A stretch of DNA of 64,000 nt, from positions 1 to 64,000 of the forward strand of contig NZ_QOHF01000022.1 of the NCBI RefSeq assembly GCF_003319115.1, in the 5' to 3' direction. Position numbers and translations under genes: made by a program. The notes beneath the pieces were generated by a model. It was not told the origin of the DNA, did no database searches, and worked only from the letters and a program-made list of their open reading frames with translations. The stretch comes from Geodermatophilus sp. TF02-6. GTDB taxonomy: Bacteria > Actinomycetota > Actinomycetes > Mycobacteriales > Geodermatophilaceae. Of the stretch, positions 1-64,000 are shown in pieces. Positions within the stretch are counted from its first letter, which is position 1. Each line of letters opens with the position of its first letter.

Positions 1-180
1 CGACCAATCCTGCAGGTCTGTGCACGACACAGCATCATTGTCTCGGCAGCACCGCATCCTGAACAGCAGCACGCCGGAGCACGATCACCGCGTTGCCACG
101 CCAAGGCTGTAGCCCTGTAGTACTAGGAGGACCCCGGCCCCCTTGCCGGGTCCCGCCGCGGCCGGGGCCTTCCACCTGCT

Positions 181-336
181 ACCTGCAGGGGGCGACGGTG
201 CCCGGGAGGGGAGCAGGTCCTTCCCCGTTCGACCGGAGGAAGGACCCCGCCGCCCCCCACCGTGGAAGGACCCCGTCCTCCTCGTCCCTCGCAGGCTCGG
301 GACGAGCCTCTGGACGGGGCCGGCGGGGGACCCTGC
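181..336. repeat. dispersed palindromic element, copy A1
   Basis: Contains the recurring modules GGACCCCGTCC, CCCTCGCAGGCTCGGGA and GGACGGGGCC found in several other intergenic gaps of this window. It looks composite, with two or three overlapping half-elements, and sits upstream of the rplU promoter. Confidence 0.6.
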
Positions 337-358
337 GGCGGAGCCGTCGGGGCTCGGG

Positions 359-364
359 TACGCT
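359..364 (+). promoter_or_regulatory. candidate -10 box of rplU-rpmA
   Basis: TACGCT fits the TANNNT actinobacterial -10 pattern and is the nearest match upstream of rplU. It implies transcription starting near 371 and a leader of about 120 nt. No clear -35 was recognised. Confidence 0.4.
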
Positions 365-492
365 GGTCCGGTTGCACCGCCCCGGCGGGGCACCATCCGG
401 TGCCGCCTGGGAGGCGGGCAGCCCGTCCAGCAACTGGCGCCCGACGTCCGGGCGCACGCAGGACACGACAGAGGCGATCGAGGAGTCCAGTG

Positions 493-819
493 GTGTACGC
501 AGTCGTGAAGGCTGGTGGCCGGCAGCACAAGGTGGCCGTGGGCGACCGGTTCACGGTGAACCGTCTCGCGGGTGAGGCGGGCGACACCGTCACCCTCCCG
601 GTCCTGCTCCTGGTTGACGGTGACACCGTCACCAGCGACCGGCAGGCCCTGGCCGGCGTGACCGTGACCGGCGAGATCGTCGGCCACGGCAAGGGCCCGA
701 AGATCCGCATCCACAAGTTCAAGAACAAGACCGGCTACCACAAGCGTCAGGGCCACCGTCAGCCGCTGACCGACGTGGTCGTCACCGGCATCGACAGCAC
801 GACCACCACGAAGGGCTGA
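493..819 (+). CDS. rplU: 50S ribosomal protein L21
   Basis: 108 residues starting [14 protein letters not shown], the typical L21 N-terminus, with the C-terminal [21 protein letters not shown] block that contacts 23S rRNA. The GTG at 493 is chosen because homologs begin with this [MV]YAVVK sequence; the reading frame is open further upstream but shows no family similarity there. It is followed after 7 bases by rpmA, and the two form the usual L21-L27 operon ahead of obg. Structural component of the large ribosomal subunit. Confidence 0.97.
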
Positions 820-826
820 CGTCGAC

Positions 827-1081
827 ATGGCTCACAAGAAGGGCGCCTCGTCCTCCCGCAACGGCCGCGACTCGAACGCGCAGCGCCTCGGCGTCAAGCG
901 CTTCGGGGGCCAGGTCGTGAAGGCCGGCGAGATCATCGTGCGCCAGCGCGGTACCCACTTCCACCCGGGCCTGGGCGTCGGCCGCGGCGGCGACGACACG
1001 CTGTTCGCGCTGCAGCCCGGCGCCGTGACCTTCGGCACCCGGCGGGGTCGCAAGACCGTCTCCGTCACGGCCGTCGACTGA
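827..1081 (+). CDS. rpmA: 50S ribosomal protein L27
   Basis: 84 residues, [19 protein letters not shown], the highly conserved L27 N-terminal tail that reaches the peptidyl-transferase centre, followed by the [10 protein letters not shown] and [20 protein letters not shown] blocks. Full length for the family. Seven bases separate it from rplU, so the two are almost certainly co-transcribed. Downstream lie two hairpins before obg. Confidence 0.97.
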
Positions 1082-1087
1082 GAACCC

Positions 1088-1147
1088 CTGGCCCCGTCCG
1101 GAGGCTCGCCGCGAGCTTGCGAGCGGTGAGTGGGACGGGGTCCTCCT
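1088..1147. repeat. dispersed palindromic element, copy A2
   Basis: Arms CCCCGTCC (1092-1099) and GGACGGGG (1133-1140) pair perfectly, with inner CTCGC/GCGAG arms. Located just after rpmA, where it may act as a terminator or attenuator. Confidence 0.65.
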
Positions 1148-1153
1148 ACCACT

Positions 1154-1196
1154 GCGCCACGAGCGCAAGGGCCGCCGGCCCGTGCGCTCGTGGCGC
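1154..1196 (+). terminator. 14-bp hairpin between rpmA and obg
   Basis: GCGCCACGAGCGCA (1154-1167) and TGCGCTCGTGGCGC (1183-1196) are perfect inverted repeats, and the spacer itself folds (GGGCC/GGCCC). There is no T-run, as is common in high-GC actinobacteria. It ends 32 bases before the obg start and could separate ribosomal-protein transcription from obg. Confidence 0.6.
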
Positions 1197-1228
1197 TTGA
1201 CGAACCAGAACCAGGAGGCGGCGCGGAG

Positions 1229-2725
1229 ATGGCCGCTTTCGTCGACCGCGTGGTCGTGCACGTGGCCGCCGGCAACGGCGGGCACGGGGTCGCGTCGATC
1301 CACCGGGAGAAGTACAAGCCGCTCGGAGGCCCGGACGGCGGCAACGGCGGCAACGGCGGGGACGTCGTCCTCGAGGTCGACCCGAACGTGCACACCCTGC
1401 TCGACTTCCACCACCGCCCGCACCAGAAGGCCGGCAACGGCCGCCCGGGGGAGGGCAGCAACCGGCACGGCGCCCGCGGCGAGGACCGCGTCCTGCGCGT
1501 CCCCGCGGGCACCGTGGTGAGCACCCCCGACGGCCAGGTGATCGCTGACCTCGTCGGCGCCGGCACCCGCCTCGTCCTCGCCCGCGGCGGCAGGGGCGGC
1601 CTCGGCAACGCCGCGCTGGCCAACCCCCGCCGCAAGGCCCCCGGGTTCGCCCTGCTCGGCGAGCCGGGGGAGGCGTTCGACGCCGTCATCGAGCTCAAGA
1701 GCATCGCCGACGTCGGCCTGGTCGGCTTCCCGTCCGCGGGCAAGTCCTCGCTGATCGCGGCCATGTCCGCGGCCCGGCCGAAGATCGCCGACTACCCGTT
1801 CACCACGCTGGTGCCCAACCTCGGCGTGGTCCGCGCCGGCCACGTCACCTTCACCATGGCCGACGTCCCCGGGCTCATCCCCGGCGCGTCGGAGGGTCGA
1901 GGGCTGGGCCTGGAGTTCCTCCGCCACGTCGAGCGCTGCGCGGTACTGGTGCACGTGGTCGACATGGCGACGATGGAGCCGGGCCGCGACCCGGAGAGCG
2001 ACATCGAGGCGCTCGAGCACGAGCTCGCCCAGTACCGGGAGGACCTCGTCGGCCGGCTGCGGTTCGCCGTCCTCAACAAGGTCGACGTCCCGGACGCCCG
2101 GGAGCTGGTCGACCTGGTCCGCGAGCCGCTGGAGGCCCGCGGGCTGCGGGTCTTCCCGGTCAGCGCCGCAACGGGGGAGGGCCTGCGGGAACTCGGCTTC
2201 GCGCTCGCCGCGGCCGTCGAGGTGCACCGCGCCACGCTGCCCGAGGCCGAGCCGGTGCGGGTCACGCTCACCCCGCGCGCGGTCGACGACACCGGGTTCA
2301 CCGTCGAGCGCGACCCGGAGGACGACGCGGCGTTCGTCGTGCGCGGGGTCAAGCCCGAGCGGTGGGTGCGGCAGACCGACTTCGCCAACGACGAGGCCGT
2401 GGGCTTCCTCGCCGACCGGCTCAACCGCCTCGGCGTCGAGGACGCGCTCGCCGAGGCCGGCGCCCGCGAGGGGGACGCGGTGACCATCGGCGACGTCACC
2501 TTCGACTTCGTGCCCACGCTGCCGGCCGGGACGCTCACCGCCGAGGAGACCGCCGGCCTGGGCGGGCGCGGCACCGACACGCGCATCGACGCCCCGCACC
2601 GCGTCCGCGCCGAGGAGCGGCTGGCCGCCAAGCGGGCCCGCCGGGTGCCCTACGAGCTCACCGAGACGTGGACCGACGACGACCTGCCCGACGACCTGCC
2701 CGACGACGAGGACGACGACGCGTGA
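1229..2725 (+). CDS. obg: GTPase Obg/CgtA
   Basis: 498 residues with the three Obg domains in order. First comes the glycine-rich N-terminal Obg fold (GNGGHG...[15 protein letters not shown]). Then the G domain, with Walker [15 protein letters not shown] and NKVD motifs. Last is a C-terminal OCT domain (about 355-430) ending in an acidic tail [15 protein letters not shown]. Obg acts in 50S maturation, stringent response and growth control. The ATG at 1229 is preferred because AGGAGG at 1213-1218 precedes it and the protein begins as its homologs do. The stop codon overlaps the proB start (GTGA). Confidence 0.97.
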
Positions 2726-3858
2726 GCGCCCGCCCGGAGGTCGCCGGCGCGCGGCGGGTCGTGGTCAAGGTCGGCTCGTCGTCGCTGACCACCCTGCCCG
2801 GGGGCCTGGACGAGGCGCGGCTCTCCGCGCTGGCCGACGTCCTCGGCGCGGTGCGGGCCCGGGGCCGCGAGGTCGTGCTCGTCTCCTCGGGGGCGATCGC
2901 CGCCGGGCTGGCCCCGCTCGGCATCGCCGGTCGCCCCCGTGACCTCGCCACCGCCCAGGCCGCGGCCAGCGTCGGCCAGCTGCGGCTGGTGCAGACCTAC
3001 GCCGACGCGTTCGCCCGCCACTCGCTCACCGTCGGTCAGGTGCTGCTGACCGCCGACGACCTGACCCGGCGCAGCCACTACCGCAACGCACACCGCACCG
3101 TCGAGCGCCTGCTCAGCCTGGGCGTGCTGCCGATCGTCAACGAGAACGACACCGTGGCCACCGAGGAGATCCGCTTCGGCGACAACGACCGGCTGGCCGC
3201 GCTGGTGGCCCACGTGGCCCAGGCCGACGCCCTGCTGCTGCTCTCCGACGTCGACGGCGTGTACGACGGCGACCCGCGGGTCGGCCCCGCCCGGCTGATC
3301 GACACGGTGCGCGGCCGCGACGACCTGGCCGCGGTCACCCTGGGCTCGGCCCGCCGCAACGGCGTCGGCACCGGCGGGATGGCCACCAAGGTCGAGGCGG
3401 CGCTGATCGCCGCGTACGCCGGCGTGCCCGTCGTCGTCACCTCCACCGCGCAGGCCGCCGCGGCGCTGGCCGGCGAGCGGGTGGGCACGCTGTTCGCCGT
3501 GGCCGGCCGCCGGCCGGGTGCCCGGCAGTTCTGGCTGCGCTACGCCAGCCGCCCGCGGGGCCGGCTGCACCTCGACGAGGGCGCGGTGCGGGCGGTCCGG
3601 GAGCGGGGCGCCTCGCTGCTGGCCGCGGGCGTCACCGGCGCCAGCGGGGAGTTCCTGGCCGACGACCCGGTCGAGCTGGTCGGCCCGGACGGCGCCGTCG
3701 TGGCCCGCGGGCTGGTCGCCTACGACGCCCGAGAGCTGCCCGCGCTCCTCGGCCGCAAGACCAGCGAACTCGACCCCGAGTACCGCCGCGAGGTCGTGCA
3801 CCGCGACGAGATGGTGCTGCTCGGCCCCCGGCCCGTCCGGGCGGTCCCGGCCGGCTGA
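2722..3858 (+). CDS. proB: glutamate 5-kinase
   Basis: 378 residues. The N-terminal amino-acid-kinase fold begins [11 protein letters not shown] and contains [22 protein letters not shown] and [12 protein letters not shown], which bind ATP and glutamate. A C-terminal PUA domain starts near [10 protein letters not shown] (about residue 280). It catalyses the first step of proline synthesis, glutamate to gamma-glutamyl phosphate. The GTG start overlaps the obg stop by four bases, indicating translational coupling. Its partner proA lies about 6 kb downstream in this window. Confidence 0.96.
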
Positions 3859-3871
3859 GAGACTGCGGCGC

Positions 3872-4354
3872 GTGACGATCCGCCCGATCCGCGAGCTCGG
3901 TGACCCGGTGCTGCGCACCCCGGCCGACGAGGTGCGGTCCTTCGACCGGGAGCTGGCCGCGCTGGTCCGCGACCTCGAGGAGACCGTCGACCACCCCGGC
4001 CGCGCCGGGCTGGCCGCTCCGCAGATCGGGGTGGGCGCGCGCGTCTTCGCCCTCAACATCGACGGCGTCATCCGGCACGCGGTCAACCCGCGGATCGTCG
4101 CGCTGTCCGAGGAGACCCAGGACGGCGACGAGGGCTGCCTGTCCATCCCCGGACTGTGGGCGCCCACCGTGCGGGCGGTGCACGCCGTCGTCGAGGGCGT
4201 CGACGTGCACGGCGAGCCGCTGCGGCTGGAGGGCAGCGGCCTGATGGCCCGGGCGCTGCAGCACGAGGTCGACCACCTCGACGGCAAGGTGTTCCTCGAC
4301 CGGCTCGCGGGCGAGGCCCGCACGACCGCCCTGCGGGCGCTGCGCGACCGCTGA
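3872..4354 (+). CDS. def: peptide deformylase
   Basis: 160 residues with the three diagnostic motifs: GLAAPQIG (motif 1), EGCLS (motif 2, metal-binding Cys) and QHEVDHLDG (motif 3, HExxH metal ligands). It removes the N-formyl group from nascent proteins. GTG at 3872 gives the normal N-terminus VTIRPIRELGDPVLRTPA. It lies 13 bases after proB and may share its transcript. At about 160 residues it is slightly short but complete. Confidence 0.95.
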   Translation: MTIRPIRELGDPVLRTPADEVRSFDRELAALVRDLEETVDHPGRAGLAAPQIGVGARVFALNIDGVIRHAVNPRIVALSEETQDGDEGCLSIPGLWAPTVRAVHAVVEGVDVHGEPLRLEGSGLMARALQHEVDHLDGKVFLDRLAGEARTTALRALRDR

Positions 4355-4378
4355 CCGGCTCCGGGCCACCGCCAGTCA

Positions 4379-4606
4379 CTGATCGGCGTGCCCGGCGCCT
4401 CGCTGCCCGCGCGGGAGATGCAGGAGCTCGGCGTGGCCCGCGCCTCCACCGGCCCGTTCACCCAGCGGGTCGCGCTGACCGCGCTGCAGGACGCCACCGC
4501 GGAGATGGTCGCCGGCGGCACCCTGTCCCCTGGCACCCTGTCCCCCTGGCACCCTGCCCCCTGGCACCCGCGCGCTGAACTGAACGCGCCGCACGAGGTT
4601 GGCTAG
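4379..4606 (+). pseudogene. C-terminal remnant of an isocitrate lyase/PEP mutase-family protein
   Basis: The translated stretch LGVARASTGPFTQRVALTAL followed by QDATAEMVAGGTL matches, from memory of the family, the C-terminal end of PEP-mutase/isocitrate-lyase-like proteins. The large TIM-barrel part is absent upstream, where def sits directly. After GGTL the frame runs into a short tandem repeat and loses similarity. I read this as a decayed fragment left by a deletion. An alternative is a short expressed peptide, for which there is no start-site support. Confidence 0.6.
4517..4570. repeat. 15-16 bp tandem repeat, about 3.5 copies
   Basis: Unit GGCACCCTGTCCCCT at 4517-4531, 4532-4547 (one extra C), 4548-4562 (T to C change) and a partial copy to 4570. 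It forms the tail of the PEP-mutase remnant and looks like slippage expansion in decaying sequence. Confidence 0.8.
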
Positions 4607-4623
4607 AGTGGCTTGGCCAACCT
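4596..4623. promoter_or_regulatory. inverted repeat, likely toxin-antitoxin operator
   Basis: AGGTTGGC (4596-4603) and GCCAACCT (4616-4623) are perfect 8-bp arms around a 12-nt spacer. The repeat ends 13 bases before the TAGTCT -10 box of the antitoxin gene, where antitoxin or antitoxin-toxin complexes normally bind to autorepress. Confidence 0.5.
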
Positions 4624-4636
4624 GGCTGGGCAGCCG

Positions 4637-4642
4637 TAGTCT
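4637..4642 (+). promoter_or_regulatory. -10 box of leaderless antitoxin-toxin transcript
   Basis: TAGTCT followed by 6 nt and the GTG start at 4649, the leaderless arrangement seen at about a dozen genes here. Confidence 0.5.
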
Positions 4643-4648
4643 GGCGGC

Positions 4649-4870
4649 GTGACACACGTCAACGTGCAGGAGGCGAAGACGCGGCTGTCCCAGCTGCTCG
4701 CGGCCGCCGAGCGTGGCGAGGAGGTCGTGATCGCGCGAGGTGGCCGGCCGGTGGTGCGTCTCGTGCCGGTCGACGAGCCCGCCCCTCGCCCCGTCGGCTT
4801 CGTGGCCGGTTCCCTGACCGAGGCCTTCTTCGAGCCGCTGCCGGACGACGAACTCGCCCGGTGGGGGTGA
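4649..4870 (+). CDS. Phd/YefM-family antitoxin
   Basis: 73 residues: VTHVNVQEAKTRLSQLLAAA followed by ERGEEVVIARGGRPVVRLVP is the classic Phd/YefM DNA-binding fold. The C-terminal part (about 45-73), rich in Pro, Phe and acidic residues, is the expected flexible toxin-neutralising tail. The GTG start sits directly after a TANNNT box, so the mRNA is probably leaderless. The stop overlaps the start of the PIN-domain gene, giving a standard antitoxin-first operon with an inverted repeat upstream as a likely operator. Confidence 0.88.
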   Translation: MTHVNVQEAKTRLSQLLAAAERGEEVVIARGGRPVVRLVPVDEPAPRPVGFVAGSLTEAFFEPLPDDELARWG

Positions 4871-5259
4871 CCTCCCTGCTCCTGGACACCCACGCCCTGC
4901 TCTGGCTCCTGCTCGGCCCCGAGCGCATCCCCGCCGAGACCCTGGTGACCGTGCGCGCACCGGAGACCACCGTGTTCGTCTCCGCGGCCAGCGCCTGGGA
5001 GATCGCCACGAAGCACAGACTGGGCAAGCTGCCGGGCGCGGCCGCGGTGGTGAGCGGCTACCGGGAGCACCTCGTCCGGCTGCGCGCGATGGAGCTGCCC
5101 ATCACCGGCCACCACGCGCTCACGGCCGGCACCCTGCAGTGGTCCCACCGCGACCCGTTCGACCGGGTGATCGTCGCCCAGGCGGTGCTGGAGTCCCTCC
5201 CCGTCGTCACCAGTGACCCCGCGCTCGTGGAGTTCCCTGCGATCCGCACCGTGTGGTGA
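4867..5259 (+). CDS. PIN-domain toxin (VapC type)
   Basis: 130 residues. PIN-domain acidic positions are visible: Asp in SLLLDTHALLW, Glu in SAASAWEIATKH, Asp in RDPFDRVIVAQA and Asp in VVTSDP. PIN toxins are Mg-dependent ribonucleases that block translation when free of antitoxin. GTG at 4867 gives a 4-base overlap with the antitoxin stop; an in-frame GTG at 4861 is an alternative. It pairs with a Phd-type rather than VapB-type antitoxin, a common combination. Confidence 0.88.
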   Translation: MTSLLLDTHALLWLLLGPERIPAETLVTVRAPETTVFVSAASAWEIATKHRLGKLPGAAAVVSGYREHLVRLRAMELPITGHHALTAGTLQWSHRDPFDRVIVAQAVLESLPVVTSDPALVEFPAIRTVW

Positions 5260-5344
5260 GCCGCGAGAGCAGGACCGATGGCGTCCTCACCCAGGCCGGC
5301 CCACCCATCGGCACGACCAGGTCGTGGACCTCGAACCGTCGTCC

Positions 5345-5989
5345 TCAGGGTGTGCCGCCGCCGCAGCCCCTCGCCGCCAGTCGGCGGGCACCCTCGCCGG
5401 ACAGCTGGTCTAGCGCGGCGTCCCGCCCGGTGGCCAGCAGCAGGAGCGCGGCCGTCGGCCCCTCGACCGCCGCGCCGGACCCGACTCCCCAGTCGGTGTC
5501 GGTCGCCACCAGCCGGAACCCGGCCAGCCGCCGCCGCGCCCGGAACGGGAAGCCCGTGTCCCAGACCCGCTGGGCGGCCGCGGCCGCGGCCGCCGTCGGC
5601 ATCGACCGGGTCCGGCCCAGTGGCAGCGCGACGTCCTGCCCGTGCACGAGGACGTCGATGAGCGGCTCCATCGGCGTGACGAACGGAGCCGTGCGGCGCG
5701 AACCGACCATCGCCCGCAGCCGCCGCGGGTACTCCGGGCGCGGCAGGCAGGCGGCCCGCAGGGCGGTGTCCCGGATCATCCGGTCGAAGCCGCCCCGCGC
5801 GCGGACGGCGGCGACGAGGGCCTCCCGGTGCCCCAGGTGTGCCAGCGTCAGGTGGGCCGCCACGTCGCCCACCCGCCAGCCGTCGCACAGGGACGGCGTC
5901 GCCCACTCGGCGGGGGAGAGGTCCTCGAGCAGGTCCGCCAGGCTCGACCGCTCGGCGTCGATGGTCCGCCACACGTCGTCGAGGTCCAC
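5345..5989 (-). CDS. mycothiol-dependent maleylpyruvate isomerase-family protein
   Basis: 214 residues of the DinB-like/MDMPI fold: VDLDDVWRTIDAERSSLADL followed by LxxLSPAEWxTPSLCDGWRVGDVAAHL, which is the signature of actinobacterial mycothiol-dependent enzymes of unknown substrate. The His of AAHL and later polar residues would be metal ligands. The GTG at 5989 is preferred over an ATG at 6025 because GAGGGAGG lies just upstream and the ATG falls inside a palindromic operator. Divergent from a MarR regulator, which probably controls it in response to a small molecule. Confidence 0.8.
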   Translation of the reverse strand: MDLDDVWRTIDAERSSLADLLEDLSPAEWATPSLCDGWRVGDVAAHLTLAHLGHREALVAAVRARGGFDRMIRDTALRAACLPRPEYPRRLRAMVGSRRTAPFVTPMEPLIDVLVHGQDVALPLGRTRSMPTAAAAAAAQRVWDTGFPFRARRRLAGFRLVATDTDWGVGSGAAVEGPTAALLLLATGRDAALDQLSGEGARRLAARGCGGGTP

Positions 5990-6005
5990 GACGCCTCCCT
6001 CGTGT

Positions 6006-6024
6006 TGGTACGATCTTCGTACCA
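6006..6024. promoter_or_regulatory. palindromic MarR operator
   Basis: TGGTACGA-TCT-TCGTACCA is a perfect 8-bp inverted repeat. It lies 17 bases upstream of the MDMPI-like gene and 38 bases upstream of the marR-type gene, so one bound dimer could control both divergent transcripts. Confidence 0.65.
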
Positions 6025-6061
6025 TTTTCGTCAGATCCTCTGACCATCGTCAAGGGGGGAC

Positions 6062-6508
6062 GTGAGCGACACAGGGGACCCGCGGCAGAGCCTCGGCCTG
6101 CTCTGCTTCTACCCGCACCGGGCCCTGGAGTCGCGCCTCCTGGGAGAGCTGGCCGCGGCCGGGTTCGACGACATCACCATGGCGCAGGGCCGCATCGCCG
6201 CCCGGATCGGCCCGGCCGGCACCCGGCTCACCGACCTGGCCGCGCAGGCGCTGGTGACCAAGCAGACCGCGGGTCACCTCGTCGACCAGCTGGAACGAGC
6301 CGGCTACGTCCGGCGGGTGCCCGACCCCACCGACGCCCGGGCCCGGCTGGTGCAGGTGGCCGAGCGCGGCCAGGAGGTCGTGGCGGTGGCCCGCCGGGTC
6401 GAGGCCGAGGTGGAGGCCGAGTGGACGGCGTACCTGGGGGAGGAGGCCACCGCCGCGCTGCGCGCGGCTCTGGAGCGGCTGCGGGAGATCACCGACCCGT
6501 ACCGCTGA
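6062..6508 (+). CDS. MarR-family transcriptional regulator
   Basis: 148 residues with the MarR winged helix: RLTDLAAQALVTKQTAGHLVDQ recognition region followed by LERAGYVRRVPDPTDARARL, the beta-hairpin wing. N- and C-terminal helices give the usual dimer interface. GTG start at 6062 is preceded by AAGGGGGGA. It is divergent from the mycothiol-enzyme gene with a perfect palindrome between them, suggesting local repression and autoregulation. Its ligand cannot be told from sequence. Confidence 0.88.
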   Translation: MSDTGDPRQSLGLLCFYPHRALESRLLGELAAAGFDDITMAQGRIAARIGPAGTRLTDLAAQALVTKQTAGHLVDQLERAGYVRRVPDPTDARARLVQVAERGQEVVAVARRVEAEVEAEWTAYLGEEATAALRAALERLREITDPYR

Positions 6509-6512
6509 GGCG

Positions 6513-6938
6513 TCAGCGGGCGGCGGCGCAGGCGGCGCAGGTGCCGAACACCTCCAGCTGGTGCTGCACGTCGGCGAACCCGTGCTCGGCGGCGACCCGG
6601 GCCGCCCAGCGCTCGACGGGCGGGTCGGCGACCTCCACCGTCCGCCCGCACGAGCGGCACACCAGGTGGTGGTGGTGCACCGGGGAGCAGCGCCGGTAGG
6701 CGGCACCACCGTCTGCAAGGCCCTCGCTGCGCAGCACGTCGACCAGGCCGTCGTCCACCAGGGCCTGCAGCGCCCGGTAGACGGTCGCCAGCCCGACCGG
6801 TTCGCCCCGCTCGCGCAGCAGCGCGTGCAGGTCCTGGGCGGTCCGGAACCCCTCGAGCTCGTCGAGGAGGGCCAGGACCGCGCTGCGCTGGCGCGTCTGC
6901 CGGCGGCCCGGGACCTCCGCCGGTTCCGGGCGGCTCAC
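6513..6938 (-). CDS. zur: zinc uptake regulator Zur (Fur family)
   Basis: 141 residues with a Fur-family winged helix (RQTRQRSAVLALL, GLATVYRALQALVDDGLVDV) and metal sites: HHHHLVCRSCG plus a C-terminal CAACAAA, i.e. two CxxC pairs for structural zinc. Encoded at the end of the znuA-znuC-znuB unit with a 4-base overlap with znuB, which favours zinc over iron. When zinc-loaded it would repress the transporter through the palindrome at znuA. Convergent with marR with only 4 bases between stops. Confidence 0.9.
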   Translation of the reverse strand: MSRPEPAEVPGRRQTRQRSAVLALLDELEGFRTAQDLHALLRERGEPVGLATVYRALQALVDDGLVDVLRSEGLADGGAAYRRCSPVHHHHLVCRSCGRTVEVADPPVERWAARVAAEHGFADVQHQLEVFGTCAACAAAR

Positions 6939-7936
6939 GGCCGGCCCGCCCCGTGCTCGTCGTAGTGGACGCCGGTCCCGGTGCGGTGCGGGGCGTGCAG
7001 GTGCCCGTCGTGGTCGTAGTCGACGTGGTCGCCGTGCGGGACCGGCTGGTGCCCGCAGCCGGCGCCGTGCTCGTGCGGGTGGGCGGCGTGCACCTCGGCC
7101 CGGCGCCGGTGGCGGCGGCGGGCGGTGGCGTCGCGGACGGCCACCGCGGCGGTCACCACCAGGAACAGCGCGATCGCCAGCAGCACGATCGTGCCGCCCG
7201 AGGGGGTGCCCGTGTAGAAGGAGGTGGTCGTGCCGGTGACGCTGACCACCAGCCCGATGGCACAGGCCAGGTGGAGGGTCTGCCGGAAGCTGCGGGCCAG
7301 CAGCTGGGCCACCGCGCTGGGCACGATCATCAGCGCGCTGATCAGCAGCAGGCCGACCACCCGCATGGAGAGCACGACCGTGGCGGCGACCAGAGCAGCC
7401 AGGACGACGTTGAGCGCGAGGACCGGCAGGCCGACGGCCCGGGCGTACTCCTCGTCGTCGCTGACCGCGTACAGCCGCTGGCCGAGCAGCCAGACCACGC
7501 CCAGCACCACGACGGTGATGACGGCGAACACCGCGACGTCGCCGGCGCTGGTCGTGGTGATCGCCCCGAACAGGTAGGCCTCGAGGTTGGTCGCCCGGCC
7601 GCGCGGCGCGAGGGACAGCAGCACCACCCCGCCGGCGATGCCCCCGTAGAACAGGACGGCGAGCGCGACGTCGCCGCTGGTGCGCCCGCGCGCCCGCACC
7701 AGCTCGATGACCACCGCGCCCGCGACCGCCGCGACCAGCGCCGTCCCCACCGGGGCGGTGGCGGTCAGGACGCCGACCGCCACCCCGGTGAGCGCCACGT
7801 GCCCCAGCCCGTCGCCGAGCAGGGACAGCCGGCGCTGCACCAGGAACACGCCCACCGCCGGTGCGACCAGCCCCACCATCAGCGAGGCGAGCAGCGCCCG
7901 CTGCATGAAGCCGAACTCGAGGATCTCCACCGTCAA
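6935..7936 (-). CDS. znuB: zinc ABC transporter permease ZnuB
   Basis: 333 residues, ABC-3 family permease with about eight hydrophobic segments (from MQRALLASLMVGLVAPAVG through ATARRRH near residue 285). It carries an unusual cytosolic C-terminal tail of about 45 residues rich in His (HPHEHGAGCGHQPVPHGDH, then HDGHLHAPH), probably zinc-binding. Start TTG at 7936 overlaps the znuC stop; GTG at 7930 is an equally possible start. Imports Zn2+ together with ZnuC and the binding protein ZnuA. Confidence 0.9.
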   Translation of the reverse strand: MTVEILEFGFMQRALLASLMVGLVAPAVGVFLVQRRLSLLGDGLGHVALTGVAVGVLTATAPVGTALVAAVAGAVVIELVRARGRTSGDVALAVLFYGGIAGGVVLLSLAPRGRATNLEAYLFGAITTTSAGDVAVFAVITVVVLGVVWLLGQRLYAVSDDEEYARAVGLPVLALNVVLAALVAATVVLSMRVVGLLLISALMIVPSAVAQLLARSFRQTLHLACAIGLVVSVTGTTTSFYTGTPSGGTIVLLAIALFLVVTAAVAVRDATARRRHRRRAEVHAAHPHEHGAGCGHQPVPHGDHVDYDHDGHLHAPHRTGTGVHYDEHGAGRP

Positions 7937-8715
7937 CGGCCTCCGTCCGTCGTCACCCGGGGCTGGTCGATGCGGTACCCGCCGCGGGGTGGCTCGCCCG
8001 TGTCCTCGGGGTGGTGGTGGCCGCCGGCCCCGGCCCCGGCGCCGGCGAGCGGCCCGTCGTAGCCGATCCGGCCGTGGTCGACGACGACGGCCCGGGTCAG
8101 GACGCCGGCCAGCGGGCCGGTCTCGTGGGTGATGACGAGCAGGGTGGTGCCGGTCGCCGAGACGTCGGCCAGGACGGCGGCGAGGGCGTCCTGGCTGGCG
8201 GCGTCCACCCCGGCGGTGGGCTCGTCCATGACCAGCAGCTCCGGCTCCGCGGCCAGGGCCCGGGCGACCAGCACCCGCCGCTGCTGCCCGCCGGAGAGCG
8301 AGGCGACCGGGTCGCAGAGGCGGTCGGCCAGCCCGACGGCGGCCACCGCGTCGGCGACCGCGGCCCGGTCGGCCGGGCGCAGCCGCCGGAACGAGCCCAG
8401 CCGGGCCAGCCGGCCGACGCCGACCACCTCCCGCACGGTGGCCGGGACGGCGCCGCTCACCGTGTGCCGCTGCGGCACGTAGCCGACCCGGCCGCGCTCG
8501 CGCAGCCGCCCGACCGGCGCGCCGAGCACCTCGACCTCGCCGCCGAGCACCGCCGCCAGCCCCAGCAGACCGCGGGCCAGCGTGGTCTTGCCCGACCCGT
8601 TGGAGCCCAGGACGGCGACCGCCTCGCCGGAGCGCACGGTGAGGTCGACTCCCTGGACGACCGCCGTGTCGCCGTAGCCGATGCGGGCGTCCCGGAGGTG
8701 GATGGCGGGGATCAC
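7933..8715 (-). CDS. znuC: zinc ABC transporter ATP-binding protein ZnuC
   Basis: 260 residues with Walker [11 protein letters not shown]-loop VPQRH, signature LSGGQQRR, Walker [13 protein letters not shown] and the switch His in VITHE. The C-terminus has a short [14 protein letters not shown] stretch, again His-rich. GTG start overlaps the znuA stop by four bases, and its own stop overlaps znuB, so the three genes are tightly coupled. Energises zinc import. Confidence 0.93.
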
Positions 8716-9614
8716 GAGCAGGACTGTCCCTCCTGGAGCGTGGCCAGGTTCGCGCGCATCACCGAGAGGTAGTCGTCGCCGGGGGACGAGTCGCTCAGCG
8801 CCTCGATCGGGTCGAGGACGGCGGTGCGCGCCCCGGCCTCGGCGGCCACCGTCTCGGCCACCGCGGGGTCGACGAGGGTCTCGGTGTAGACCGTGGTGAC
8901 GCCCTTCTCCCGCACCAGCGTCGCGATGCGGGCGAGCTGCTCCGGGTCCGGCTCCTGCGACGGGCTCAACCCGCTGATGCCCACCATGTCGAAGCCGTAG
9001 CGGTCGGCGAGGTAGCCGAAGGCCTCGTGGCTGGTCACCAGCGTGTCGACGGCGCAGTTCGCCAGCCCCGCCCGCATCTCGCCGTCCAGGGCCTCGAGGT
9101 CGGCGCGCAGTGCGGCGGCGTTCTGCTCGTACGTGGCGGCGCCGTCGGGGTCCAGTTCGGTCAGCCGGCCGGCCAGCGCGTCGCCGACGGTGGCCAGCCG
9201 GGTGGGGTCGAGCCAGAAGTGCGGGTCCACCGGGTCGTCGCCGGTGTGCTGGCCTGGGGTGCGGATGAGGCCGGCGGCCGAGCCGACGTCCCAGGCGGAG
9301 TCGGCGGCCTCGTCGTCCGTGGCCTGGTCCAGGGCCGGCTGGAAGCCGGCCAGGTAGACGAGCAGGTCGGACCTGGCGACGGCGACGACGTCCCGGGGGG
9401 TGAGCTCCAGGTCGTGGGCCTCGGCGCCCGGCGGGGTGAGCGAGGAGACGCTGGCGCGGTCCCCGCCGACGCGCTCGGCCGCCCACTCCAGCGGGTAGAA
9501 GCCGGCGACGACGGTCAGGCCGGCCCCGCTCCCGCCCGGGCCGCCCGCGCCGCCGCACCCGGCCAGCAGGAGCGCGGCGGCCACGACCACGGCCGACCGC
9601 GTCAACCTGTTCAT
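8712..9614 (-). CDS. znuA: zinc-binding lipoprotein ZnuA
   Basis: 300 residues. Signal peptide with lipobox LLLAGC (residues about 16-21), then a cluster A-I solute-binding protein: metal-ligand His residues in [20 protein letters not shown] and [14 protein letters not shown], plus the acidic ligand region near the C-terminus. It captures Zn2+ (possibly Mn2+) and delivers it to ZnuB. ATG at 9614 lies at the edge of a Zur-box-like palindrome; an in-frame ATG at 9623 inside the palindrome is an alternative. No ribosome-binding site is visible, so a leaderless transcript is likely. Confidence 0.9.
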
Positions 9615-9627
9615 GAGAATCATTCTC
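9615..9627. promoter_or_regulatory. Zur/Fur-box-like palindrome at znuA
   Basis: GAGAAT-C-ATTCTC, 6-bp arms around one base, resembling the TGATAATCATTATCA-type Zur/Fur box. It abuts the znuA start codon and would cover the -10 region and start point of a leaderless transcript. On the other side proA starts 60 bases away. Confidence 0.65.
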
Positions 9628-9673
9628 GCACGGCGGTCCGCGGCGGACGAGGGGTCGGCGACGGGTGCGCGCG

Positions 9674-9679
9674 TAGGCT
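9674..9679 (+). promoter_or_regulatory. -10 box of leaderless proA transcript
   Basis: TAGGCT, then 7 nt, then the GTG start of proA. Confidence 0.5.
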
Positions 9680-9686
9680 CGCGGGC

Positions 9687-10943
9687 GTGTCCGACGTCTC
9701 CGGCCTGCCGCTGATCGGGGCTCCGGCGCGGCGTGCCCGCGCCGCCGCCCGGGTGCTGCGCACCCTGCCCACCGACACCAAGGACGCCGCGCTGCGGGCG
9801 ATGGCCGACGCGCTGGTCGAGCGCACCGACGAGGTGCTCGCCGCCAACGCCGCCGACGTCGAGGCCGCCGCGGCCGACGGCACCTCCGCGGCCGTCCTCG
9901 ACCGGCTGCGGCTCGACCCCGCCCGGGTCGCCGGGGTGTCCGACGCGCTGCGCCAGCTGGTCGCGCTGCCCGACCCGGTCGGCGACGTCGTCCGCGGGTC
10001 GACGCTGCGGGGCGGGCTGCAGCTGCGGCAGGTGCGGGTGCCGCTCGGCGTGGTGGGCATCGTCTACGAGGCCCGGCCCAACGTGACCGTCGACGCGGCC
10101 GGCCTGTGCCTGAAGAGCGGCAACGCGGCCCTGCTGCGCGGGTCGGCATCGGCGTTCGGCACCAACACCGCGCTGGTCGCCGTCCTCACCGAGGCGGGGA
10201 CCAAGGCGGGCCTGCCGCAGGGCTTCGTCGAGCTGCTGCCCGCCGATCGGGCGTCGGTCGGCGAGCTGCTGGGCGCCCGCGGCGTCGTCGACGTGGTCAT
10301 CCCCCGGGGCGGGGCCTCGCTGATCCAGCGGGTGGTGCGCGAGGCGAGCGTCCCGGTCATCGAGACCGGCGAGGGCAACTGCCACGTCTACGTCGACGCC
10401 TCGGCCGACGCGGGCGTGGCCGAGGCGATCGTGCTCAACGCCAAGACCCACCGGGTGAGCGTGTGCAATGCCGCCGAGACGCTGCTGGTGCACCGCGACG
10501 TCCCGTTCCTGCCGCGGCTGCTGTCGGCGCTGGCCGACGCCGGCGTCACGCTGCACGGCGACGAGCGCGCGCGGGCCGCGCACGAGGCCGTCGTCCCCGC
10601 GACCGACGAGGACTGGGCCACCGAGTACCTGTCGATGGACATGGCCGTGCGCGTCGTCGACGACCTGCCCGCCGCGCTGGACCACATCGAGCGGTGGGGG
10701 AGCGGGCACTCGGAGGCGATCGTCGCCGACTCGGCGCGGGCGATCGCCGCATTCACCGCCGGGGTGGACGCCGCCGCGGTGCTGGTCAACGCCTCGACCC
10801 GGTTCACCGACGGCGGGGAGTTCGGCTTCGGCGCCGAGATCGGCATCTCCACCCAGAAGCTGCACGCCCGCGGTCCGCTCGGCCTGCCCGAGTTGACCTC
10901 GACCACCTACGTCGTCACCGGGAACGGCCACACCCGCCGCTGA
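9687..10943 (+). CDS. proA: gamma-glutamyl phosphate reductase
   Basis: 418 residues, aldehyde-dehydrogenase fold. Seen are the substrate-binding block [20 protein letters not shown], the catalytic Cys in [14 protein letters not shown], and the C-terminal [20 protein letters not shown] signature of ProA. Reduces gamma-glutamyl phosphate (made by ProB, encoded about 6 kb upstream) to glutamate semialdehyde. The GTG at 9687 directly follows a TANNNT box and there is no ribosome-binding site, consistent with leaderless translation. Confidence 0.96.
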
Positions 10944-10972
10944 TCTCCGTTCCCCCTCCCGACAGGAGCCGC

Positions 10973-11872
10973 ATGCCCCGCCCGCCGTCGCAGTCCCCGC
11001 AGTTCTCCTCGGTCGCCGACGTCGGCAAGCGGCTGTCCACCGCCGGGTACCTGCCCGACGCGCAGATCGCGACGACCGTCTTCCTCGCCGACCGGCTGGG
11101 CAAGCCGCTGCTGGTCGAGGGGCCGGCGGGCACCGGCAAGACCGAGCTGGCCAAGGCGCTGGCGACCGCCACCGGGTCGGAGCTGATCCGGCTGCAGTGC
11201 TACGAGGGGCTGGACGAGGCGCGGGCGCTGTACGAGTGGAACTACAAGAAGCAGCTGCTGCGCATCCAGGCCGCACAGGGGGGCGCCTCGGACGGGCGGA
11301 GCGCCGACTGGGGCACCGTCCACGACGACATCTTCGGCGAGGAGTTCCTGCTCTCCCGGCCCCTGCTGAGCGCGATCCGGCGCACCGACCCGACGGTGCT
11401 GCTGGTCGACGAGACCGACAAGGCCGACGTCGAGGTCGAGGGCCTGCTGCTGGAGGTGCTCAGCGACTTCCAGGTGACCATCCCCGAGCTCGGCACCGTC
11501 ACCGCCACCCGGCGGCCGATGGTGGTGCTCACCTCCAACGCCACCCGGGAGCTGTCCGAGGCGCTCAAGCGCAGGTGCCTGTACCTCGCGCTGGACTACC
11601 CCTCGGCCGAGCGGGAGCGGGAGATCGTGCTCTCCCGGGTGCCCGACCTCGCGGCCGGCCTGGCCGAGCAGCTGGTGCGCACCATCCGGGCGCTGCGGGC
11701 GCTGGAGCTGAAGAAGGCGCCGTCGATCTCCGAGACCCTCGACTGGGCGCAGACGCTGCTGGAGCTGGGGCTGGACACCCTGGACGAGACGGCGGTGCGC
11801 GCGACGCTGGGCGTGGTGCTCAAGCACGCCAGCGACCAGCAGCGGGCCGCGGCCGAGCTGCGGCTGAACTGA
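10973..11872 (+). CDS. MoxR-family AAA+ ATPase
   Basis: 299 residues: Walker [17 protein letters not shown], the MoxR-type YEWNYKKQLLRIQ segment, Walker B TVLLVDETDKAD, sensor 1 VVLTSNATRELSEALKRRCLY. It belongs to the CoxD-like subgroup that pairs with VWA-domain proteins to chaperone metal insertion or complex assembly. ACAGGAG precedes the ATG. Its stop overlaps the start of the VWA gene (ATGA), so the two are a functional pair; no cox structural genes are seen here, leaving the client unknown. Confidence 0.9.
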   Translation: MPRPPSQSPQFSSVADVGKRLSTAGYLPDAQIATTVFLADRLGKPLLVEGPAGTGKTELAKALATATGSELIRLQCYEGLDEARALYEWNYKKQLLRIQAAQGGASDGRSADWGTVHDDIFGEEFLLSRPLLSAIRRTDPTVLLVDETDKADVEVEGLLLEVLSDFQVTIPELGTVTATRRPMVVLTSNATRELSEALKRRCLYLALDYPSAEREREIVLSRVPDLAAGLAEQLVRTIRALRALELKKAPSISETLDWAQTLLELGLDTLDETAVRATLGVVLKHASDQQRAAAELRLN

Positions 11873-13290
11873 TGACCGCGTCCGTTCCTGCCGAACCCGG
11901 TGGGCTGGCCGGCCACCTGGACGGGTTCGTCCGCGCGGTGCGGGCGGCCGGCATCCCGGTCGGGATCAGCCAGGCCGTGGACGCCGCCGAGATCCTCACC
12001 GTGGTCGACCTGCTCGACCGCGAGCAGCTGCGGCACGGGCTGGCGGCGGTGCTGCTGCAACGGGCGGCGCAGCAGCCAGCCTACGACGTGCTGTTCGACC
12101 TGTGGTGGCCGCTGGGCGACCGGCCGACCGAGCCCGCGGACCCCGACGAGCCCGCCGGGGAGCCGGGGGAGTCCACCCTGGACCTGCCCGACGGGGCCGA
12201 CCTGACCGAGCTGATGCGCGCGGAGCTGGCCCGGCTGCTGCTCGACGGCGACGAGGAGGCGCTGCGCCGCTTCGCCCGGGCGGCGGTGGACCGACTGGGC
12301 CGGACGGCGCCGTCGCCGTCCGGCCAGTCGTTCTTCAGCTACCGGGTCGTGCGGGCGCTCTCGCCGGACACGCTGGTCGCGCAGCTGCTCGCCGGGCTGC
12401 TCGGCGACGCCGAGCGAGGCGGGCTGGCCGAGCAGGTCGCCAGGCAGACGGTGCGGGAGCGGCTGGCGGCCTTCCGGGCAGCGGTGGAGGCCGAGGTCCG
12501 CCGGCGGACGGCGGCCGAGCGGGGCCGGGACACGGTCGCGAGGAGCGCGGTGCGCCCGCTGGCCGACCAGGTCGACTTCCTCCGCGCCAACCAGGCCGAC
12601 CTCGCCGAGCTGCGCCGGACCGTGGCCCCGCTGGCCCGCCGACTGGCGGTGCGGCTGTCGGCGCGGCGCCGGCTGGGCCGCGAGGGGCGGCTGGACTTCC
12701 GCCGGACCGTCCGGGCGTCGCTGGGCACCGGGGGCGTGCCGGTGGTGACCCACCACCGCCCGCGCGCGGTGCACAAGCCGGAGCTGGTGGTGCTCTGCGA
12801 CGTGAGCGGCTCGGTGGCCGGGTTCAGCCACTTCACGCTGATGCTGACCCAGGCGCTGCGCGAGCACTTCTCCGGCGTGCGAGCCTTCGCCTTCGTCGAC
12901 TCCACCGACGAGGTGACCCGCTTCTTCCGGCCGGGCGCCGACGTCGCCGACGCCGTGGCGCGGATCGGTCGGGAGGCCGACGTCGTCGGCTTCGACGGGC
13001 ACAGCGACTACGGCGCCGCCCTCGAGGTGTTCGCCGACCGGTGGCCGGGCGCGGTGGGGCCCAAGACGTCGCTGCTGGTGCTCGGCGACGGGCGCACCAA
13101 CCACCGGCAGCCCGGGCTGCCGGTGCTGGCCGACCTGGTCCGCCGCGCCCGGTCGGCGCACTGGCTCAACCCCGAGCCCCGCCGGCTGTGGGGGAGCGGG
13201 GACTCCGCGGCCCACCGCTACGGCGAGGTGGTCGACATGGTCGAGTGCCGCAACGCCGCCCAGCTGGCGGACTTCGTCACGACCCTCTGA
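11872..13290 (+). CDS. CoxE-like von Willebrand factor A domain protein
   Basis: 472 residues. The N-terminal half (1-270) is helical with acidic and Pro-rich linkers. The C-terminal VWA domain has the MIDAS motif CDVSGSVAGFS and later FVDSTDE and GDGRTN. This is the standard partner of MoxR/CoxD ATPases; the pair assists assembly or activation of a target enzyme in the cytoplasm. Start ATG overlaps the MoxR stop by one base, implying translational coupling. Target not deducible. Confidence 0.85.
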   Translation: MTASVPAEPGGLAGHLDGFVRAVRAAGIPVGISQAVDAAEILTVVDLLDREQLRHGLAAVLLQRAAQQPAYDVLFDLWWPLGDRPTEPADPDEPAGEPGESTLDLPDGADLTELMRAELARLLLDGDEEALRRFARAAVDRLGRTAPSPSGQSFFSYRVVRALSPDTLVAQLLAGLLGDAERGGLAEQVARQTVRERLAAFRAAVEAEVRRRTAAERGRDTVARSAVRPLADQVDFLRANQADLAELRRTVAPLARRLAVRLSARRRLGREGRLDFRRTVRASLGTGGVPVVTHHRPRAVHKPELVVLCDVSGSVAGFSHFTLMLTQALREHFSGVRAFAFVDSTDEVTRFFRPGADVADAVARIGREADVVGFDGHSDYGAALEVFADRWPGAVGPKTSLLVLGDGRTNHRQPGLPVLADLVRRARSAHWLNPEPRRLWGSGDSAAHRYGEVVDMVECRNAAQLADFVTTL

Positions 13291-13340
13291 CACCTCTGAC
13301 CCCTGCCGCCGGCCCCGGTGCCGCCCGGGCCAACGAGTCA

Positions 13341-13443
13341 GTCGACCGGGCGCCGTGTCGACGGAGCGCCGTGGTCGACCGGCCACCGTGTCGACCGGCC
13401 ATCGTGTCGACCGGCCACCGTGTCGACCGGCCACCGTGTCGAC
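13341..13443. repeat. 16-bp tandem repeat, six copies
   Basis: Unit GTCGACCGGCCACCGT occurs at 13374, 13390, 13406 and 13422 (one base change in the second). Two more diverged copies lie at 13341 and 13357, plus a partial copy at 13438. Each unit carries the palindrome GTCGAC. It fills the gap between the VWA gene and the DUF4352 gene, in a 279-base stretch otherwise without a gene. Confidence 0.9.
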
Positions 13444-13569
13444 ACGGCCGTCCGGGCGCCCCCGGCCGGTCACCCGAACGGGTCGGCAGGCTCGCCCGGC
13501 CCCGCTCCCCGAGGACAGGATGGCCGGGACGGCGGTGCGGGACCCGCTGCCCACCAGGGAGGACGACGC

Positions 13570-14364
13570 GTGACGGGGAACCGTGGAGAAGGTCGGCCGG
13601 CAGGCTCCGAGGGGCAGTCGGGGAGCGCCCACCCGTCACCGCCTCCGTTTCCCGACGGGCCCGGCTCGTACCCGTCCTCCAGCCGCGCGTTCCTCGGGCA
13701 GCTGCCTCCGCCGGCCGCCCCGGTCCCGCGGGGGCGCCGGGTGCCGCCGGCGTCGGTGGTCGTGCCGGTCCTCGGCGTCGTCGCCGCGCTCGCGGCGGTC
13801 GTCGCCTCGGTCGTCGTGCTCGTGCAGTCGCCACCCGACCCGGTCGCGGCGGCGCCGACCGGTGCCCCGGCCACTGAGCAATCGGCCGGCCGCCTGCCGT
13901 CGCCGTCCCCGACGGCTCCGGCGCCGGGTGCGGGGTCTGCGCCGTCGACGCCGGTCCCGCTGGGGACGCCGGCGCGCGTCGGCGACTACGAGGTCGCGGT
14001 CACGGCGGTCATCCTGGACGGCGACGCGATCGTGGCCGGCGCGAACGAGTTCAACGAGCCGCCGACGGGGCGCTACGTCGTCGTCGAGGCCACGGCCCGG
14101 TACGTCGGCACCGACGAGGGCAACCCGTTCTGGGATCTCTCCTACGTCTTCACCGGCACCGACGCCCGCCAGTACAGCGACTCCGACTGCTCGGCCCTGC
14201 TGCCCGACGACGCGGTCGACGCCCCGACCCTGGACCCGGGCGGGTCGGCGTCCTTCCAGGTGTGCATGGACGTGCCGCCGACGGCGATCGATGGCGGGCA
14301 GCTGTTCATCGAGCCGCTCGTCGCGGGCAACCCCGACGAGCGGGTGTTCTTCAGCACCCGCTGA
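13570..14364 (+). CDS. membrane-anchored DUF4352-type extracellular protein
   Basis: 264 residues. Residues 1-55 are a Pro/Ser-rich cytoplasmic segment; one transmembrane helix spans about VVVPVLGVVAALAAVVASVV (57-76). A Pro/Ala/Ser linker follows, then a C-terminal beta-sandwich (about 130-264) with GRYVVVEATARYVGTDEG and two Cys that could form a disulfide. This fits DUF4352/telokin-like domains found on the outside of Gram-positive cells; function unknown. GTG at 13570 is preceded by AGGGAGGA. Monocistronic, preceded by the 16-bp tandem repeat. Confidence 0.7.
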   Translation: MTGNRGEGRPAGSEGQSGSAHPSPPPFPDGPGSYPSSSRAFLGQLPPPAAPVPRGRRVPPASVVVPVLGVVAALAAVVASVVVLVQSPPDPVAAAPTGAPATEQSAGRLPSPSPTAPAPGAGSAPSTPVPLGTPARVGDYEVAVTAVILDGDAIVAGANEFNEPPTGRYVVVEATARYVGTDEGNPFWDLSYVFTGTDARQYSDSDCSALLPDDAVDAPTLDPGGSASFQVCMDVPPTAIDGGQLFIEPLVAGNPDERVFFSTR

Positions 14365-14415
14365 CCGGGCCGGTCCGGGCCCCGGACCTCGGGGCCGGGC
14401 CCGGGGCGGCCCGGA

Positions 14416-14421
14416 TAGGCT
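14416..14421 (+). promoter_or_regulatory. -10 box of leaderless nadD-rsfS-gpm transcript
   Basis: TAGGCT, 6 nt, then GTG of nadD at 14428. Confidence 0.5.
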
Positions 14422-14427
14422 CGATCG

Positions 14428-15171
14428 GTGACGGGTCGGCGGGTCGGGGTGATGGGCGGGACGTTCGATCCCGTCCACCACGGGCACCTGGTGGCGGCGA
14501 GCGAGGTCGCCGTGCTGTTCGGCCTGGACGAGGTCGTGTTCGTGCCGACCGGCCAGCCGTGGCAGAAGAGCGACCGGGACGTGGCCCCGGCCGAGGACCG
14601 CTACCTGATGACCGTCATCGCCACCGCCTCCAACCCGCGCTTCTCGGTCAGCCGGGTCGACATCGACCGCGGCGGGCCCACGTACACCATCGACACGCTC
14701 ACCGACCTGCAGCGACAGCGGCCCGGCGACGAGATGTTCTTCATCACCGGCGCCGATGCGCTGTCGCAGATCCTGAGCTGGCGGGACAGCGACCGCTTCT
14801 TCGAGCTGGCGCACTTCATCGGCGTCACCCGGCCCGGTTTCGACCTGGGCGCCGCCCACCTGCCGGACGGGGTGGTCAGCCTGGTCGAGGTGCCCGCGCT
14901 GGCGATCAGCTCCAGCGACTGCCGGGAACGGGTCGGCCGCGGCATGCCGGTCTGGTACCTGGTGCCCGACGGCGTCGTGCAGTACATCGAGAAGCGCGGG
15001 CTCTACCGCTCGCCCACCGGCGCCCGTGCCGTGGCAGGCGAGGACGCCCGCCGCGGCGGCGCGCCCCCGTCCGGGGACCGGCCCACCTACGACCGGCCGC
15101 CGGCGACGGCTCCCCGACCCGACGGTCCTCCCGAACCACCCTCCCCCGACCTCCAGGAGGTACCCCGATGA
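14428..15171 (+). CDS. nadD: nicotinate-nucleotide adenylyltransferase
   Basis: 247 residues. Nucleotidyltransferase motif [12 protein letters not shown] (GxxxPxHxxH), the [10 protein letters not shown] substrate loop and the C-terminal [10 protein letters not shown] (SxTxxR-type) motif. Forms nicotinic acid adenine dinucleotide in NAD synthesis. Residues after about 200 form a Pro/Arg-rich tail not typical of the catalytic core. Leaderless start; the stop overlaps rsfS by four bases. The nadD-rsfS-phosphatase order is conserved in actinobacteria. Confidence 0.95.
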
Positions 15172-15860
15172 CCGCCTCGCCGGAGGCGCGGGAGACCGCA
15201 CTGCTGGCGGCCCAGGCCGCCGCGGACAAGCTGGCGACGGACGTCTCCATCGTGGACGTCAGCGACCGGCTGGCCATCACCGATGCCTTCGTGCTGGCCG
15301 CGGCCCCCAACGAACGCCAGGTGCAGGCGATCGTCGACGAGGTGGAGGAGCGCCTGCGCCGGCGCGGGGTCAGGCCGGTGCGCCGGGAGGGGGTGGCCGA
15401 GGCGCGGTGGGTCCTGCTCGACTTCGTCGACGTCGTCGTCCACGTGCAGCACGCCGAGGAACGCGCCTACTACGCCCTCGAGCGGCTCTGGAAGGACTGC
15501 CCCACCATCCCCTTCGTCGACCGTGCCGCGCCCGCGGACCGCACCGGCGCCGACGGCCCGGTGGGCGGCAGCCGCGCGACGCTGTCGGCCGACGACGTCG
15601 ACCCGACGAGCGCGGACCCGACGCCGTTGGTCCCCGAACCCGCCGCCGACGTGCTCGCCGACGAGGACGTGGGCGCCGAGGGCGAGGTGCGGACCGACGA
15701 GACGCTCGCCGAGGACGGTGTGCTGGACGACGGTGTGCTGGACGACGGTGTGCCGGCCGACGACGAGGTCGCGCCGTCCGGTGCGGCGCCGGCGGCCGGG
15801 AGCACCCCGGCCGACGAGGATGTCGACGACCCGTCCTCCTCGGAGGCGACCGGCCGGTGA
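15168..15860 (+). CDS. rsfS: ribosome silencing factor RsfS
   Basis: 230 residues. The RsfS/Iojap core occupies about 1-125 ([59 protein letters not shown]). RsfS binds L14 and blocks subunit joining in stationary phase. An additional acidic tail of about 100 residues, including the repeat [18 protein letters not shown], is not part of the family core. CCAGGAGG precedes the ATG, which overlaps the nadD stop. Confidence 0.93.
15714..15758. repeat. 15-bp tandem repeat inside rsfS
   Basis: GACGGTGTGCTGGAC at 15714 and 15729 with a diverged third copy at 15744, in frame, encoding DGVLD repeats in the acidic tail of RsfS. Confidence 0.8.
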
Positions 15861-16594
15861 GCGGCGTTCGGTCGCTGCCCGTGTCCCGCCTGGTCCTCTG
15901 GCGACACGGGCGCACCGAGTGGAACGCCGCCGGGCGCTTCCAAGGACAGCTGGACCCGCCGCTGGACGACGAGGGACGCCGCCAGGCCGCACGGGCCGCC
16001 GCGCACCTGGCCGCCGACGGGCTGCTCCCCGAGGGCACCGTCGTGGTCTCCAGCGACCTCGTCCGGGCAGCCGAGACGGCGGCCGCGCTCACCCACGTCC
16101 TGGGCGTGCCGCTGCGGCTGGACCCACGCCTGCGCGAGGTGGGCATGGGCTCGTGGGAGGGGCTGACCCGCGAGGAGGTGGCCGACCGCCATCCCGAGCA
16201 GTACGCCGACTGGCTGGCCGGGCGGCCCATCCGCGGCCGGGGCGGCGAGGATCCGGCGCGGGTGCCGGTCCGCGCGGTCGCGGCGCTGGCCGAGCTGCCC
16301 GAGGCTCCGGCGGCCGTGGTGGTGACCCACGGCGGGACCTCCGCACGCCTCACCGAGGCCCTGCTGGGCCTGGGTCCGGAGCACCGTCGGGTGCTCGGCC
16401 CCCTCGGCAACTGCGCGTGGAGCGACCTGGGCGTGCAGAGCGACCGGTGGCGGTTGCTGAGGCACAACCACTCCGCGCCGGACGTGCCGGTCACCCCGGC
16501 GTCCGCAGCGCGCGGTGGGGGCCGGCCGGAGGCCGGCGCCAGCCCGGAGGAGGGGGCGTCGGCGCCGAGCCAGGACGCCGACGCCGTCCTGTGA
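15857..16594 (+). CDS. histidine phosphatase (phosphoglycerate-mutase family)
   Basis: 245 residues. Phosphohistidine motif LVLWRHGRTEWN, the SSDLVRAAETA block, the acid residue in LREVGMGSWEG and the second catalytic His in VVTHGGTSARL. The core ends near residue 205 and is followed by an Ala/Gly/Pro-rich tail. In related operons this gene is annotated as a GpmB-like or phosphatase gene; the substrate cannot be assigned. GTG start overlaps rsfS stop (GTGA). Confidence 0.88.
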   Translation: MSGVRSLPVSRLVLWRHGRTEWNAAGRFQGQLDPPLDDEGRRQAARAAAHLAADGLLPEGTVVVSSDLVRAAETAAALTHVLGVPLRLDPRLREVGMGSWEGLTREEVADRHPEQYADWLAGRPIRGRGGEDPARVPVRAVAALAELPEAPAAVVVTHGGTSARLTEALLGLGPEHRRVLGPLGNCAWSDLGVQSDRWRLLRHNHSAPDVPVTPASAARGGGRPEAGASPEEGASAPSQDADAVL

Positions 16595-16652
16595 CGTGGC
16601 CCGGGGCCGGCGCCGCCATGGGGAACCGGGACCGGCCCCGAGGGGCGGGGGC

Positions 16653-16658
16653 TAGCCT
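16653..16658 (+). promoter_or_regulatory. -10 box of leaderless degV transcript
   Basis: TAGCCT, 6 nt, then GTG at 16665. Confidence 0.5.
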
Positions 16659-16664
16659 CGCCGG

Positions 16665-17549
16665 GTGTCCGTTGCCGTGGTCACCGACTCCACGGCCTAC
16701 CTGCCTGCCCGGCTGGTCGAGCGGTACGCGATCGAGGTCGTGCCCCTCTACGTGGTCATGGCCGGTCGCTCCGGGCGCGAGGGTGCGGACATCGGGCCGG
16801 CCGACGTGGCCCGTGACCTGACCGCACGGGGCCATCGCGTCTCCACCTCGCGGCCCACCCCCGGCGACTTCGTCGGCGCCTACCGGCGGCGGCTGGCCGC
16901 CGGGGCCGAGCGGATCGTCTCGGTGCACCTGTCCGCCGAGCTGTCCGGGACCGTGGACGCCGCGCGGCTGGCCGCGGCGCAGGTGGGCGAGCACGTCGTG
17001 ACGGTCATCGACTCCCGGTCGGCGGCCATGGGCAACGGGTTCGCCGTGCTGGCGGCCGCCCGTGCGGCCGCGGCCGGGGCGGACGCGGCCGCCGCCGCCC
17101 GGGCCGCTCGGGACACCGCGGCGCGGACCCGGACGCTGTTCGTCGTGGACACCCTCGACCACCTCCGCCACGGCGGGCGGATCGGCGCGGCCGCCTCGCT
17201 GATCGGCACCGCCCTGGCGGTCAAGCCGGTGCTGCACGTGGCCGAGGGGCGGGTCGTTCCGCTGGAGAAGGTCCGGACCTCCGCCCGGGCGCTGGCCCGG
17301 CTGGTGCAGCGCGGCGTCGAGGCGGCCGGCGACGGGCCGGTGATGGTGGCCGTCCACCACCTGGCCGCGCCGGAGCGGGCCGAGCGGCTGGCCGCCGACC
17401 TCGAGGAGCGGATCCCCGGGCTGCACGAGCTGTACGTCAGCGAGCTCGGCGCCGCGGTCGGTGCCCACGTCGGCCCCGGCGCGGTGGGCCTGGTCGTGGC
17501 CCCGGCCGGGGCTGCGGAGGCGCAGCAGCCGGACCCGGGGACGCGCTGA
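16665..17549 (+). CDS. DegV-family fatty-acid-binding protein
   Basis: 294 residues starting VSVAVVTDSTAYLP, the DegV signature, with TSRPTPGDF and HLSAELSGT in the first domain and DTLDHLRHGGRIG plus ALAVKPVLHV in the second. DegV/FakB proteins hold a fatty acid for phosphorylation by FakA-like kinases; no fakA is seen adjacent. Single-gene unit with a leaderless start, between the nadD operon and comEA. Confidence 0.9.
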   Translation: MSVAVVTDSTAYLPARLVERYAIEVVPLYVVMAGRSGREGADIGPADVARDLTARGHRVSTSRPTPGDFVGAYRRRLAAGAERIVSVHLSAELSGTVDAARLAAAQVGEHVVTVIDSRSAAMGNGFAVLAAARAAAAGADAAAAARAARDTAARTRTLFVVDTLDHLRHGGRIGAAASLIGTALAVKPVLHVAEGRVVPLEKVRTSARALARLVQRGVEAAGDGPVMVAVHHLAAPERAERLAADLEERIPGLHELYVSELGAAVGAHVGPGAVGLVVAPAGAAEAQQPDPGTR

Positions 17550-17609
17550 GAGGCGAGACGGACGAGGCACCGGGGCAGCCTGCCTCCCCGTGCGGCCACG
17601 GGTCTGCGG

Positions 17610-17638
17610 CTGTCCACAGCCGCTACGACTGTCCACAG
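17610..17638 (+). other. two DnaA-box-like sites
   Basis: CTGTCCACAG occurs at 17610-17619 and 17629-17638 in the same orientation. Nine bases of it (CTGTCCACA) differ at one position from the TTGTCCACA DnaA box common in actinobacteria. They lie 50-80 bases upstream of comEA in the degV-comEA gap. Confidence 0.4.
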
Positions 17639-17675
17639 GCGTCGTCGACCCGCTCCGACCGGTCCCGGCGCTGCC

Positions 17676-17681
17676 TAGCGT
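17676..17681 (+). promoter_or_regulatory. -10 box of leaderless comEA-comEC transcript
   Basis: TAGCGT, 7 nt, then GTG at 17689. Confidence 0.45.
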
Positions 17682-17688
17682 CCGCCCG

Positions 17689-18507
17689 GTGCGCCTCTCC
17701 TCCCGCCGCAGCGACGACGCCGACCTGATCCGCGCCCGCCTGCGCGCTCTGCTCGACGAGAGCCGCACCCCGGGCTGGGTGCCGGGCGAGGAGCAGGCCG
17801 ACAGGCCCCCACCGGACGACGACCACGACGCCGAGCCGCCGGACGTGGCACTGCCCTCGGGCATCGGTCGGCACCGGGCCCCGGGCAGTGCGGTGCGGGT
17901 CGACCCCGGGCGCCGCGGTGCGTGGTCGCTGTGGGTGGTCGGCCTGCTCGCCGCCCTGCTGGTCGCCGCCGCCACCTGGTCCGACCGGCCACAGGTGGAG
18001 CCGGCCCCGGTCCGGCCGGCCGAGCCGACGGCGTCCGCGCCGGGCACCCCCGCCACGCCCTCGGTCGGGGTCGCGGCCGACTCCGCGTCGACCGTGGTGG
18101 TCTCGGTGGTCGGGCTCGTCACCCGGCCCGGGCTGGTCACCCTCCCCGAGGGAGCCCGGGTCGCCGACGCGGTCGCGGCCGCTGGCGGGCTGCTGCCGGA
18201 GGCCGATCCGGCCTCGGTCAACCTCGCCGCGGTGGTGACCGACGGGCAGCAGGTCACGGTGGGTGTGCCGGGAGCGGCCGCGGCCGGTGCCGCTCCCTCC
18301 GGTGGGGGTGGCTCGGGGCTGGTGGACCTCAACACGGCGACCGTCGCCGACCTCGACGCGCTGCCCGGCATCGGCCCCGTGCTCGCCCAGCGGATCGTCG
18401 ACCACCGCGAGCAGCACGGGCGGTTCACGGCCGTCGAGCAGCTGGACGACGTCCCCGGCATCGGCCCGGCCATCTACGCCGAGCTCGCCGAGCTGGTGAC
18501 CGTGTGA
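17689..18507 (+). CDS. comEA: ComEA-type helix-hairpin-helix DNA-binding protein
   Basis: 272 residues. Cytoplasmic N-terminus (1-80), one transmembrane helix (about LWVVGLLAALLVAAATW, 84-100), a Pro/Ala linker, an SLBB domain (about 130-180: VVVSVVGLVTRPGLVTLPEG), and a C-terminal tandem HhH domain (LNTATVADLDALPGIGP, DDVPGIGPAIYAELAELV). It would bind incoming DNA at the membrane for uptake through ComEC. GTG start just after a TANNNT box; the stop overlaps comEC (GTGA). Confidence 0.92.
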   Translation: MRLSSRRSDDADLIRARLRALLDESRTPGWVPGEEQADRPPPDDDHDAEPPDVALPSGIGRHRAPGSAVRVDPGRRGAWSLWVVGLLAALLVAAATWSDRPQVEPAPVRPAEPTASAPGTPATPSVGVAADSASTVVVSVVGLVTRPGLVTLPEGARVADAVAAAGGLLPEADPASVNLAAVVTDGQQVTVGVPGAAAAGAAPSGGGGSGLVDLNTATVADLDALPGIGPVLAQRIVDHREQHGRFTAVEQLDDVPGIGPAIYAELAELVTV

Positions 18508-21500
18508 GCGAGCTCACCGGTCGGCACAGCAGCGCGGTGCACGCGGCCGAGGAGCGCCGGCGAGGAGGACGCGGAAGCGCTCCGCCCGGTCGCTGGACGT
18601 GGGTGGACCTGCGGCTGGCCCCCGTCGCCGCGGCCGTGTGGGCCGGCACCCTGGTGGCACCGCTCCTGCCGGTCCCGGTGCTGGCCGGGGTCGCACCGGC
18701 TGCCGCCGCGGCCGCGGTCGCGGTGTCCCGGCGCGGCCGCTCGGCGGCGGCCGTGGTGCTCCTGGGGGTCCTCGCCGCGGTCGCGGTGACCGCGGCGACG
18801 GCCGCGGTGCGGACGGCGGCACGGGAGGCGTCCCCGCTGGCCGAGGTGGCCGGGGACCGGAGGACGGTCGTCGTGGAGCTCGACCTGGACAGCGACCCAC
18901 GGCCGGTGAACGGCGTCGGCACGCCGCGGGTGGTCGCCGAGGCCACGGTGACCGGGCTGGACGAGGGCGCGATCCGGACCCGGCTGGACGACGCGGTCGT
19001 GCTCTTCGCGCCCGCGGAGGAGTGGCGCGGCCTGCTGCCGGGACAGTCGGTGCGGGTCAGGGCGGCGGTGTCCCCGGCCGACGGGGGCGACGGGTTGGTG
19101 GCCCGCCTCTCGGTGCGGGGTCCGCCGACGCTCCTGGGTGAGCCGCCGTGGGTGCAGCGGGTCGCCGGTGGTCTGCGGCACGCGTTGAGCGACGCCGCCG
19201 TGCGGGTGCTCGGCCCGCGGGTCGGCGGTCTCCTCCCCGGACTGGTCGTGGGCGACACGGGGGCGATGGACCCCGTCCTCGTCGAGGACTTCCGCCGGGC
19301 CGGGCTGGCCCACCTCACGGCCGTGTCCGGCGCCAACGTGGCGGTGGTGCTCACCGGCGTCCTGGCGCCGCTGCGCCGTCGCGCGGTCGACCGGCGGGTG
19401 CAGGCCCTGGTGGCGCTCGTGGCGCTGGCCGGTTTCGTCGTGCTGGCCCGGCCCAGCGCCAGCGTGGTCCGGGCCGCGATGATGGGCGCGGTGACGCTGC
19501 TGGCCCTGGCCACCGGCCGGCCACGGGCGGCCCTGCCCGCGCTCGGCGGCGCCGTGGCGGTGCTGCTGCTCGTCGACCCCGGCCTGGCGCGTGACGCCGG
19601 CTTCGCCCTGTCGGTCACCGCGACCGCCGCCATCGTGCTGCTGGCACCTGGCTGGTCCCGTCGCCTGCGCGACCGGCGCTGGCCGCCGGTCCTGGCCGAC
19701 GCGGTGGCGGTCGCCGCGGCCGCCGGCATCGCCACCGCGCCGCTCGTGGCCGGGCTCTCCGGGCTGGTCAGCCCGGTGTCGCTGCCGGCCAACCTGCTGG
19801 CCGCCCCGGCCGTCCCCGCGGCGACCGTGCTGGGGTTGCTGGCCGCACCGGCGGCGGTGCTGCCGCCGCTCGGTGACGCGCTGGTGTGGCTGGCCGGCTG
19901 GCCGGTCCGCTGGCTGGTGCTCGTGGCCGAGCGCGCCGCGGCGCTGCCCGACGGCGCGACCGGCTGGCCGGCCGGGACGCGCGGCGCCGTGCTCCTGACC
20001 CTGCTGGTGCTGGCCGTCGGCTGGCTGCTGTGGCGCTTTCCCCGGGCCCGGCCGCTGGCGCTGGCGGCGCTCGTCGGCGTCGTGGTGCTGGGCTGGCCGA
20101 TCCGGCAGGTCACCCGCGGCTGGCCGCCGGACCGCACCGTCCTCGTCGCCTGCGACGTCGGCCAGGGCGACGCCCTGGTGGTGCCCACCGCGCCGGGTGA
20201 GGCAGTGCTGGTCGACACGGGGCCCGACGTCGGCGCGGTCGACCGGTGCCTGGACCGGCTCGGGATCGACACGCTCCCGCTGGTCCTCCTCACCCACCTC
20301 GACGCCGACCACGCCGGAGGGCTCGCCGGAGCTCTGTCGGGGCGCGCGGTCGGCGCCCTCGCCACGGGGACGCTGTCACCGGCCGAGGACCGGGCGGATC
20401 GGCTGGACGACGCCGCGCGCCGGGCAGGTGCCCAGCGGACCGTGCTCGTCCCCGGGGACCGCCGCACCGTGGGCGGTGCGACGGTCGAGGTGCTCGCACC
20501 GGCGCCGGAGGCCGCCACCGCGGCGGCGGAGGCCAACGACCTGTCCCTGGTCGTCCGCGTGACCCAGCGCGGCGTCCGGGTGCTGCTGACCGGGGACCTG
20601 GGCGCCGAGGCCGAGGCGCGCCTCCTCACCCGGGGCGTCGACCTGCGGACGGACGTGCTCAAGGTGCCGCACCACGGCAGCGCGGACGCCGACCCCGACT
20701 TCCTCGCCGCCACCGGGGCGCGCGTGGCGCTGCTGTCGGTCGGTGTGGACAACCCTTACGGGCACCCGACCGCGCAGGCGCTGTCCTGGCTGGCGCAGGC
20801 GGGCATGCGGGTGCACCGCACCGACCGGGAGGGCGACCTGGCCGTGGCCGGTGACGGCGGCGCCTGGGGGGTGGCCGGACGCGGCCGCGAGGCGTCCGGG
20901 ACGGCGATCGGCCCGGCCCCCGGCGACCGGCGCGGCGCCGGCCGGGCTCTCGGCAGGTCGGCCGGCGTGCGCGGCGACGGCACCGGGACCGGTGACCCGC
21001 CCGTGCCCGGCCCGCTCCGCTCGGGTGGACCGCAGTGTCGGCCCCGCGTGGCACCATGCCGGTGTGACCGCCGCGCCTCCCGCACCGACCTCACGCCTGC
21101 GCGCCGTGGTCGGGGAGGAGGAGCTTCTGCGCGCGCGGGCCGTGGCCGCGGTGCGCGCCGCGGTGCTCGACCGCCACCCCGACGCCGAGCTGCACGAGCT
21201 GCCGGCGCTGGGGCTCCCGGTCGGCGAGCTCGCCGACGTCCTCGCGCCCTCGCTGTTCGACGCCCACCGGCTCGTCGTCGTCACGGGGGTGCACGAGGCC
21301 GCCGGCGCGCTGGTGGAGGCGCTCACCGCCTACGCGCGGGACCCCGACCCCGACCTGACGCTCGTCGTCGTCCACCACGGAGGAAGACGCAACGAGGCCC
21401 TGCTCAAGTCGTTCACCGCCGCCGGTGCGGCCGTCGACGACTGCCCGAGGGTCACCTCGGTGGGGGACCGGATCGCCTTCGTGCGCAACGAGGTCCGCGC

Positions 21501-22226
21501 CGCCGGCGGGCGGATCACCCCCGACGCCGCGTCGGCGCTGGTGGAGGCCGTCGGTGCCGACCTGCGGCAGCTGTCCTCGGCCGCCGGACAGCTGGTCTCC
21601 GACGTCGGTGGCACCGTCGACGCCGACGCGGTCGCCCGCTTCCACCGCGGTCAGGCCGAGGTCACCGGGTTCAGCGTCGCCGAGCGGGTCCTGGTCGGCG
21701 ACCGGCAGGGGGCGCTGGAGACGCTGCGCTGGGCCCTGCAGCGCGGCGTGGCCCACGTCCTGGTCGCCGACGCCATCGCCGACGGCGTCCGGACCGCCGC
21801 GCGGGTGTCCTCGGTGCGCAGCAGCAACCCCGGCGACCTCGCCCGGACCCTGAAGATGCCGCCCTGGAAGGTCAAGAAGGCGCAGGCGCAGGCCCGGGGC
21901 TGGAGCATCGACGGTCTGCAGCAGGCGATCGGCGTGGCGGCCGAGCTGAACGCCGACGTCAAGGGCGCGGCGGCCAGCGCCGACTACGCGCTCGAGCAGG
22001 CGATCCGGCGGATCGTGGCCATCCGTCGGGAGAGCGGTCGGGGCATCCGCGGCTGACGCCCACTCGCCGCACCGGGTCGAGCCCGAGTGCGAGGCACGAG
22101 AGCCCCCGTCCCGCAGGGGGAGAGGGGCTCTCTGCGAGAACCCGGCAGGGGTGTGTCAGCTGGAGAGGCCGGCCATCCGCTTGGCCATGCCGGACTTGCG
22201 GTTGGCGGCCTGGTTCTTGTGGATGA
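18504..22226 (+). CDS. comEC: ComEC/Rec2 DNA-uptake channel; no in-frame stop until 22226
   Basis: An N-terminal membrane part is followed by the ComEC competence domain ([33 protein letters not shown], about 240-500). The C-terminal metallo-beta-lactamase domain (about 530-790) has [29 protein letters not shown] and [11 protein letters not shown]. It transports single-stranded DNA into the cytoplasm and may process it. Family-like sequence ends near 20870, yet the frame stays open through holA and the antisense of rpsT to TGA at 22224-22226. Codon use still looks coding to about 21030, then decays. The true protein is probably about 800-850 residues; a lost stop, a frameshift or a sequence error would explain it. 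Confidence 0.75.
21064..22056 (+). CDS. holA: DNA polymerase III delta subunit
   Basis: 330 residues: [20 protein letters not shown] at the N-terminus, [20 protein letters not shown] in the AAA-like core, and the C-terminal collar region [20 protein letters not shown] followed by [19 protein letters not shown]. It opens the beta clamp during clamp loading. GTG at 21064 follows the comEC conserved region; a CACCAT box 6 nt upstream could be a weak leaderless -10. Lies inside the over-extended comEC frame but in a different reading frame with clear family similarity, so it is a real gene. Confidence 0.92.
   Translation: MTAAPPAPTSRLRAVVGEEELLRARAVAAVRAAVLDRHPDAELHELPALGLPVGELADVLAPSLFDAHRLVVVTGVHEAAGALVEALTAYARDPDPDLTLVVVHHGGRRNEALLKSFTAAGAAVDDCPRVTSVGDRIAFVRNEVRAAGGRITPDAASALVEAVGADLRQLSSAAGQLVSDVGGTVDADAVARFHRGQAEVTGFSVAERVLVGDRQGALETLRWALQRGVAHVLVADAIADGVRTAARVSSVRSSNPGDLARTLKMPPWKVKKAQAQARGWSIDGLQQAIGVAAELNADVKGAAASADYALEQAIRRIVAIRRESGRGIRG
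22098..22142. terminator. bidirectional hairpin terminator between holA and rpsT
   Basis: GAGAGCCCC (22098-22106) pairs with GGGGCTCTC (22134-22142); an inner CCCCC/GGGGG pair extends the fold. It lies between two convergent genes and can serve both strands. Confidence 0.75.
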
Positions 22227-22422
22227 TGCCCTTGCTGGCGGCCTTGTCCAGCGCCTTGGTGGCGTTCGCGAGGGCGGCGGTCGCGGCCGCGGCGTCCCCG
22301 GCGTCGGCGGCCTCACGGAACCGCCGGACGGCGGTCTTCAGGGCGGACTTGACGGCGACGTTGCGCTGACGCCGCTTCTCGTTCGTCTTGATCCGCTTCA
22401 TCTGGGACTTGATGTTCGCCAC
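22156..22422 (-). CDS. rpsT: 30S ribosomal protein S20
   Basis: 88 residues starting [20 protein letters not shown], the S20 signature, with the helical [21 protein letters not shown]-terminal block. Structural protein binding 16S rRNA. GTG at 22422. Transcribed away from lepA, as is typical for actinobacteria, and convergent with holA across a hairpin terminator. Confidence 0.97.
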
Positions 22423-22599
22423 GCGTGAGCCTCGGGTGTCTCTCAGGGATGCGTCTGACCGTGCGTCCGGACGGCGTGCGCCTGCGGACCGGTCTGCCAA
22501 GATACCAGCGCCGGTCGGCCGCCCCCAACCCGCGGGTCCCCCGCACGGTCCCGGCCGCTCACTGGACGACGCGCCGAGCCGTGGGACGATGGGAGCACT

Positions 22600-24438
22600 G
22601 TGACGACTCCCGCCTGCACCGACCCGGCCCGCATCCGGAACTTCTGCATCATCGCCCACATCGACCACGGCAAGTCGACGCTGGCCGACCGGATGCTCGA
22701 GGTGACCGGGGTCATCGAAGCACGGCAGATGCGTGCGCAGTACCTCGACCGGATGGACATCGAGCGCGAGCGGGGCATCACCATCAAGGCGCAGAACGTG
22801 CGCCTGCCGTGGACGCCGACGACGGGCGAGCACGCCGGCGCCGCGCACGTGCTGCACATGATCGACACCCCCGGTCACGTCGACTTCACCTACGAGGTGT
22901 CCCGCTCGCTGGCCGCCTGCGAGGGTGCGGTCCTGCTCGTCGACGCCGCCCAGGGCATCGAGGCGCAGACCCTGGCCAACCTCTACCTGGCCCTGGAGAA
23001 CGACCTCACGATCATCCCGGTGCTCAACAAGATCGACCTGCCGGCGGCCCAACCGGAGCGGTACGCCGCAGAGCTGGCGCACATCATCGGTTGCGACCCC
23101 TCCGACGTGCTGCGGGTCAGCGGCAAGACCGGCGAGGGCGTACCCGAGCTGCTCGACGCGATCGTCGACCAGATCCCCGCGCCGACCGGCGACGCCGACG
23201 CCCCGGCCCGGGCGATGATCTTCGACAGCGTCTACGACATCTACCGCGGCGTGATCACCTACGTCCGCGTCGTGGACGGCCGGATCGCCGCCCGTGAGCG
23301 GATCAGGATGATGTCCACCGGCGCCACCCACGAGCTGCTCGAGATCGGGGTCATCTCGCCGGAGCCCAAGCCGGTCGCCTCGCTCGGCGTGGGCGAGGTC
23401 GGTTACCTGATCACCGGGGTGAAGGACGTCCGCCAGTCCCGGGTGGGCGACACGGTCACCCTGCAGAACGACCCGGCGAGCGAGCCGCTCGGCGGGTACC
23501 AGGACCCCAAGCCGATGGTCTACTCCGGCCTCTACCCGATCGACGGCAGCGAGTACGGCCTGCTGCGGGAGTCGCTGGACAAGCTCGCCCTCAACGACGC
23601 CGCGCTGGTGTACGAGCCGGAGACCTCCGCCGCGCTCGGGTTCGGCTTCCGGGTCGGCTTCCTCGGCCTGCTGCACCTGGAGATCGTCCGCGAGCGGCTG
23701 GAGCGCGAGGCCGGCATCAGCCTGATCTCCACCGCGCCGAACGTCGTCTACCGGGTGGTGATGGAGGACGGCACCGAGCACCGGGTCACCAACCCCAGCG
23801 ACTGGCCCAGCGGCAAGATCGACACGGTCTTCGAGCCGATCGTCAGCGCCACGATCATCGCGCCCAGCGACTACACCGGCACGATCATGGAGCTCTGCCA
23901 GAACCGCCGCGGCTCGCTGACCGGCATGGACTACCTGTCCGAGTCGCGCGTCGAGCTGCGCTACACGCTGCCCCTGGGCGAGATCATCTTCGACTTCTTC
24001 GACGCGTTGAAGTCGCGTACCCGCGGCTACGCCTCCCTCGACTACGCCGAGGCCGGCGAGCAGGAGGCGCAGCTGGTCAAGGTGGACATCCTGCTGCAGG
24101 GCGAGCCGGTCGACGCGTTCAGCGCGATCGTGCACAAGGACAAGGCCTACAGCTACGGCGTGATGATGGCCGGCAAGCTGCGCGAGCTCATCCCGCGCCA
24201 ACAGTTCGAGGTGCCCATCCAGGCCGCGGTCGGTTCCCGGGTCATCGCCCGCGAGACCATCCGCGCCATCCGCAAGGACGTCCTCGCCAAGTGCTACGGC
24301 GGTGACATCACCCGCAAGCGCAAGCTGCTGGAGAAGCAGAAGGAGGGCAAGAAGCGGATGAAGATGGTCGGCCGGGTCGAGGTGCCGCAGGAGGCCTTCG
24401 TCGCCGCGCTGTCCAACTCCGAGCCCGCGAAGAAGTGA
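22600..24438 (+). CDS. lepA: elongation factor 4 (LepA)
   Basis: 612 residues, full length. G1 [13 protein letters not shown], switch region [13 protein letters not shown]3 DTPGHVDF, G4 NKIDLP, then domains II-V and the LepA-specific C-terminal domain ending [19 protein letters not shown]. Back-translocating or ribosome-remodelling GTPase used under ionic stress. GTG at 22600 gives the normal N-terminus; GGGAG at 22591-22595 precedes it closely. Confidence 0.97.
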
Positions 24439-24548
24439 GCTCGGGCCGGATCGACGCCGTCTGCGTCTCCGGTCCCGACAGGAGGACGCCGACTGGTGGG
24501 CCGCCGAGCCCGGCCGCGACCTGCTATGCGCGTGGCGCCAGCGGGGCG

Positions 24549-24785
24549 TAGCGGCGGGTGCTCGAGACCGGGGACGTCGGCGCCGGCGACCCGGTCGAGG
24601 TCGGGCACCGCCCTGACCACGGCATCCCTGCTCACGGCGTCACCGTCGGGTCGGCCTTCCGCGCCTGTCCGACGCACGAGGACCGACCGTTCGAGCTCGC
24701 GCTGGCGGTGGCGCACCTCCCGCTGCGGACCCGGGCGAAGGTCACCGCCGGCATCGAGGAGCGGCTCGCAGCGGCCCAGGGCTGA
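24549..24785 (+). pseudogene. C-terminal remnant of a MOSC-domain protein
   Basis: [17 protein letters not shown] followed by HRPDHG...[11 protein letters not shown] resembles, from family knowledge, the C-terminal third of MOSC (molybdenum-cofactor sulfurase C-terminal) proteins. The N-terminal two thirds, including the catalytic Cys region, are missing: lepA ends about 110 bases upstream, and an in-frame TAG at 24549-24551 interrupts the frame. A GTG at 24558 could start a 75-residue peptide, but without the core it would be non-functional. Confidence 0.55.
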
Positions 24786-24798
24786 CGGCGTCCGGCGC

Positions 24799-25209
24799 TC
24801 AGTGCAGCCACGGCGCGAAGGACAGTCCCACCACCAGCCCCTCCGGCGACTGCAGCCGGGCGACCGTCTGGCCCCACGGCTCGGTCCGCGCCCCGTGCAG
24901 GAGCCGGTGCCCGGCGGCCTCCAGTTCGGCCGCGCCGTCGGCCACCGCGGCCCCGTCGGCGAGCTCGAACTCGATGCTGGCCTGCGGCACCGGGTGGTCG
25001 GCCGGCCAGGTGGGCCTCCCGAAGCAGGCGGCCGCGGCCTCGGCGAGCGGCCACACACCGAAGTGCTTGCTGCCACCGATGTGCTCGCTTGCGAAGTACT
25101 CGCCCCCGATGCGCTCCAGTGGCAGCCCGAGGGCGTCCAGGTAGAGCCGCCGACTCTGCACCGGATCGGGCGCGATGACGCTCGTGCTGGCGACGAAGAG
25201 GATCTCCAC
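24799..25209 (-). CDS. VOC (glyoxalase/bleomycin-resistance) family protein
   Basis: 136 residues in the two-module VOC fold: VEILFVASTSVIAPDPVQSR with the LYLDALGLPLER first half and ASIEFELADGA...RLQSPEGLVVGLSFAP second half. The C-terminal metal-ligand region is intact, but the first-strand His is not obvious, so enzymatic activity is uncertain. GTG start at 25209. Lies tail-to-tail with the MOSC remnant and is separated from the Clp-N gene by a dispersed palindromic element. Confidence 0.75.
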   Translation of the reverse strand: MEILFVASTSVIAPDPVQSRRLYLDALGLPLERIGGEYFASEHIGGSKHFGVWPLAEAAAACFGRPTWPADHPVPQASIEFELADGAAVADGAAELEAAGHRLLHGARTEPWGQTVARLQSPEGLVVGLSFAPWLH

Positions 25210-25249
25210 TCCGGCACCGTCCCACCCGAGGGTGACAGGTTGGCCCTTC

Positions 25250-25332
25250 TGCAGGGCCCCGTCCCGGGTCCCGGCCTGAGCCTGCGAAGGCTGGGGAGGA
25301 CGGGGTCCTTCTCCGGTGGGGGCAGGGGGTCT
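25250..25332. repeat. dispersed palindromic element, copy A3
   Basis: CCCCGTCC (25257-25264) pairs with GGACGGGG (25298-25305), with inner GCCTG/CTGCGAAGG-like sequence and the trailing TCCTTCTCCGGTGGGGGCAG module shared with copy A6. Immediately downstream of the Clp-N gene on its own strand. Confidence 0.65.
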
Positions 25333-25872
25333 TCAGCCGCCCAGTGCCGCCCTGAGCTCCGCGCGCAGGACCTGCGGGTCGATGCCGCGGTCGTGCAGCA
25401 CCTTCACGGCCAGGCCCTCGCCCTCACGGATGACGCCGAGCGCGATGTGCCCGTCGGTGATGCTCCGCGACCCCATGGCCAGGGCCTCCCGCAGCGACAG
25501 CTCGACCGCCTTCTTGGCCCCCGGTGTGAACGGGATGTGCCCGTCCGTGCGCCGCCCCCGGCGTCCGGGTGCGTCCAGCGCGCCGGGACCGAAGGTGGCC
25601 TCGACCGAGCTGCGGACGGCGTCGAGGTCGATGCCGAGCACCTGCAGCGCGTCGGCGTCCAGCTCCTCCCCGCCTGCGGCGGCGACCACCGCCGCGGCGA
25701 CGCCGTCCCGGGTCAGCCCGTGCCGGGCGAGGACCCCCGCCGCGACGCCGTCCTGGTCGAGCAGCCCGAGCAGCAGGTGCTCGGTGCCGATGCGCTCCGA
25801 GCCCAGCCGGCGGGCCTCCTGCTGGGCGCTCACCACGGTCGCGCGCGCCTCGGACGTGAAGCGTTCGAACAT
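25333..25872 (-). CDS. Clp N-terminal domain protein
   Basis: 179 residues made of two Clp-N repeats: MFERFTSEARATVVSAQQEA and ERIGTEHLLLGLLDQDGVAAG, then FTPGAKKAVELSLREALAMG and ITDGHIALGVIREGEG. This is the substrate/adaptor-binding module of ClpC without any AAA+ domain. Such stand-alone proteins may modulate ClpC or act as sensors; the role here is inferred only. GGAGGGA precedes the ATG. Second gene of a two-gene operon, 2 bases after the HTH gene. Confidence 0.85.
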   Translation of the reverse strand: MFERFTSEARATVVSAQQEARRLGSERIGTEHLLLGLLDQDGVAAGVLARHGLTRDGVAAAVVAAAGGEELDADALQVLGIDLDAVRSSVEATFGPGALDAPGRRGRRTDGHIPFTPGAKKAVELSLREALAMGSRSITDGHIALGVIREGEGLAVKVLHDRGIDPQVLRAELRAALGG

Positions 25873-25874
25873 CG

Positions 25875-26108
25875 TCAGTCCCTCCGCCGGAGCGGCCCGC
25901 GGCCGCCTGCGTACTTCTTGTGCACCGCCTGCCGGGTGACGCCGAGCAGCTGGGCGATCTGCTCCCAGGTCCATCCCTCGTCGCGCGCGTTCTCCACCTG
26001 CAGGGCCTCCAGTCGCTCGACCAGCGCCCGGAGCGCGCGGACCGCCTTCAGCCCGACCGCGGGGTCCCGGCTGCTGGCGGCGGAGGCCACCTGTGCTGTG
26101 TCAGCCAT
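25875..26108 (-). CDS. small helix-turn-helix regulator
   Basis: 77 residues with a coiled N-terminal helix (VRALRALVERLEALQVENAR) and an HTH: DEGWTWEQIAQLLGVTRQAV followed by HKKYAGG. ATG at 26108 is chosen because it begins beyond the promoter/operator region. Co-transcribed with the Clp-N gene. An 8-bp inverted repeat (26137-26158) plus a related half-site lie directly upstream, so autoregulation is likely. This HTH plus Clp-N pairing recurs in actinobacteria. Confidence 0.82.
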   Translation of the reverse strand: MADTAQVASAASSRDPAVGLKAVRALRALVERLEALQVENARDEGWTWEQIAQLLGVTRQAVHKKYAGGRGPLRRRD

Positions 26109-26110
26109 AG

Positions 26111-26158
26111 CTGTCAACTTAGGTTGCTCTCGCCCGGCTGTCAACCCAATTTGACAGC
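26111..26158 (-). promoter_or_regulatory. operator/promoter of the HTH-ClpN operon
   Basis: GCTGTCAA (26137-26144) and TTGACAGC (26151-26158) form a perfect 8-bp inverted repeat with a 6-nt spacer. A further CTGTCAA half-site lies at 26111-26117. On the coding strand TTGACA at 26144-26139 could also be the -35 element, with CTAAGT as a weak -10, so the regulator would block its own promoter. Confidence 0.6.
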
Positions 26159-26167
26159 GAAGGAGGC

Positions 26168-26332
26168 TCAGCCCGCCCCGTGCACCTCGTAGTGGGTCAC
26201 GGTGACCTCGCGGTCGACCAGGTGGCGGGCGTCCTCGGGGGAGAAGACGGCGGCGGTGACGTCGTCGCCGGCGAACTGTCGGACGGCGCCGAGCGACGTC
26301 CAGAAGCTGAGGGTGACGACCTCGGTGCTCAC
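26168..26332 (-). pseudogene. C-terminal half of an antibiotic-biosynthesis-monooxygenase-like protein
   Basis: 54 residues: VSTEVVTLSFWTSLGAVRQF followed by AGDDVTAAVFSPEDARHLVD and REVTVTHYEVHGAG. This matches, from family knowledge, the second half of ABM-domain proteins of about 100 residues; the first beta-alpha unit is absent because the YbaK gene ends two bases upstream. It has a GTG and could be translated by coupling, but I consider it a truncated remnant. Confidence 0.55.
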
Positions 26333-26334
26333 AG

Positions 26335-26952
26335 TCAGGCCACGGCGGCCTCGTCGCCGCCGGTCAGCCGCAGCAGGTCGGCGTAGCTGAGGCAGAACAT
26401 CGTGTGGTGGTTCCCGCCGCCGGCCCAGAGCAGCGGGTGCCGGGCGAGGTCGACGTCGACCACGGTGCGCAGCGGTGCCGGGTGCCCGACCGGGGCCACC
26501 CCGCCGACCTCCTGGCCGGTGGCGGCGGTGACGAGCGCGGAGCTCGCCGGCCGCACCCGCCGCGCGCCGACCAGTTCCGCCACCTTGCCGGTGTCCACGC
26601 GGTGGGCGCCGCTGGCCAGCACGAGCAGCGGCGCCCCGTCGGCGTCGAAGACCAGGCTGTTGGCGATGGCGCCCACGTCGCAGCCGAGGGCCACCGCGGC
26701 AGCCGCCGCGGTCGGCACCGGCTCGGCGAAGCGGCGCACCTCGGTGTCGACCCCCGCGGCGCGCAACGCGGCCACCACCCGGTCGACGGCGGTCGTCGTG
26801 CTGCCCGGTCCGCCCCCGCGGGGCGCCGCGCTCCCCGCGCCGGCGTCCCGACCGCCCGCGCGGCCGGCCCGTTCCTCGCTCGTCCCTCGCTGCGACGCTC
26901 CCTCCCCGTCGGCGGCCGCCTCGCTGCGAGGCTTCCGCCCCTGACCGCTCAC
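26335..26952 (-). CDS. YbaK/aminoacyl-tRNA deacylase-family protein
   Basis: 205 residues. The YbaK/ProX-like domain begins about residue 52 (TAVDRVVAALRAAGVDTEVR) and includes IANSLVFDADGAPLLVLASG, the Lys of DTGKVAELVGARRVRPA, and TGQEVGGVAPVGHP. Such proteins hydrolyse mischarged tRNA. The first 50 residues are low-complexity (Arg/Gly/Glu) and encoded by a palindrome-rich stretch, so the start is uncertain. GTG at 26952 overlaps the stop of the oxidoreductase gene. Confidence 0.82.
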   Translation of the reverse strand: MSGQGRKPRSEAAADGEGASQRGTSEERAGRAGGRDAGAGSAAPRGGGPGSTTTAVDRVVAALRAAGVDTEVRRFAEPVPTAAAAAVALGCDVGAIANSLVFDADGAPLLVLASGAHRVDTGKVAELVGARRVRPASSALVTAATGQEVGGVAPVGHPAPLRTVVDVDLARHPLLWAGGGNHHTMFCLSYADLLRLTGGDEAAVA

Positions 26953-27914
26953 AGCGTGAAGACGATCTTCCCGGCGGTCCGGCCCTCCACCATCCTCGCG
27001 AAGCCCTCCTGAGCCTGCGCCAACGGCAGCTCGACGTCGATGACCGGGCGGACGCCGGTCACCGCGCACATGCGCACCAGTGACTCGAGTTCGTCCCGGG
27101 TGCCCATCGTCGACCCGATCACCGACAGCTGGGTGAAGAAGACCCGGTTGAGCTCGGCCCCGGGGTTGAAGCCGGTGGTGGCGCCGGAGGTCACGATGAC
27201 GCCGCCGGGTCTGAGGGACTTGACGCTGTGGCTCCACGTCGCCTGGCCGACGGTCTCCATGACGCCGTCCACCCGCTCGGGCAGCCGGGCACCGGTCTCG
27301 AACGCCTGCTCGGCGCCCAGCGCCAGCGCCGCCTGCCGCTTGTCCTCGCTGCGGCCGGTCACCCACACCCGGTAGCCGGCGGCGCGGCCCAGCACGATCA
27401 GCGCGGTGGCGACACCGCCGCTGGCGCCCTGCACCAGCACGGTCTGCCCAGGTCGCAGCCCGGACTTGACGAACAGCATCCGGTAGGCGGTCAGCCACGC
27501 GGTGGGCAGGCAGGCGGCCTCGGCGAAGGTCAGCTCGGCCGGCTTGGGCAGCAGGTTGCGGCGGGGGACGGCGACCCGCTCGGCCATCGTCCCCTGGTGC
27601 AGCTCGGAGAACAGGGTCCGCTTCGGGTCGAGCGTCTCGTCGCCGGTCCACCCGGGGCTGGCGACGACGCCGTGCACGACGACCTCGTTGCCGTCCTCGT
27701 CGAGCCCGGCGGCGTCGGTGCCCAGGATCATCGGCATCCGCTCGGCCGGCAGGCCGACGCCGCGCAGGCTGAACAGGTCGTGGTGGTTGAGCGAGGCGGC
27801 CCGCACCTGCACCGTCGTCCAGCCGTCGGGGACCTCCGGCGCGGGGCGCTCACCGACCTCCAGCACGGAGAGCGGGTCCTCGGGGGCGGGCCTGGCGACG
27901 AAGACGGCGAGCAT
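26949..27914 (-). CDS. zinc-binding-type alcohol dehydrogenase/quinone oxidoreductase family
   Basis: 321 residues of the MDR fold: a GroES-like N-terminal domain (VQVRAASLNHHDLFSLRGVG, LGTDAAG), then the Rossmann domain with VLVQGASGGVATALIVLGRA. No structural-zinc Cys cluster is evident, favouring a quinone-oxidoreductase/enoyl-reductase type enzyme using NADPH. Substrate unknown. ATG at 27914 follows TACGGT by 6 nt, so the transcript is probably leaderless. The stop overlaps the YbaK gene. Confidence 0.85.
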   Translation of the reverse strand: MLAVFVARPAPEDPLSVLEVGERPAPEVPDGWTTVQVRAASLNHHDLFSLRGVGLPAERMPMILGTDAAGLDEDGNEVVVHGVVASPGWTGDETLDPKRTLFSELHQGTMAERVAVPRRNLLPKPAELTFAEAACLPTAWLTAYRMLFVKSGLRPGQTVLVQGASGGVATALIVLGRAAGYRVWVTGRSEDKRQAALALGAEQAFETGARLPERVDGVMETVGQATWSHSVKSLRPGGVIVTSGATTGFNPGAELNRVFFTQLSVIGSTMGTRDELESLVRMCAVTGVRPVIDVELPLAQAQEGFARMVEGRTAGKIVFTL

Positions 27915-27920
27915 GCCCGG

Positions 27921-27926
27921 ACCGTA
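27921..27926 (-). promoter_or_regulatory. -10 box of leaderless oxidoreductase transcript
   Basis: TACGGT on the reverse strand, 6 nt before the ATG at 27914. Confidence 0.45.
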
Positions 27927-28001
27927 ACGGAGGCTCCGCGCACCTGCGACGCGCTCGGAGCCCAGGGACCGCTGGAGCCCCCGGTGCCGCCGACGGTCGC
28001 C

Positions 28002-28076
28002 GTGGTGGGCGATGGCGTGGTGGTCGATGGCGTGGTGGTCGATGGCGTGGTGGTCGATGGCGTGGTGGGCGATGGC
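28002..28076. repeat. 15-bp tandem repeat, five copies
   Basis: GTGGTGGTCGATGGC at 28017, 28032 and 28047, flanked by copies with one T-to-G change at 28002 and 28062. It occupies the gap between two divergent leaderless promoters. Confidence 0.92.
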
Positions 28077-28100
28077 GGGAGCACCGCCGGGCAGGACCGC

Positions 28101-28106
28101 TAGCGT
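28101..28106 (+). promoter_or_regulatory. -10 box of leaderless membrane-protein gene
   Basis: TAGCGT, 7 nt, then GTG at 28114. Confidence 0.45.
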
Positions 28107-28113
28107 CAGGGAG

Positions 28114-29196
28114 GTGCCGTGGCTGCGCAGTGCACGGGCGCGTGTCGGAGCGCCGACCCTCGTGCTGGGCGTCCTGCTGGCAGCCGTGGTCGTCGAGGCC
28201 GTCCACGAGTTGACCGCTGGTCCCGACCGGCTCGTCAACGACTGGCTGCACGACACCGTCATCCTCGTGGCGGCGGTCATGTGCGCCGCGGGAGCCGCGC
28301 GCCATGCCCGTGACCGACGGGCCTGGACGCTCTTGGCCGCGGCCGTGTTCTGCGTGTGGGTCGGGGAGGCGCTCTGGGGGCTGCTGGGGCTGAGCAGCGA
28401 CCGGGTCGTCCCGTACCCCAACGCGACCGACGTCTTCTCCCTGGCCTGCTACCCGCTGTTCATGTCCGGCCTCGTCCTGCTGGTGCGGGCTCGCGTGGCA
28501 CGCATCGAGTGGCACCGGTGGCTGGACGGGTTCGTCATGGTCCTCATCGTGGCCACCCCGATGGTGGCGCTGGTCGTCCAACCCGTCCTCCGGAACGCCC
28601 CGCCCGACCCCCTCGGGCAGGTCGTGACGTTGAGCTACCCGCTCAGTGACCTGCTCCTCCTCGGCGCCCTGCTCGGGGCGCTCCCGCTGATGAACTGGCG
28701 GGTGGACGCGAGCTGGTCCTGGCTCGGCCTGGGGTTGGTCTGCCTGACCGTGGGCGACGCCGTGTACTCGGTCGCCGCCGTCGAGGCCAGGTACCACGAG
28801 GGGCCCTACGACTTCCTCTGGAGCGCCGCCTCCGTGGCGATCGCCGTGGCGGCCTGGCGTCCGGCGGTCGAGTTCGACCCGGGCGCGCAGATCGTCGGGT
28901 GGTCGGCGGTCGTCCTGCCGCTCGGGGCACAGGTCTTCGCGGTGGCCACCCAGGTGTACGCCTACTTCTACGAGCTGCCGCGACTCGAGCGGCTCCTGAC
29001 CATCGCGGTCCTGGGCATCGGGATCGCCCAGATCATCGCCTCCCGTCCGCGCGCGCCCGACACGGTCCCGACGCCGTCGTCCGCAACACCCGCGGACGGA
29101 CGGGGAGCCTGGCCCGGCGACCTGCCGCTGGTGCGGCCCGACCGAGCCGGGACCCGGTTCCCGCCGGGACACGGCAGCGACCCCCCGGGGCGGTGA
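28114..29196 (+). CDS. multi-spanning membrane protein of unknown function
   Basis: 360 residues with about nine to ten hydrophobic segments (for example LVLGVLLAAVVVEAV at 14-28, WTLLAAAVFCVWVGEALWGL near 70-90, LLLLGALLGALPLM near 175-190) and a hydrophilic Pro-rich tail after about 310. The arrangement resembles the membrane sensory region found in front of GGDEF/EAL domains in Geodermatophilaceae, but no such domain follows. GTG at 28114 is chosen by the TAGCGT box 7 nt upstream. Function not assigned; a truncated sensor is one possibility. Confidence 0.65.
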   Translation: MPWLRSARARVGAPTLVLGVLLAAVVVEAVHELTAGPDRLVNDWLHDTVILVAAVMCAAGAARHARDRRAWTLLAAAVFCVWVGEALWGLLGLSSDRVVPYPNATDVFSLACYPLFMSGLVLLVRARVARIEWHRWLDGFVMVLIVATPMVALVVQPVLRNAPPDPLGQVVTLSYPLSDLLLLGALLGALPLMNWRVDASWSWLGLGLVCLTVGDAVYSVAAVEARYHEGPYDFLWSAASVAIAVAAWRPAVEFDPGAQIVGWSAVVLPLGAQVFAVATQVYAYFYELPRLERLLTIAVLGIGIAQIIASRPRAPDTVPTPSSATPADGRGAWPGDLPLVRPDRAGTRFPPGHGSDPPGR

Positions 29197-29224
29197 TCGC
29201 CGGTCCGCGGTGCTCCCGAGGCGG

Positions 29225-30232
<1,008 letters not shown>

Positions 30233-30238
30233 GACTCC

Positions 30239-30248
30239 ACCGTAGGCT
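30239..30248. promoter_or_regulatory. overlapping divergent -10 boxes of selD and tRNA-Sec
   Basis: In ACCGTAGGCT the reverse strand reads TACGGT (30244-30239), 6 nt before the selD GTG. The forward strand reads TAGGCT (30243-30248), 7 nt before the first base of tRNA-Sec. Both would place transcription starts at the gene ends and share the TA at 30243-30244. Confidence 0.55.
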
Positions 30249-30255
30249 GACCGGC

Positions 30256-30351
30256 GGAGGCGTCAGGGCGCCTGGTGGCCCCCGCGGCCTCTAAAGCCGA
30301 CGTGGCCGAGCAGCTCGGTCAGGCGGGTTCGATTCCCGTCCGCCTCCGCCA
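30256..30351 (+). tRNA. selC: selenocysteine tRNA, anticodon CUA (reads UAG)
   Basis: 96 nt including an encoded CCA. Acceptor arms GGAGGCG (30256-30262) and CGCCTCC (30341-30347), then discriminator G and CCA. A long variable arm GGCCGAG/CTCGGTC (about 30304-30320) and TTCGATT T-loop are typical of tRNA-Sec. The anticodon loop is CTCTAAA at 30289-30295, so positions 34-36 are C-T-A (30291-30293) rather than TCA; it decodes UAG. The eighth acceptor pair is a T-C mismatch. Lies inside the sel gene island. Confidence 0.92.
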
Positions 30352-30424
30352 GCCGGCCGTCCGGCCGGGGTCGACCGCCCCGGCCGGACGCCCAGGACAG
30401 CGACGTCCCGAGGAGGCACCGACG

Positions 30425-31033
30425 GTGGCACGCATCCCGCTGATCTCCGGCGACGACCCGGACGCCGACCCGAAGGCCCGTGAGCTGCTGGCGATGGTGC
30501 GCCAGAACCGCGGGCGCGAGGTGAACGTCTACCGCGGGATCGCCAACCACCCCGAGATCCTCGAGGCGGTGCTCCACCTGGGGCAGGTGGCCTACTTCGG
30601 CAACAGCCTCGACCCGGTGCAGCGGGAGCTGGCCTACTACACCTCCGCCGTCACGAACGAGTGCTTCTACTAGACGCCGACCCACGTGGTGCTCGGTCGG
30701 AGCGCCGGGATCAGCGACGAGCAGATGGCGCACGTCCTCGACGACCCGCTGCCCGCGGGGCTGTTCACCCCCGGCCAGGAGGCGATCGTCGTCTTCTGCC
30801 GGAAGTCCACCCTGATGCAGCCCATCGACGACGCCACGTGGACGGCGCTGACCGAGCACTTCACCACCCGGCAGATCATGGAGATCACCTTCACCTGCGG
30901 GCTGAACCAGATGATCAGCCGCTTCCACGCCGCCGTCCGCACCGACGTGGACACGCAGACGATGGACCAGCTGGGCGCCTCGTGCCCGGTCCGGCTGCCC
31001 TCGCTCCCCGCCGAGGGGCCGACCGAGGGGTGA
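30425..31033 (+). CDS. AhpD/carboxymuconolactone-decarboxylase-like selenoprotein with in-frame UAG
   Basis: 202 residues if UAG at 30671-30673 is read as Sec83. The sequence around it is TNEC-FY-U-TPTHVVLGRSAG, i.e. the AhpD-type CxxC motif with its second Cys replaced and the His of TPTH retained. Similarity continues on both sides of the UAG in the same frame. A hairpin with loop GGTCG follows 14 nt after the codon. CMD/AhpD proteins are thiol-based peroxidase or reductase-like enzymes; Sec would be the reactive residue. GTG at 30425 after GAGGAGGC. Without recoding the product would be an 82-residue stub. Confidence 0.9.
30688..30706 (+). promoter_or_regulatory. candidate SECIS hairpin of the AhpD-like selenoprotein
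   Basis: GGTGCTC (30688-30694) pairs with GAGCGCC (30700-30706), seven pairs with one G-T wobble, and a five-base loop GGTCG. It starts 15 bases after the UAG. The GGUC loop recalls the apical loop of the E. coli fdhF SECIS. Confidence 0.6.
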
Positions 31034-31172
31034 AGCGGCCGAGAGGACGGTGGCCCACAACCGGATGGCGCGCTACCGTCGTTGTTCGGGATGTGGCCTG
31101 TCCCACGTCCCGGGCCAGGCGGCGTCCGGGCAGGTGAGTCGACGGCGCCGCTCCCGAGCCCAGGGGGCTCAC

Positions 31173-32316
31173 ATGACCGCACCGCCGGCGGTCGGCACCG
31201 TCCACGTCGTCGACCCCTCGCCGCTGAACTGGTTGTTCATCACCTGGAACACCATGGAGGAGCCGATCCGCATCGACGAGGCCGGCCGCACCGTGTACGC
31301 GCTGGCCGAGTCCTCGCAGTGGCTCGACGACCGGACCCTGGAGCTGAAGCTGCGGCGCGGGGTCCGCTTCCAGGACGGCGAGCACTGCACCGCGCACAGC
31401 ATCAAGCAGAACTTCGACGAGATGCAGCGCTGGGCCGCCCCGCACCCGCCGGGCACCTGGCTGAACTTCCCGGCGCCGGAGTCGACCGCCGAGGTGGTCG
31501 ACGAGCACACCGTGCGCTTCTCCCTGCCCGGCCCCGACGGGCTGGCCATGGGCGAGTTCCGCGGCTTCCACATCGCCAGCTCGGCGTTCTGGAACGGCAA
31601 GGACGCCCCCGGCTTCGGCTACGAGGAGTTCGGCTCCGGTGAGGGCCACTGGTAGGTGATCGACGAGCCGGGCCCGTGGGGCACCGGTCCGTTCACCCTG
31701 GTCCAGGGTGCCTCCTCGATCACCACCCGCCTGGCGGTCATGAGCGCCGCCCCGTTCCGGGCGACCTCGATCGTCGACAGCGAGCAGCGCGACCCGCAGG
31801 TCGTGCTGGAGGCCAACCTCGACCACTGGAACCGCGCCGCCCGCGGTCCGCGGATCGAGCGCGCCGTCTTCCGCAACGACCTGACCCCCGACGAGGCGCT
31901 GCGGCTGGTCTGCGACACCGAGGGCGAGGTCGACATCGTCACCGAGGTCTCCCCGGCCGACGCCCGGCGCGTGCTGGACTCCGCGCACGCCCGGCTGGTC
32001 GTCTGCGACGCCAACCGCGTGCTGGTGGGCATCGTCAACCGCGGCAGCGACGCGCCGCCGGACGACGTCGCGGATCGACCGGCACGTGCACGAGCAGGCG
32101 CTCGCGCTGTTCGTCTGCGCGCCCCAGGCGCTGTACGCGGTCAACGAGCACGTGTCGTTCACCCCGTACAAGACCACCTTCGAGCTCGCCGAGGTCACCG
32201 TCGACGAGCAGCACTGGTCGGTCACCGGCGGCGGGGCCGAGCTCGGCGACCGGACCCGGGTCCGGTCGACGAGCGGCAAGCCCACCTTCACGCAGGCCTC
32301 GGGCAACGCCTGCTGA
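31173..32316 (+). pseudogene. selenocysteine-containing ABC transporter substrate-binding-like protein, disrupted
   Basis: Family-5 solute-binding-like sequence without a signal peptide (DPSPLNWLFITWNTMEEPIR, VRFQDGEHCTAHSIKQNF). It runs into UAG at 31653-31655 (residue 161) in the context GEGHW-U-VIDEPGPWGTGPF and continues in frame to about 32069 (NRGSDAPPDDV). There the frame shifts by +1, and the family C-terminus resumes as RIDRHVHEQALALFVCAPQ to TGA at 32316. Roughly 130 residues expected between the two parts are missing, so a deletion with frameshift has probably inactivated it. AGGGGG precedes the ATG at 31173. Confidence 0.75.
31668..31687 (+). promoter_or_regulatory. candidate SECIS hairpin of the disrupted selenoprotein
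   Basis: CCGGGCCC (31668-31675), loop GTG, then GGGC-A-CCGG (31679-31687): eight pairs with one bulged A. It starts 13 bases after the UAG, close to the spacing in known bacterial SECIS elements. Confidence 0.55.
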
Positions 32317-32360
32317 CCGGGCGGCGGGGGCAGTCCGCCACCGGGCCGCCCCCGCCGCCC

Positions 32361-32366
32361 TAGGCT
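32361..32366 (+). promoter_or_regulatory. -10 box of leaderless selA-selB transcript
   Basis: TAGGCT, 8 nt, then ATG of selA at 32375. Confidence 0.5.
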
Positions 32367-32374
32367 CGGCGCCG

Positions 32375-33685
32375 ATGAGAGCCGATCCGCGGCGGCGCGT
32401 GCCGCGCACCGACACGCTGCTCGCCGACCCCGAGCTGGCCGCGGCCTCGGCGCGGCTGGGCCGGGAGCTGGTCAAGACCGCCGTCGCGCAGGTGCAGCAG
32501 CGCATCCGGGACGGCGCGCTCGCGCCCGCCGACGCCGTGCCCGCCGTCCTCTCCGGCCTGTCCGCGACGGCGAGCAGCCTGCGGCCGGTGCTCAACGCCA
32601 CCGGCGTCCTCGTGCACACCAACCTGGGCCGCGCGCCGCTGTCGCCGGCCGCGCTCGAGGCGGTCGTCGCCGCTGGCGCCACCACCGACGTCGAGCTGGA
32701 CCTGGTCACCGGCCGCCGCGGACCGCGCGGGGAGGCGGCGATCGCCGCGCTGCTGACCGCCGTCCCCGCGGCCGAGGCGGCGCTCGTGGTCAACAACTGC
32801 GCCGCCGCCCTCGCGCTGACGGCGACCGCGCTCGGCGGGGAGCTGGTCATCGCCCGCGGCGAGCTGGTGGAGATCGGCGACGGGTTCCGCATCCCCGAGC
32901 TGCTGGAGGCCACCGGCGCCCGGCTGCGCGAGGTCGGGACGACCAACCGGGTGACCCTCGCCGACTACCGCGCCGCCCTGTCCGAGCAGACCGGCGCGGT
33001 GCTCAAGGTGCACCCGTCGAACTTCGTCGTCCGCGGGTTCACCCGGTCCGTGCCGGTGGCCGAGCTCGCCGCCGGGCTGGCCGGCAGCGGCGTCCCGCTG
33101 GTCGCCGACGTCGGGTCGGGGCTGCTGCGCCCGCACCCGGTGCTGCCCGACGAGCCAGACCTGCAGACCACCCTCGCCGACGGCGCCGACCTGGTGCTGG
33201 CCAGCGGCGACAAGCTGCTGGGCGGGCCGCAGGCCGGGCTGGTGCTCGGCCGCGCCGAGCTGGCGCAGCGGCTGCGCCGGCACCCGCTCTACCGCGCCTT
33301 CCGCGTCGACAAGACCACCCTGGCCGCGCTGGAGGCCACGCTGCGCGGACCGCTGCCGCCGGTGCAGCAGATGCTCGCCGCCGACGTCGCCGGGCTGCGC
33401 CGCCGCGCCCGGGGGCTGGCCGCCCGGCTGGCCGCCGCCGGCCTGGACGCGGTGGCGGTGGACTCCGAGGCGCGGGTCGGCGGGGGAGGGGCGCCCGAGC
33501 ACCCGCTGCCCAGCGCCGCCGTCTCGCTGCCCGCGGAGTTCGCCGCGCCGCTGCGCGCCGGCACACCGCCGGTGGTCGGGTACCTGGCCGGCGACCGCAC
33601 CCTGCTCGACCTGCGCAGCCTGCGCACCGAGGACGACGAGGCGCTGGCCGCCGCGGTGCTGGAGGTGGCGATCCGGTGCCGGTGA
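32375..33685 (+). CDS. selA: L-seryl-tRNA(Sec) selenium transferase
   Basis: 436 residues. Fold-type I PLP enzyme: [39 protein letters not shown], and the PLP-binding Lys280 in [14 protein letters not shown]. Converts Ser-tRNA(Sec) to Sec-tRNA(Sec) with selenophosphate from SelD. ATG at 32375 is preceded by TAGGCT and no ribosome-binding site, suggesting a leaderless message shared with selB, which starts 53 bases after the selA stop. Confidence 0.96.
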
Positions 33686-33691
33686 CCCCCG

Positions 33692-33747
33692 ACGGCATGG
33701 ACGTGACGGCGTGGACGTGACGGCGTGGACGTGACGGCGTGGACGTG
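33692..33747 (+). repeat. 14-bp tandem repeat duplicating the selB start site
   Basis: Four exact-length units ACGGC[A/G]TGGACGTG at 33692, 33706, 33720 and 33734. Because 14 is not a multiple of three, each copy presents [A/G]TG-GAC-GTG in a new frame. The first three open seven-codon frames ending in TGA; the fourth (GTG at 33739) is selB. Confidence 0.95.
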
Positions 33748-35484
33748 ATCGCCACCGCCGGCCACGTCGACCACGGCAAGTCGACGCTGGTCCGGGCGCT
33801 CACCGGCATGGAGCCCGACCGGTGGGAGGAGGAGCGCCGCCGCGGGCTGACCATCGACCTGGGCTTCGCCTGGACGACGCTGCCCTCGGGCCGCCGGCTG
33901 GCGGTCGTCGACGTCCCCGGGCACGAGCGGTTCGTCGGCAACATGCTCGCCGGCGTCGGCTCGGTGCCCGCCGCGCTGGTCGTGGTGGCGGCGGACGACG
34001 GCTGGTCGGCGCAGACCGCCGAGCACGTCGCCGTCCTCGACGCCCTCGGGGTGCGCTCCGCGCTGCTGGCGGTGACCAAGGCCGACCTCGCCGACCCGGC
34101 GCCGGTGCTGGCCGACGTCCGGGCGCGGCTGGCGGGGACCTCGATGGGGGAGGTGCCCGGCGTGGCGGTCAGCGCCGCCACCGGAGCCGGCGTGCCCGAC
34201 GTCGTCGCGGCGCTGGAAGCGGTGCTCGCGGGGCTGCCGGCCCCCGACCGCGAGGCGCCGGTGCGGCTGTGGATCGACCGGGCCTTCCCGATCAAGGGCG
34301 CCGGCACCGTGGTCACCGGCACCCTCGCCGCCGGGCGCGTCGCCCCCGGCGACCGGCTGCAGCTCGGCGACCGCGAGGTCGGCGTCCGCGGCGTGCAGTC
34401 GCTGGGCCGACCGGTGCAGCGGGCCGAGGCCACCGCGCGGGTGGCGCTGAACCTGCGTGGCACCGCGGTGGAGGAGCTGGCCCGCGGCGACGCGCTGCTC
34501 ACCCCGGGCGCGTTCCGCTCCACCGCCGACCTCGACGTGACCCTCGACCGGCAGCCCGAGGAGCGCCTGCCGGCCGAGGCGGTCGTGCACGTCGGCTCGG
34601 CCGCGGTGGGCGCCCGGCTGCGGCCCCTGGAGGGGACGGCGGTGCGGCTGCGGCTGGTCACGCCGCTGCCGCTGCGGGTCGGCGACCGCCTGCTGCTGCG
34701 CGACCCCGGCGCCCGGCGGGTGCTCGGCGCCGACGTCCGCGACGTCGACCCGCCGGAACTGCGCCGCCGTGGAGCGGCCCGCCGGCGCGGCGCCGAGCTG
34801 GCCGGGCAGCCCGCGGGCGCGGCCGGCGCCGCCGCCGACCTGGCCCGGCGCCGCGTGGTCCGGGCCGCGGACTTCGCCGCGATGGGATGGCCGGTCCCCG
34901 AGGGCGCGACCGCCGTCGGGCCGTGGCTGCTCGCCCCCGGGCTGGTCGACGAGCTGGCCGCCGCGCTGCCGGACGTGGTGACCCGCTACCGGCGGCTGCG
35001 GCCGCTGGAGGCCGGCCCGCCGGTCGCCGTCGTCCAGCGGGCCCTGGACCTGCCCGGCCCCGAGCTGGTCCCCGCCGTCGTCCGTCCGCCGCTGGCGCTG
35101 CGCGAGGGTCGGGTGGCCGCGGCGACCGCGGGGCTGCCGCCGGCCGTGCAGCGGGCGGTCGACGACCTCCGCGCCCGCCTGGCGGCCGACCCGTTCGCCG
35201 CGCCGGAGGCGCCGGACCTGGCCGCCGCCGGCCTGGGCCCGCGGGAGCTGGCCGCCGCCGTCCGCGACGGTCAGCTGGTCAAGGTCGCCGACGGGGTGTA
35301 CCTGGCGCCCGGGGTGGAGCAGGTCGCGCGCGAGCGGCTGACCGGGCTGGCCGCGCCGTTCACCCTCAGCCAGGCCCGCTCGGCGTGGAGGACCACCCGG
35401 CGGGTGGCCGTGCCGCTCATGGAGCGGCTCGACGCCCGCGGGATCACCGAGCGGCTGCCGGACAACACCCGCCGACTGCGCTAG
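33739..35484 (+). CDS. selB: selenocysteine-specific elongation factor SelB
   Basis: 581 residues. N-terminal EF-Tu-like GTPase ([46 protein letters not shown]), beta-barrel domains to about 345, then four winged-helix repeats that bind SECIS RNA (for example [13 protein letters not shown] and [13 protein letters not shown] at the end). Delivers Sec-tRNA to UAG here. GTG at 33739 is the last copy of a four-fold repeated start site. It ends in TAG at 35482-35484, the only intact gene in the window to do so. Confidence 0.94.
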
Positions 35485-35504
35485 TCCGCGCGACCAGACA
35501 CGTT

Positions 35505-35529
35505 GTCGTCAGCCGGCCGGCGGGACGAC
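35505..35529. terminator. hairpin between selB and vapC
   Basis: GTCGTC (35505-35510) pairs with GACGAC (35524-35529) around a GCCGGCCGGC core. It starts 20 nt after the selB UAG, between convergent genes; most likely a terminator. Confidence 0.5.
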
Positions 35530-35937
35530 GGTGCAGACCTCGCATCTCGTCGGTGCCCCAGAACGTCCGATGCGGGCGTCGGTGGTGAGCACCGTGTCCC
35601 CGTGGCGCTCGGCCGCGGCGACGTAGACGGCATCGGCGTACCTCAGCGATCCCCGGGAGAGTTCCCAGGCCCGATGCACATCGACCCACGGCGTGGCCTC
35701 GATGCCGATGCCCAACGCCGCCGCATCCAGGAGGGTCTGCGGCACGTCCTCAGGCCGCAGAGGGTGACCGGGGCGACGGGCCGCCGTCCACAGGCCGGAC
35801 AGGACCTCGACCGCGAAGTGTCCTGGGGCGGTGAGCTCCTCGGCGGCCGGGAGGGCGGCGAGGGCGTCGCGAGCCGCCGTTCCGAGCGGTCCCGGATCCG
35901 CGGCGGCGTCGATGACCAACGACGCATCGACGATCAC
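35509..35937 (-). CDS. PIN-domain ribonuclease toxin VapC
   Basis: 142 residues: VIVDASLVIDAAADP (first Asp), FAVEVLSGLWTAAR (Glu), LRYADAVYVAAAERHGDTVL and TTDARIG (later Asp residues), the four acidic positions of PIN nucleases. GTG start overlaps the antitoxin stop by four bases. With its partner it forms a VapBC-type module on the reverse strand, convergent with selB. Confidence 0.9.
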   Translation of the reverse strand: MIVDASLVIDAAADPGPLGTAARDALAALPAAEELTAPGHFAVEVLSGLWTAARRPGHPLRPEDVPQTLLDAAALGIGIEATPWVDVHRAWELSRGSLRYADAVYVAAAERHGDTVLTTDARIGRSGAPTRCEVCTVVPPAG

Positions 35938-36209
35938 GGAGCAGCGTGGTCGCTCAGCCGGTCGCCACGTTCGGCATGGGCGGTGTCGATGGCGTCCAGC
36001 ACCGCCTCGCGCTCGCCGGCTGGTACCGCCGGGCGACCCTCGAGGCGCTCAGCCATCCGGACCAGGGCCTCCCTGCGGCGCAGGTGGGCAGCTCGTGCGT
36101 GAACGGCGTCCCGGAGGAGAGCCTGCAGGGAGACGCCCTGTGCGGCAGCCGCCGACCGGATCAGCTCGAGGTCGTCCGGGTCGACGTCCCGGATCAGCAC
36201 GTTGGGCAC
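35934..36209 (-). CDS. FitA/VapB-like ribbon-helix-helix antitoxin
   Basis: 91 residues: VPNVLIRDVDPDDLELIRSA followed by AAAQGVSLQALLRDAVHARA is the RHH fold of FitA-type antitoxins; the C-terminal part neutralises the toxin. GTG at 36209 lies 5 nt after a TATCAT box. Direct repeats TGCTATCA (on the coding strand) cover the promoter, giving the expected autoregulated operon. Confidence 0.88.
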   Translation of the reverse strand: MPNVLIRDVDPDDLELIRSAAAAQGVSLQALLRDAVHARAAHLRRREALVRMAERLEGRPAVPAGEREAVLDAIDTAHAERGDRLSDHAAP

Positions 36210-36214
36210 GCGTC

Positions 36215-36235
36215 ATGATAGCACTTCTGATAGCA
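36215..36235 (-). promoter_or_regulatory. promoter/operator of the vapBC module
   Basis: TGATAGCA occurs at 36216-36223 and 36228-36235 on the forward strand (TGCTATCA on the coding strand), a 12-bp period suited to two RHH dimers. The reverse-strand TATCAT (36220-36215) is a -10 match within it, 5 nt before the GTG. Confidence 0.6.
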
Positions 36236-36332
36236 GGCTCTGCCGGCGCTCGGACGGTCGCCGCCGCGAGGGGCCCGGCATAGGGTGCCAGCACCCCGCT
36301 CACGGGGCCGCCGATCCGGGAAGGGGTGCTGC

Positions 36333-37289
36333 ATGACCGACGGTACGAGCACCACGGGCAGCCGGAGGACCGCCGGCGCTGCCTCCGGCAGGACGCGGGC
36401 GGCCGCCGCGGCGGCCACCGAGGACCGGGCGCGGACCGTCCGGCCCGAGCAGGTGGTGGTCGACGAGCCGCCGCCGGAGCCGGACTACCCGCGCTACCGG
36501 GTCGAGCCCGGCACCGGCGTCCGGCTGGCCGAGGTCGACCCCGACGAGTCCGAGCACTACCAGAAGAAGAAGCAGGTCGTCCCGGAGCTGGAGAAGCAGC
36601 GCAAGCGCATCGCGGACCTGCAGGCCCGTCTCTACGGAGAGAACCGCCGGAGCATGCTGCTCGTGCTGCAGGCGATGGACACCGGCGGCAAGGACGGCAC
36701 CATCAAGCACGTCTTCCAGGGCGTGAACCCGCAGGGCTGCCAGGTCTGGTCGTTCAAGGCGCCCAGCGCCGAGGAGTCCGGCCACGACTTCCTGTGGCGC
36801 TACCACCAGCGGGTCCCGCCGCGGGGCATGATCCACATCTTCAACCGCTCGCACTACGAGGACGTGCTCGTGGTGCGGGTCAAGGGGCTGGTGCCGGAGG
36901 AGGTCTGGCGACCCCGCTACGAGGTCATCAACCAGTTCGAGCACGCCCTCGCCCTCAGCGGCGTGACCGTGCTCAAGTTCTACCTGCACATCTCCAAGGA
37001 GGAGCAGAAGCGCCGCCTGGAGAGCCGCCTGGCCGACCCGGACAAGCGGTGGAAGTTCTCCGCCAACGACCTGCGCGAACGCCGGTCCTGGGACGACTAC
37101 ATGGCCGCGTTCGAGGAGGCGATCACCAACACCTCGACCGACGTCGCACCGTGGTACGTCGTCCCGGCCGACAACAAGTGGTACCGCAACCTGGTGATCG
37201 CGCGGACCATCGCCGACACGCTGGAGGCGATGGACCCGCAGTTCCCCGCCCCCGAGGCCGGCCTCGACCAGGTGGTCGTCGAGGACTGA
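36333..37289 (+). CDS. ppk2: polyphosphate kinase 2 family protein
   Basis: 318 residues. After a 45-residue Ala/Thr/Arg-rich N-terminus, the PPK2 core shows the Walker A-like LQAMDTGGKDGTIKHVF, GVNPQGCQVWSFKAPSAEES, the Walker B region HIFNRSHYEDVLVVRV and the lid Arg cluster SKEEQKRRLESRL. Transfers phosphate between polyphosphate and nucleoside di/mono-phosphates; subclass not decided. GGGAAGGGG precedes the ATG; a TAGGGT box at 36281 suggests a leader of about 40 nt. Confidence 0.9.
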   Translation: MTDGTSTTGSRRTAGAASGRTRAAAAAATEDRARTVRPEQVVVDEPPPEPDYPRYRVEPGTGVRLAEVDPDESEHYQKKKQVVPELEKQRKRIADLQARLYGENRRSMLLVLQAMDTGGKDGTIKHVFQGVNPQGCQVWSFKAPSAEESGHDFLWRYHQRVPPRGMIHIFNRSHYEDVLVVRVKGLVPEEVWRPRYEVINQFEHALALSGVTVLKFYLHISKEEQKRRLESRLADPDKRWKFSANDLRERRSWDDYMAAFEEAITNTSTDVAPWYVVPADNKWYRNLVIARTIADTLEAMDPQFPAPEAGLDQVVVED

Positions 37290-37395
37290 GCCCCCGCGGG
37301 TCAGCCGCTACCGGCCTCGCGGAGCACGCACGCCCGCTCGTCGACGGCGTCCGGAGCTCGGGGCAGGTGATCGCGGGCTACGTGCGGTGACCTCG

Positions 37396-37441
37396 GGACG
37401 CTCGTGCTCTGCCCACCACCGTGGGCAGAGCACGAGCGTCC
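37396..37441. repeat. perfect 21-bp inverted repeat, copy B1 (terminator-like)
   Basis: Arms 37396-37416 and 37421-37441 are perfectly complementary with a CACC loop. The core GCTCGTGCTCTGCCCAC recurs at 52270. It lies between convergent ppk2 and an enoyl-CoA hydratase gene, a natural terminator position. The rest of the 159-base gap shows no gene. Confidence 0.9.
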
Positions 37442-37448
37442 GCGGACC

Positions 37449-38228
37449 TCAGTCGGCCGCGGGCACCCAGCGGGCGGGGCGCTTCTCGCGGAACGCGGCG
37501 ATGCCCTCCTGCCCCTCGTCGGAGGCGAAGAAGCGGGCGGAGAGGTCGAGCAGGTCGTCGAACGAGCCGCGCAGGCCGCCGGCGCGCAGCAGCCGCTTGG
37601 TCTCGGCCAGCGCCGCGGGCGCACCGGCCGCGAGCGCGCCGACCTGGGCGGCGACGGCGGCGTCCACCTCGTCGTCGGACACGCAGCGGTCGACCAGCCC
37701 ACCGGCCGCCGCGGCGGCCGCGTCGAACACCTCGCCGGTGAGCATCAGCCGGTGCGCCGCGTGCGGCAGCATCCGCGGCAGGACGACGGCGGAGATCACC
37801 GCCGGCACGATGCCCAGGCGCACCTCGGAGAAGGCGAACGTCGCCGACGTCCCGGCGACGACCACGTCGCAGGCCGCCGCCAGCCCCACTCCGCCGGCCC
37901 GCGCCGGCCCGCGGACGACGGCGACGATGGGCTTGGGCGAGCGCCAGACGGTCTCCAGGATCGCGGGGAACTCGCGCACCCCCTGGTCCCCGGCCGCACC
38001 CCCGGCCGCCTCGGACAGGTCCATGCCCGCGCAGAAGACCCGCCCGGTGTGGTCGAGCACGACCACCCGCACCGCGTCGTCGGCCAGCGCGTGGGCGAGC
38101 GCGGCCCGCAGCTGCGCGCGCATCACCCGGGACAGCGCGTTGCGGTTGGCGGGGGAGTCCAGCGTGAGGGTGGCGACCCCGCGGGAGACCGAGACCTGCA
38201 GCACCTGGTCGGACGTCACGCCCCGCAT
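37449..38228 (-). CDS. enoyl-CoA hydratase/isomerase family protein
   Basis: 259 residues, crotonase fold: ATLTLDSPANRNALSRVMRA, oxyanion-hole FCAGMDLSE and VRGPARAGGVGLAAACDVVV, FSEVRLGIVPAVISAVVLP. One of the usual catalytic Glu positions is replaced in the ARAGGVGLAAA segment, so it may be an isomerase or an unusual hydratase. ATG at 38228 chosen; GTG at 38219 is also possible. Divergent from hemW with only 39 bases between starts. Confidence 0.85.
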   Translation of the reverse strand: MRGVTSDQVLQVSVSRGVATLTLDSPANRNALSRVMRAQLRAALAHALADDAVRVVVLDHTGRVFCAGMDLSEAAGGAAGDQGVREFPAILETVWRSPKPIVAVVRGPARAGGVGLAAACDVVVAGTSATFAFSEVRLGIVPAVISAVVLPRMLPHAAHRLMLTGEVFDAAAAAAGGLVDRCVSDDEVDAAVAAQVGALAAGAPAALAETKRLLRAGGLRGSFDDLLDLSARFFASDEGQEGIAAFREKRPARWVPAAD

Positions 38229-38267
38229 CCTGCCGGGGGCGGGACGGGGAGAGCACACTGGGAGCGG

Positions 38268-39488
38268 ATGACCACCGCCCTGCCGCTGCTGGAGACCCCG
38301 GGCCGGTCCCTGGAGCTGCCCGACCGCGCCCGCGAGGGCCTGGCCACCACGCCGTTCGGGCTCTACGTGCACGTGCCCTTCTGCGCGACCCGCTGCGGCT
38401 ACTGCGACTTCAACACCTACACCGCCGACGAGCTGGGCCCCGGCGCCAGCCGCGCCGAGTACGCCGGCACCGCGATCGCCGAGCTGCACCGGGCCGCCGC
38501 GACCCTCGGCCCCGACCTGCCGACGGTCGCCACCGTCTTCGTCGGCGGCGGCACCCCGACGCTGCTGCCCGCCGAGGACCTCGCCGCCGTGCTGGCGACC
38601 ATCCGCGACCTGTTCCCGGTCGCCGCCGACGTCGAGGTCACCACCGAGGCCAACCCGGAGACCGTGACGCCGGCCGTCCTGGCCCGGCTGCGGGAGGCCG
38701 GCTTCACCCGGATCAGCCTGGGCATGCAGTCCGCGGCCGAGCACGTGCTCGCCGTCCTCGACCGCCGGCACACCCCCGGCCGCGCCGTCGAGGCGGCGCG
38801 GGAGGCGCACGGGGCCGGCTTCGCGCACGTCAACCTCGACCTGATCTACGGGACGCCGGGGGAGACCGACGCCGACTGGGCCGCCTCCCTCGGCGCCGTC
38901 CTCGACGCCCCCGTCGACCACGTGAGCGCCTACGCCCTCATCGTCGAGGAGGGCACCCGGCTGGCCCGCCGGATACACCGCGGCGAGCTGCCGATGCCCG
39001 ACGACGACGTCCTCGCCGACCGCTACGAGCAGGCCGACGCCACCCTCCGCGCGGCCGGCTTCGAGTGGTACGAGGTGTCGAACTGGGCGCGGGGCGAGGC
39101 CGCCCGGTGCCGGCACAACGAGCTGTACTGGACCGGCGCCAACTGGTGGGGCGTCGGCCCGGGCGCGCACAGCCACGTCGGCGGGCTGCGCTGGTGGAAC
39201 GTCAAGCACCCGGCCGCCCACGCCGGCCGGCTGCTGCGTGGGGAGAGCCCGGCGCAGGACGCCGAGCTCCTCGACGACGCCGACCGCGCGCTGGAGACGG
39301 TCATGCTCGGCCTGCGGCTGCGCGAGGGGCTGCCGCTGACGGCGCTGTCGGCCGCCGGCCGGGCCCGCGCCGCGGAGGCCGTGGTCCGCGGGCTGCTCGA
39401 GCCGGGCGCCCACGCGGCCGGCCGGGCCGTGCTCACCGACCGCGGGCGGCTGCTGGCCGACGCCGTCGTCCGGGAGCTGACCGGGTGA
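38268..39488 (+). CDS. hemW: radical SAM heme chaperone HemW
   Basis: 406 residues. Radical SAM cluster motif HVPFCATRCGYCDFNTY (CxxxCxxC), VFVGGGTPTLLPAEDL, EANPETVTPAVL, RISLGMQSA and the HemN C-terminal domain with YWTGANWWGVGPGAHSH. The CxYCDFNTY form and lack of the extra N-terminal Cys mark HemW rather than coproporphyrinogen dehydrogenase. Delivers heme to target enzymes. Follows lepA by 14 kb, although these genes are usually near one another. Confidence 0.9.
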   Translation: MTTALPLLETPGRSLELPDRAREGLATTPFGLYVHVPFCATRCGYCDFNTYTADELGPGASRAEYAGTAIAELHRAAATLGPDLPTVATVFVGGGTPTLLPAEDLAAVLATIRDLFPVAADVEVTTEANPETVTPAVLARLREAGFTRISLGMQSAAEHVLAVLDRRHTPGRAVEAAREAHGAGFAHVNLDLIYGTPGETDADWAASLGAVLDAPVDHVSAYALIVEEGTRLARRIHRGELPMPDDDVLADRYEQADATLRAAGFEWYEVSNWARGEAARCRHNELYWTGANWWGVGPGAHSHVGGLRWWNVKHPAAHAGRLLRGESPAQDAELLDDADRALETVMLGLRLREGLPLTALSAAGRARAAEAVVRGLLEPGAHAAGRAVLTDRGRLLADAVVRELTG

Positions 39489-39610
39489 GGACCCCCTGCC
39501 CCCCACCCCTCGCAGGCTCGGCAGCCAGGCCCCGTCCAGAGGCTCGCCGCGAGCCTGCGAGTGGTGAGGAGGACGGGGCCCTTCTGCCTGCAGGGGACCG
39601 GCGGAGCGGG
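39489..39610. repeat. dispersed palindromic element, copy A4
   Basis: Modules GGACCCCCTGCCCCCCACC, CTCGCAGGCTCGG, CCCCGTCC, CTCGCCGCGAG and GGAGGACGGGGCCCTTCTGC in series directly after the hemW stop; appears to be two overlapping copies. Confidence 0.7.
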
Positions 39611-39675
39611 TCCCCGCCCCCGCCGAGACCGTGCAGTTCCTGCCTGACGACGTCGCGGTCACCCGCGCGACCTGC

Positions 39676-40062
39676 TCACGGCCCGCGGGACCGGTGAGCG
39701 CCGTGCCGATCAGTCCGGCCCGGCGGGACGAGGCCGTCGAGGTCGAGCACGCGGACGTGGATGACGGTGCGCTGCTGCAGCGCGGCCCGCAGAGCCCGGT
39801 GCAGGCCGTCCTCGAGGTAGAGCTCGCCGTGCCACTGGACGGCGTGGGGGAACAGGTCGCCGTAGAAGGTCGAGTCGTCGGCCAGCAGGGTGTCCAGCGC
39901 CAGCTCGCGCCGGGTGGTGGTCAGGGTGTCTAGCCGGATCTGCCGCGGCGGGATCATCGCCCAGTCCCGCGTCGACAGACCGTGGTCGGGATAGGGCCGG
40001 CCGTTCCGGACCGCTTTGAAGATCAGCGCCTCGACCTCCGCCCGCACGAGCCCCGTGGGCAC
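39676..40062 (-). CDS. conserved actinobacterial protein of unknown function
   Basis: 128 residues. Recognisable conserved-looking blocks are [40 protein letters not shown] and [20 protein letters not shown], ending in a short basic tail. The D-G-x-H-R segment recalls the ParB/Srx nucleotide-binding motif, but I cannot confirm that. GTG at 40062 is preceded by GGAGGAG. Often seen near hrcA in this group as I recall. Cytoplasmic, no membrane segments. Confidence 0.7.
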
Positions 40063-40108
40063 CGAACTCCTCCGCCGAGCCTATCGACCCCGCGCCGCGC
40101 CCCGGCGG

Positions 40109-40215
40109 CCCCGTCCAGAGGCTCGCCGCGAGCGTGCGAGCGGTCGGACGGCCTCGGTTCAGGGGCCCGCCGCGAGCCTGCGAGTGGTGGGGGGAACCGA
40201 GGTCCTTCCAGGGGT
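40109..40215. repeat. dispersed palindromic element, copy A5 (two nested copies)
   Basis: A CCCCGTCC half-element is followed by a second element whose stem is CCTCGGTTC (40152-40160) pairing with GAACCGAGG (40194-40202). The stem sequence differs from other copies, but pairing is kept, which is compensatory change. Sits just upstream of the hrcA promoter. Confidence 0.7.
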
Positions 40216-40223
40216 CCGTCAAG

Positions 40224-40229
40224 TATGCT
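40224..40229 (+). promoter_or_regulatory. -10 box of the hrcA-dnaJ-rsmE operon
   Basis: TATGCT four bases before the CIRCE element, so transcription would start within CIRCE. Confidence 0.55.
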
Positions 40230-40232
40230 GAT

Positions 40233-40259
40233 CTGGCACTCCGTCCGTGCGAGTGCCAG
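40233..40259. promoter_or_regulatory. CIRCE element (HrcA operator)
   Basis: CTGGCACTC-N9-GAGTGCCAG, a perfect 9-bp inverted repeat with 9-nt spacer matching the CIRCE consensus TTAGCACTC-N9-GAGTGCTAA. Binding of HrcA here would repress hrcA-dnaJ until heat stress. Confidence 0.92.
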
Positions 40260-40341
40260 CGTCGGCGGGCGCCGGCCCCGGGCGCCGCGGCCTCCCGCGG
40301 GGGGTCGCACGACGCGTCGACCGGTACGGGGAGGTGTCACC

Positions 40342-41364
40342 GTGGCGCACGACGACCGCCGCCTGCAGGTCCTGCGGGCGATCGTGCAGGACTACGTCTC
40401 GACCAACGACCCGGTGGGCAGCAAGGCCCTCGCCGAGCGGCACGACCTCGGCGTCTCGCCGGCCACGATCCGCAACGACATGGCCGTGCTCGAGGAGCTG
40501 GGCTACATCACCCAGCCGCACACCAGCGCCGGGCGGGTGCCCACCGACAAGGGCTACCGGCTCTTCGTCGACCGGCTGTCGGCGATCAAGCCGCTCTCGG
40601 TCGCCGAGCGCCGGGCGATCGAGCGCTTCCTCGACGGCGCCCTCGACCTGCACGACGTCCTCAACCGCACGGTGCGGCTGCTCGCCCAGCTCACCCATCA
40701 GGTCGCCGTCGTGCAGTACCCGACGCTGTCGCGCAGCGCGGTGCGCCACCTCGAGGTCGTCCAGGTGGCCAGCTCCCGGCTGCTGCTGGTGCTGATCACC
40801 GACACCGGCCGGGTCGAGCAGCGGCTGATCGACTGCCCGGTCGACGTCGACCGGGACGACGTCGCCGAGCTGCGGGCGCTGCTGAACACCGCGTTCGGCG
40901 GCGCGCAGCTGGCCGACGCCGCCAGCAAGGTGCCCGACCTGCTGGACACCGCGCCGCCGCACCTGCGGTCCCTGGTCGCCGCGGTCGGCGCGGCCCTGGT
41001 CGAGACGCTGGTCGAGCCGGGAGAGGACCGCCTGGTCGTCGGCGGGACGGCGAACCTGGCGCGGGAGGCGATGCAGTTCCCCGGCAGCCTGCGCCCGCTG
41101 CTGGAGGCGCTGGAAGAACAGGTCGTCGTCCTGCGGTTGATCAGCGAGGTGGACACCGGCGGTGCCGTGCTCGTGCGCATCGGCGAGGAGAACGCGCACG
41201 AGGCGCTCTCCGGGGCGTCGGTGGTCTCCGTGGGCTACGGCTCCGGTGAGCGCGCGCTCGGGGGGCTCGGCATCGTGGGCCCCACCCGCATGGACTACCC
41301 GACGAACATGGCCGCGGTGCGCGCCGTGGCCCGCTACGTCGGCCAGATCCTGGCCGAGAGCTGA
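40342..41364 (+). CDS. hrcA: heat-inducible transcription repressor HrcA
   Basis: 340 residues. N-terminal winged helix ([55 protein letters not shown]) and a GAF-like dimerisation domain (about 100-330). GTG at 40342 is chosen with GGGGAGG at 40329-40335. It represses through CIRCE, which is present 80 bases upstream. First gene of the hrcA-dnaJ-rsmE operon. Confidence 0.95.
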
Positions 41365-41380
41365 GGGCTGAGACATCTCG

Positions 41381-42508
41381 ATGGCAACCGACTACTACGG
41401 CGTGCTGGGCCTGACCCGCGGGGCCAGCGACTCCGACATCAAGAAGGCCTACCGGCGGCTGGCCCGGGACCTGCACCCCGACGTCAACCCCGACCCGGAG
41501 GCCAAGGAGCGCTTCCAGGAGGTCAGCCGCGCCTACCAGGCGCTGACCGACCCGGACAAACGCCGCATCGTCGACCTCGGCGGCGACCCGTTCGACACCG
41601 CCGCCGGCGCCGGGGCGGGCAGTCCGTTCGGCGGAACCGGCTTCGGCGGGCTCGGCGACATCATGGACGCCTTCTTCGGCGGCGGGGCGACCACCCGGGG
41701 CCCGCGCAGCCGCGTCCGCCCCGGCGGGGACGCGCTCATCCGCATCGACCTCGACCTCGACGAGACGGTGTTCGGCGCCACCAAGGACATCACCGTCGAC
41801 ACCGCCGTCCTCTGCGACGTGTGCGTCGGCGGCGGCGCCGCGCCCGGTACGCACGCGACCACCTGCACCACCTGCTCGGGTCGCGGCGAGGTGCAGAGCG
41901 TGCAGCGCTCGTTCCTCGGCCAGGTCGTCTCCACCCGCACCTGCCCCACCTGTGGCGGCACCGGCGAGGTGATCCCCGAGCCGTGCCCGAAGTGCGGCGG
42001 CGACGGGCGGGTCCGGGCCCGGCGCACCATCCCGGTCAAGGTGCCCGCCGGGGTCGAGGACGGCATGCGGATCCGGCTCACCGGCCACGGCGAGGTCGGT
42101 CCCGGGGGCGGACCGGCCGGCGACCTGTACGTGGAGATCGCCGAGCGGCCGCACCCGGTCTTCACCCGCGACGGGGAGGACCTGCACTGCCGGGTCTCCC
42201 TGCCGATGACCGCCGCCGCGCTCGGCACCACCCTCACCCTGGAGACCCTCGACGGCCAGGAGGAGGAGGTCGACGTCCGGCCCGGGACGCAGTCGGGCAG
42301 CGTGCTCACCCTGCGGGCCAAGGGCGCGCCGCGGCTGCGGGCCACCGGGCGCGGCAACCTGCTGGTGCACGTGGAGGTGGAGACGCCGACCCGGCTGGAC
42401 GCCGAGCAGGAGAAGCTGCTGCGCGAGCTGGCGGCGCTGCGCGGAGAGGACCGCCCGGGCTCCTCCTCCGAGGGGCAGGGCGGGCTCTTCTCCCGGTTGT
42501 TCAAGTGA
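41381..42508 (+). CDS. dnaJ: chaperone DnaJ (DnaJ2 type)
   Basis: 375 residues. J domain with HPD in [10 protein letters not shown], short Gly-rich region, zinc-binding repeats [24 protein letters not shown] and CPKCGGDG (the first lacks the usual GxG spacing), then substrate-binding C-terminal domains. Stimulates DnaK ATPase. Position after hrcA marks it as the HrcA-regulated paralogue rather than the dnaK-operon copy. Confidence 0.95.
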
Positions 42509-42521
42509 GCTGGTCGTCGCG

Positions 42522-43289
42522 GTGAGCACCGTCCCGACCGACGCCCGGGTGCCCGAGCTCTACGGGGCGCCGCTGTTCCTCCTCGACGAGCTCCCCGACA
42601 CCGCGCAGCTGCTGGTCGCCGGCGCCGAGGGCCGGCACGCCGTCGACGTGCTGCGGCTGGCCGCGGGCGAGCGGGTGCGGGTCGGGGACGGCCGCGGCAC
42701 CGTGGCCGAGGGCGAGGTGGCCACGGCCGGCCCCGAGGGGCTGCGGGTGCGGGTCTCCGCCCGGTACGAGGTGCCGCCGCCGGCGCTGGAGCTGGTGCTG
42801 GTGCAGGCGCTGCCCAAGGGCGAGCGCGGGCCGCTGGCGGTGGAGCTGGCCACCGAGCTCGGCGTCGACCGCATCGTGCCCTGGGCGGCGTCCCGCTGCG
42901 TGACCCGCTGGCGGGAGGACCGCGTCGCCAAGGGGCTGGCCAGGTGGCGGGCCGCGGCCCGGGCGGCCAGCAAGCAGTCCCGCCGTCCCCGCGTGCCCGA
43001 GGTCACCGACGTGATGACCACCCGCCAGGTCTGCGGCGCCCTGGCCGACGTCGACCTGGCGCTGGTGCTGCACGAGCAGGCCCGCCACCCGCTGGCCCGG
43101 CTCGACCTGCCCGCCCAGGGCACGGTCGCCGTCGTCGTGGGCCCCGAGGGCGGGCTCACCGACGGCGAGGTGGTGGCCCTCTCCGCCGCCGGCGCCCGCC
43201 CGGTGCGCCTGGGCCCGGAGGTGCTGCGCACCTCGACCGCCGGCGCCGCCGCGCTGGCCGCCCTCTCCGCCCGCACCCGCTGGCGGTGA
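42522..43289 (+). CDS. rsmE: 16S rRNA (uracil1498-N3)-methyltransferase RsmE
   Basis: 255 residues. N-terminal PUA-like domain (GAEGRHAVDVLRLAAGERVR) and SPOUT methyltransferase domain with VVVGPEGGLTDGEVVAL and the knot segment LGPEVLRTSTAGAAALAAL. Methylates U1498 of 16S rRNA with SAM. GTG start 13 bases after dnaJ, so it is likely the third gene of the CIRCE-controlled operon. Confidence 0.94.
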   Translation: MSTVPTDARVPELYGAPLFLLDELPDTAQLLVAGAEGRHAVDVLRLAAGERVRVGDGRGTVAEGEVATAGPEGLRVRVSARYEVPPPALELVLVQALPKGERGPLAVELATELGVDRIVPWAASRCVTRWREDRVAKGLARWRAAARAASKQSRRPRVPEVTDVMTTRQVCGALADVDLALVLHEQARHPLARLDLPAQGTVAVVVGPEGGLTDGEVVALSAAGARPVRLGPEVLRTSTAGAAALAALSARTRWR

Positions 43290-43468
43290 CACTGTGACAT
43301 CGTCGTCCTACCGGACGACACCGCGGCGGCGAGCGCGACGCCGGCGCCGGCCAGGAGGGTGCGGCGGGAGAACGCGGGGAGGGGCTGGGTCCGGAGGCCA
43401 CCCGACCGGGCGGCGCGACGGGTGGCCACTACGTCCTCGAGCGGGGGGAGGGGACGGGCACGGGACAC
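43290..43468 (-). pseudogene. possible remnant of a Tat-exported protein N-terminus
   Basis: Reverse-strand translation from GTG at 43468 gives FSRRTLLAGAGVALAAAVSS, which looks like a twin-arginine signal peptide. After the hydrophobic segment the frame runs into the antisense of rsmE with no recognisable mature domain. A gene start left behind by a deletion is the simplest reading, but chance similarity in GC-rich DNA is quite possible. Confidence 0.3.
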
Positions 43469-43540
43469 CTCCGGGACGGGGGACGGGTCCGGGCCATCCT
43501 GGCCCAGGCTCGGCCCCCTCGCAGGGGCCCGCCGCCGGCC

Positions 43541-43667
43541 CTCCTGCAGGGCCCCCGGCCCCGTCCAGGGCACCGCCCTGAGCTCGCGAAGGGTGGGGAG
43601 GACGGGGTCCTTTCCGGTGAGGAGCAGGAGGGTCCTTCTCCGGTGGGGGGCGAGGGGGTCCTTCTCC
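43541..43667. repeat. dispersed palindromic element, copy A6
   Basis: CCCCGTCC and GGACGGGG arms (around 43560 and 43602) followed by three TCCTTCTCCGGTGGGG-like modules. It fills most of the 390-base gap between rsmE and the HIT gene, ending at the -10 box of the latter. Confidence 0.65.
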
Positions 43668-43673
43668 TAGGGT
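43668..43673 (+). promoter_or_regulatory. -10 box of leaderless HIT-protein transcript
   Basis: TAGGGT, 8 nt, then GTG at 43682. Confidence 0.45.
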
Positions 43674-43681
43674 CGGCTCCC

Positions 43682-44041
43682 GTGACTGACTGCCTGTTCT
43701 GCCGGATGGTGGCCGGCGAGGTGCCGGCCACCGTCGTCCACGAGACCGACCGGACGCTGGCCTTCCGCGACATCAACCCCCAGGCGCCCACGCACGTCCT
43801 CGTCGTCCCCAAGCAGCACCACCCGACGGTGGCCGCCCTGGCCGAGGCCGACCCCGACCTGCTGGCCGCCGTCGTCCGGGCCGCCGCCGCGGTGGCGGTC
43901 CAGGAGGGGCTGGCGACCGAGGACGGCGTGGAGCCTGGCTACCGCGTCGTCACCAACACCGGCCCGCAGGCGGGGCAGTCGGTGCCGCACGTGCACCTGC
44001 ACGTCCTGGGCGGCCGCGACCTGACCTGGCCGCCCGGCTGA
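43682..44041 (+). CDS. HIT-family protein
   Basis: 119 residues: DCLFCRMVAGEVPATVVHET with a CxxC-like start, FRDINPQAPTHVLVVPKQH, and the histidine triad QSVPHVHLHVLGG. HIT (HINT-type) proteins hydrolyse adenosine phosphoramidates or similar nucleotide conjugates. Full length. Leaderless start after a dispersed palindrome; convergent with the TspO gene. Confidence 0.92.
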   Translation: MTDCLFCRMVAGEVPATVVHETDRTLAFRDINPQAPTHVLVVPKQHHPTVAALAEADPDLLAAVVRAAAAVAVQEGLATEDGVEPGYRVVTNTGPQAGQSVPHVHLHVLGGRDLTWPPG

Positions 44042-44053
44042 GCGCAGGACCGC

Positions 44054-44521
44054 TCAGCGCCGGTTGCGCCGGGCGATCGTCGCGCTCAGCACGGCGGCGA
44101 ACGACGTCCACGCCGCGTAGGGCAGCAGCGCGGCACCCGACCAGCGGTCCCGCGCCCAGGACCGGCGGGCGAGGTCGGCCGTCGAGGCAGCCAGGAGCAC
44201 GGCCTCCGCGGTGGCCAGCGCCGGCCGCCGGGCACGGAAGAACAGCCAGCTCCAGCCGGCGTTGAGCACCAGGTTGGCGAGGAAGGCCCGCAAGTAGCGG
44301 TCGCTGCCCGGCCCGGGCACGGAGAGGGCGCGGCCGCCGGCGAGGGCGAGCAGCGCGTACAGCGTCGTCCAGACCGGGCCGAATACGGCTCCCGGCGGCT
44401 GCCACGCCGGCTTGTCGAGCTGTCGGTACCAGCGGCTGCCGACCGCGGTGCCGACCCCGCCGACGACGGCGGTGGCGGTCACGGCGGCCGAGGTCAGGAC
44501 GTAGGGGGAACGGTGGGTCAC
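44054..44521 (-). CDS. TspO/MBR-family membrane protein
   Basis: 155 residues with five hydrophobic helices. The family motif WYRQLDKPAWQPPGAVFGPV is followed by WTTLYALLALAGG, LANLVLNAGWSWLFFRARRP and LLPYAAWTSFAAVLSATIAR. TspO proteins bind tetrapyrroles in the membrane and are linked to oxidative-stress responses. GTG at 44521. Convergent with the HIT gene and divergent from an enoyl-CoA hydratase gene. Confidence 0.9.
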   Translation of the reverse strand: MTHRSPYVLTSAAVTATAVVGGVGTAVGSRWYRQLDKPAWQPPGAVFGPVWTTLYALLALAGGRALSVPGPGSDRYLRAFLANLVLNAGWSWLFFRARRPALATAEAVLLAASTADLARRSWARDRWSGAALLPYAAWTSFAAVLSATIARRNRR

Positions 44522-44593
44522 GAGCCCGTCCTACCCGGATCCGGCGCCGCCACCGCCTGTCCCGCGCCGGCGCCCACCTGCCAGGCTGCCGCC

Positions 44594-45412
44594 ATGACCG
44601 AGACCGCGCCCGTGCGCATCGAGCGGGACGGCGACGTCGCCGTCGTCGTCCTCGACAACCCGCCGCTGAACCTCTTCGACGCCGCCGTGTTCGACGCGGT
44701 CGAGGCGGTCGCGGACAAGCTGGTCGCGCTCACCGATCCGGGGAACGCCGAGCGTGCGCGGGCGGTCCTGGTCGAGGCGCGCGGCAGGGTCGTCTCCGGC
44801 GGGGTCGACGTGACCGTCTTCCGCGACATCGCCGAGGGCCCGGAGCCGACCGAGCGCGGTGCGCAGCTGTGGCGACGGCTGCTGCGGATCGCGCAGACGT
44901 TCGAGGACCTGCCGGTGCCCACCGTCTTCGCCGCACACGGGCTCACCCTCACCGCCGCCTTCGAGCTGGCCCTGGCCTGCGACGTCCTGCTCGCCTCGGA
45001 GAGGGCGTCGTTCGGCCTGGTGGAGATCGTCGTCGGGCTGACCCCGTCGATGGGCGGGCCGCAGCGGCTGGCCGAGCGGGCCGGCCCCGCCCGGGCCAAG
45101 GAGCTCGTCTTCACCGGCGAGCGCTACCCCGCGGCGGTGCTCGAGCGGTGGGACGTCGTCAACCGGGTGCTGCCCGACGAGGGCTTCGCCGAGGCCGCCC
45201 GCGCGTACGCCCGCCGGGTCGCGGTCGGCCCCACGGTGGCGCACGCGGCCACCAAGCGGCTGGTGACCACCGCCGTCCGGCAGGGCGCGCGGGCCGCCGA
45301 CGACCTGGTGCCCGACGTCTCCGGTGCCCTCTTCGCCACCGAGGACCTGCGCGGGGCGGTGGCGTCGTTCCTCGCCGACGGACCGGGGAAGGCCACCTAC
45401 GCGGGACGGTGA
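44594..45412 (+). CDS. enoyl-CoA hydratase/isomerase family protein
   Basis: 272 residues, crotonase fold: VAVVVLDNPPLNLFDAAVFD, VSGGVDVTVFRDI in place of the usual oxyanion loop, LALACDVLLASERASFGLVE. The typical SGGxDL segment and catalytic Glu pair are only partly present, so the reaction is uncertain (hydratase, isomerase or decarboxylase-like). ATG at 44594 is preceded by no strong ribosome-binding site. Separate from the phoH operon that follows. Confidence 0.83.
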   Translation: MTETAPVRIERDGDVAVVVLDNPPLNLFDAAVFDAVEAVADKLVALTDPGNAERARAVLVEARGRVVSGGVDVTVFRDIAEGPEPTERGAQLWRRLLRIAQTFEDLPVPTVFAAHGLTLTAAFELALACDVLLASERASFGLVEIVVGLTPSMGGPQRLAERAGPARAKELVFTGERYPAAVLERWDVVNRVLPDEGFAEAARAYARRVAVGPTVAHAATKRLVTTAVRQGARAADDLVPDVSGALFATEDLRGAVASFLADGPGKATYAGR

Positions 45413-45503
45413 GGACCGTTGCGGACGGCGGTTCGCGGGGTCTGGCACGGGTAGACTCGACCGGTCCGCATCTGTCGTAGCAGGAAGGCAGGGTCGAGGG
45501 TTC

Positions 45504-46661
<1,158 letters not shown>

Positions 46662-46666
46662 CCGGC

Positions 46667-47260
46667 ATGCCCGTCGAGGTCGCCAACGAGTCCGAGATCG
46701 CCGTCGACGAGTCCTCGCTGGCCGCGGTCTGCACCTACGTGCTCGCCGAGCTGGGCGTCAACCCGATGGCCGAGCTCTCGGTGCTGTGCGTCGATCCGGA
46801 CTACATGAGCACCCTGCACGAGCGCTGGATGGGGGAGAAGGGGCCGACCGACGTCCTGGCCTTCCCCATGGACGAGCTCGACACCGGCCGTCCCGACGAG
46901 CCCGACCCGGGGCCGGCGCTGCTCGGTGACGTCGTCCTCTGCCCCTCGGTCGCCGTCCGCCAGGCCCGGGCCGCCGGCCACACGATGGACGACGAGCTGG
47001 TCCTGCTCGCCACCCACGGCGTGCTCCACCTGCTCGGCTACGACCACATGGAGCCCGAGGAGGAGAAGGAGATGTTCGGCCTCCAGTCGAAGCTGATCGG
47101 GGGCTGGCGCTCCGCGCCGCGCGCCCCGATGACGGGCCACCCCCTCGGTGACGGAGCCCCCGATGGCGGAGCTCCCGGTGACGGAGCTCCCGGTGACGGA
47201 GCTCCCGGTGGCGGAGCCCCCGATGGCGGAGCCCTCGAGCGGGGGCCGGTCCAGCGATGA
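46667..47260 (+). CDS. ybeY: endoribonuclease YbeY
   Basis: 197 residues. The YbeY metal site [12 protein letters not shown] (HxxxHxxGxxH) is complete, with [13 protein letters not shown] upstream. Takes part in 16S rRNA 3'-end processing and ribosome quality control. The core ends near residue 150; a repetitive Gly/Asp/Ala/Pro tail encoded by six 15-bp repeats follows. Five bases after phoH; its stop overlaps the start of the CBS-domain gene. Confidence 0.93.
47147..47236. repeat. 15-bp tandem repeat in the ybeY 3' end, six copies
   Basis: Unit GGTGACGGAGCTCCC (with GATGGCGGAGCCCCC variants) at 47147, 47162, 47177, 47192, 47207 and 47222, in frame, encoding [10 protein letters not shown] pentads of the YbeY tail. 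Confidence 0.93.
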
Positions 47261-48786
47261 CCTCCGGCGAGATCACCCTGCTGGTGATCGCCGTCTGCCT
47301 CATCCCGCTCGCCGGCCTGTTCGGCGCCATGGACGCGGCGCTGCAGCGCGTCTCCAAGGCCCGCGTCGACGAGATGCGCCGGGACGGCGCCAAGCGGGCC
47401 GGCGTGCTCTCCGACGTCGTCGCCGAGCGGGCCCGGCACGTGGCCCTGCTGCTCCTGCTGCGGATCGCCTGCGAGATGGTCGCCGCGGTGCTGGTCACCG
47501 TCGTCCTCTACCGGCTGTGGGGCGGCGGCTGGCAGACGGTGCTCACCGCGGCCGGCGTGATGACCGTGGTCAGCTACGTGCTCGTCGGCGTCGGCCCGCG
47601 CACCCTGGGCCGCCAGCACGCCTACGGCACCGCCCTGGCCGGTGCCGGCGTCGTCCGGCTGCTCGGCCGGGTGCTCGGGCCGGTGGCCACGCTGCTCATC
47701 CTGGTCGGCAACATGATCACCCCCGGCCGGGGCTTCCGCGACGGCCCGTTCTCCTCCGAGGTGGAGCTGCGCGAGCTGGTCGACATGGCCGAGGAGCGCG
47801 GCGTCGTCGAGTCCGGCGAGCGCAACATGATCCACTCGGTGTTCGAGCTCGGCGACACCATCGCCCGCGAGGTCATGGTGCCGCGCACCGACGTGGTCTG
47901 GATCGAGCGCACCAAGACCGTCCGCCAGGCCCTCGCGCTGGCCATGCGCAGCGGGTTCAGCCGCGTCCCGGTCATCGGCGAGAACGTCGACGACGTCGTC
48001 GGGGTCGTCTACCTCAAGGACCTCATCCGCCGCACCCTGGGCGGTCAGGACACCAAGCAGATGCGGGTCGAGGAGCTCATGCGCCCGCCGACGTTCGTGC
48101 CGGAGTCCAAGCCGGTCGACGAGCTGCTGCGGGACATGCAGGCCCAGCGCATCCACATCGCGATCGTGGTCGACGAGTACGGCGGCTTCGCCGGGCTGGT
48201 GACGATCGAGGACATCCTCGAGGAGATCGTCGGCGAGATCGCCGACGAGCACGACCGCTTCCAGCGGCCGCCGGTCGAACACCTGGCCGACGGCTCGGTG
48301 CGGATCACCGCGCGGCTGCCGGTCGAGGACCTGGCCGAGCTGTTCGGCGTGGAGCTGCCCCGGGACGACGACGTCGAGACCGTCGGCGGGCTGCTGGCCC
48401 GCGAGCTGGGCCGGGTGCCGATCGAGGGCTCGCAAACCGAGGTCACCGGCCTGCGGCTGGTCGCCGAGAGCACCGGCGGCCGGCGCAACCGGATCGACAC
48501 CCTCCTGGTCTGCCGGGTGGAGGAGCCGGCCGAGCCGGAGGGCGAGGAGGCGTCCACCTCCGGGGCTCGTGCCTCCGGGGCTCGTGCCTCCGGGGCCGCT
48601 GTGTCCGGGGCCGCTGTGTCCGGTGCCACCGCCTCCGGGGCCGCCGCGTCCGGGGCCACCGCCTCCGGGGCCGCTGTGTCCGGGGCCACCGCCTCCGGGG
48701 CCGCTGTGTCCGGGGCCGCCGTGTCCGGGGCCAGCGCCTCCGGGGCCGACCGCGTCGAGGAGCCGGCCGGCGCCGTGGAAGGCTGA
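47257..48786 (+). CDS. CorC/HlyC-type CBS-domain membrane protein
   Basis: 509 residues. N-terminal DUF21/CNNM transmembrane domain (about 1-150), a pair of CBS domains ([20 protein letters not shown] to [20 protein letters not shown]), and a CorC/HlyC transporter-associated domain (about 345-425). Relatives are implicated in Mg/Co homeostasis. The C-terminal 80 residues contain thirteen SGAxx pentads absent from the family core. ATG overlaps the ybeY stop. Confidence 0.9.
48559..48753. repeat. 15-bp minisatellite encoding SGAxx pentads, 13 copies
   Basis: TCCGGGGCC[G/A]C[T/C]G[T/C][G/C]-type units in frame, encoding [20 protein letters not shown] and SGADR, at the 3' end of the CBS-domain gene. 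Confidence 0.93.
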
Positions 48787-48792
48787 CCCGTC

Positions 48793-49125
48793 GTGGACGA
48801 CGTGCAGCCCGAGGACGCCAAGCTCGTCACCCTCGCCCGCTCCGCGCGCGGCCGCACCAGGGCACCCGAGGGGGCCGCCGTCCGGGACACCGACGGCCGC
48901 ACCTACGTCGCCGCCACCGTGTCGCTGCCGTCGCTGCAGCTCTCCGCCCTGCAGGCCGCCGTCGCCGCCGCCGTCTCCAGCGGGGTCGAGGGCCTGGAGG
49001 CCGCGGCCGTCGTGTCGGCGGCCGACGCGGTCGAGGAGGACGGGCTGGCCGCCGTCCACGACCTCACCCCGTCGGCGCCGGTGCTGCTCGCCGGCCCCGA
49101 CGGCGCCGTCCGCGCCCGGGCCTGA
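48793..49125 (+). CDS. cytidine-deaminase-like protein without visible zinc motifs
   Basis: 110 residues: [60 protein letters not shown]. The position between the CBS-domain gene and era, and the TYVAATV-x-LPSL pattern, match proteins annotated as cytidine deaminase in actinobacteria. The catalytic HAE/CAE and PCxxC zinc motifs are not present, so deaminase activity is unlikely. Six bases after the CBS-domain gene; probably in the same operon. Confidence 0.7.
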
Positions 49126-49127
49126 GC

Positions 49128-49290
49128 AAGGACCCCGTCCTGCCCACCCTTCGTAAGAGGACCCCCTGCCCCCCACCATGGAAGGACCCCGTCCCTCTCA
49201 TCCCTCGCAAGCTCGGGATGAGCCTCCGGACGGGGCCGGCGGCGGGACCCTGCAGGGGGCCAGCGGGCCCGGGACGGGGCCGCAGCGGGA
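49128..49290. repeat. dispersed palindromic element, copy A7
   Basis: AAGGACCCCGTCC, AGGACCCCCTGCCCCCCACC, GAAGGACCCCGTCC, CCCTCGCAAGCTCGGGATGAG, GGACGGGGCC and CCCTGCAGGGGGCC modules: two or three overlapping copies filling the gap between the deaminase-like gene and era. Confidence 0.7.
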
Positions 49291-49355
49291 CCCTGCGGGG
49301 GCCGTGCTCGGTCGGGTGCACGAGGGTGTCGGAGCGCGATGGGACACTGGACGCC

Positions 49356-50270
49356 GTGAGCACGCCGGACCAGCCGTACCGCAGCGGCTTCGCCTGTCTG
49401 GTGGGCCGTCCCAACGCCGGCAAGACCACGCTCACCAACGCGATGGTCGGCGACAAGGTCGGCATCGTGAGCAACCGCCCGCAGACCACCCGACACGCCA
49501 TCCGCGGCGTCGTCTCCCGGCCCGGCGGGCAGCTGGTGCTCGTCGACACCCCCGGCCTGCACAAGCCGAGGAGCCTGCTGGGCCGTCGGCTCAACGACGT
49601 CGTCCGCGACACCCTGGCCGACGTCGACGTCGTCGTCCTCTGCGTGCCCGCCGACCAGCCGGTCGGCTCCGGCGACCGGTTCATCGCCCGGCAGCTGCGC
49701 GCGGTGAGTGCACCGAAGGTCGTCGTCGTCACCAAGACCGACGCCGCGTCGAAGAAGCAGGTCGCCGAGCAGCTGGTCGCCGCCAGCGAGCTCGTGGACG
49801 CCGCCGAGGTGGTGCCGGTCAGCGCGGTCTCCGGCGACCAGGTCGACCTGCTGGAGGACCTGCTCATCCGGCTGCTGCCCGAGGGTCCACCGCTGTACCC
49901 GGAGGAGCAGACCACCGACGAGGACGTCGAGCGGCAGATCGCCGAGCTCGTCCGCGAGGCCGCCCTGGAGAAGGTGTTCCAGGAGGTGCCGCACTCCCTC
50001 GCCGTCACCGTCGAGGAGATGATCCGGCGCCCCGACCCCAAGCGCCCCGGAGCCGAGCTGGTCGAGGTGCACGCGCTGCTGCACTGCGAGCGCCCCAGCC
50101 AGAAGCCGATGCTGCTCGGCCGCGGCGGGCACGTCGTCAAGCAGATCGGCACCGAGGCCAGGCAGGGCATCGAGGCGCTGCTCGGCGCCCGCGTCCACCT
50201 CGACCTGCACGTCACGGTGCTCGGCGAGTGGCAGGACGACCCCAAGAAGCTCAACCGGCTGGGGTACTGA
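49356..50270 (+). CDS. era: GTPase Era
   Basis: 304 residues. G1 [16 protein letters not shown], effector region [15 protein letters not shown]3 DTPGLHKP, G4 TKTD, and the C-terminal KH domain ([20 protein letters not shown]). Binds the 3' end of 16S rRNA in 30S maturation. GTG at 49356 is used; a second in-frame GTG lies ten codons upstream. recO begins immediately after the stop. Confidence 0.95.
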
Positions 50271-51056
50271 GTGAGCACCACGCCGAGGTCCCTGTACCGC
50301 GACGAGGGCGTCGTCCTGCGCACCCAGAAGCTGGGGGAGGCCGACCGGATCGTCACGGTGCTCACCCGCCGGCACGGCAAGGTGCGGGCGGTGGCCAAGG
50401 GCGTGCGCCGCACCAAGAGCAAGTTCGGCGCCCGCCTGGAGCCGTTCAGCCACGTCGACCTGCAGCTCTACACCGGCCGCAACCTCGACATCGTCAGCCA
50501 GGCCGAGTCGATCCGCTCCTACGGCCCCCCGATCGTCGGCGACTACCCGGCCTACACCGCCGGCAGCGCGGTGCTGGAGACCGCCGACCGGCTGACCGCC
50601 GAGGAGAGGGAGCCCTCGCTGCGGCTGTTCCTGCTGGTCGTCGGCGCGCTGCGGGCGCTGGCCGAGCGGGCCCACCCGGCCGGCCTGGTGCTCGACGCCT
50701 TCCTGCTGCGCGCCATGTCGGTGGCCGGGTGGGAGCCGGCGCTGTCCGCCTGCGCCCGGTGCGGCGAGGAGGGCTCCCACCGGCACTTCTCGGTGCCCGC
50801 CGGCGGGATGGTGTGCCCGGCCTGCCGCCCGCCCGGCTCGGCGACGCCCGGCCCGGTCACCGTCGAGCTGCTCGACGCCCTGCTCACCGGCGACTGGGCG
50901 CGCGCCGAGGCCAGCCAGGCCGGCACCCGCCGCGAGGGCAGCGGGCTGGTGGCCGCCCTGCTGCAGTGGCACCTCGAGCGCGGCCTGCGCTCGCTGCCGC
51001 TCGTCGACCGCGCCGACTCCCCGGTCCCCCGCCCGGAAGCGAGCCTGCGCCCGTGA
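50271..51056 (+). CDS. recO: DNA repair protein RecO
   Basis: 261 residues. N-terminal OB fold ([40 protein letters not shown]), central helical domain, and a zinc motif CARCGEEG...CPACRPPG. Loads RecA with RecF/RecR in single-strand gap repair. GTG directly abuts the era stop; the stop overlaps uppS. Confidence 0.94.
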
Positions 51057-51832
51057 GGCGTGAGGTCGTGCACCGTGCGGTGAAGGCCCCGAACCCGCAC
51101 CCCTCGGGCGCCCGGCCGCCGCAGCTGCCGGTCGACCGGATCCCCCGCCACGTGGCGATCGTCATGGACGGCAACGGCCGCTGGGCCAGGCAGCGCGGGC
51201 TGCCGCGCACGGCGGGGCACGAGGCGGGGGAGTCCTCGCTGTTCGACTGCGTCGAGGGCGCCATCGAGCTCGGCGTGAAGGCGATCAGCGCCTATGCGTT
51301 CTCCACCGAGAACTGGCGGCGCAGCCCCGAGGAGGTCCGCTTCCTCATGGGCTTCAACCGCGACGTGATCCGCCGCCGCCGCGACGAGATGCGCGAGCTC
51401 GGCGTGCGGGTGCGCTGGGCCGGCCGCCGTCCCCGGCTGTGGCGCAGCGTGGTCAAGGAGCTCGAGGTCGCCGAGGAGCTCACCCGGGACAACGACGTCC
51501 TGACGCTGACCATGTGCGTCAACTACGGCGGCCGCGCCGAGATCGCCGACGCCGCGGCCGCCATCGCCCGCGAGGCCGCCGCCGGTCGGCTCGACCCGGG
51601 CAAGGTCGACGAGGCGACCGTCGCCCGCTTCCTCGACGAGCCGGACATGCCCGACGTCGACCTGTTCGTGCGCAGCTCGGGGGAGAACCGCACCAGCAAC
51701 TTCCTGCTGTGGCAGTCGGCCTACGCCGAGTTCGTCTTCCTCGACACCCTGTGGCCGGACTTCGACCGCCGGCACCTGTGGGCCGCCTGCGAGGAGTACG
51801 CCTCGCGGCAGCGCCGCTTCGGCAGCGCCTGA
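51053..51832 (+). CDS. uppS: isoprenyl (undecaprenyl/decaprenyl) diphosphate synthase
   Basis: 259 residues. cis-prenyltransferase motifs: [46 protein letters not shown] and [20 protein letters not shown] followed by FLDTLWPDF. The RSSGE form (rather than RTSGE) still keeps the key Arg and Glu. Makes the polyprenyl carrier for cell-wall synthesis; in actinobacteria the product is often decaprenyl. GTG start overlaps recO stop. Confidence 0.93.
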
Positions 51833-51955
51833 AGGACCCCGTCCTCCCCACCCCTCGCACGCTCGGCAGAAGGACCCCCTCCTGCCCACCCCTCGCACGC
51901 TCGGGGTGGTACCCGGGAGGGGGCCACGGGACGGGGCCGGACCGAGGAAGGGGTC
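51833..51955. repeat. dispersed palindromic element, copy A8
   Basis: Two direct half-elements AAGGACCCCGTCCTCCCCACC and AAGGACCCCCTCCTGCCCACC, each followed by CCTCGCACGCTCGG, then GGTGGTACCCGGGAGGGGGCC and GGACGGGGCC. It begins at the uppS stop and ends at the following start codon. Confidence 0.7.
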
Positions 51956-51960
51956 TGATC

Positions 51961-52257
51961 GTGTTCGCTGTCACCCGGCTGCGGGTGCCCGAGGCCGAGG
52001 CGGGCGGTCTGGCCGCCGACGTCTCGGCGCTGCTGGCGGTGTTGGCGGCACGGCCCGGTTTCCGGGACGGCGAGCTCGGCCGCTGCGCCGACGACCCCGA
52101 GCTGTGGGCGCTGATGACCCGCTGGGACGGCGTCGGCGCGTACCGCCGGGCACTGTCGGCCGCCGAGGTGAAGATCGCCGGGGCACCGGTGTGGGTGCAC
52201 GCCCTGGACGAGCCGGGGGTCTACCTGCCGGACACCGATGCGGGGCGACCCGGCTGA
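51961..52257 (+). CDS. antibiotic-biosynthesis-monooxygenase-like (ABM) small protein
   Basis: 98 residues: [60 protein letters not shown]. This is the ferredoxin-like dimeric alpha-beta barrel of ABM proteins, whose roles range from heme degradation to quinone oxidation. Found next to uppS/glyS in related genomes as I recall. GTG at 51961 with AGGAAGGGG upstream. Confidence 0.72.
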
Positions 52258-52269
52258 CCCGTGTTCCGC

Positions 52270-52315
52270 GGACGCTCGTGCTCTGCCCACCACGGTGGGC
52301 AGAGCACGAGCGTCG
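52270..52315. repeat. 20-bp inverted repeat, copy B2
   Basis: Arms 52271-52290 and 52295-52314 are perfectly complementary, with loop CACG. Apart from the loop base and one end position it is identical to the element at 37396-37441. It lies between the ABM-like gene and glyS, both on the forward strand. Confidence 0.9.
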
Positions 52316-52403
52316 GCCAGGGAGGTCCCGCCCTCCGGCCGCCGTCCTGCGGGGCCGGTCGCGGCAACTACCGTGGACGGGTCAACCGCCGACCGCCAGC
52401 CGG

Positions 52404-53822
<1,419 letters not shown>

Positions 53823-54760
53823 CCGGGCCGGTCGCCGGCGTCCCCCAGCAGCTCGACGGCGGCGGCGAGCACGTCGTCGACCGGCACCTCCGCCACCAGC
53901 GACGCGTCGTGGCCGCACCGTTCGCGGCGCTCGTCGGCGCCGCAGACCGGGCAGGTGGTCGGCGCGGAGACGGCGACGCGGTGGCGCCACCTGGCGAGCG
54001 GGCCGGCGCCCCGCAGGTTGCGCTCCAGGTAGACGCCGACCGTCGCCGCGCCGACGGCCTCGGCGAGGTGCCGCGGGCCCGAGTCGTTGCCGACGACGAC
54101 GCGGCAGCGCGCCAGGACCCCGGCCAGCGCGCCGAGGGTCACGCGGTCGACGAGCTCCTCCGGCGGCGTGCTCACGGTGGCGCGGATGGCGGCGGCCGCC
54201 CCCCGGTCGTCGGGGCCGGCCCCGACGAGGACCACCCGTGCGCCCCGCCGGGTCAGCTCGCCGGCGACCGCGGTGAAGCACTCCGCGGGCCAGCGGCGGC
54301 GCGGATCGGTCGCGCCCGGGTTGATCGCCACCAGCGGCCGCGGATCCGGGGTCAGGACGGCGTCGGCGGCCGCCGCGTCCGCGGCCGTCACGGCCAGCTG
54401 CGGCGCGACGACCGCCGGGACGGCGCCGACCAGGCCGACCACCTCCAGGCAGCGGAACACCTCGTGCTGGTCACCCGCGTAGGGCAGGTCGCGGTCGAGC
54501 GCCGGGGCGTCGACGTCGCGTGCGCCGGCGGTCAGGCGGGCGCCCGTTGGCCCGCAGGACCGCGATCCGCTCGACGTCGGGCACCAGGGAGCCGGCCGGT
54601 TCGCCCGGCACGGCGGTCGTTCCCGGCACGGATCGCCTCCTGTCCTGTCCCTCGGTCCCGGCCGGTCGGGCGCCACGCGCCGGGCGCCGACGGGGTCGCC
54701 GAGCACCTCTGCCCGGGCCGGGCCGCGCCCATGCCTCGACCTCCGGCCCGCGCACCCATG

Positions 54761-54782
54761 ACGACTGTCACCGGGCAGTCGT
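54761..54782. promoter_or_regulatory. inverted repeat upstream of the ABC transporter-two-component operon
   Basis: ACGACTG (54761-54767) and CAGTCGT (54776-54782) pair perfectly, and the flanking ATG/GAT extend the symmetry partly. It lies 48 bases before the ATP-binding gene; the operon's own LuxR-type response regulator is the obvious candidate to bind it. Confidence 0.5.
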
Positions 54783-54829
54783 GATGCTCGGTCGAGGGAC
54801 GGGCGGCGCGGCTCGGCCAGCCTCGTGGC

Positions 54830-55816
54830 ATGGAACTCGCCGCCCCGCCCCAGCCGGTGCACCCGCCCGCACCGGGCGTCCGCTCTCCCGTCCCCGCCGT
54901 CGCCCTGCGCGGGGTGAGCAAGCACTTCGGCGCCGTCACCGCCGTCGACGGGCTCGACCTCACCATCGAGCCGGGGGAGATCGTGGCCTTCCTCGGCCCC
55001 AACGGCGCCGGCAAGACGACGACGATCGACATGGTCCTGGGCCTGTCCCGGCCCGACGCCGGCACCGTCGAGGTGTACGGCACGGCGCCGCGGACCGCCG
55101 TCGCCCACGGCCTCGTCGCCGCGGTGATGCAGACCGGCGGCCTGCTCAAGGACCTCACCGTCCGCGAGACCGCCCAGCTGACCGCCGCGCTGTTCGCGCA
55201 CAGCCGTCCGGTCGACGAGGTCCTCGAGCGCGCCGGCATCGCCGAGATCGCCGACCGGCGGGTCGGCAAGTGCTCGGGCGGCCAGCAGCAGCGGCTGCGC
55301 TTCGCCATGGCCCTGCTGCCCGAGCCGTCGCTGCTCGTGCTCGACGAGCCCACCACCGGCATGGACGTCGAGGGTCGGCGTGAGTTCTGGAGCGCGATCC
55401 GCGCCGACGCCGAGCGCGGCCGCACGGTGCTCTTCGCGACCCACTACCTGGAGGAGGCCGACGCCTACGCCGACCGGGTCGTCCTGGTCAGCCGCGGCCG
55501 GGTGGTCGCCGACGGCACCTCGGCGGAGATCCGCGCCCGGTCCACCGGGCGGCGGGTCAGCGCCACCTGGGAGGGCATCACCACGGCCGAGGCGGTCGCG
55601 CTGCGCGCCCTGCCCGCCGTCGAGGACGTCGAGCTGCGCGGCGACACCGTCCTGGTCACCACGGGGGACTCCGACGCCGTCGCCCGCCATCTGCTCACCG
55701 CCACCCCGGCCCACGACCTGCAGATCACCGCCCGCGGGCTGGAGGACGCCTTCCTCGCCCTCACCACCTCTGTGCCGGCCACCCACCCCACCGCCCCGAC
55801 AGGAGAGACCCGATGA
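54830..55816 (+). CDS. ABC transporter ATP-binding protein (drug/ABC-2 type)
   Basis: 328 residues. Walker A GPNGAGKTTTIDMVLG, Q-loop VMQTGGLL, signature CSGGQQQRLRFAM, Walker B LLVLDEPTTGMD, switch His in FATHYLEEAD; a C-terminal extension after about 215 is typical of multidrug/ABC-2 exporters. Works with the adjacent permease. The stop overlaps the permease start (ATGA). The ATP-binding, permease, kinase, regulator order matches DesK/DesR-linked or LiaRS-like export systems. Confidence 0.92.
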   Translation: MELAAPPQPVHPPAPGVRSPVPAVALRGVSKHFGAVTAVDGLDLTIEPGEIVAFLGPNGAGKTTTIDMVLGLSRPDAGTVEVYGTAPRTAVAHGLVAAVMQTGGLLKDLTVRETAQLTAALFAHSRPVDEVLERAGIAEIADRRVGKCSGGQQQRLRFAMALLPEPSLLVLDEPTTGMDVEGRREFWSAIRADAERGRTVLFATHYLEEADAYADRVVLVSRGRVVADGTSAEIRARSTGRRVSATWEGITTAEAVALRALPAVEDVELRGDTVLVTTGDSDAVARHLLTATPAHDLQITARGLEDAFLALTTSVPATHPTAPTGETR

Positions 55817-56604
55817 CCGCCGCCGTCCGCACCGTCCCCGAGCGCGCCGTCCCCCCGCTGGGCGGCTTCTCCACCACCTTCCTGCGGCTGGAGATCCGCC
55901 GCCTGCTGCGCAACCGCCGGACCATGGTCTTCACGCTGGTCATGCCGCCCGCCTTCTACCTGCTCTTCGGCGGGCTGAGCGACAGCTACCAGCACCAGTC
56001 CGCCGGCCACGGCAACGTGTCGGCGTACCTGATGCTCAGCTTCGCCGTGTACGGCGCGATGATCGCCAACACCAGCGCCGGCGCGTCGGTGGCCGTGGAA
56101 CGGGCCCAGGGCTGGTCGCGCCAGCTGCGGCTGACGCCGCTCGACCCGGTCGCCTACACCGCCACGAAGGTCATCACGGCCATGGTCGTCGGGGCGGCCA
56201 GCGTGGCGATCGTCTTCGTCGTCGGCGGGCTCGGCGGCGCGCACATGCCGACCTCGGCCTGGATCACCGGCGGCCTCGTCGCCTGGCTCGGCGCCGTCGT
56301 CTTCGCCGCGTTCGGCCTGTTCATGGGCTACCTGCTGCCGTCGGAGAACGTCATGCAGCTGCTGGGGCCGGCCCTCGCCCTGCTGGCCCTGATGGGCGGG
56401 CTGTTCGTGCCGCTCGACGCGCTGAGCTCCACTCTGCGGACCCTCGCCTCGTACACCCCCGCCTACGGCGTGGGCGAGCTCGCCCGGGCCGGCCTCCTCG
56501 GCGACGGGATCGACCTCGGGGCCATCGCGAACGTCGTGGTCTGGACGGCGTTCTTCGCCGCCGGTGCGGTGTGGCGGTTCCGCCGCGACACCGCGCGGGT
56601 CTGA
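55813..56604 (+). CDS. ABC-2 type transporter permease
   Basis: 263 residues, six transmembrane helices: FTLVMPPAFYLLFGG, YLMLSFAVYGAMIANTSAGA, VITAMVVGAASVAIVFVVGG, LVAWLGAVVFAAFGLFMGYL, LLGPALALLALMGGLFVPLD and a last one near 235-252. The LFVPLDALSSTLRTLASYTP segment is characteristic of ABC-2 exporters. Substrate unknown (lipid, antibiotic or peptide). Coupled to the ATPase gene. Confidence 0.9.
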   Translation: MTAAVRTVPERAVPPLGGFSTTFLRLEIRRLLRNRRTMVFTLVMPPAFYLLFGGLSDSYQHQSAGHGNVSAYLMLSFAVYGAMIANTSAGASVAVERAQGWSRQLRLTPLDPVAYTATKVITAMVVGAASVAIVFVVGGLGGAHMPTSAWITGGLVAWLGAVVFAAFGLFMGYLLPSENVMQLLGPALALLALMGGLFVPLDALSSTLRTLASYTPAYGVGELARAGLLGDGIDLGAIANVVVWTAFFAAGAVWRFRRDTARV

Positions 56605-56606
56605 CG

Positions 56607-57830
56607 GTGCCCGGGACCGGGGCCACACTGCTCGACGTGACTCCGTCGTCAGCAGGGACCCCGGCCGGCGGGGGAGAGCAGCGCCCGGCGCGGGAGGAGC
56701 AGGGCCCCGCGCCGGGCCGCTTCGCGTGGTTGTTCGCCGCCGTCTGGCTGGTCTACCTGATCTCACCGCTGCGCCGCGCCTGGACCGCGGCGGCGACCCC
56801 GCTGCCGCTGCGGGTGCTCGCGGTGGCCGCGCTGGTCGGCTTCGCCGCCGGCTTCTGCTGGTTCTTCGCCTGGTTCCGCCGGCGGCGGCTGGTCGGTGCG
56901 CCGCCGGCGCCGACCGCCGTCTGGCGGGTGCTGGGCGCCGGGCTGCTGCTCCTGGTCCTGGCCGCGTCCGGTGCCGGCGAGGAGAGCCTCGCCGGGCTGG
57001 TGTACATCGGGGTGGCGGCGGTGATGACCCTCCCGCTGCGCCAGTCGGCCGTCGTGGTCGCGGGCGTGGTGGCGCTGATCACGGTCTTGCCGCGGGTCGT
57101 GCCCGGGTGGACCCCGCAAGACGGGGTCGTCCCCGGGCTGCTGCTCGGCTGCCTCGCCGCGTTCGGCGTCGGCCAGGTGATCACGCGCAACGCCGAGCTG
57201 CTGCGCGCGCGGGAGCAGTTGGTCGACCTCGCCGTCACCCGGGAGCGGGCCCGGCTGGCGCGCGACGTGCACGACATCCTGGGCCACTCGCTCACCGTCA
57301 TCACGGTGAAGACCGAGCTGGCCGGCCGGCTGCTGGAGGCGGCTCCGGGGAGCCCGGCGCTCGACCGGGTCCGGGCCGAGGTCGCCGACGTCGAGCGGCT
57401 GGCCCGCGAGGCGCTGGCCGACGTCCGGGCCACCGCGTCGGGCATGCGCTCGGTCTCGCTCACGGGGGAGCTGGCGGCGGCACGGCGGGCCCTCGACGCG
57501 GCCGGCATCGCGGCCGACCTGCCCTCCGCCGTGGACGTCGTCCCAGCCCGGCACCGTGAGCTGTTCGCCTGGACGCTGCGGGAGGGCGTCACCAACGTCG
57601 TCCGCCACTCCGGCGCCCGGCGCTGCACGGTGCGGCTGACCGCCGACTGCGTCGAGGTGCGCGACGACGGCCGCGGCCACGACAGCACCGGGGACGACGG
57701 CAGCGGGCTGGCCGGCCTGCGAAGCCGTGCCCAGGCGGCCGGCGCCCGGGTGGAGACCGGCCGGTCGCCCGAGGGCGGCTTCCTGCTGCGGGTGGTGGCC
57801 GAACCGGCCGCGGTGGGGAGCTCCGCGTGA
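56607..57830 (+). CDS. sensor histidine kinase (DesK/NarX-like, HisKA_3)
   Basis: About 407 residues. Around five membrane helices (50-190), a HisKA_3 dimerisation helix with phospho-acceptor His in RERARLARDVHDILGHSLTV, and a C-terminal HATPase region with EGVTNVVRHSGARR (N box) and DDGRGHDSTGDDGSGLAGLR (G boxes). Senses probably a membrane signal and phosphorylates the adjacent regulator. GTG at 56607 is two bases after the permease stop; GTG at 56637, 7 nt after CACACT, is an alternative. Confidence 0.88.
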   Translation: MPGTGATLLDVTPSSAGTPAGGGEQRPAREEQGPAPGRFAWLFAAVWLVYLISPLRRAWTAAATPLPLRVLAVAALVGFAAGFCWFFAWFRRRRLVGAPPAPTAVWRVLGAGLLLLVLAASGAGEESLAGLVYIGVAAVMTLPLRQSAVVVAGVVALITVLPRVVPGWTPQDGVVPGLLLGCLAAFGVGQVITRNAELLRAREQLVDLAVTRERARLARDVHDILGHSLTVITVKTELAGRLLEAAPGSPALDRVRAEVADVERLAREALADVRATASGMRSVSLTGELAAARRALDAAGIAADLPSAVDVVPARHRELFAWTLREGVTNVVRHSGARRCTVRLTADCVEVRDDGRGHDSTGDDGSGLAGLRSRAQAAGARVETGRSPEGGFLLRVVAEPAAVGSSA

Positions 57831-58435
57831 TCCGGCTGCTGCTCGCCGACGACCAGGCGCTGGTCCGCGGCGCCCTCGCCGCGCTGCTGGACCTGGAGGG
57901 CGACCTGCAGGTCGTCGCCGAGGTCTCCCGCGGGGACGAGGTGGTGTCCGCCGCGGTGCAGAACGCCGTCGACGTCGCACTGCTCGACGTCGAGATGCCC
58001 GGGGCGGACGGGATCGTCGCCACCGCGGCCCTGCGCTCGGCGCGGCCCTCGTGCCGGGTGCTGATCGTCACCACCTTCGGCCGGCCCGGGTACCTGCGCC
58101 GGGCCATGGAGGCCGGCGCCAGCGGCTTCGTCGTCAAGGACACCCCCGCACGGCAGCTGGCCGAGGCGGTCCGCCGGGTGCACGCCGGGCTGCGCGTCCT
58201 CGACCCGGGGCTGGCCGAGGAGTCCCTGGTGTCCGGGGCCTCGCCGCTGACCGCGCGGGAGACCGAGGTGCTGCGGGCCGCCCGCGGCGGGGACACCGTC
58301 GCCGACGTGGCCGCGACGCTGCACCTGTCGGAGGGCACGGTGCGCAACCACCTGTCGGCGGCGATCGGCAAGACCGGCGCCCGCAACCGCGCCGAGGCCG
58401 TGCGGCTCGCCGAGGACCGCGGCTGGCTGCTGTGA
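57827..58435 (+). CDS. NarL/LuxR-family response regulator
   Basis: 202 residues. Receiver domain with DDQ acidic pocket (LLLADDQALVRGALAALLDL), phospho-acceptor Asp in VALLDVEMPGADG, Lys in GFVVKDTPARQL; LuxR-type HTH at the end (LTARETEVLRAARGGDTVAD, LHLSEGTVRNHLSAAIGKTG). Likely activates the upstream transporter operon via the inverted repeat at 54761. GTG overlaps the kinase stop. Confidence 0.92.
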   Translation: MIRLLLADDQALVRGALAALLDLEGDLQVVAEVSRGDEVVSAAVQNAVDVALLDVEMPGADGIVATAALRSARPSCRVLIVTTFGRPGYLRRAMEAGASGFVVKDTPARQLAEAVRRVHAGLRVLDPGLAEESLVSGASPLTARETEVLRAARGGDTVADVAATLHLSEGTVRNHLSAAIGKTGARNRAEAVRLAEDRGWLL

Positions 58436-58450
58436 CATGGCGACCCTCCG

Positions 58451-58585
58451 GGTCGCACCGCGGCCACGTGCCGTTCCCGGCCTGCGTGGAGCCGCTGCGG
58501 CCGCTTCCCTCCTCGGGGACCCTCCGGGCCCCGCTCGTCGGTCGCACCGCGGCCACGTGCCGTTCCGGCCTGCGTGGAGCCGCTG
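58451..58585. repeat. 46-47 bp direct repeat pair
   Basis: The segment at 58451-58497 recurs at 58540-58585 with a single C deletion; each contains GCACCGCGGCCACGTGCCG and GCCTGCGTGGAGCCGCTG. The copies are separated by about 42 bases, in the gap between the response regulator and dusB. Confidence 0.9.
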
Positions 58586-58630
58586 CCCGTGCCCCCTCGG
58601 GAGGCCTCCGGTCCCCGTGACGAGTCCACC

Positions 58631-58636
58631 TACCCT
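58631..58636 (+). promoter_or_regulatory. -10 box of leaderless dusB transcript
   Basis: TACCCT, 6 nt, then GTG at 58643. Confidence 0.5.
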
Positions 58637-58642
58637 GGTACC

Positions 58643-59800
58643 GTGACGATCGCAGCCGAGCCCGAGACGGCGGTCGCGCCGCTGCGGCTCGGGTCGCTGA
58701 CGGTCGAGCCCGCGGTGGTGCTGGCGCCGATGGCCGGCATCACCAACCCGGCGTTCCGCACGCTGTGCCGCGAGTTCGGCGCCGGCCTCTACGTCTGCGA
58801 GATGATCACCACGCGGGCGCTGGTGGAGCGCAACGAGAAGACGCTGCAGATGGTCCGCGCCACCCCCGACGAGACCGACGCCTTCTCCGTGCAGCTCTAC
58901 GGCGTCGACCCGGCCACCGTCGGCCGCGCGGTGCAGATGCTGGTCGACGAGGGTGTCGCCGGTACCCGCCCGGCGCACGTCGACCTCAACTTCGGCTGCC
59001 CGGTGCCCAAGGTGACCCGCAAGGGCGGCGGCTCGGCGCTGCCCTGGCGGCGGGTGCTGTTCCGGGACATCGTGCGGGCCGCCGTCCGGGCGGCGCGCGA
59101 CGTGCCGGTCACCGTCAAGACCCGCATCGGCATCGACGCCGACCACGTCACCTACGCCGACGCCGGCCGGATCGCCCAGGACGAGGGCGCGGCGGCGATC
59201 ACCCTGCACGGGCGCACCGCCGACCAGCTGTACTCCGGCGTCGCCGACTGGGCGCCGATCGCCCGGTTGGTCGAGACCGTCGACATCCCGGTGCTGGGCA
59301 ACGGCGACGTCTGGGAGGCCGACGACGCGCTGCGCATGGTCGCCGAGACCGGGTGCGCCGGCGTCGTCGTCGGCCGCGGCTGCCTGGGCCGGCCGTGGCT
59401 GTTCGGCGACCTGGCCGCGGCCTTCGCCGGGAGGACGCAGCGGGCGCTGCCGACGCTGCGCGAGGTCGCCGCGGTCATGCACCGGCACGCGACCCTGCTG
59501 GCGGCCGAGCAGGGCGAGCGGCACGGCTGCACCGACTTCCGCAAGCACGTCGCCTGGTACCTCAAGGGGTTCTCGGTCGGCTCCGACGTCCGTCGGGCGC
59601 TGGCGGTGGTCGACTCCCTCGACGAGCTGGCCGAGCTGCTGGCCGGCATCCCCGACCAGCCCTACCCGACGGCGGTGCTCGGCGGTCCGCGCGGGCGGAC
59701 CAGCCCGCCGCGGCCGGTGGCCCTGCCCGAGGGCTGGCTGGCCGACCGCGACGACCCCCGGCCGCCGGCCGGGGCCGAGCTGCTGGTGAGCGGCGGATGA
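58643..59800 (+). CDS. dusB: tRNA-dihydrouridine synthase (DusB type)
   Basis: 385 residues. FMN-dependent TIM barrel: VVLAPMAGITNPAFRTLCRE, VDLNFGCPVPKVTRKGGGSA (catalytic Cys in NFGCP), VTVKTRIGID, ITLHGRTADQLYSGVADWAP and VVVGRGCLGRPWLFGDL. Reduces specific uridines in tRNA D-loops. GTG directly after a TANNNT box. The extreme C-terminus (after about 345) is Pro-rich and not part of the core. Stop overlaps the next gene (ATGA). Confidence 0.94.
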   Translation: MTIAAEPETAVAPLRLGSLTVEPAVVLAPMAGITNPAFRTLCREFGAGLYVCEMITTRALVERNEKTLQMVRATPDETDAFSVQLYGVDPATVGRAVQMLVDEGVAGTRPAHVDLNFGCPVPKVTRKGGGSALPWRRVLFRDIVRAAVRAARDVPVTVKTRIGIDADHVTYADAGRIAQDEGAAAITLHGRTADQLYSGVADWAPIARLVETVDIPVLGNGDVWEADDALRMVAETGCAGVVVGRGCLGRPWLFGDLAAAFAGRTQRALPTLREVAAVMHRHATLLAAEQGERHGCTDFRKHVAWYLKGFSVGSDVRRALAVVDSLDELAELLAGIPDQPYPTAVLGGPRGRTSPPRPVALPEGWLADRDDPRPPAGAELLVSGG

Positions 59801-60243
59801 GCACCGGCCCGTACCTCTACGACGACGGCCCGGAGCCGCTGCACACCGGCACCCCGCGGCCGGCCCGGGCGCTGATCCTGGCCGTGCTCGGCGGGACGGT
59901 CGCCGTCGCCGTCGGCATGGCCGTCGGGCTGCCGCTGGTCAAGGGCACGGCCGACGAGCAGGCGCGGGAGGTCTCCGGCGTCTTCCTCGCCGCGCTGGCC
60001 CAGGACGACGCGGAGACCGCCTACGGCCTGCTCTGCGCCGACGAGCGCGCCCGCCTCGCGCCGCAGTCGGTGGCCGCCGCGTACGCCCCCGGCGGCACCG
60101 GAGAGGTCACCGGCGCCACCGCCGGCGAGGTGGACGGCGAGCCGGTGCAGCGGGTCCGGGTGCGCTGGAGCGACGGCAGCACCTCCACCCTGACCGTGGT
60201 CAGCGCGGACGGCGCCCGCGTCTGCGGCACCACGCCCGGCTGA
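59797..60243 (+). CDS. single-pass membrane protein with NTF2/DUF4878-like outer domain
   Basis: 148 residues: short cytoplasmic N-terminus with YLYDDGPEPLHTGTPRPAR, a transmembrane helix (about ALILAVLGGTVAVAVGMAVG), then an extracytoplasmic domain with FLAALAQDDAETAYGLLCAD and QRVRVRWSDGSTSTLTVVSA. The pattern FLxALxxxDxxxAYxLLC is typical of NTF2-like DUF4878-type domains in actinobacteria; function unknown. ATG overlaps the dusB stop, so translation is coupled. Confidence 0.75.
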   Translation: MSTGPYLYDDGPEPLHTGTPRPARALILAVLGGTVAVAVGMAVGLPLVKGTADEQAREVSGVFLAALAQDDAETAYGLLCADERARLAPQSVAAAYAPGGTGEVTGATAGEVDGEPVQRVRVRWSDGSTSTLTVVSADGARVCGTTPG

Positions 60244-60245
60244 AC

Positions 60246-60356
60246 AAGGACCCCCTGCCCCCACCACTCGCAGGCTCGGCAGCCAGGCCCCCTCCCAGGC
60301 CCCGCCCCGAGTGTGCGAGGGGTGGGGAGGAGGGGGTCCTTCTACCTGCAGGGGGC
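60246..60356. repeat. dispersed palindromic element, copy A9
   Basis: The outer arms AAGGACCCCCT (60246-60256) and AGGGGGTCCTT (60331-60341) pair perfectly over 11 bp, with inner CTCGCAGGCTCGG and GTGCGAGGGGTGGGG modules. This is the best-preserved complete copy. It starts at the end of the preceding gene; the remaining 60357-60534 shows no gene. Confidence 0.78.
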
Positions 60357-60534
60357 CATCGTCCGACGGTCTGGCGCATCCTCGCCAGTTGGGACACCAT
60401 CGCCCCCTGAGGCTCGAGCGGACGTATCAGACGTCTACCCACGACGGTGCTGAGCCCGCCGGGGCCGCGCTCGCCGGGGACCGTCCGGTACCGGCGGCGC
60501 AGCGGCGGCCGGCGGATGGGCGCGGAGGTGCACG

Positions 60535-63243
<2,709 letters not shown>

Positions 63244-63310
63244 CCCCTGCCGTGGGACCCGCCGTCCCCAGGGGCCTCGAACCGACAGCGCAGCGTGGTA
63301 CCCATGACGC

Positions 63311-63940
63311 GTGGGGGTGCGCGTCGGGGCTCTGCTGGGCCGCATGGTGGGCGCCCTCGCGCTGAGCTTCGTCCTGCTGGTCGGCTCCACCGCGACGGCG
63401 ATCTGGTGGACGGCGCGGCAGGACGCGCGTCCCGCCTCCGACGCGATCGTCGTGCTGGGGTCGGCGCAGTACAACGGCGTCCCGTCGTCGATCTTCGAGG
63501 CCCGGCTCGAGCACGCCCGGGCGCTGTACGAGGACGGCGTCGCGCCGGTGGTGGTCACTGTCGGCGGCAAGGCGACCGGCGACCAGTTCACCGAGGCCGA
63601 GGCCGGTCGCGACTACCTCGCCGACGGGGGCGTGCCCGCCGACGCGCTGCTGCCGGTCGAGGAGGGGGTGGACACGCTGGAGAGCATGCGGGCGGTCGCC
63701 GCGGTCTTCGACGAGCGCGGCTGGACCACCGCCGTCCTGGTGACCGACCCGTGGCACGCTCTGCGGGCCGAGCGGATGGCCGAGGACGCCGGCATCGTCG
63801 CCGACAGCTCGCCGACCCGGCAGGGCCCGGCGGTGCAGACCCGCGTCACGCAGTTCCGCTACATCCTCCGCGAGACTGCGGCCTACCTGCTCTACCGCGC
63901 GACCGGCGAGAGCGTCGCCGGTGCGCCCGGGATCGGCTGA
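63311..63940 (+). CDS. YdcF-family (DUF218) membrane-associated protein
   Basis: 209 residues. One N-terminal transmembrane helix (about GALALSFVLLVGSTATAIWW), then the DUF218 domain: DAIVVLGSAQYNGVPSSIFE, ALYEDGVAPVVVTVGGK, GVDTLESMRAVAAVFDERGW and VLVTDPWHALRAERMAED. Proteins of this family are linked to envelope or lipid-carrier metabolism (ElyC/SanA type), precise reaction unknown. GTG at 63311 is used; GTG at 63317 is also in frame. Confidence 0.87.
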   Translation: MGVRVGALLGRMVGALALSFVLLVGSTATAIWWTARQDARPASDAIVVLGSAQYNGVPSSIFEARLEHARALYEDGVAPVVVTVGGKATGDQFTEAEAGRDYLADGGVPADALLPVEEGVDTLESMRAVAAVFDERGWTTAVLVTDPWHALRAERMAEDAGIVADSSPTRQGPAVQTRVTQFRYILRETAAYLLYRATGESVAGAPGIG

Positions 63941-63949
63941 GGAGGACCC

Positions 63950-64000
63950 GTGCTGGAACTGGGCCCCGTGCTCGAGTTGGGCAGAGCCGGCTCGGCCGGC
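63950..64000 (+). CDS. start of an unidentified gene, cut by the window end
   Basis: GTG at 63950, with GGAGGA at 63941-63946, opens VLELGPVLELGRAGSAG before the window ends. The internal repeat VLELG suggests the true start may be the second GTG at 63968. Too short to identify. Confidence 0.4.
   Translation, partial: MLELGPVLELGRAGSAG

Follow-up and report, generated by a model that had tools for sequence, protein, structure and literature searches.

The window, the whole stretch of 64,000 nucleotides that was analysed, almost certainly holds a complete bacterial selenocysteine (Sec) insertion system with a tRNA-Sec of anticodon CUA, by which UAG would be read as Sec. The observations that carry this reading are the identity of the tRNA and its anticodon, the adjoining sel genes, TAG codons at the Sec sites of CUA hosts, covarying SECIS hairpins and a branch of the SelA tree that sets the CUA rows apart. 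Judged from the sequence, selC of the window is real and recoded; it is of an already known kind, since UAG-Sec in the family was reported in 2016–17. New here are the CMD and SBP clients, a family-wide survey and a relative with two tRNAs. The features are given in Table 1.

Table 1. Features of the sel locus, with positions counted from the first nucleotide of the window
Feature	Position	Strand	Details
selD, selenide water dikinase, divergent from selC	29225..30232	-	TIGR00476 379.6 bits (cut-off 125)
selC, tRNA-Sec with CUA anticodon	30256..30351	+	96 nt; anticodon 30291-30293; G73; encoded CCA
CMD/AhpD-like selenoprotein gene (predicted)	30425..31030	+	TAG 30671-30673 in NECFY-U-TPTHV (CxxU); stop TGA
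Putative SECIS hairpin of the CMD gene	30688..30706	+	7-bp stem; GGUCG apical loop; 14 nt after UAG
SBP1, family-5 solute-binding protein gene	31173..32316	+	Sec TAG 31653-31655 in GEGHW-U-VIDEPGPWGTGPF; SBP_bac_5 68.5 bits (Pfam)
selA, L-seryl-tRNA(Sec) selenium transferase	32375..33685	+	TIGR00474 419.8 bits (cut-off 267.9)
selB, Sec-specific elongation factor	33739..35484	+	TIGR00475 270.5 bits (cut-off 242.25)

The original prediction had identified a tRNA-Sec from its length of 96 nt, long variable arm and sel context. The identification was borne out by the selD, selA and selB neighbours and by the Rfam covariance model RF01852 (tRNA-Sec), which matched positions 30256–30347 from model position 1 to 91 with 65.3 bits (E = 3.3e-12) and thus passes the gathering threshold of 47 bits at full model length. 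Like bacterial tRNA-Secs, selC combines a score above gathering with a long variable arm and G73. The anticodon loop in the window reads CTCTAAA, and the anticodon CUA that had been derived from it was recovered by ARAGORN, which found a single tRNA in the 64 kb (30256–30351, anticodon CTA), though under the label tRNA-Pyl. The genome to which the window belongs, that of a soil actinobacterium (4.7 Mb, 53 contigs, completeness 100), gave nine matches to RF01852, eight of which were read. The window selC is the only tRNA-Sec among these eight, the seven others being tRNAs for Ser (three), Gly, Leu, Lys and Met; a second tRNA-Sec with anticodon UCA, a possibility raised by the prediction, was not present among the eight of nine candidates read. 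The ninth match (31.8 bits, 70 nt) lies below the cut-off and outside the eight.

Two structural details had been singled out for comparison, a T–C mismatch at the eighth acceptor pair and a short, four-pair anticodon stem. Both are real, but neither is a mark of recoding. The mismatch is ordinary: of the distinct tRNA-Secs compared, all 23 with CUA and 34 of the 35 with UCA have it. The four-pair stem is found in all 23 distinct CUA tRNA-Secs and also in seven of the 35 UCA ones, these seven being the UCA members from Geodermatophilaceae (sequences read by eye). The loop-closing pair does track the anticodon, with C–G in 23/23 CUA and U–A in 34/35 UCA tRNAs. As read from the loops, two substitutions separate the UCA from the CUA anticodon.

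The genes of the window are arranged in the order selD–selC–selA–selB, with selC inside, and the SelD, SelA and SelB scores all exceed the NCBIfam cut-offs. Every tRNA-Sec is first charged with serine. SelA would convert Ser-tRNA-Sec to Sec-tRNA-Sec with selenophosphate supplied by SelD, and SelB would bring the product to UAG codons that are followed by a SECIS hairpin, where it would compete with RF1 and not with RF2. We infer charging, SelB delivery, competition with RF1 and the presence of Sec in the proteins from known biology. The four factors and a SECIS-type hairpin are shared with the standard UGA-Sec system (Escherichia coli selA–D, fdhF), from which the window differs in its CUA anticodon, its UAG codon and, presumably, RF1 as the competitor. 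UAG evidently remains an ordinary stop elsewhere, for example at the end of selB: of 151 frames predicted by a simple script in stretches from CUA hosts, 16 have TAG as their last codon, among them selB and the broken frame of SBP1. The gene for the elongation factor that would serve UAG-Sec thus has TAG (35482–35484) as its own stop.

The claim that UAG is decoded instead of UGA is supported by the Sec sites of client genes. In CUA hosts, all 53 Sec sites read are TAG (29 FDH, 9 CMD and 15 SBP). For FDH (formate dehydrogenase), the sample comprised 31 of 100 genomes with FDH, 30 of them readable. The Sec site is visible in 31 of 33 FDH stretches and is always TAG, namely in 29 of 29 from genomes read as CUA and also in the drafts G432 and G433, where selC was not found. 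Both misses belong to the CUA genome G164, in which the 5′ end of FDH is rearranged (contig C12, L150) and a second FDH fragment lies on contig C4. A TGA in this gene was considered as a Sec codon and dropped; it sits at the rearranged 5′ end with no recognised Sec site. Of ten CMD matches, nine have the motif, each with TAG and each in a CUA host; only the match in G432 (34% identity) lacks it. For SBP, 17 of 19 matches contain the site and the other two are fragments; 15 sites are TAG (all CUA hosts), one is TGA and one is TAA. The TGA belongs to G426, a UCA host within the family, in which the SBP gene lies beside selC. The genome of the window itself has TAG at the Sec sites of two FDHs (contigs C1 and C7), a second solute-binding protein (SBP2, C13) and the window CMD and SBP1, that is, in the same genome as the CUA tRNA. 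Gene finders aware of UGA-Sec only would break such genes in Geodermatophilaceae.

The TAA stands at the Sec site in G427 (L108, around position 1890, minus strand). Apart from this codon, the SBP gene is conserved but carries a frameshift close to its start. Of the five matches to RF01852 in this genome, one is a tRNA-Sec(UCA) and the others are tRNAs for Trp, Ser, Arg and Gly, and the TAA-bearing copy is the frameshifted one; UAA as a Sec codon is thus unsupported here. The codon may equally reflect decay or be a relic of UAA-Sec.

Candidate SECIS hairpins follow the Sec codons. In 20 distinct FDH stretches, the hairpin has a 7-bp stem and a GGUCU loop and starts 11 nt past the codon; a chance match (L139:508–552) was removed before covariation was counted. 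Paired cells amount to 98.6% (shuffled 86.9%), 17 cells are changed on both sides (shuffled 5.2) and covariation is 0.338 (shuffled 0.142), with 0 of 500 shuffles as high in each case, these shuffles ignoring the relatedness of the 20 stretches. Slid controls reached at most 57.1% pairing and a covariation of at most 0.120. The counts of pairs and of pair types showed no excess over the shuffles (460/500 and 455/500 as high, respectively). Two double-changed pairs connect third codon positions, and protein constraint would therefore leave the covariation unexplained. The GGUCU apical loop resembles the SECIS loop of E. coli fdhF. By folding, a hairpin with a GGUC loop was found in nine of nine TAG homologues of CMD, the window included, and the predicted SBP hairpins carry a GUG loop in 15 of 17 stretches and CUG in two.

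The predicted CMD protein of the window scores 46.3 bits against Pfam CMD (PF02627; cut-off 23) and 37.5 against TIGR01926, below the cut-off of 81.8. It combines a CMD domain and CxxU with a SECIS-like hairpin downstream, and in the alignment with two solved AhpD-type chains (2ouw and 6e8l), its U falls opposite the second Cys of their CxxC. The gene evidently keeps coding past its TAG. Compared with two relatives, changes at codon positions 1/2/3 number 8/6/19 and 9/7/19 after the TAG, and 3/3/19 and 5/3/18 before it; the amino acid differs in 12 of 28 and 13 of 30 changed codons after the TAG and in 7 of 23 and 10 of 25 before it, a somewhat larger share after. A CMD domain with CxxU is listed among selenoprotein families in the part of the 2026 review PMC13188914 available to us. 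The window protein shares the CMD domain and CxxU with the CMD/AhpD-like selenoproteins (PF02627, TIGR01926) and differs from them in its UAG Sec codon and in scoring below the TIGR01926 cut-off.

SBP1 is probably non-functional in the window, because, compared with the G308 copy, it lacks about 0.54 kb and changes frame at around position 32070. A 4-base overlap is present at the deletion junction. The copy in G340 is frame-broken as well, and the gene may thus be undergoing repeated loss. SBP2 aligns almost end to end at 47% and has a single TAG. A homologue with 40% identity on plasmid pNYY1_1 of Methylobacterium radiotolerans has TGA at the same site; this unannotated gene (L350, 6001–7440, TGA at 6451–6453) lies directly upstream of selB, and no tRNA-Sec was found near it on the stretch examined. 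SBP appears to be a selenoprotein family that the available lists do not include, among them those in the accessible part of PMC13188914. That part describes SaoX and SaoB as substrate-binding selenoproteins of ABC type. Like the SBPs, these are ABC solute-binding proteins with Sec, but their motifs are UxP and CUxxT as opposed to GHWU-VIDxPGPW, and the SaoX and SaoB models (NF040735 and NF040727) gave no match among the NCBIfam hits of L099 and L112 (E 0.001).

Three other readings of the locus were weighed. That selC is tRNA-Pyl and UAG pyrrolysine is suggested by the ARAGORN label, which is owed to the CTA anticodon, but tRNA-Sec is the sole Rfam family matched in 28000–32500 at E values up to 1, with no match for Pyl. 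The 96 nt and long variable arm, the 92% identity to UCA tRNA-Secs of sister genera, the selD, selA and selB neighbours and the nature of the TAG sites, which are classic Sec sites (FDH, CxxU), also stand against pyrrolysine, and we regard it as extremely improbable. It is scarcely more credible that the genes are decaying, with the in-frame TAGs as nonsense mutations and the tRNA as a relic. The truncated SBP1 of the window and the broken SBP copy of G340 would fit such decay, but TAG occupies the same residue in 9 CMD, 31 FDH and 15 SBP genes across genera, coding is kept downstream of it in CMD, the SECIS covaries and the CUA tRNA is retained in 101 of the 108 family genomes with selC.

UAG might instead be read with an ordinary amino acid, the tRNA staying serine-charged and acting as a plain amber suppressor. 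The established initial charging with serine and the predicted genes that end in UAG are compatible with this. Set against them are selA, selB and selD next to the tRNA, its preserved tRNA-Sec form, the hairpins after the codons and the homologues in G426 and Methylobacterium that have TGA at the SBP site; suppression with serine is accordingly given very little weight.

selC was found in 108 of 112 genomes of the family (E 1e-9), and the four genomes without it are drafts of 72–82% completeness. Among the 108, the anticodon is CUA in 101 and UCA in seven, which belong to three genera (g86–g88). One of the CUA genomes (G085, Geodermatophilus sp. LHW52908), from the genus to which the window also belongs, holds an extra UCA copy. 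The draft G407 (88% completeness) has two CUA copies (L066 and L236), perhaps from a duplicate contig. A midpoint-rooted SelA tree was built from 35 rows (19 CUA, four UCA from the family and 12 UCA from other families), thus covering 19 of the 101 CUA and four of the seven UCA genomes of the family; L076, L158, L159 and L347 had no SelA match on the stretch and are outside it. A branch with support 100/100 has all 19 CUA rows on the same side. The change from UCA to CUA most likely took place once, in the ancestor of the family's main genera, and the Sec sites would have moved from TGA to TAG along with it. Viral contigs gave no hit to an exact pattern of the CUA anticodon arm. With the code switch located on a tree as a single event, between UCA sister genera and 101 CUA genomes, the order of anticodon and codon change would become open to study.

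UAG-Sec reportedly occurs in Geodermatophilus and Blastococcus. An earlier report to this effect, cited in the original prediction, agrees with the accessible part of PMC5330540 (Santesmasses et al., 2017), which cites Mukai et al. (2016). That part names three Geodermatophilaceae genomes in which the tRNA-Sec has CUA and the UAG-Sec clients are FDH, a UGSC-motif protein and AhpC. The window shares with these genomes the tRNA-Sec(CUA), UAG Sec codons and the FDH client; as far as the same part goes, the differences here are that CMD and SBP clients lie beside selC, that CUA is found in 101 genomes and UCA in sister genera, and that one genome has both tRNAs. No description of CMD or SBP clients, or of a genome with CUA and UCA together, was found in titles and abstract starts of the open-licence literature, where absence is no proof. 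What was a curiosity of few genomes would become one code switch with a position on a tree.

In LHW52908, the native sel locus carries the CUA tRNA-Sec and FDH contains one in-frame TAG (counted in frame only). Its contig C17 (NZ_QVQH01000024.1) carries, on an island, a tRNA-Sec(UCA) of 81.8 bits and an AhpD-like gene (L068, 1169–2157), next to an ISAs1-type transposase. The AhpD-like gene scores above the TIGR01926 cut-off and has one in-frame TGA at CxxU. The contig looks native to the genus: 53–61 kb of it matches all 25 genus genomes searched, LHW52908 included, and from about 6.8 kb onward it is matched by other genus genomes. The region 1.0–6.8 kb is matched by no other genus genome searched (E 1e-100), and GC drops to 60–62% within 1.5–4.5 kb. 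Because this region is unmatched in the genus and low in GC while the rest of the contig appears native, the UGA gene and the UCA tRNA look acquired; the join of the island may alternatively be a misassembly. We consider it moderately probable that LHW52908 inserts Sec at UAG through its native tRNA-Sec(CUA) and at UGA through an acquired tRNA-Sec(UCA), one SelA and one SelB serving both. If so, a foreign selenoprotein would have entered a recoded host together with its own decoder, or found it there, and the strain would provide a natural test of whether one SelB serves two stop codons and of how genes are transferred across a code barrier.

The UCA tRNA reached a best identity of 86% among 99 tRNA entries (58 distinct), nearly all of the same order. 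Among 67 loci related to the UGA gene, 63 have TGA (LHW52908 included), one has TGC and three are unreadable; the relatives are mostly from Acidobacteriota, with Planctomycetes and others, and ARAGORN found no tRNA-Sec beside the 66 other loci within the flank taken. The gene had no match at E 1e-25 in 394 class-level genomes, a sample without a known positive, and its best match in the genome of the window is 36% identical and contains no stop. A plasmid search with it returned 37 records, the best 20 of which are all peroxidase-related (27.9% identity). The hairpin predicted for the gene has a 7-bp stem, a GUU loop and an energy of −11.8; among the hairpins folded, only that of the G427 TAA copy (−11.6) is weaker.
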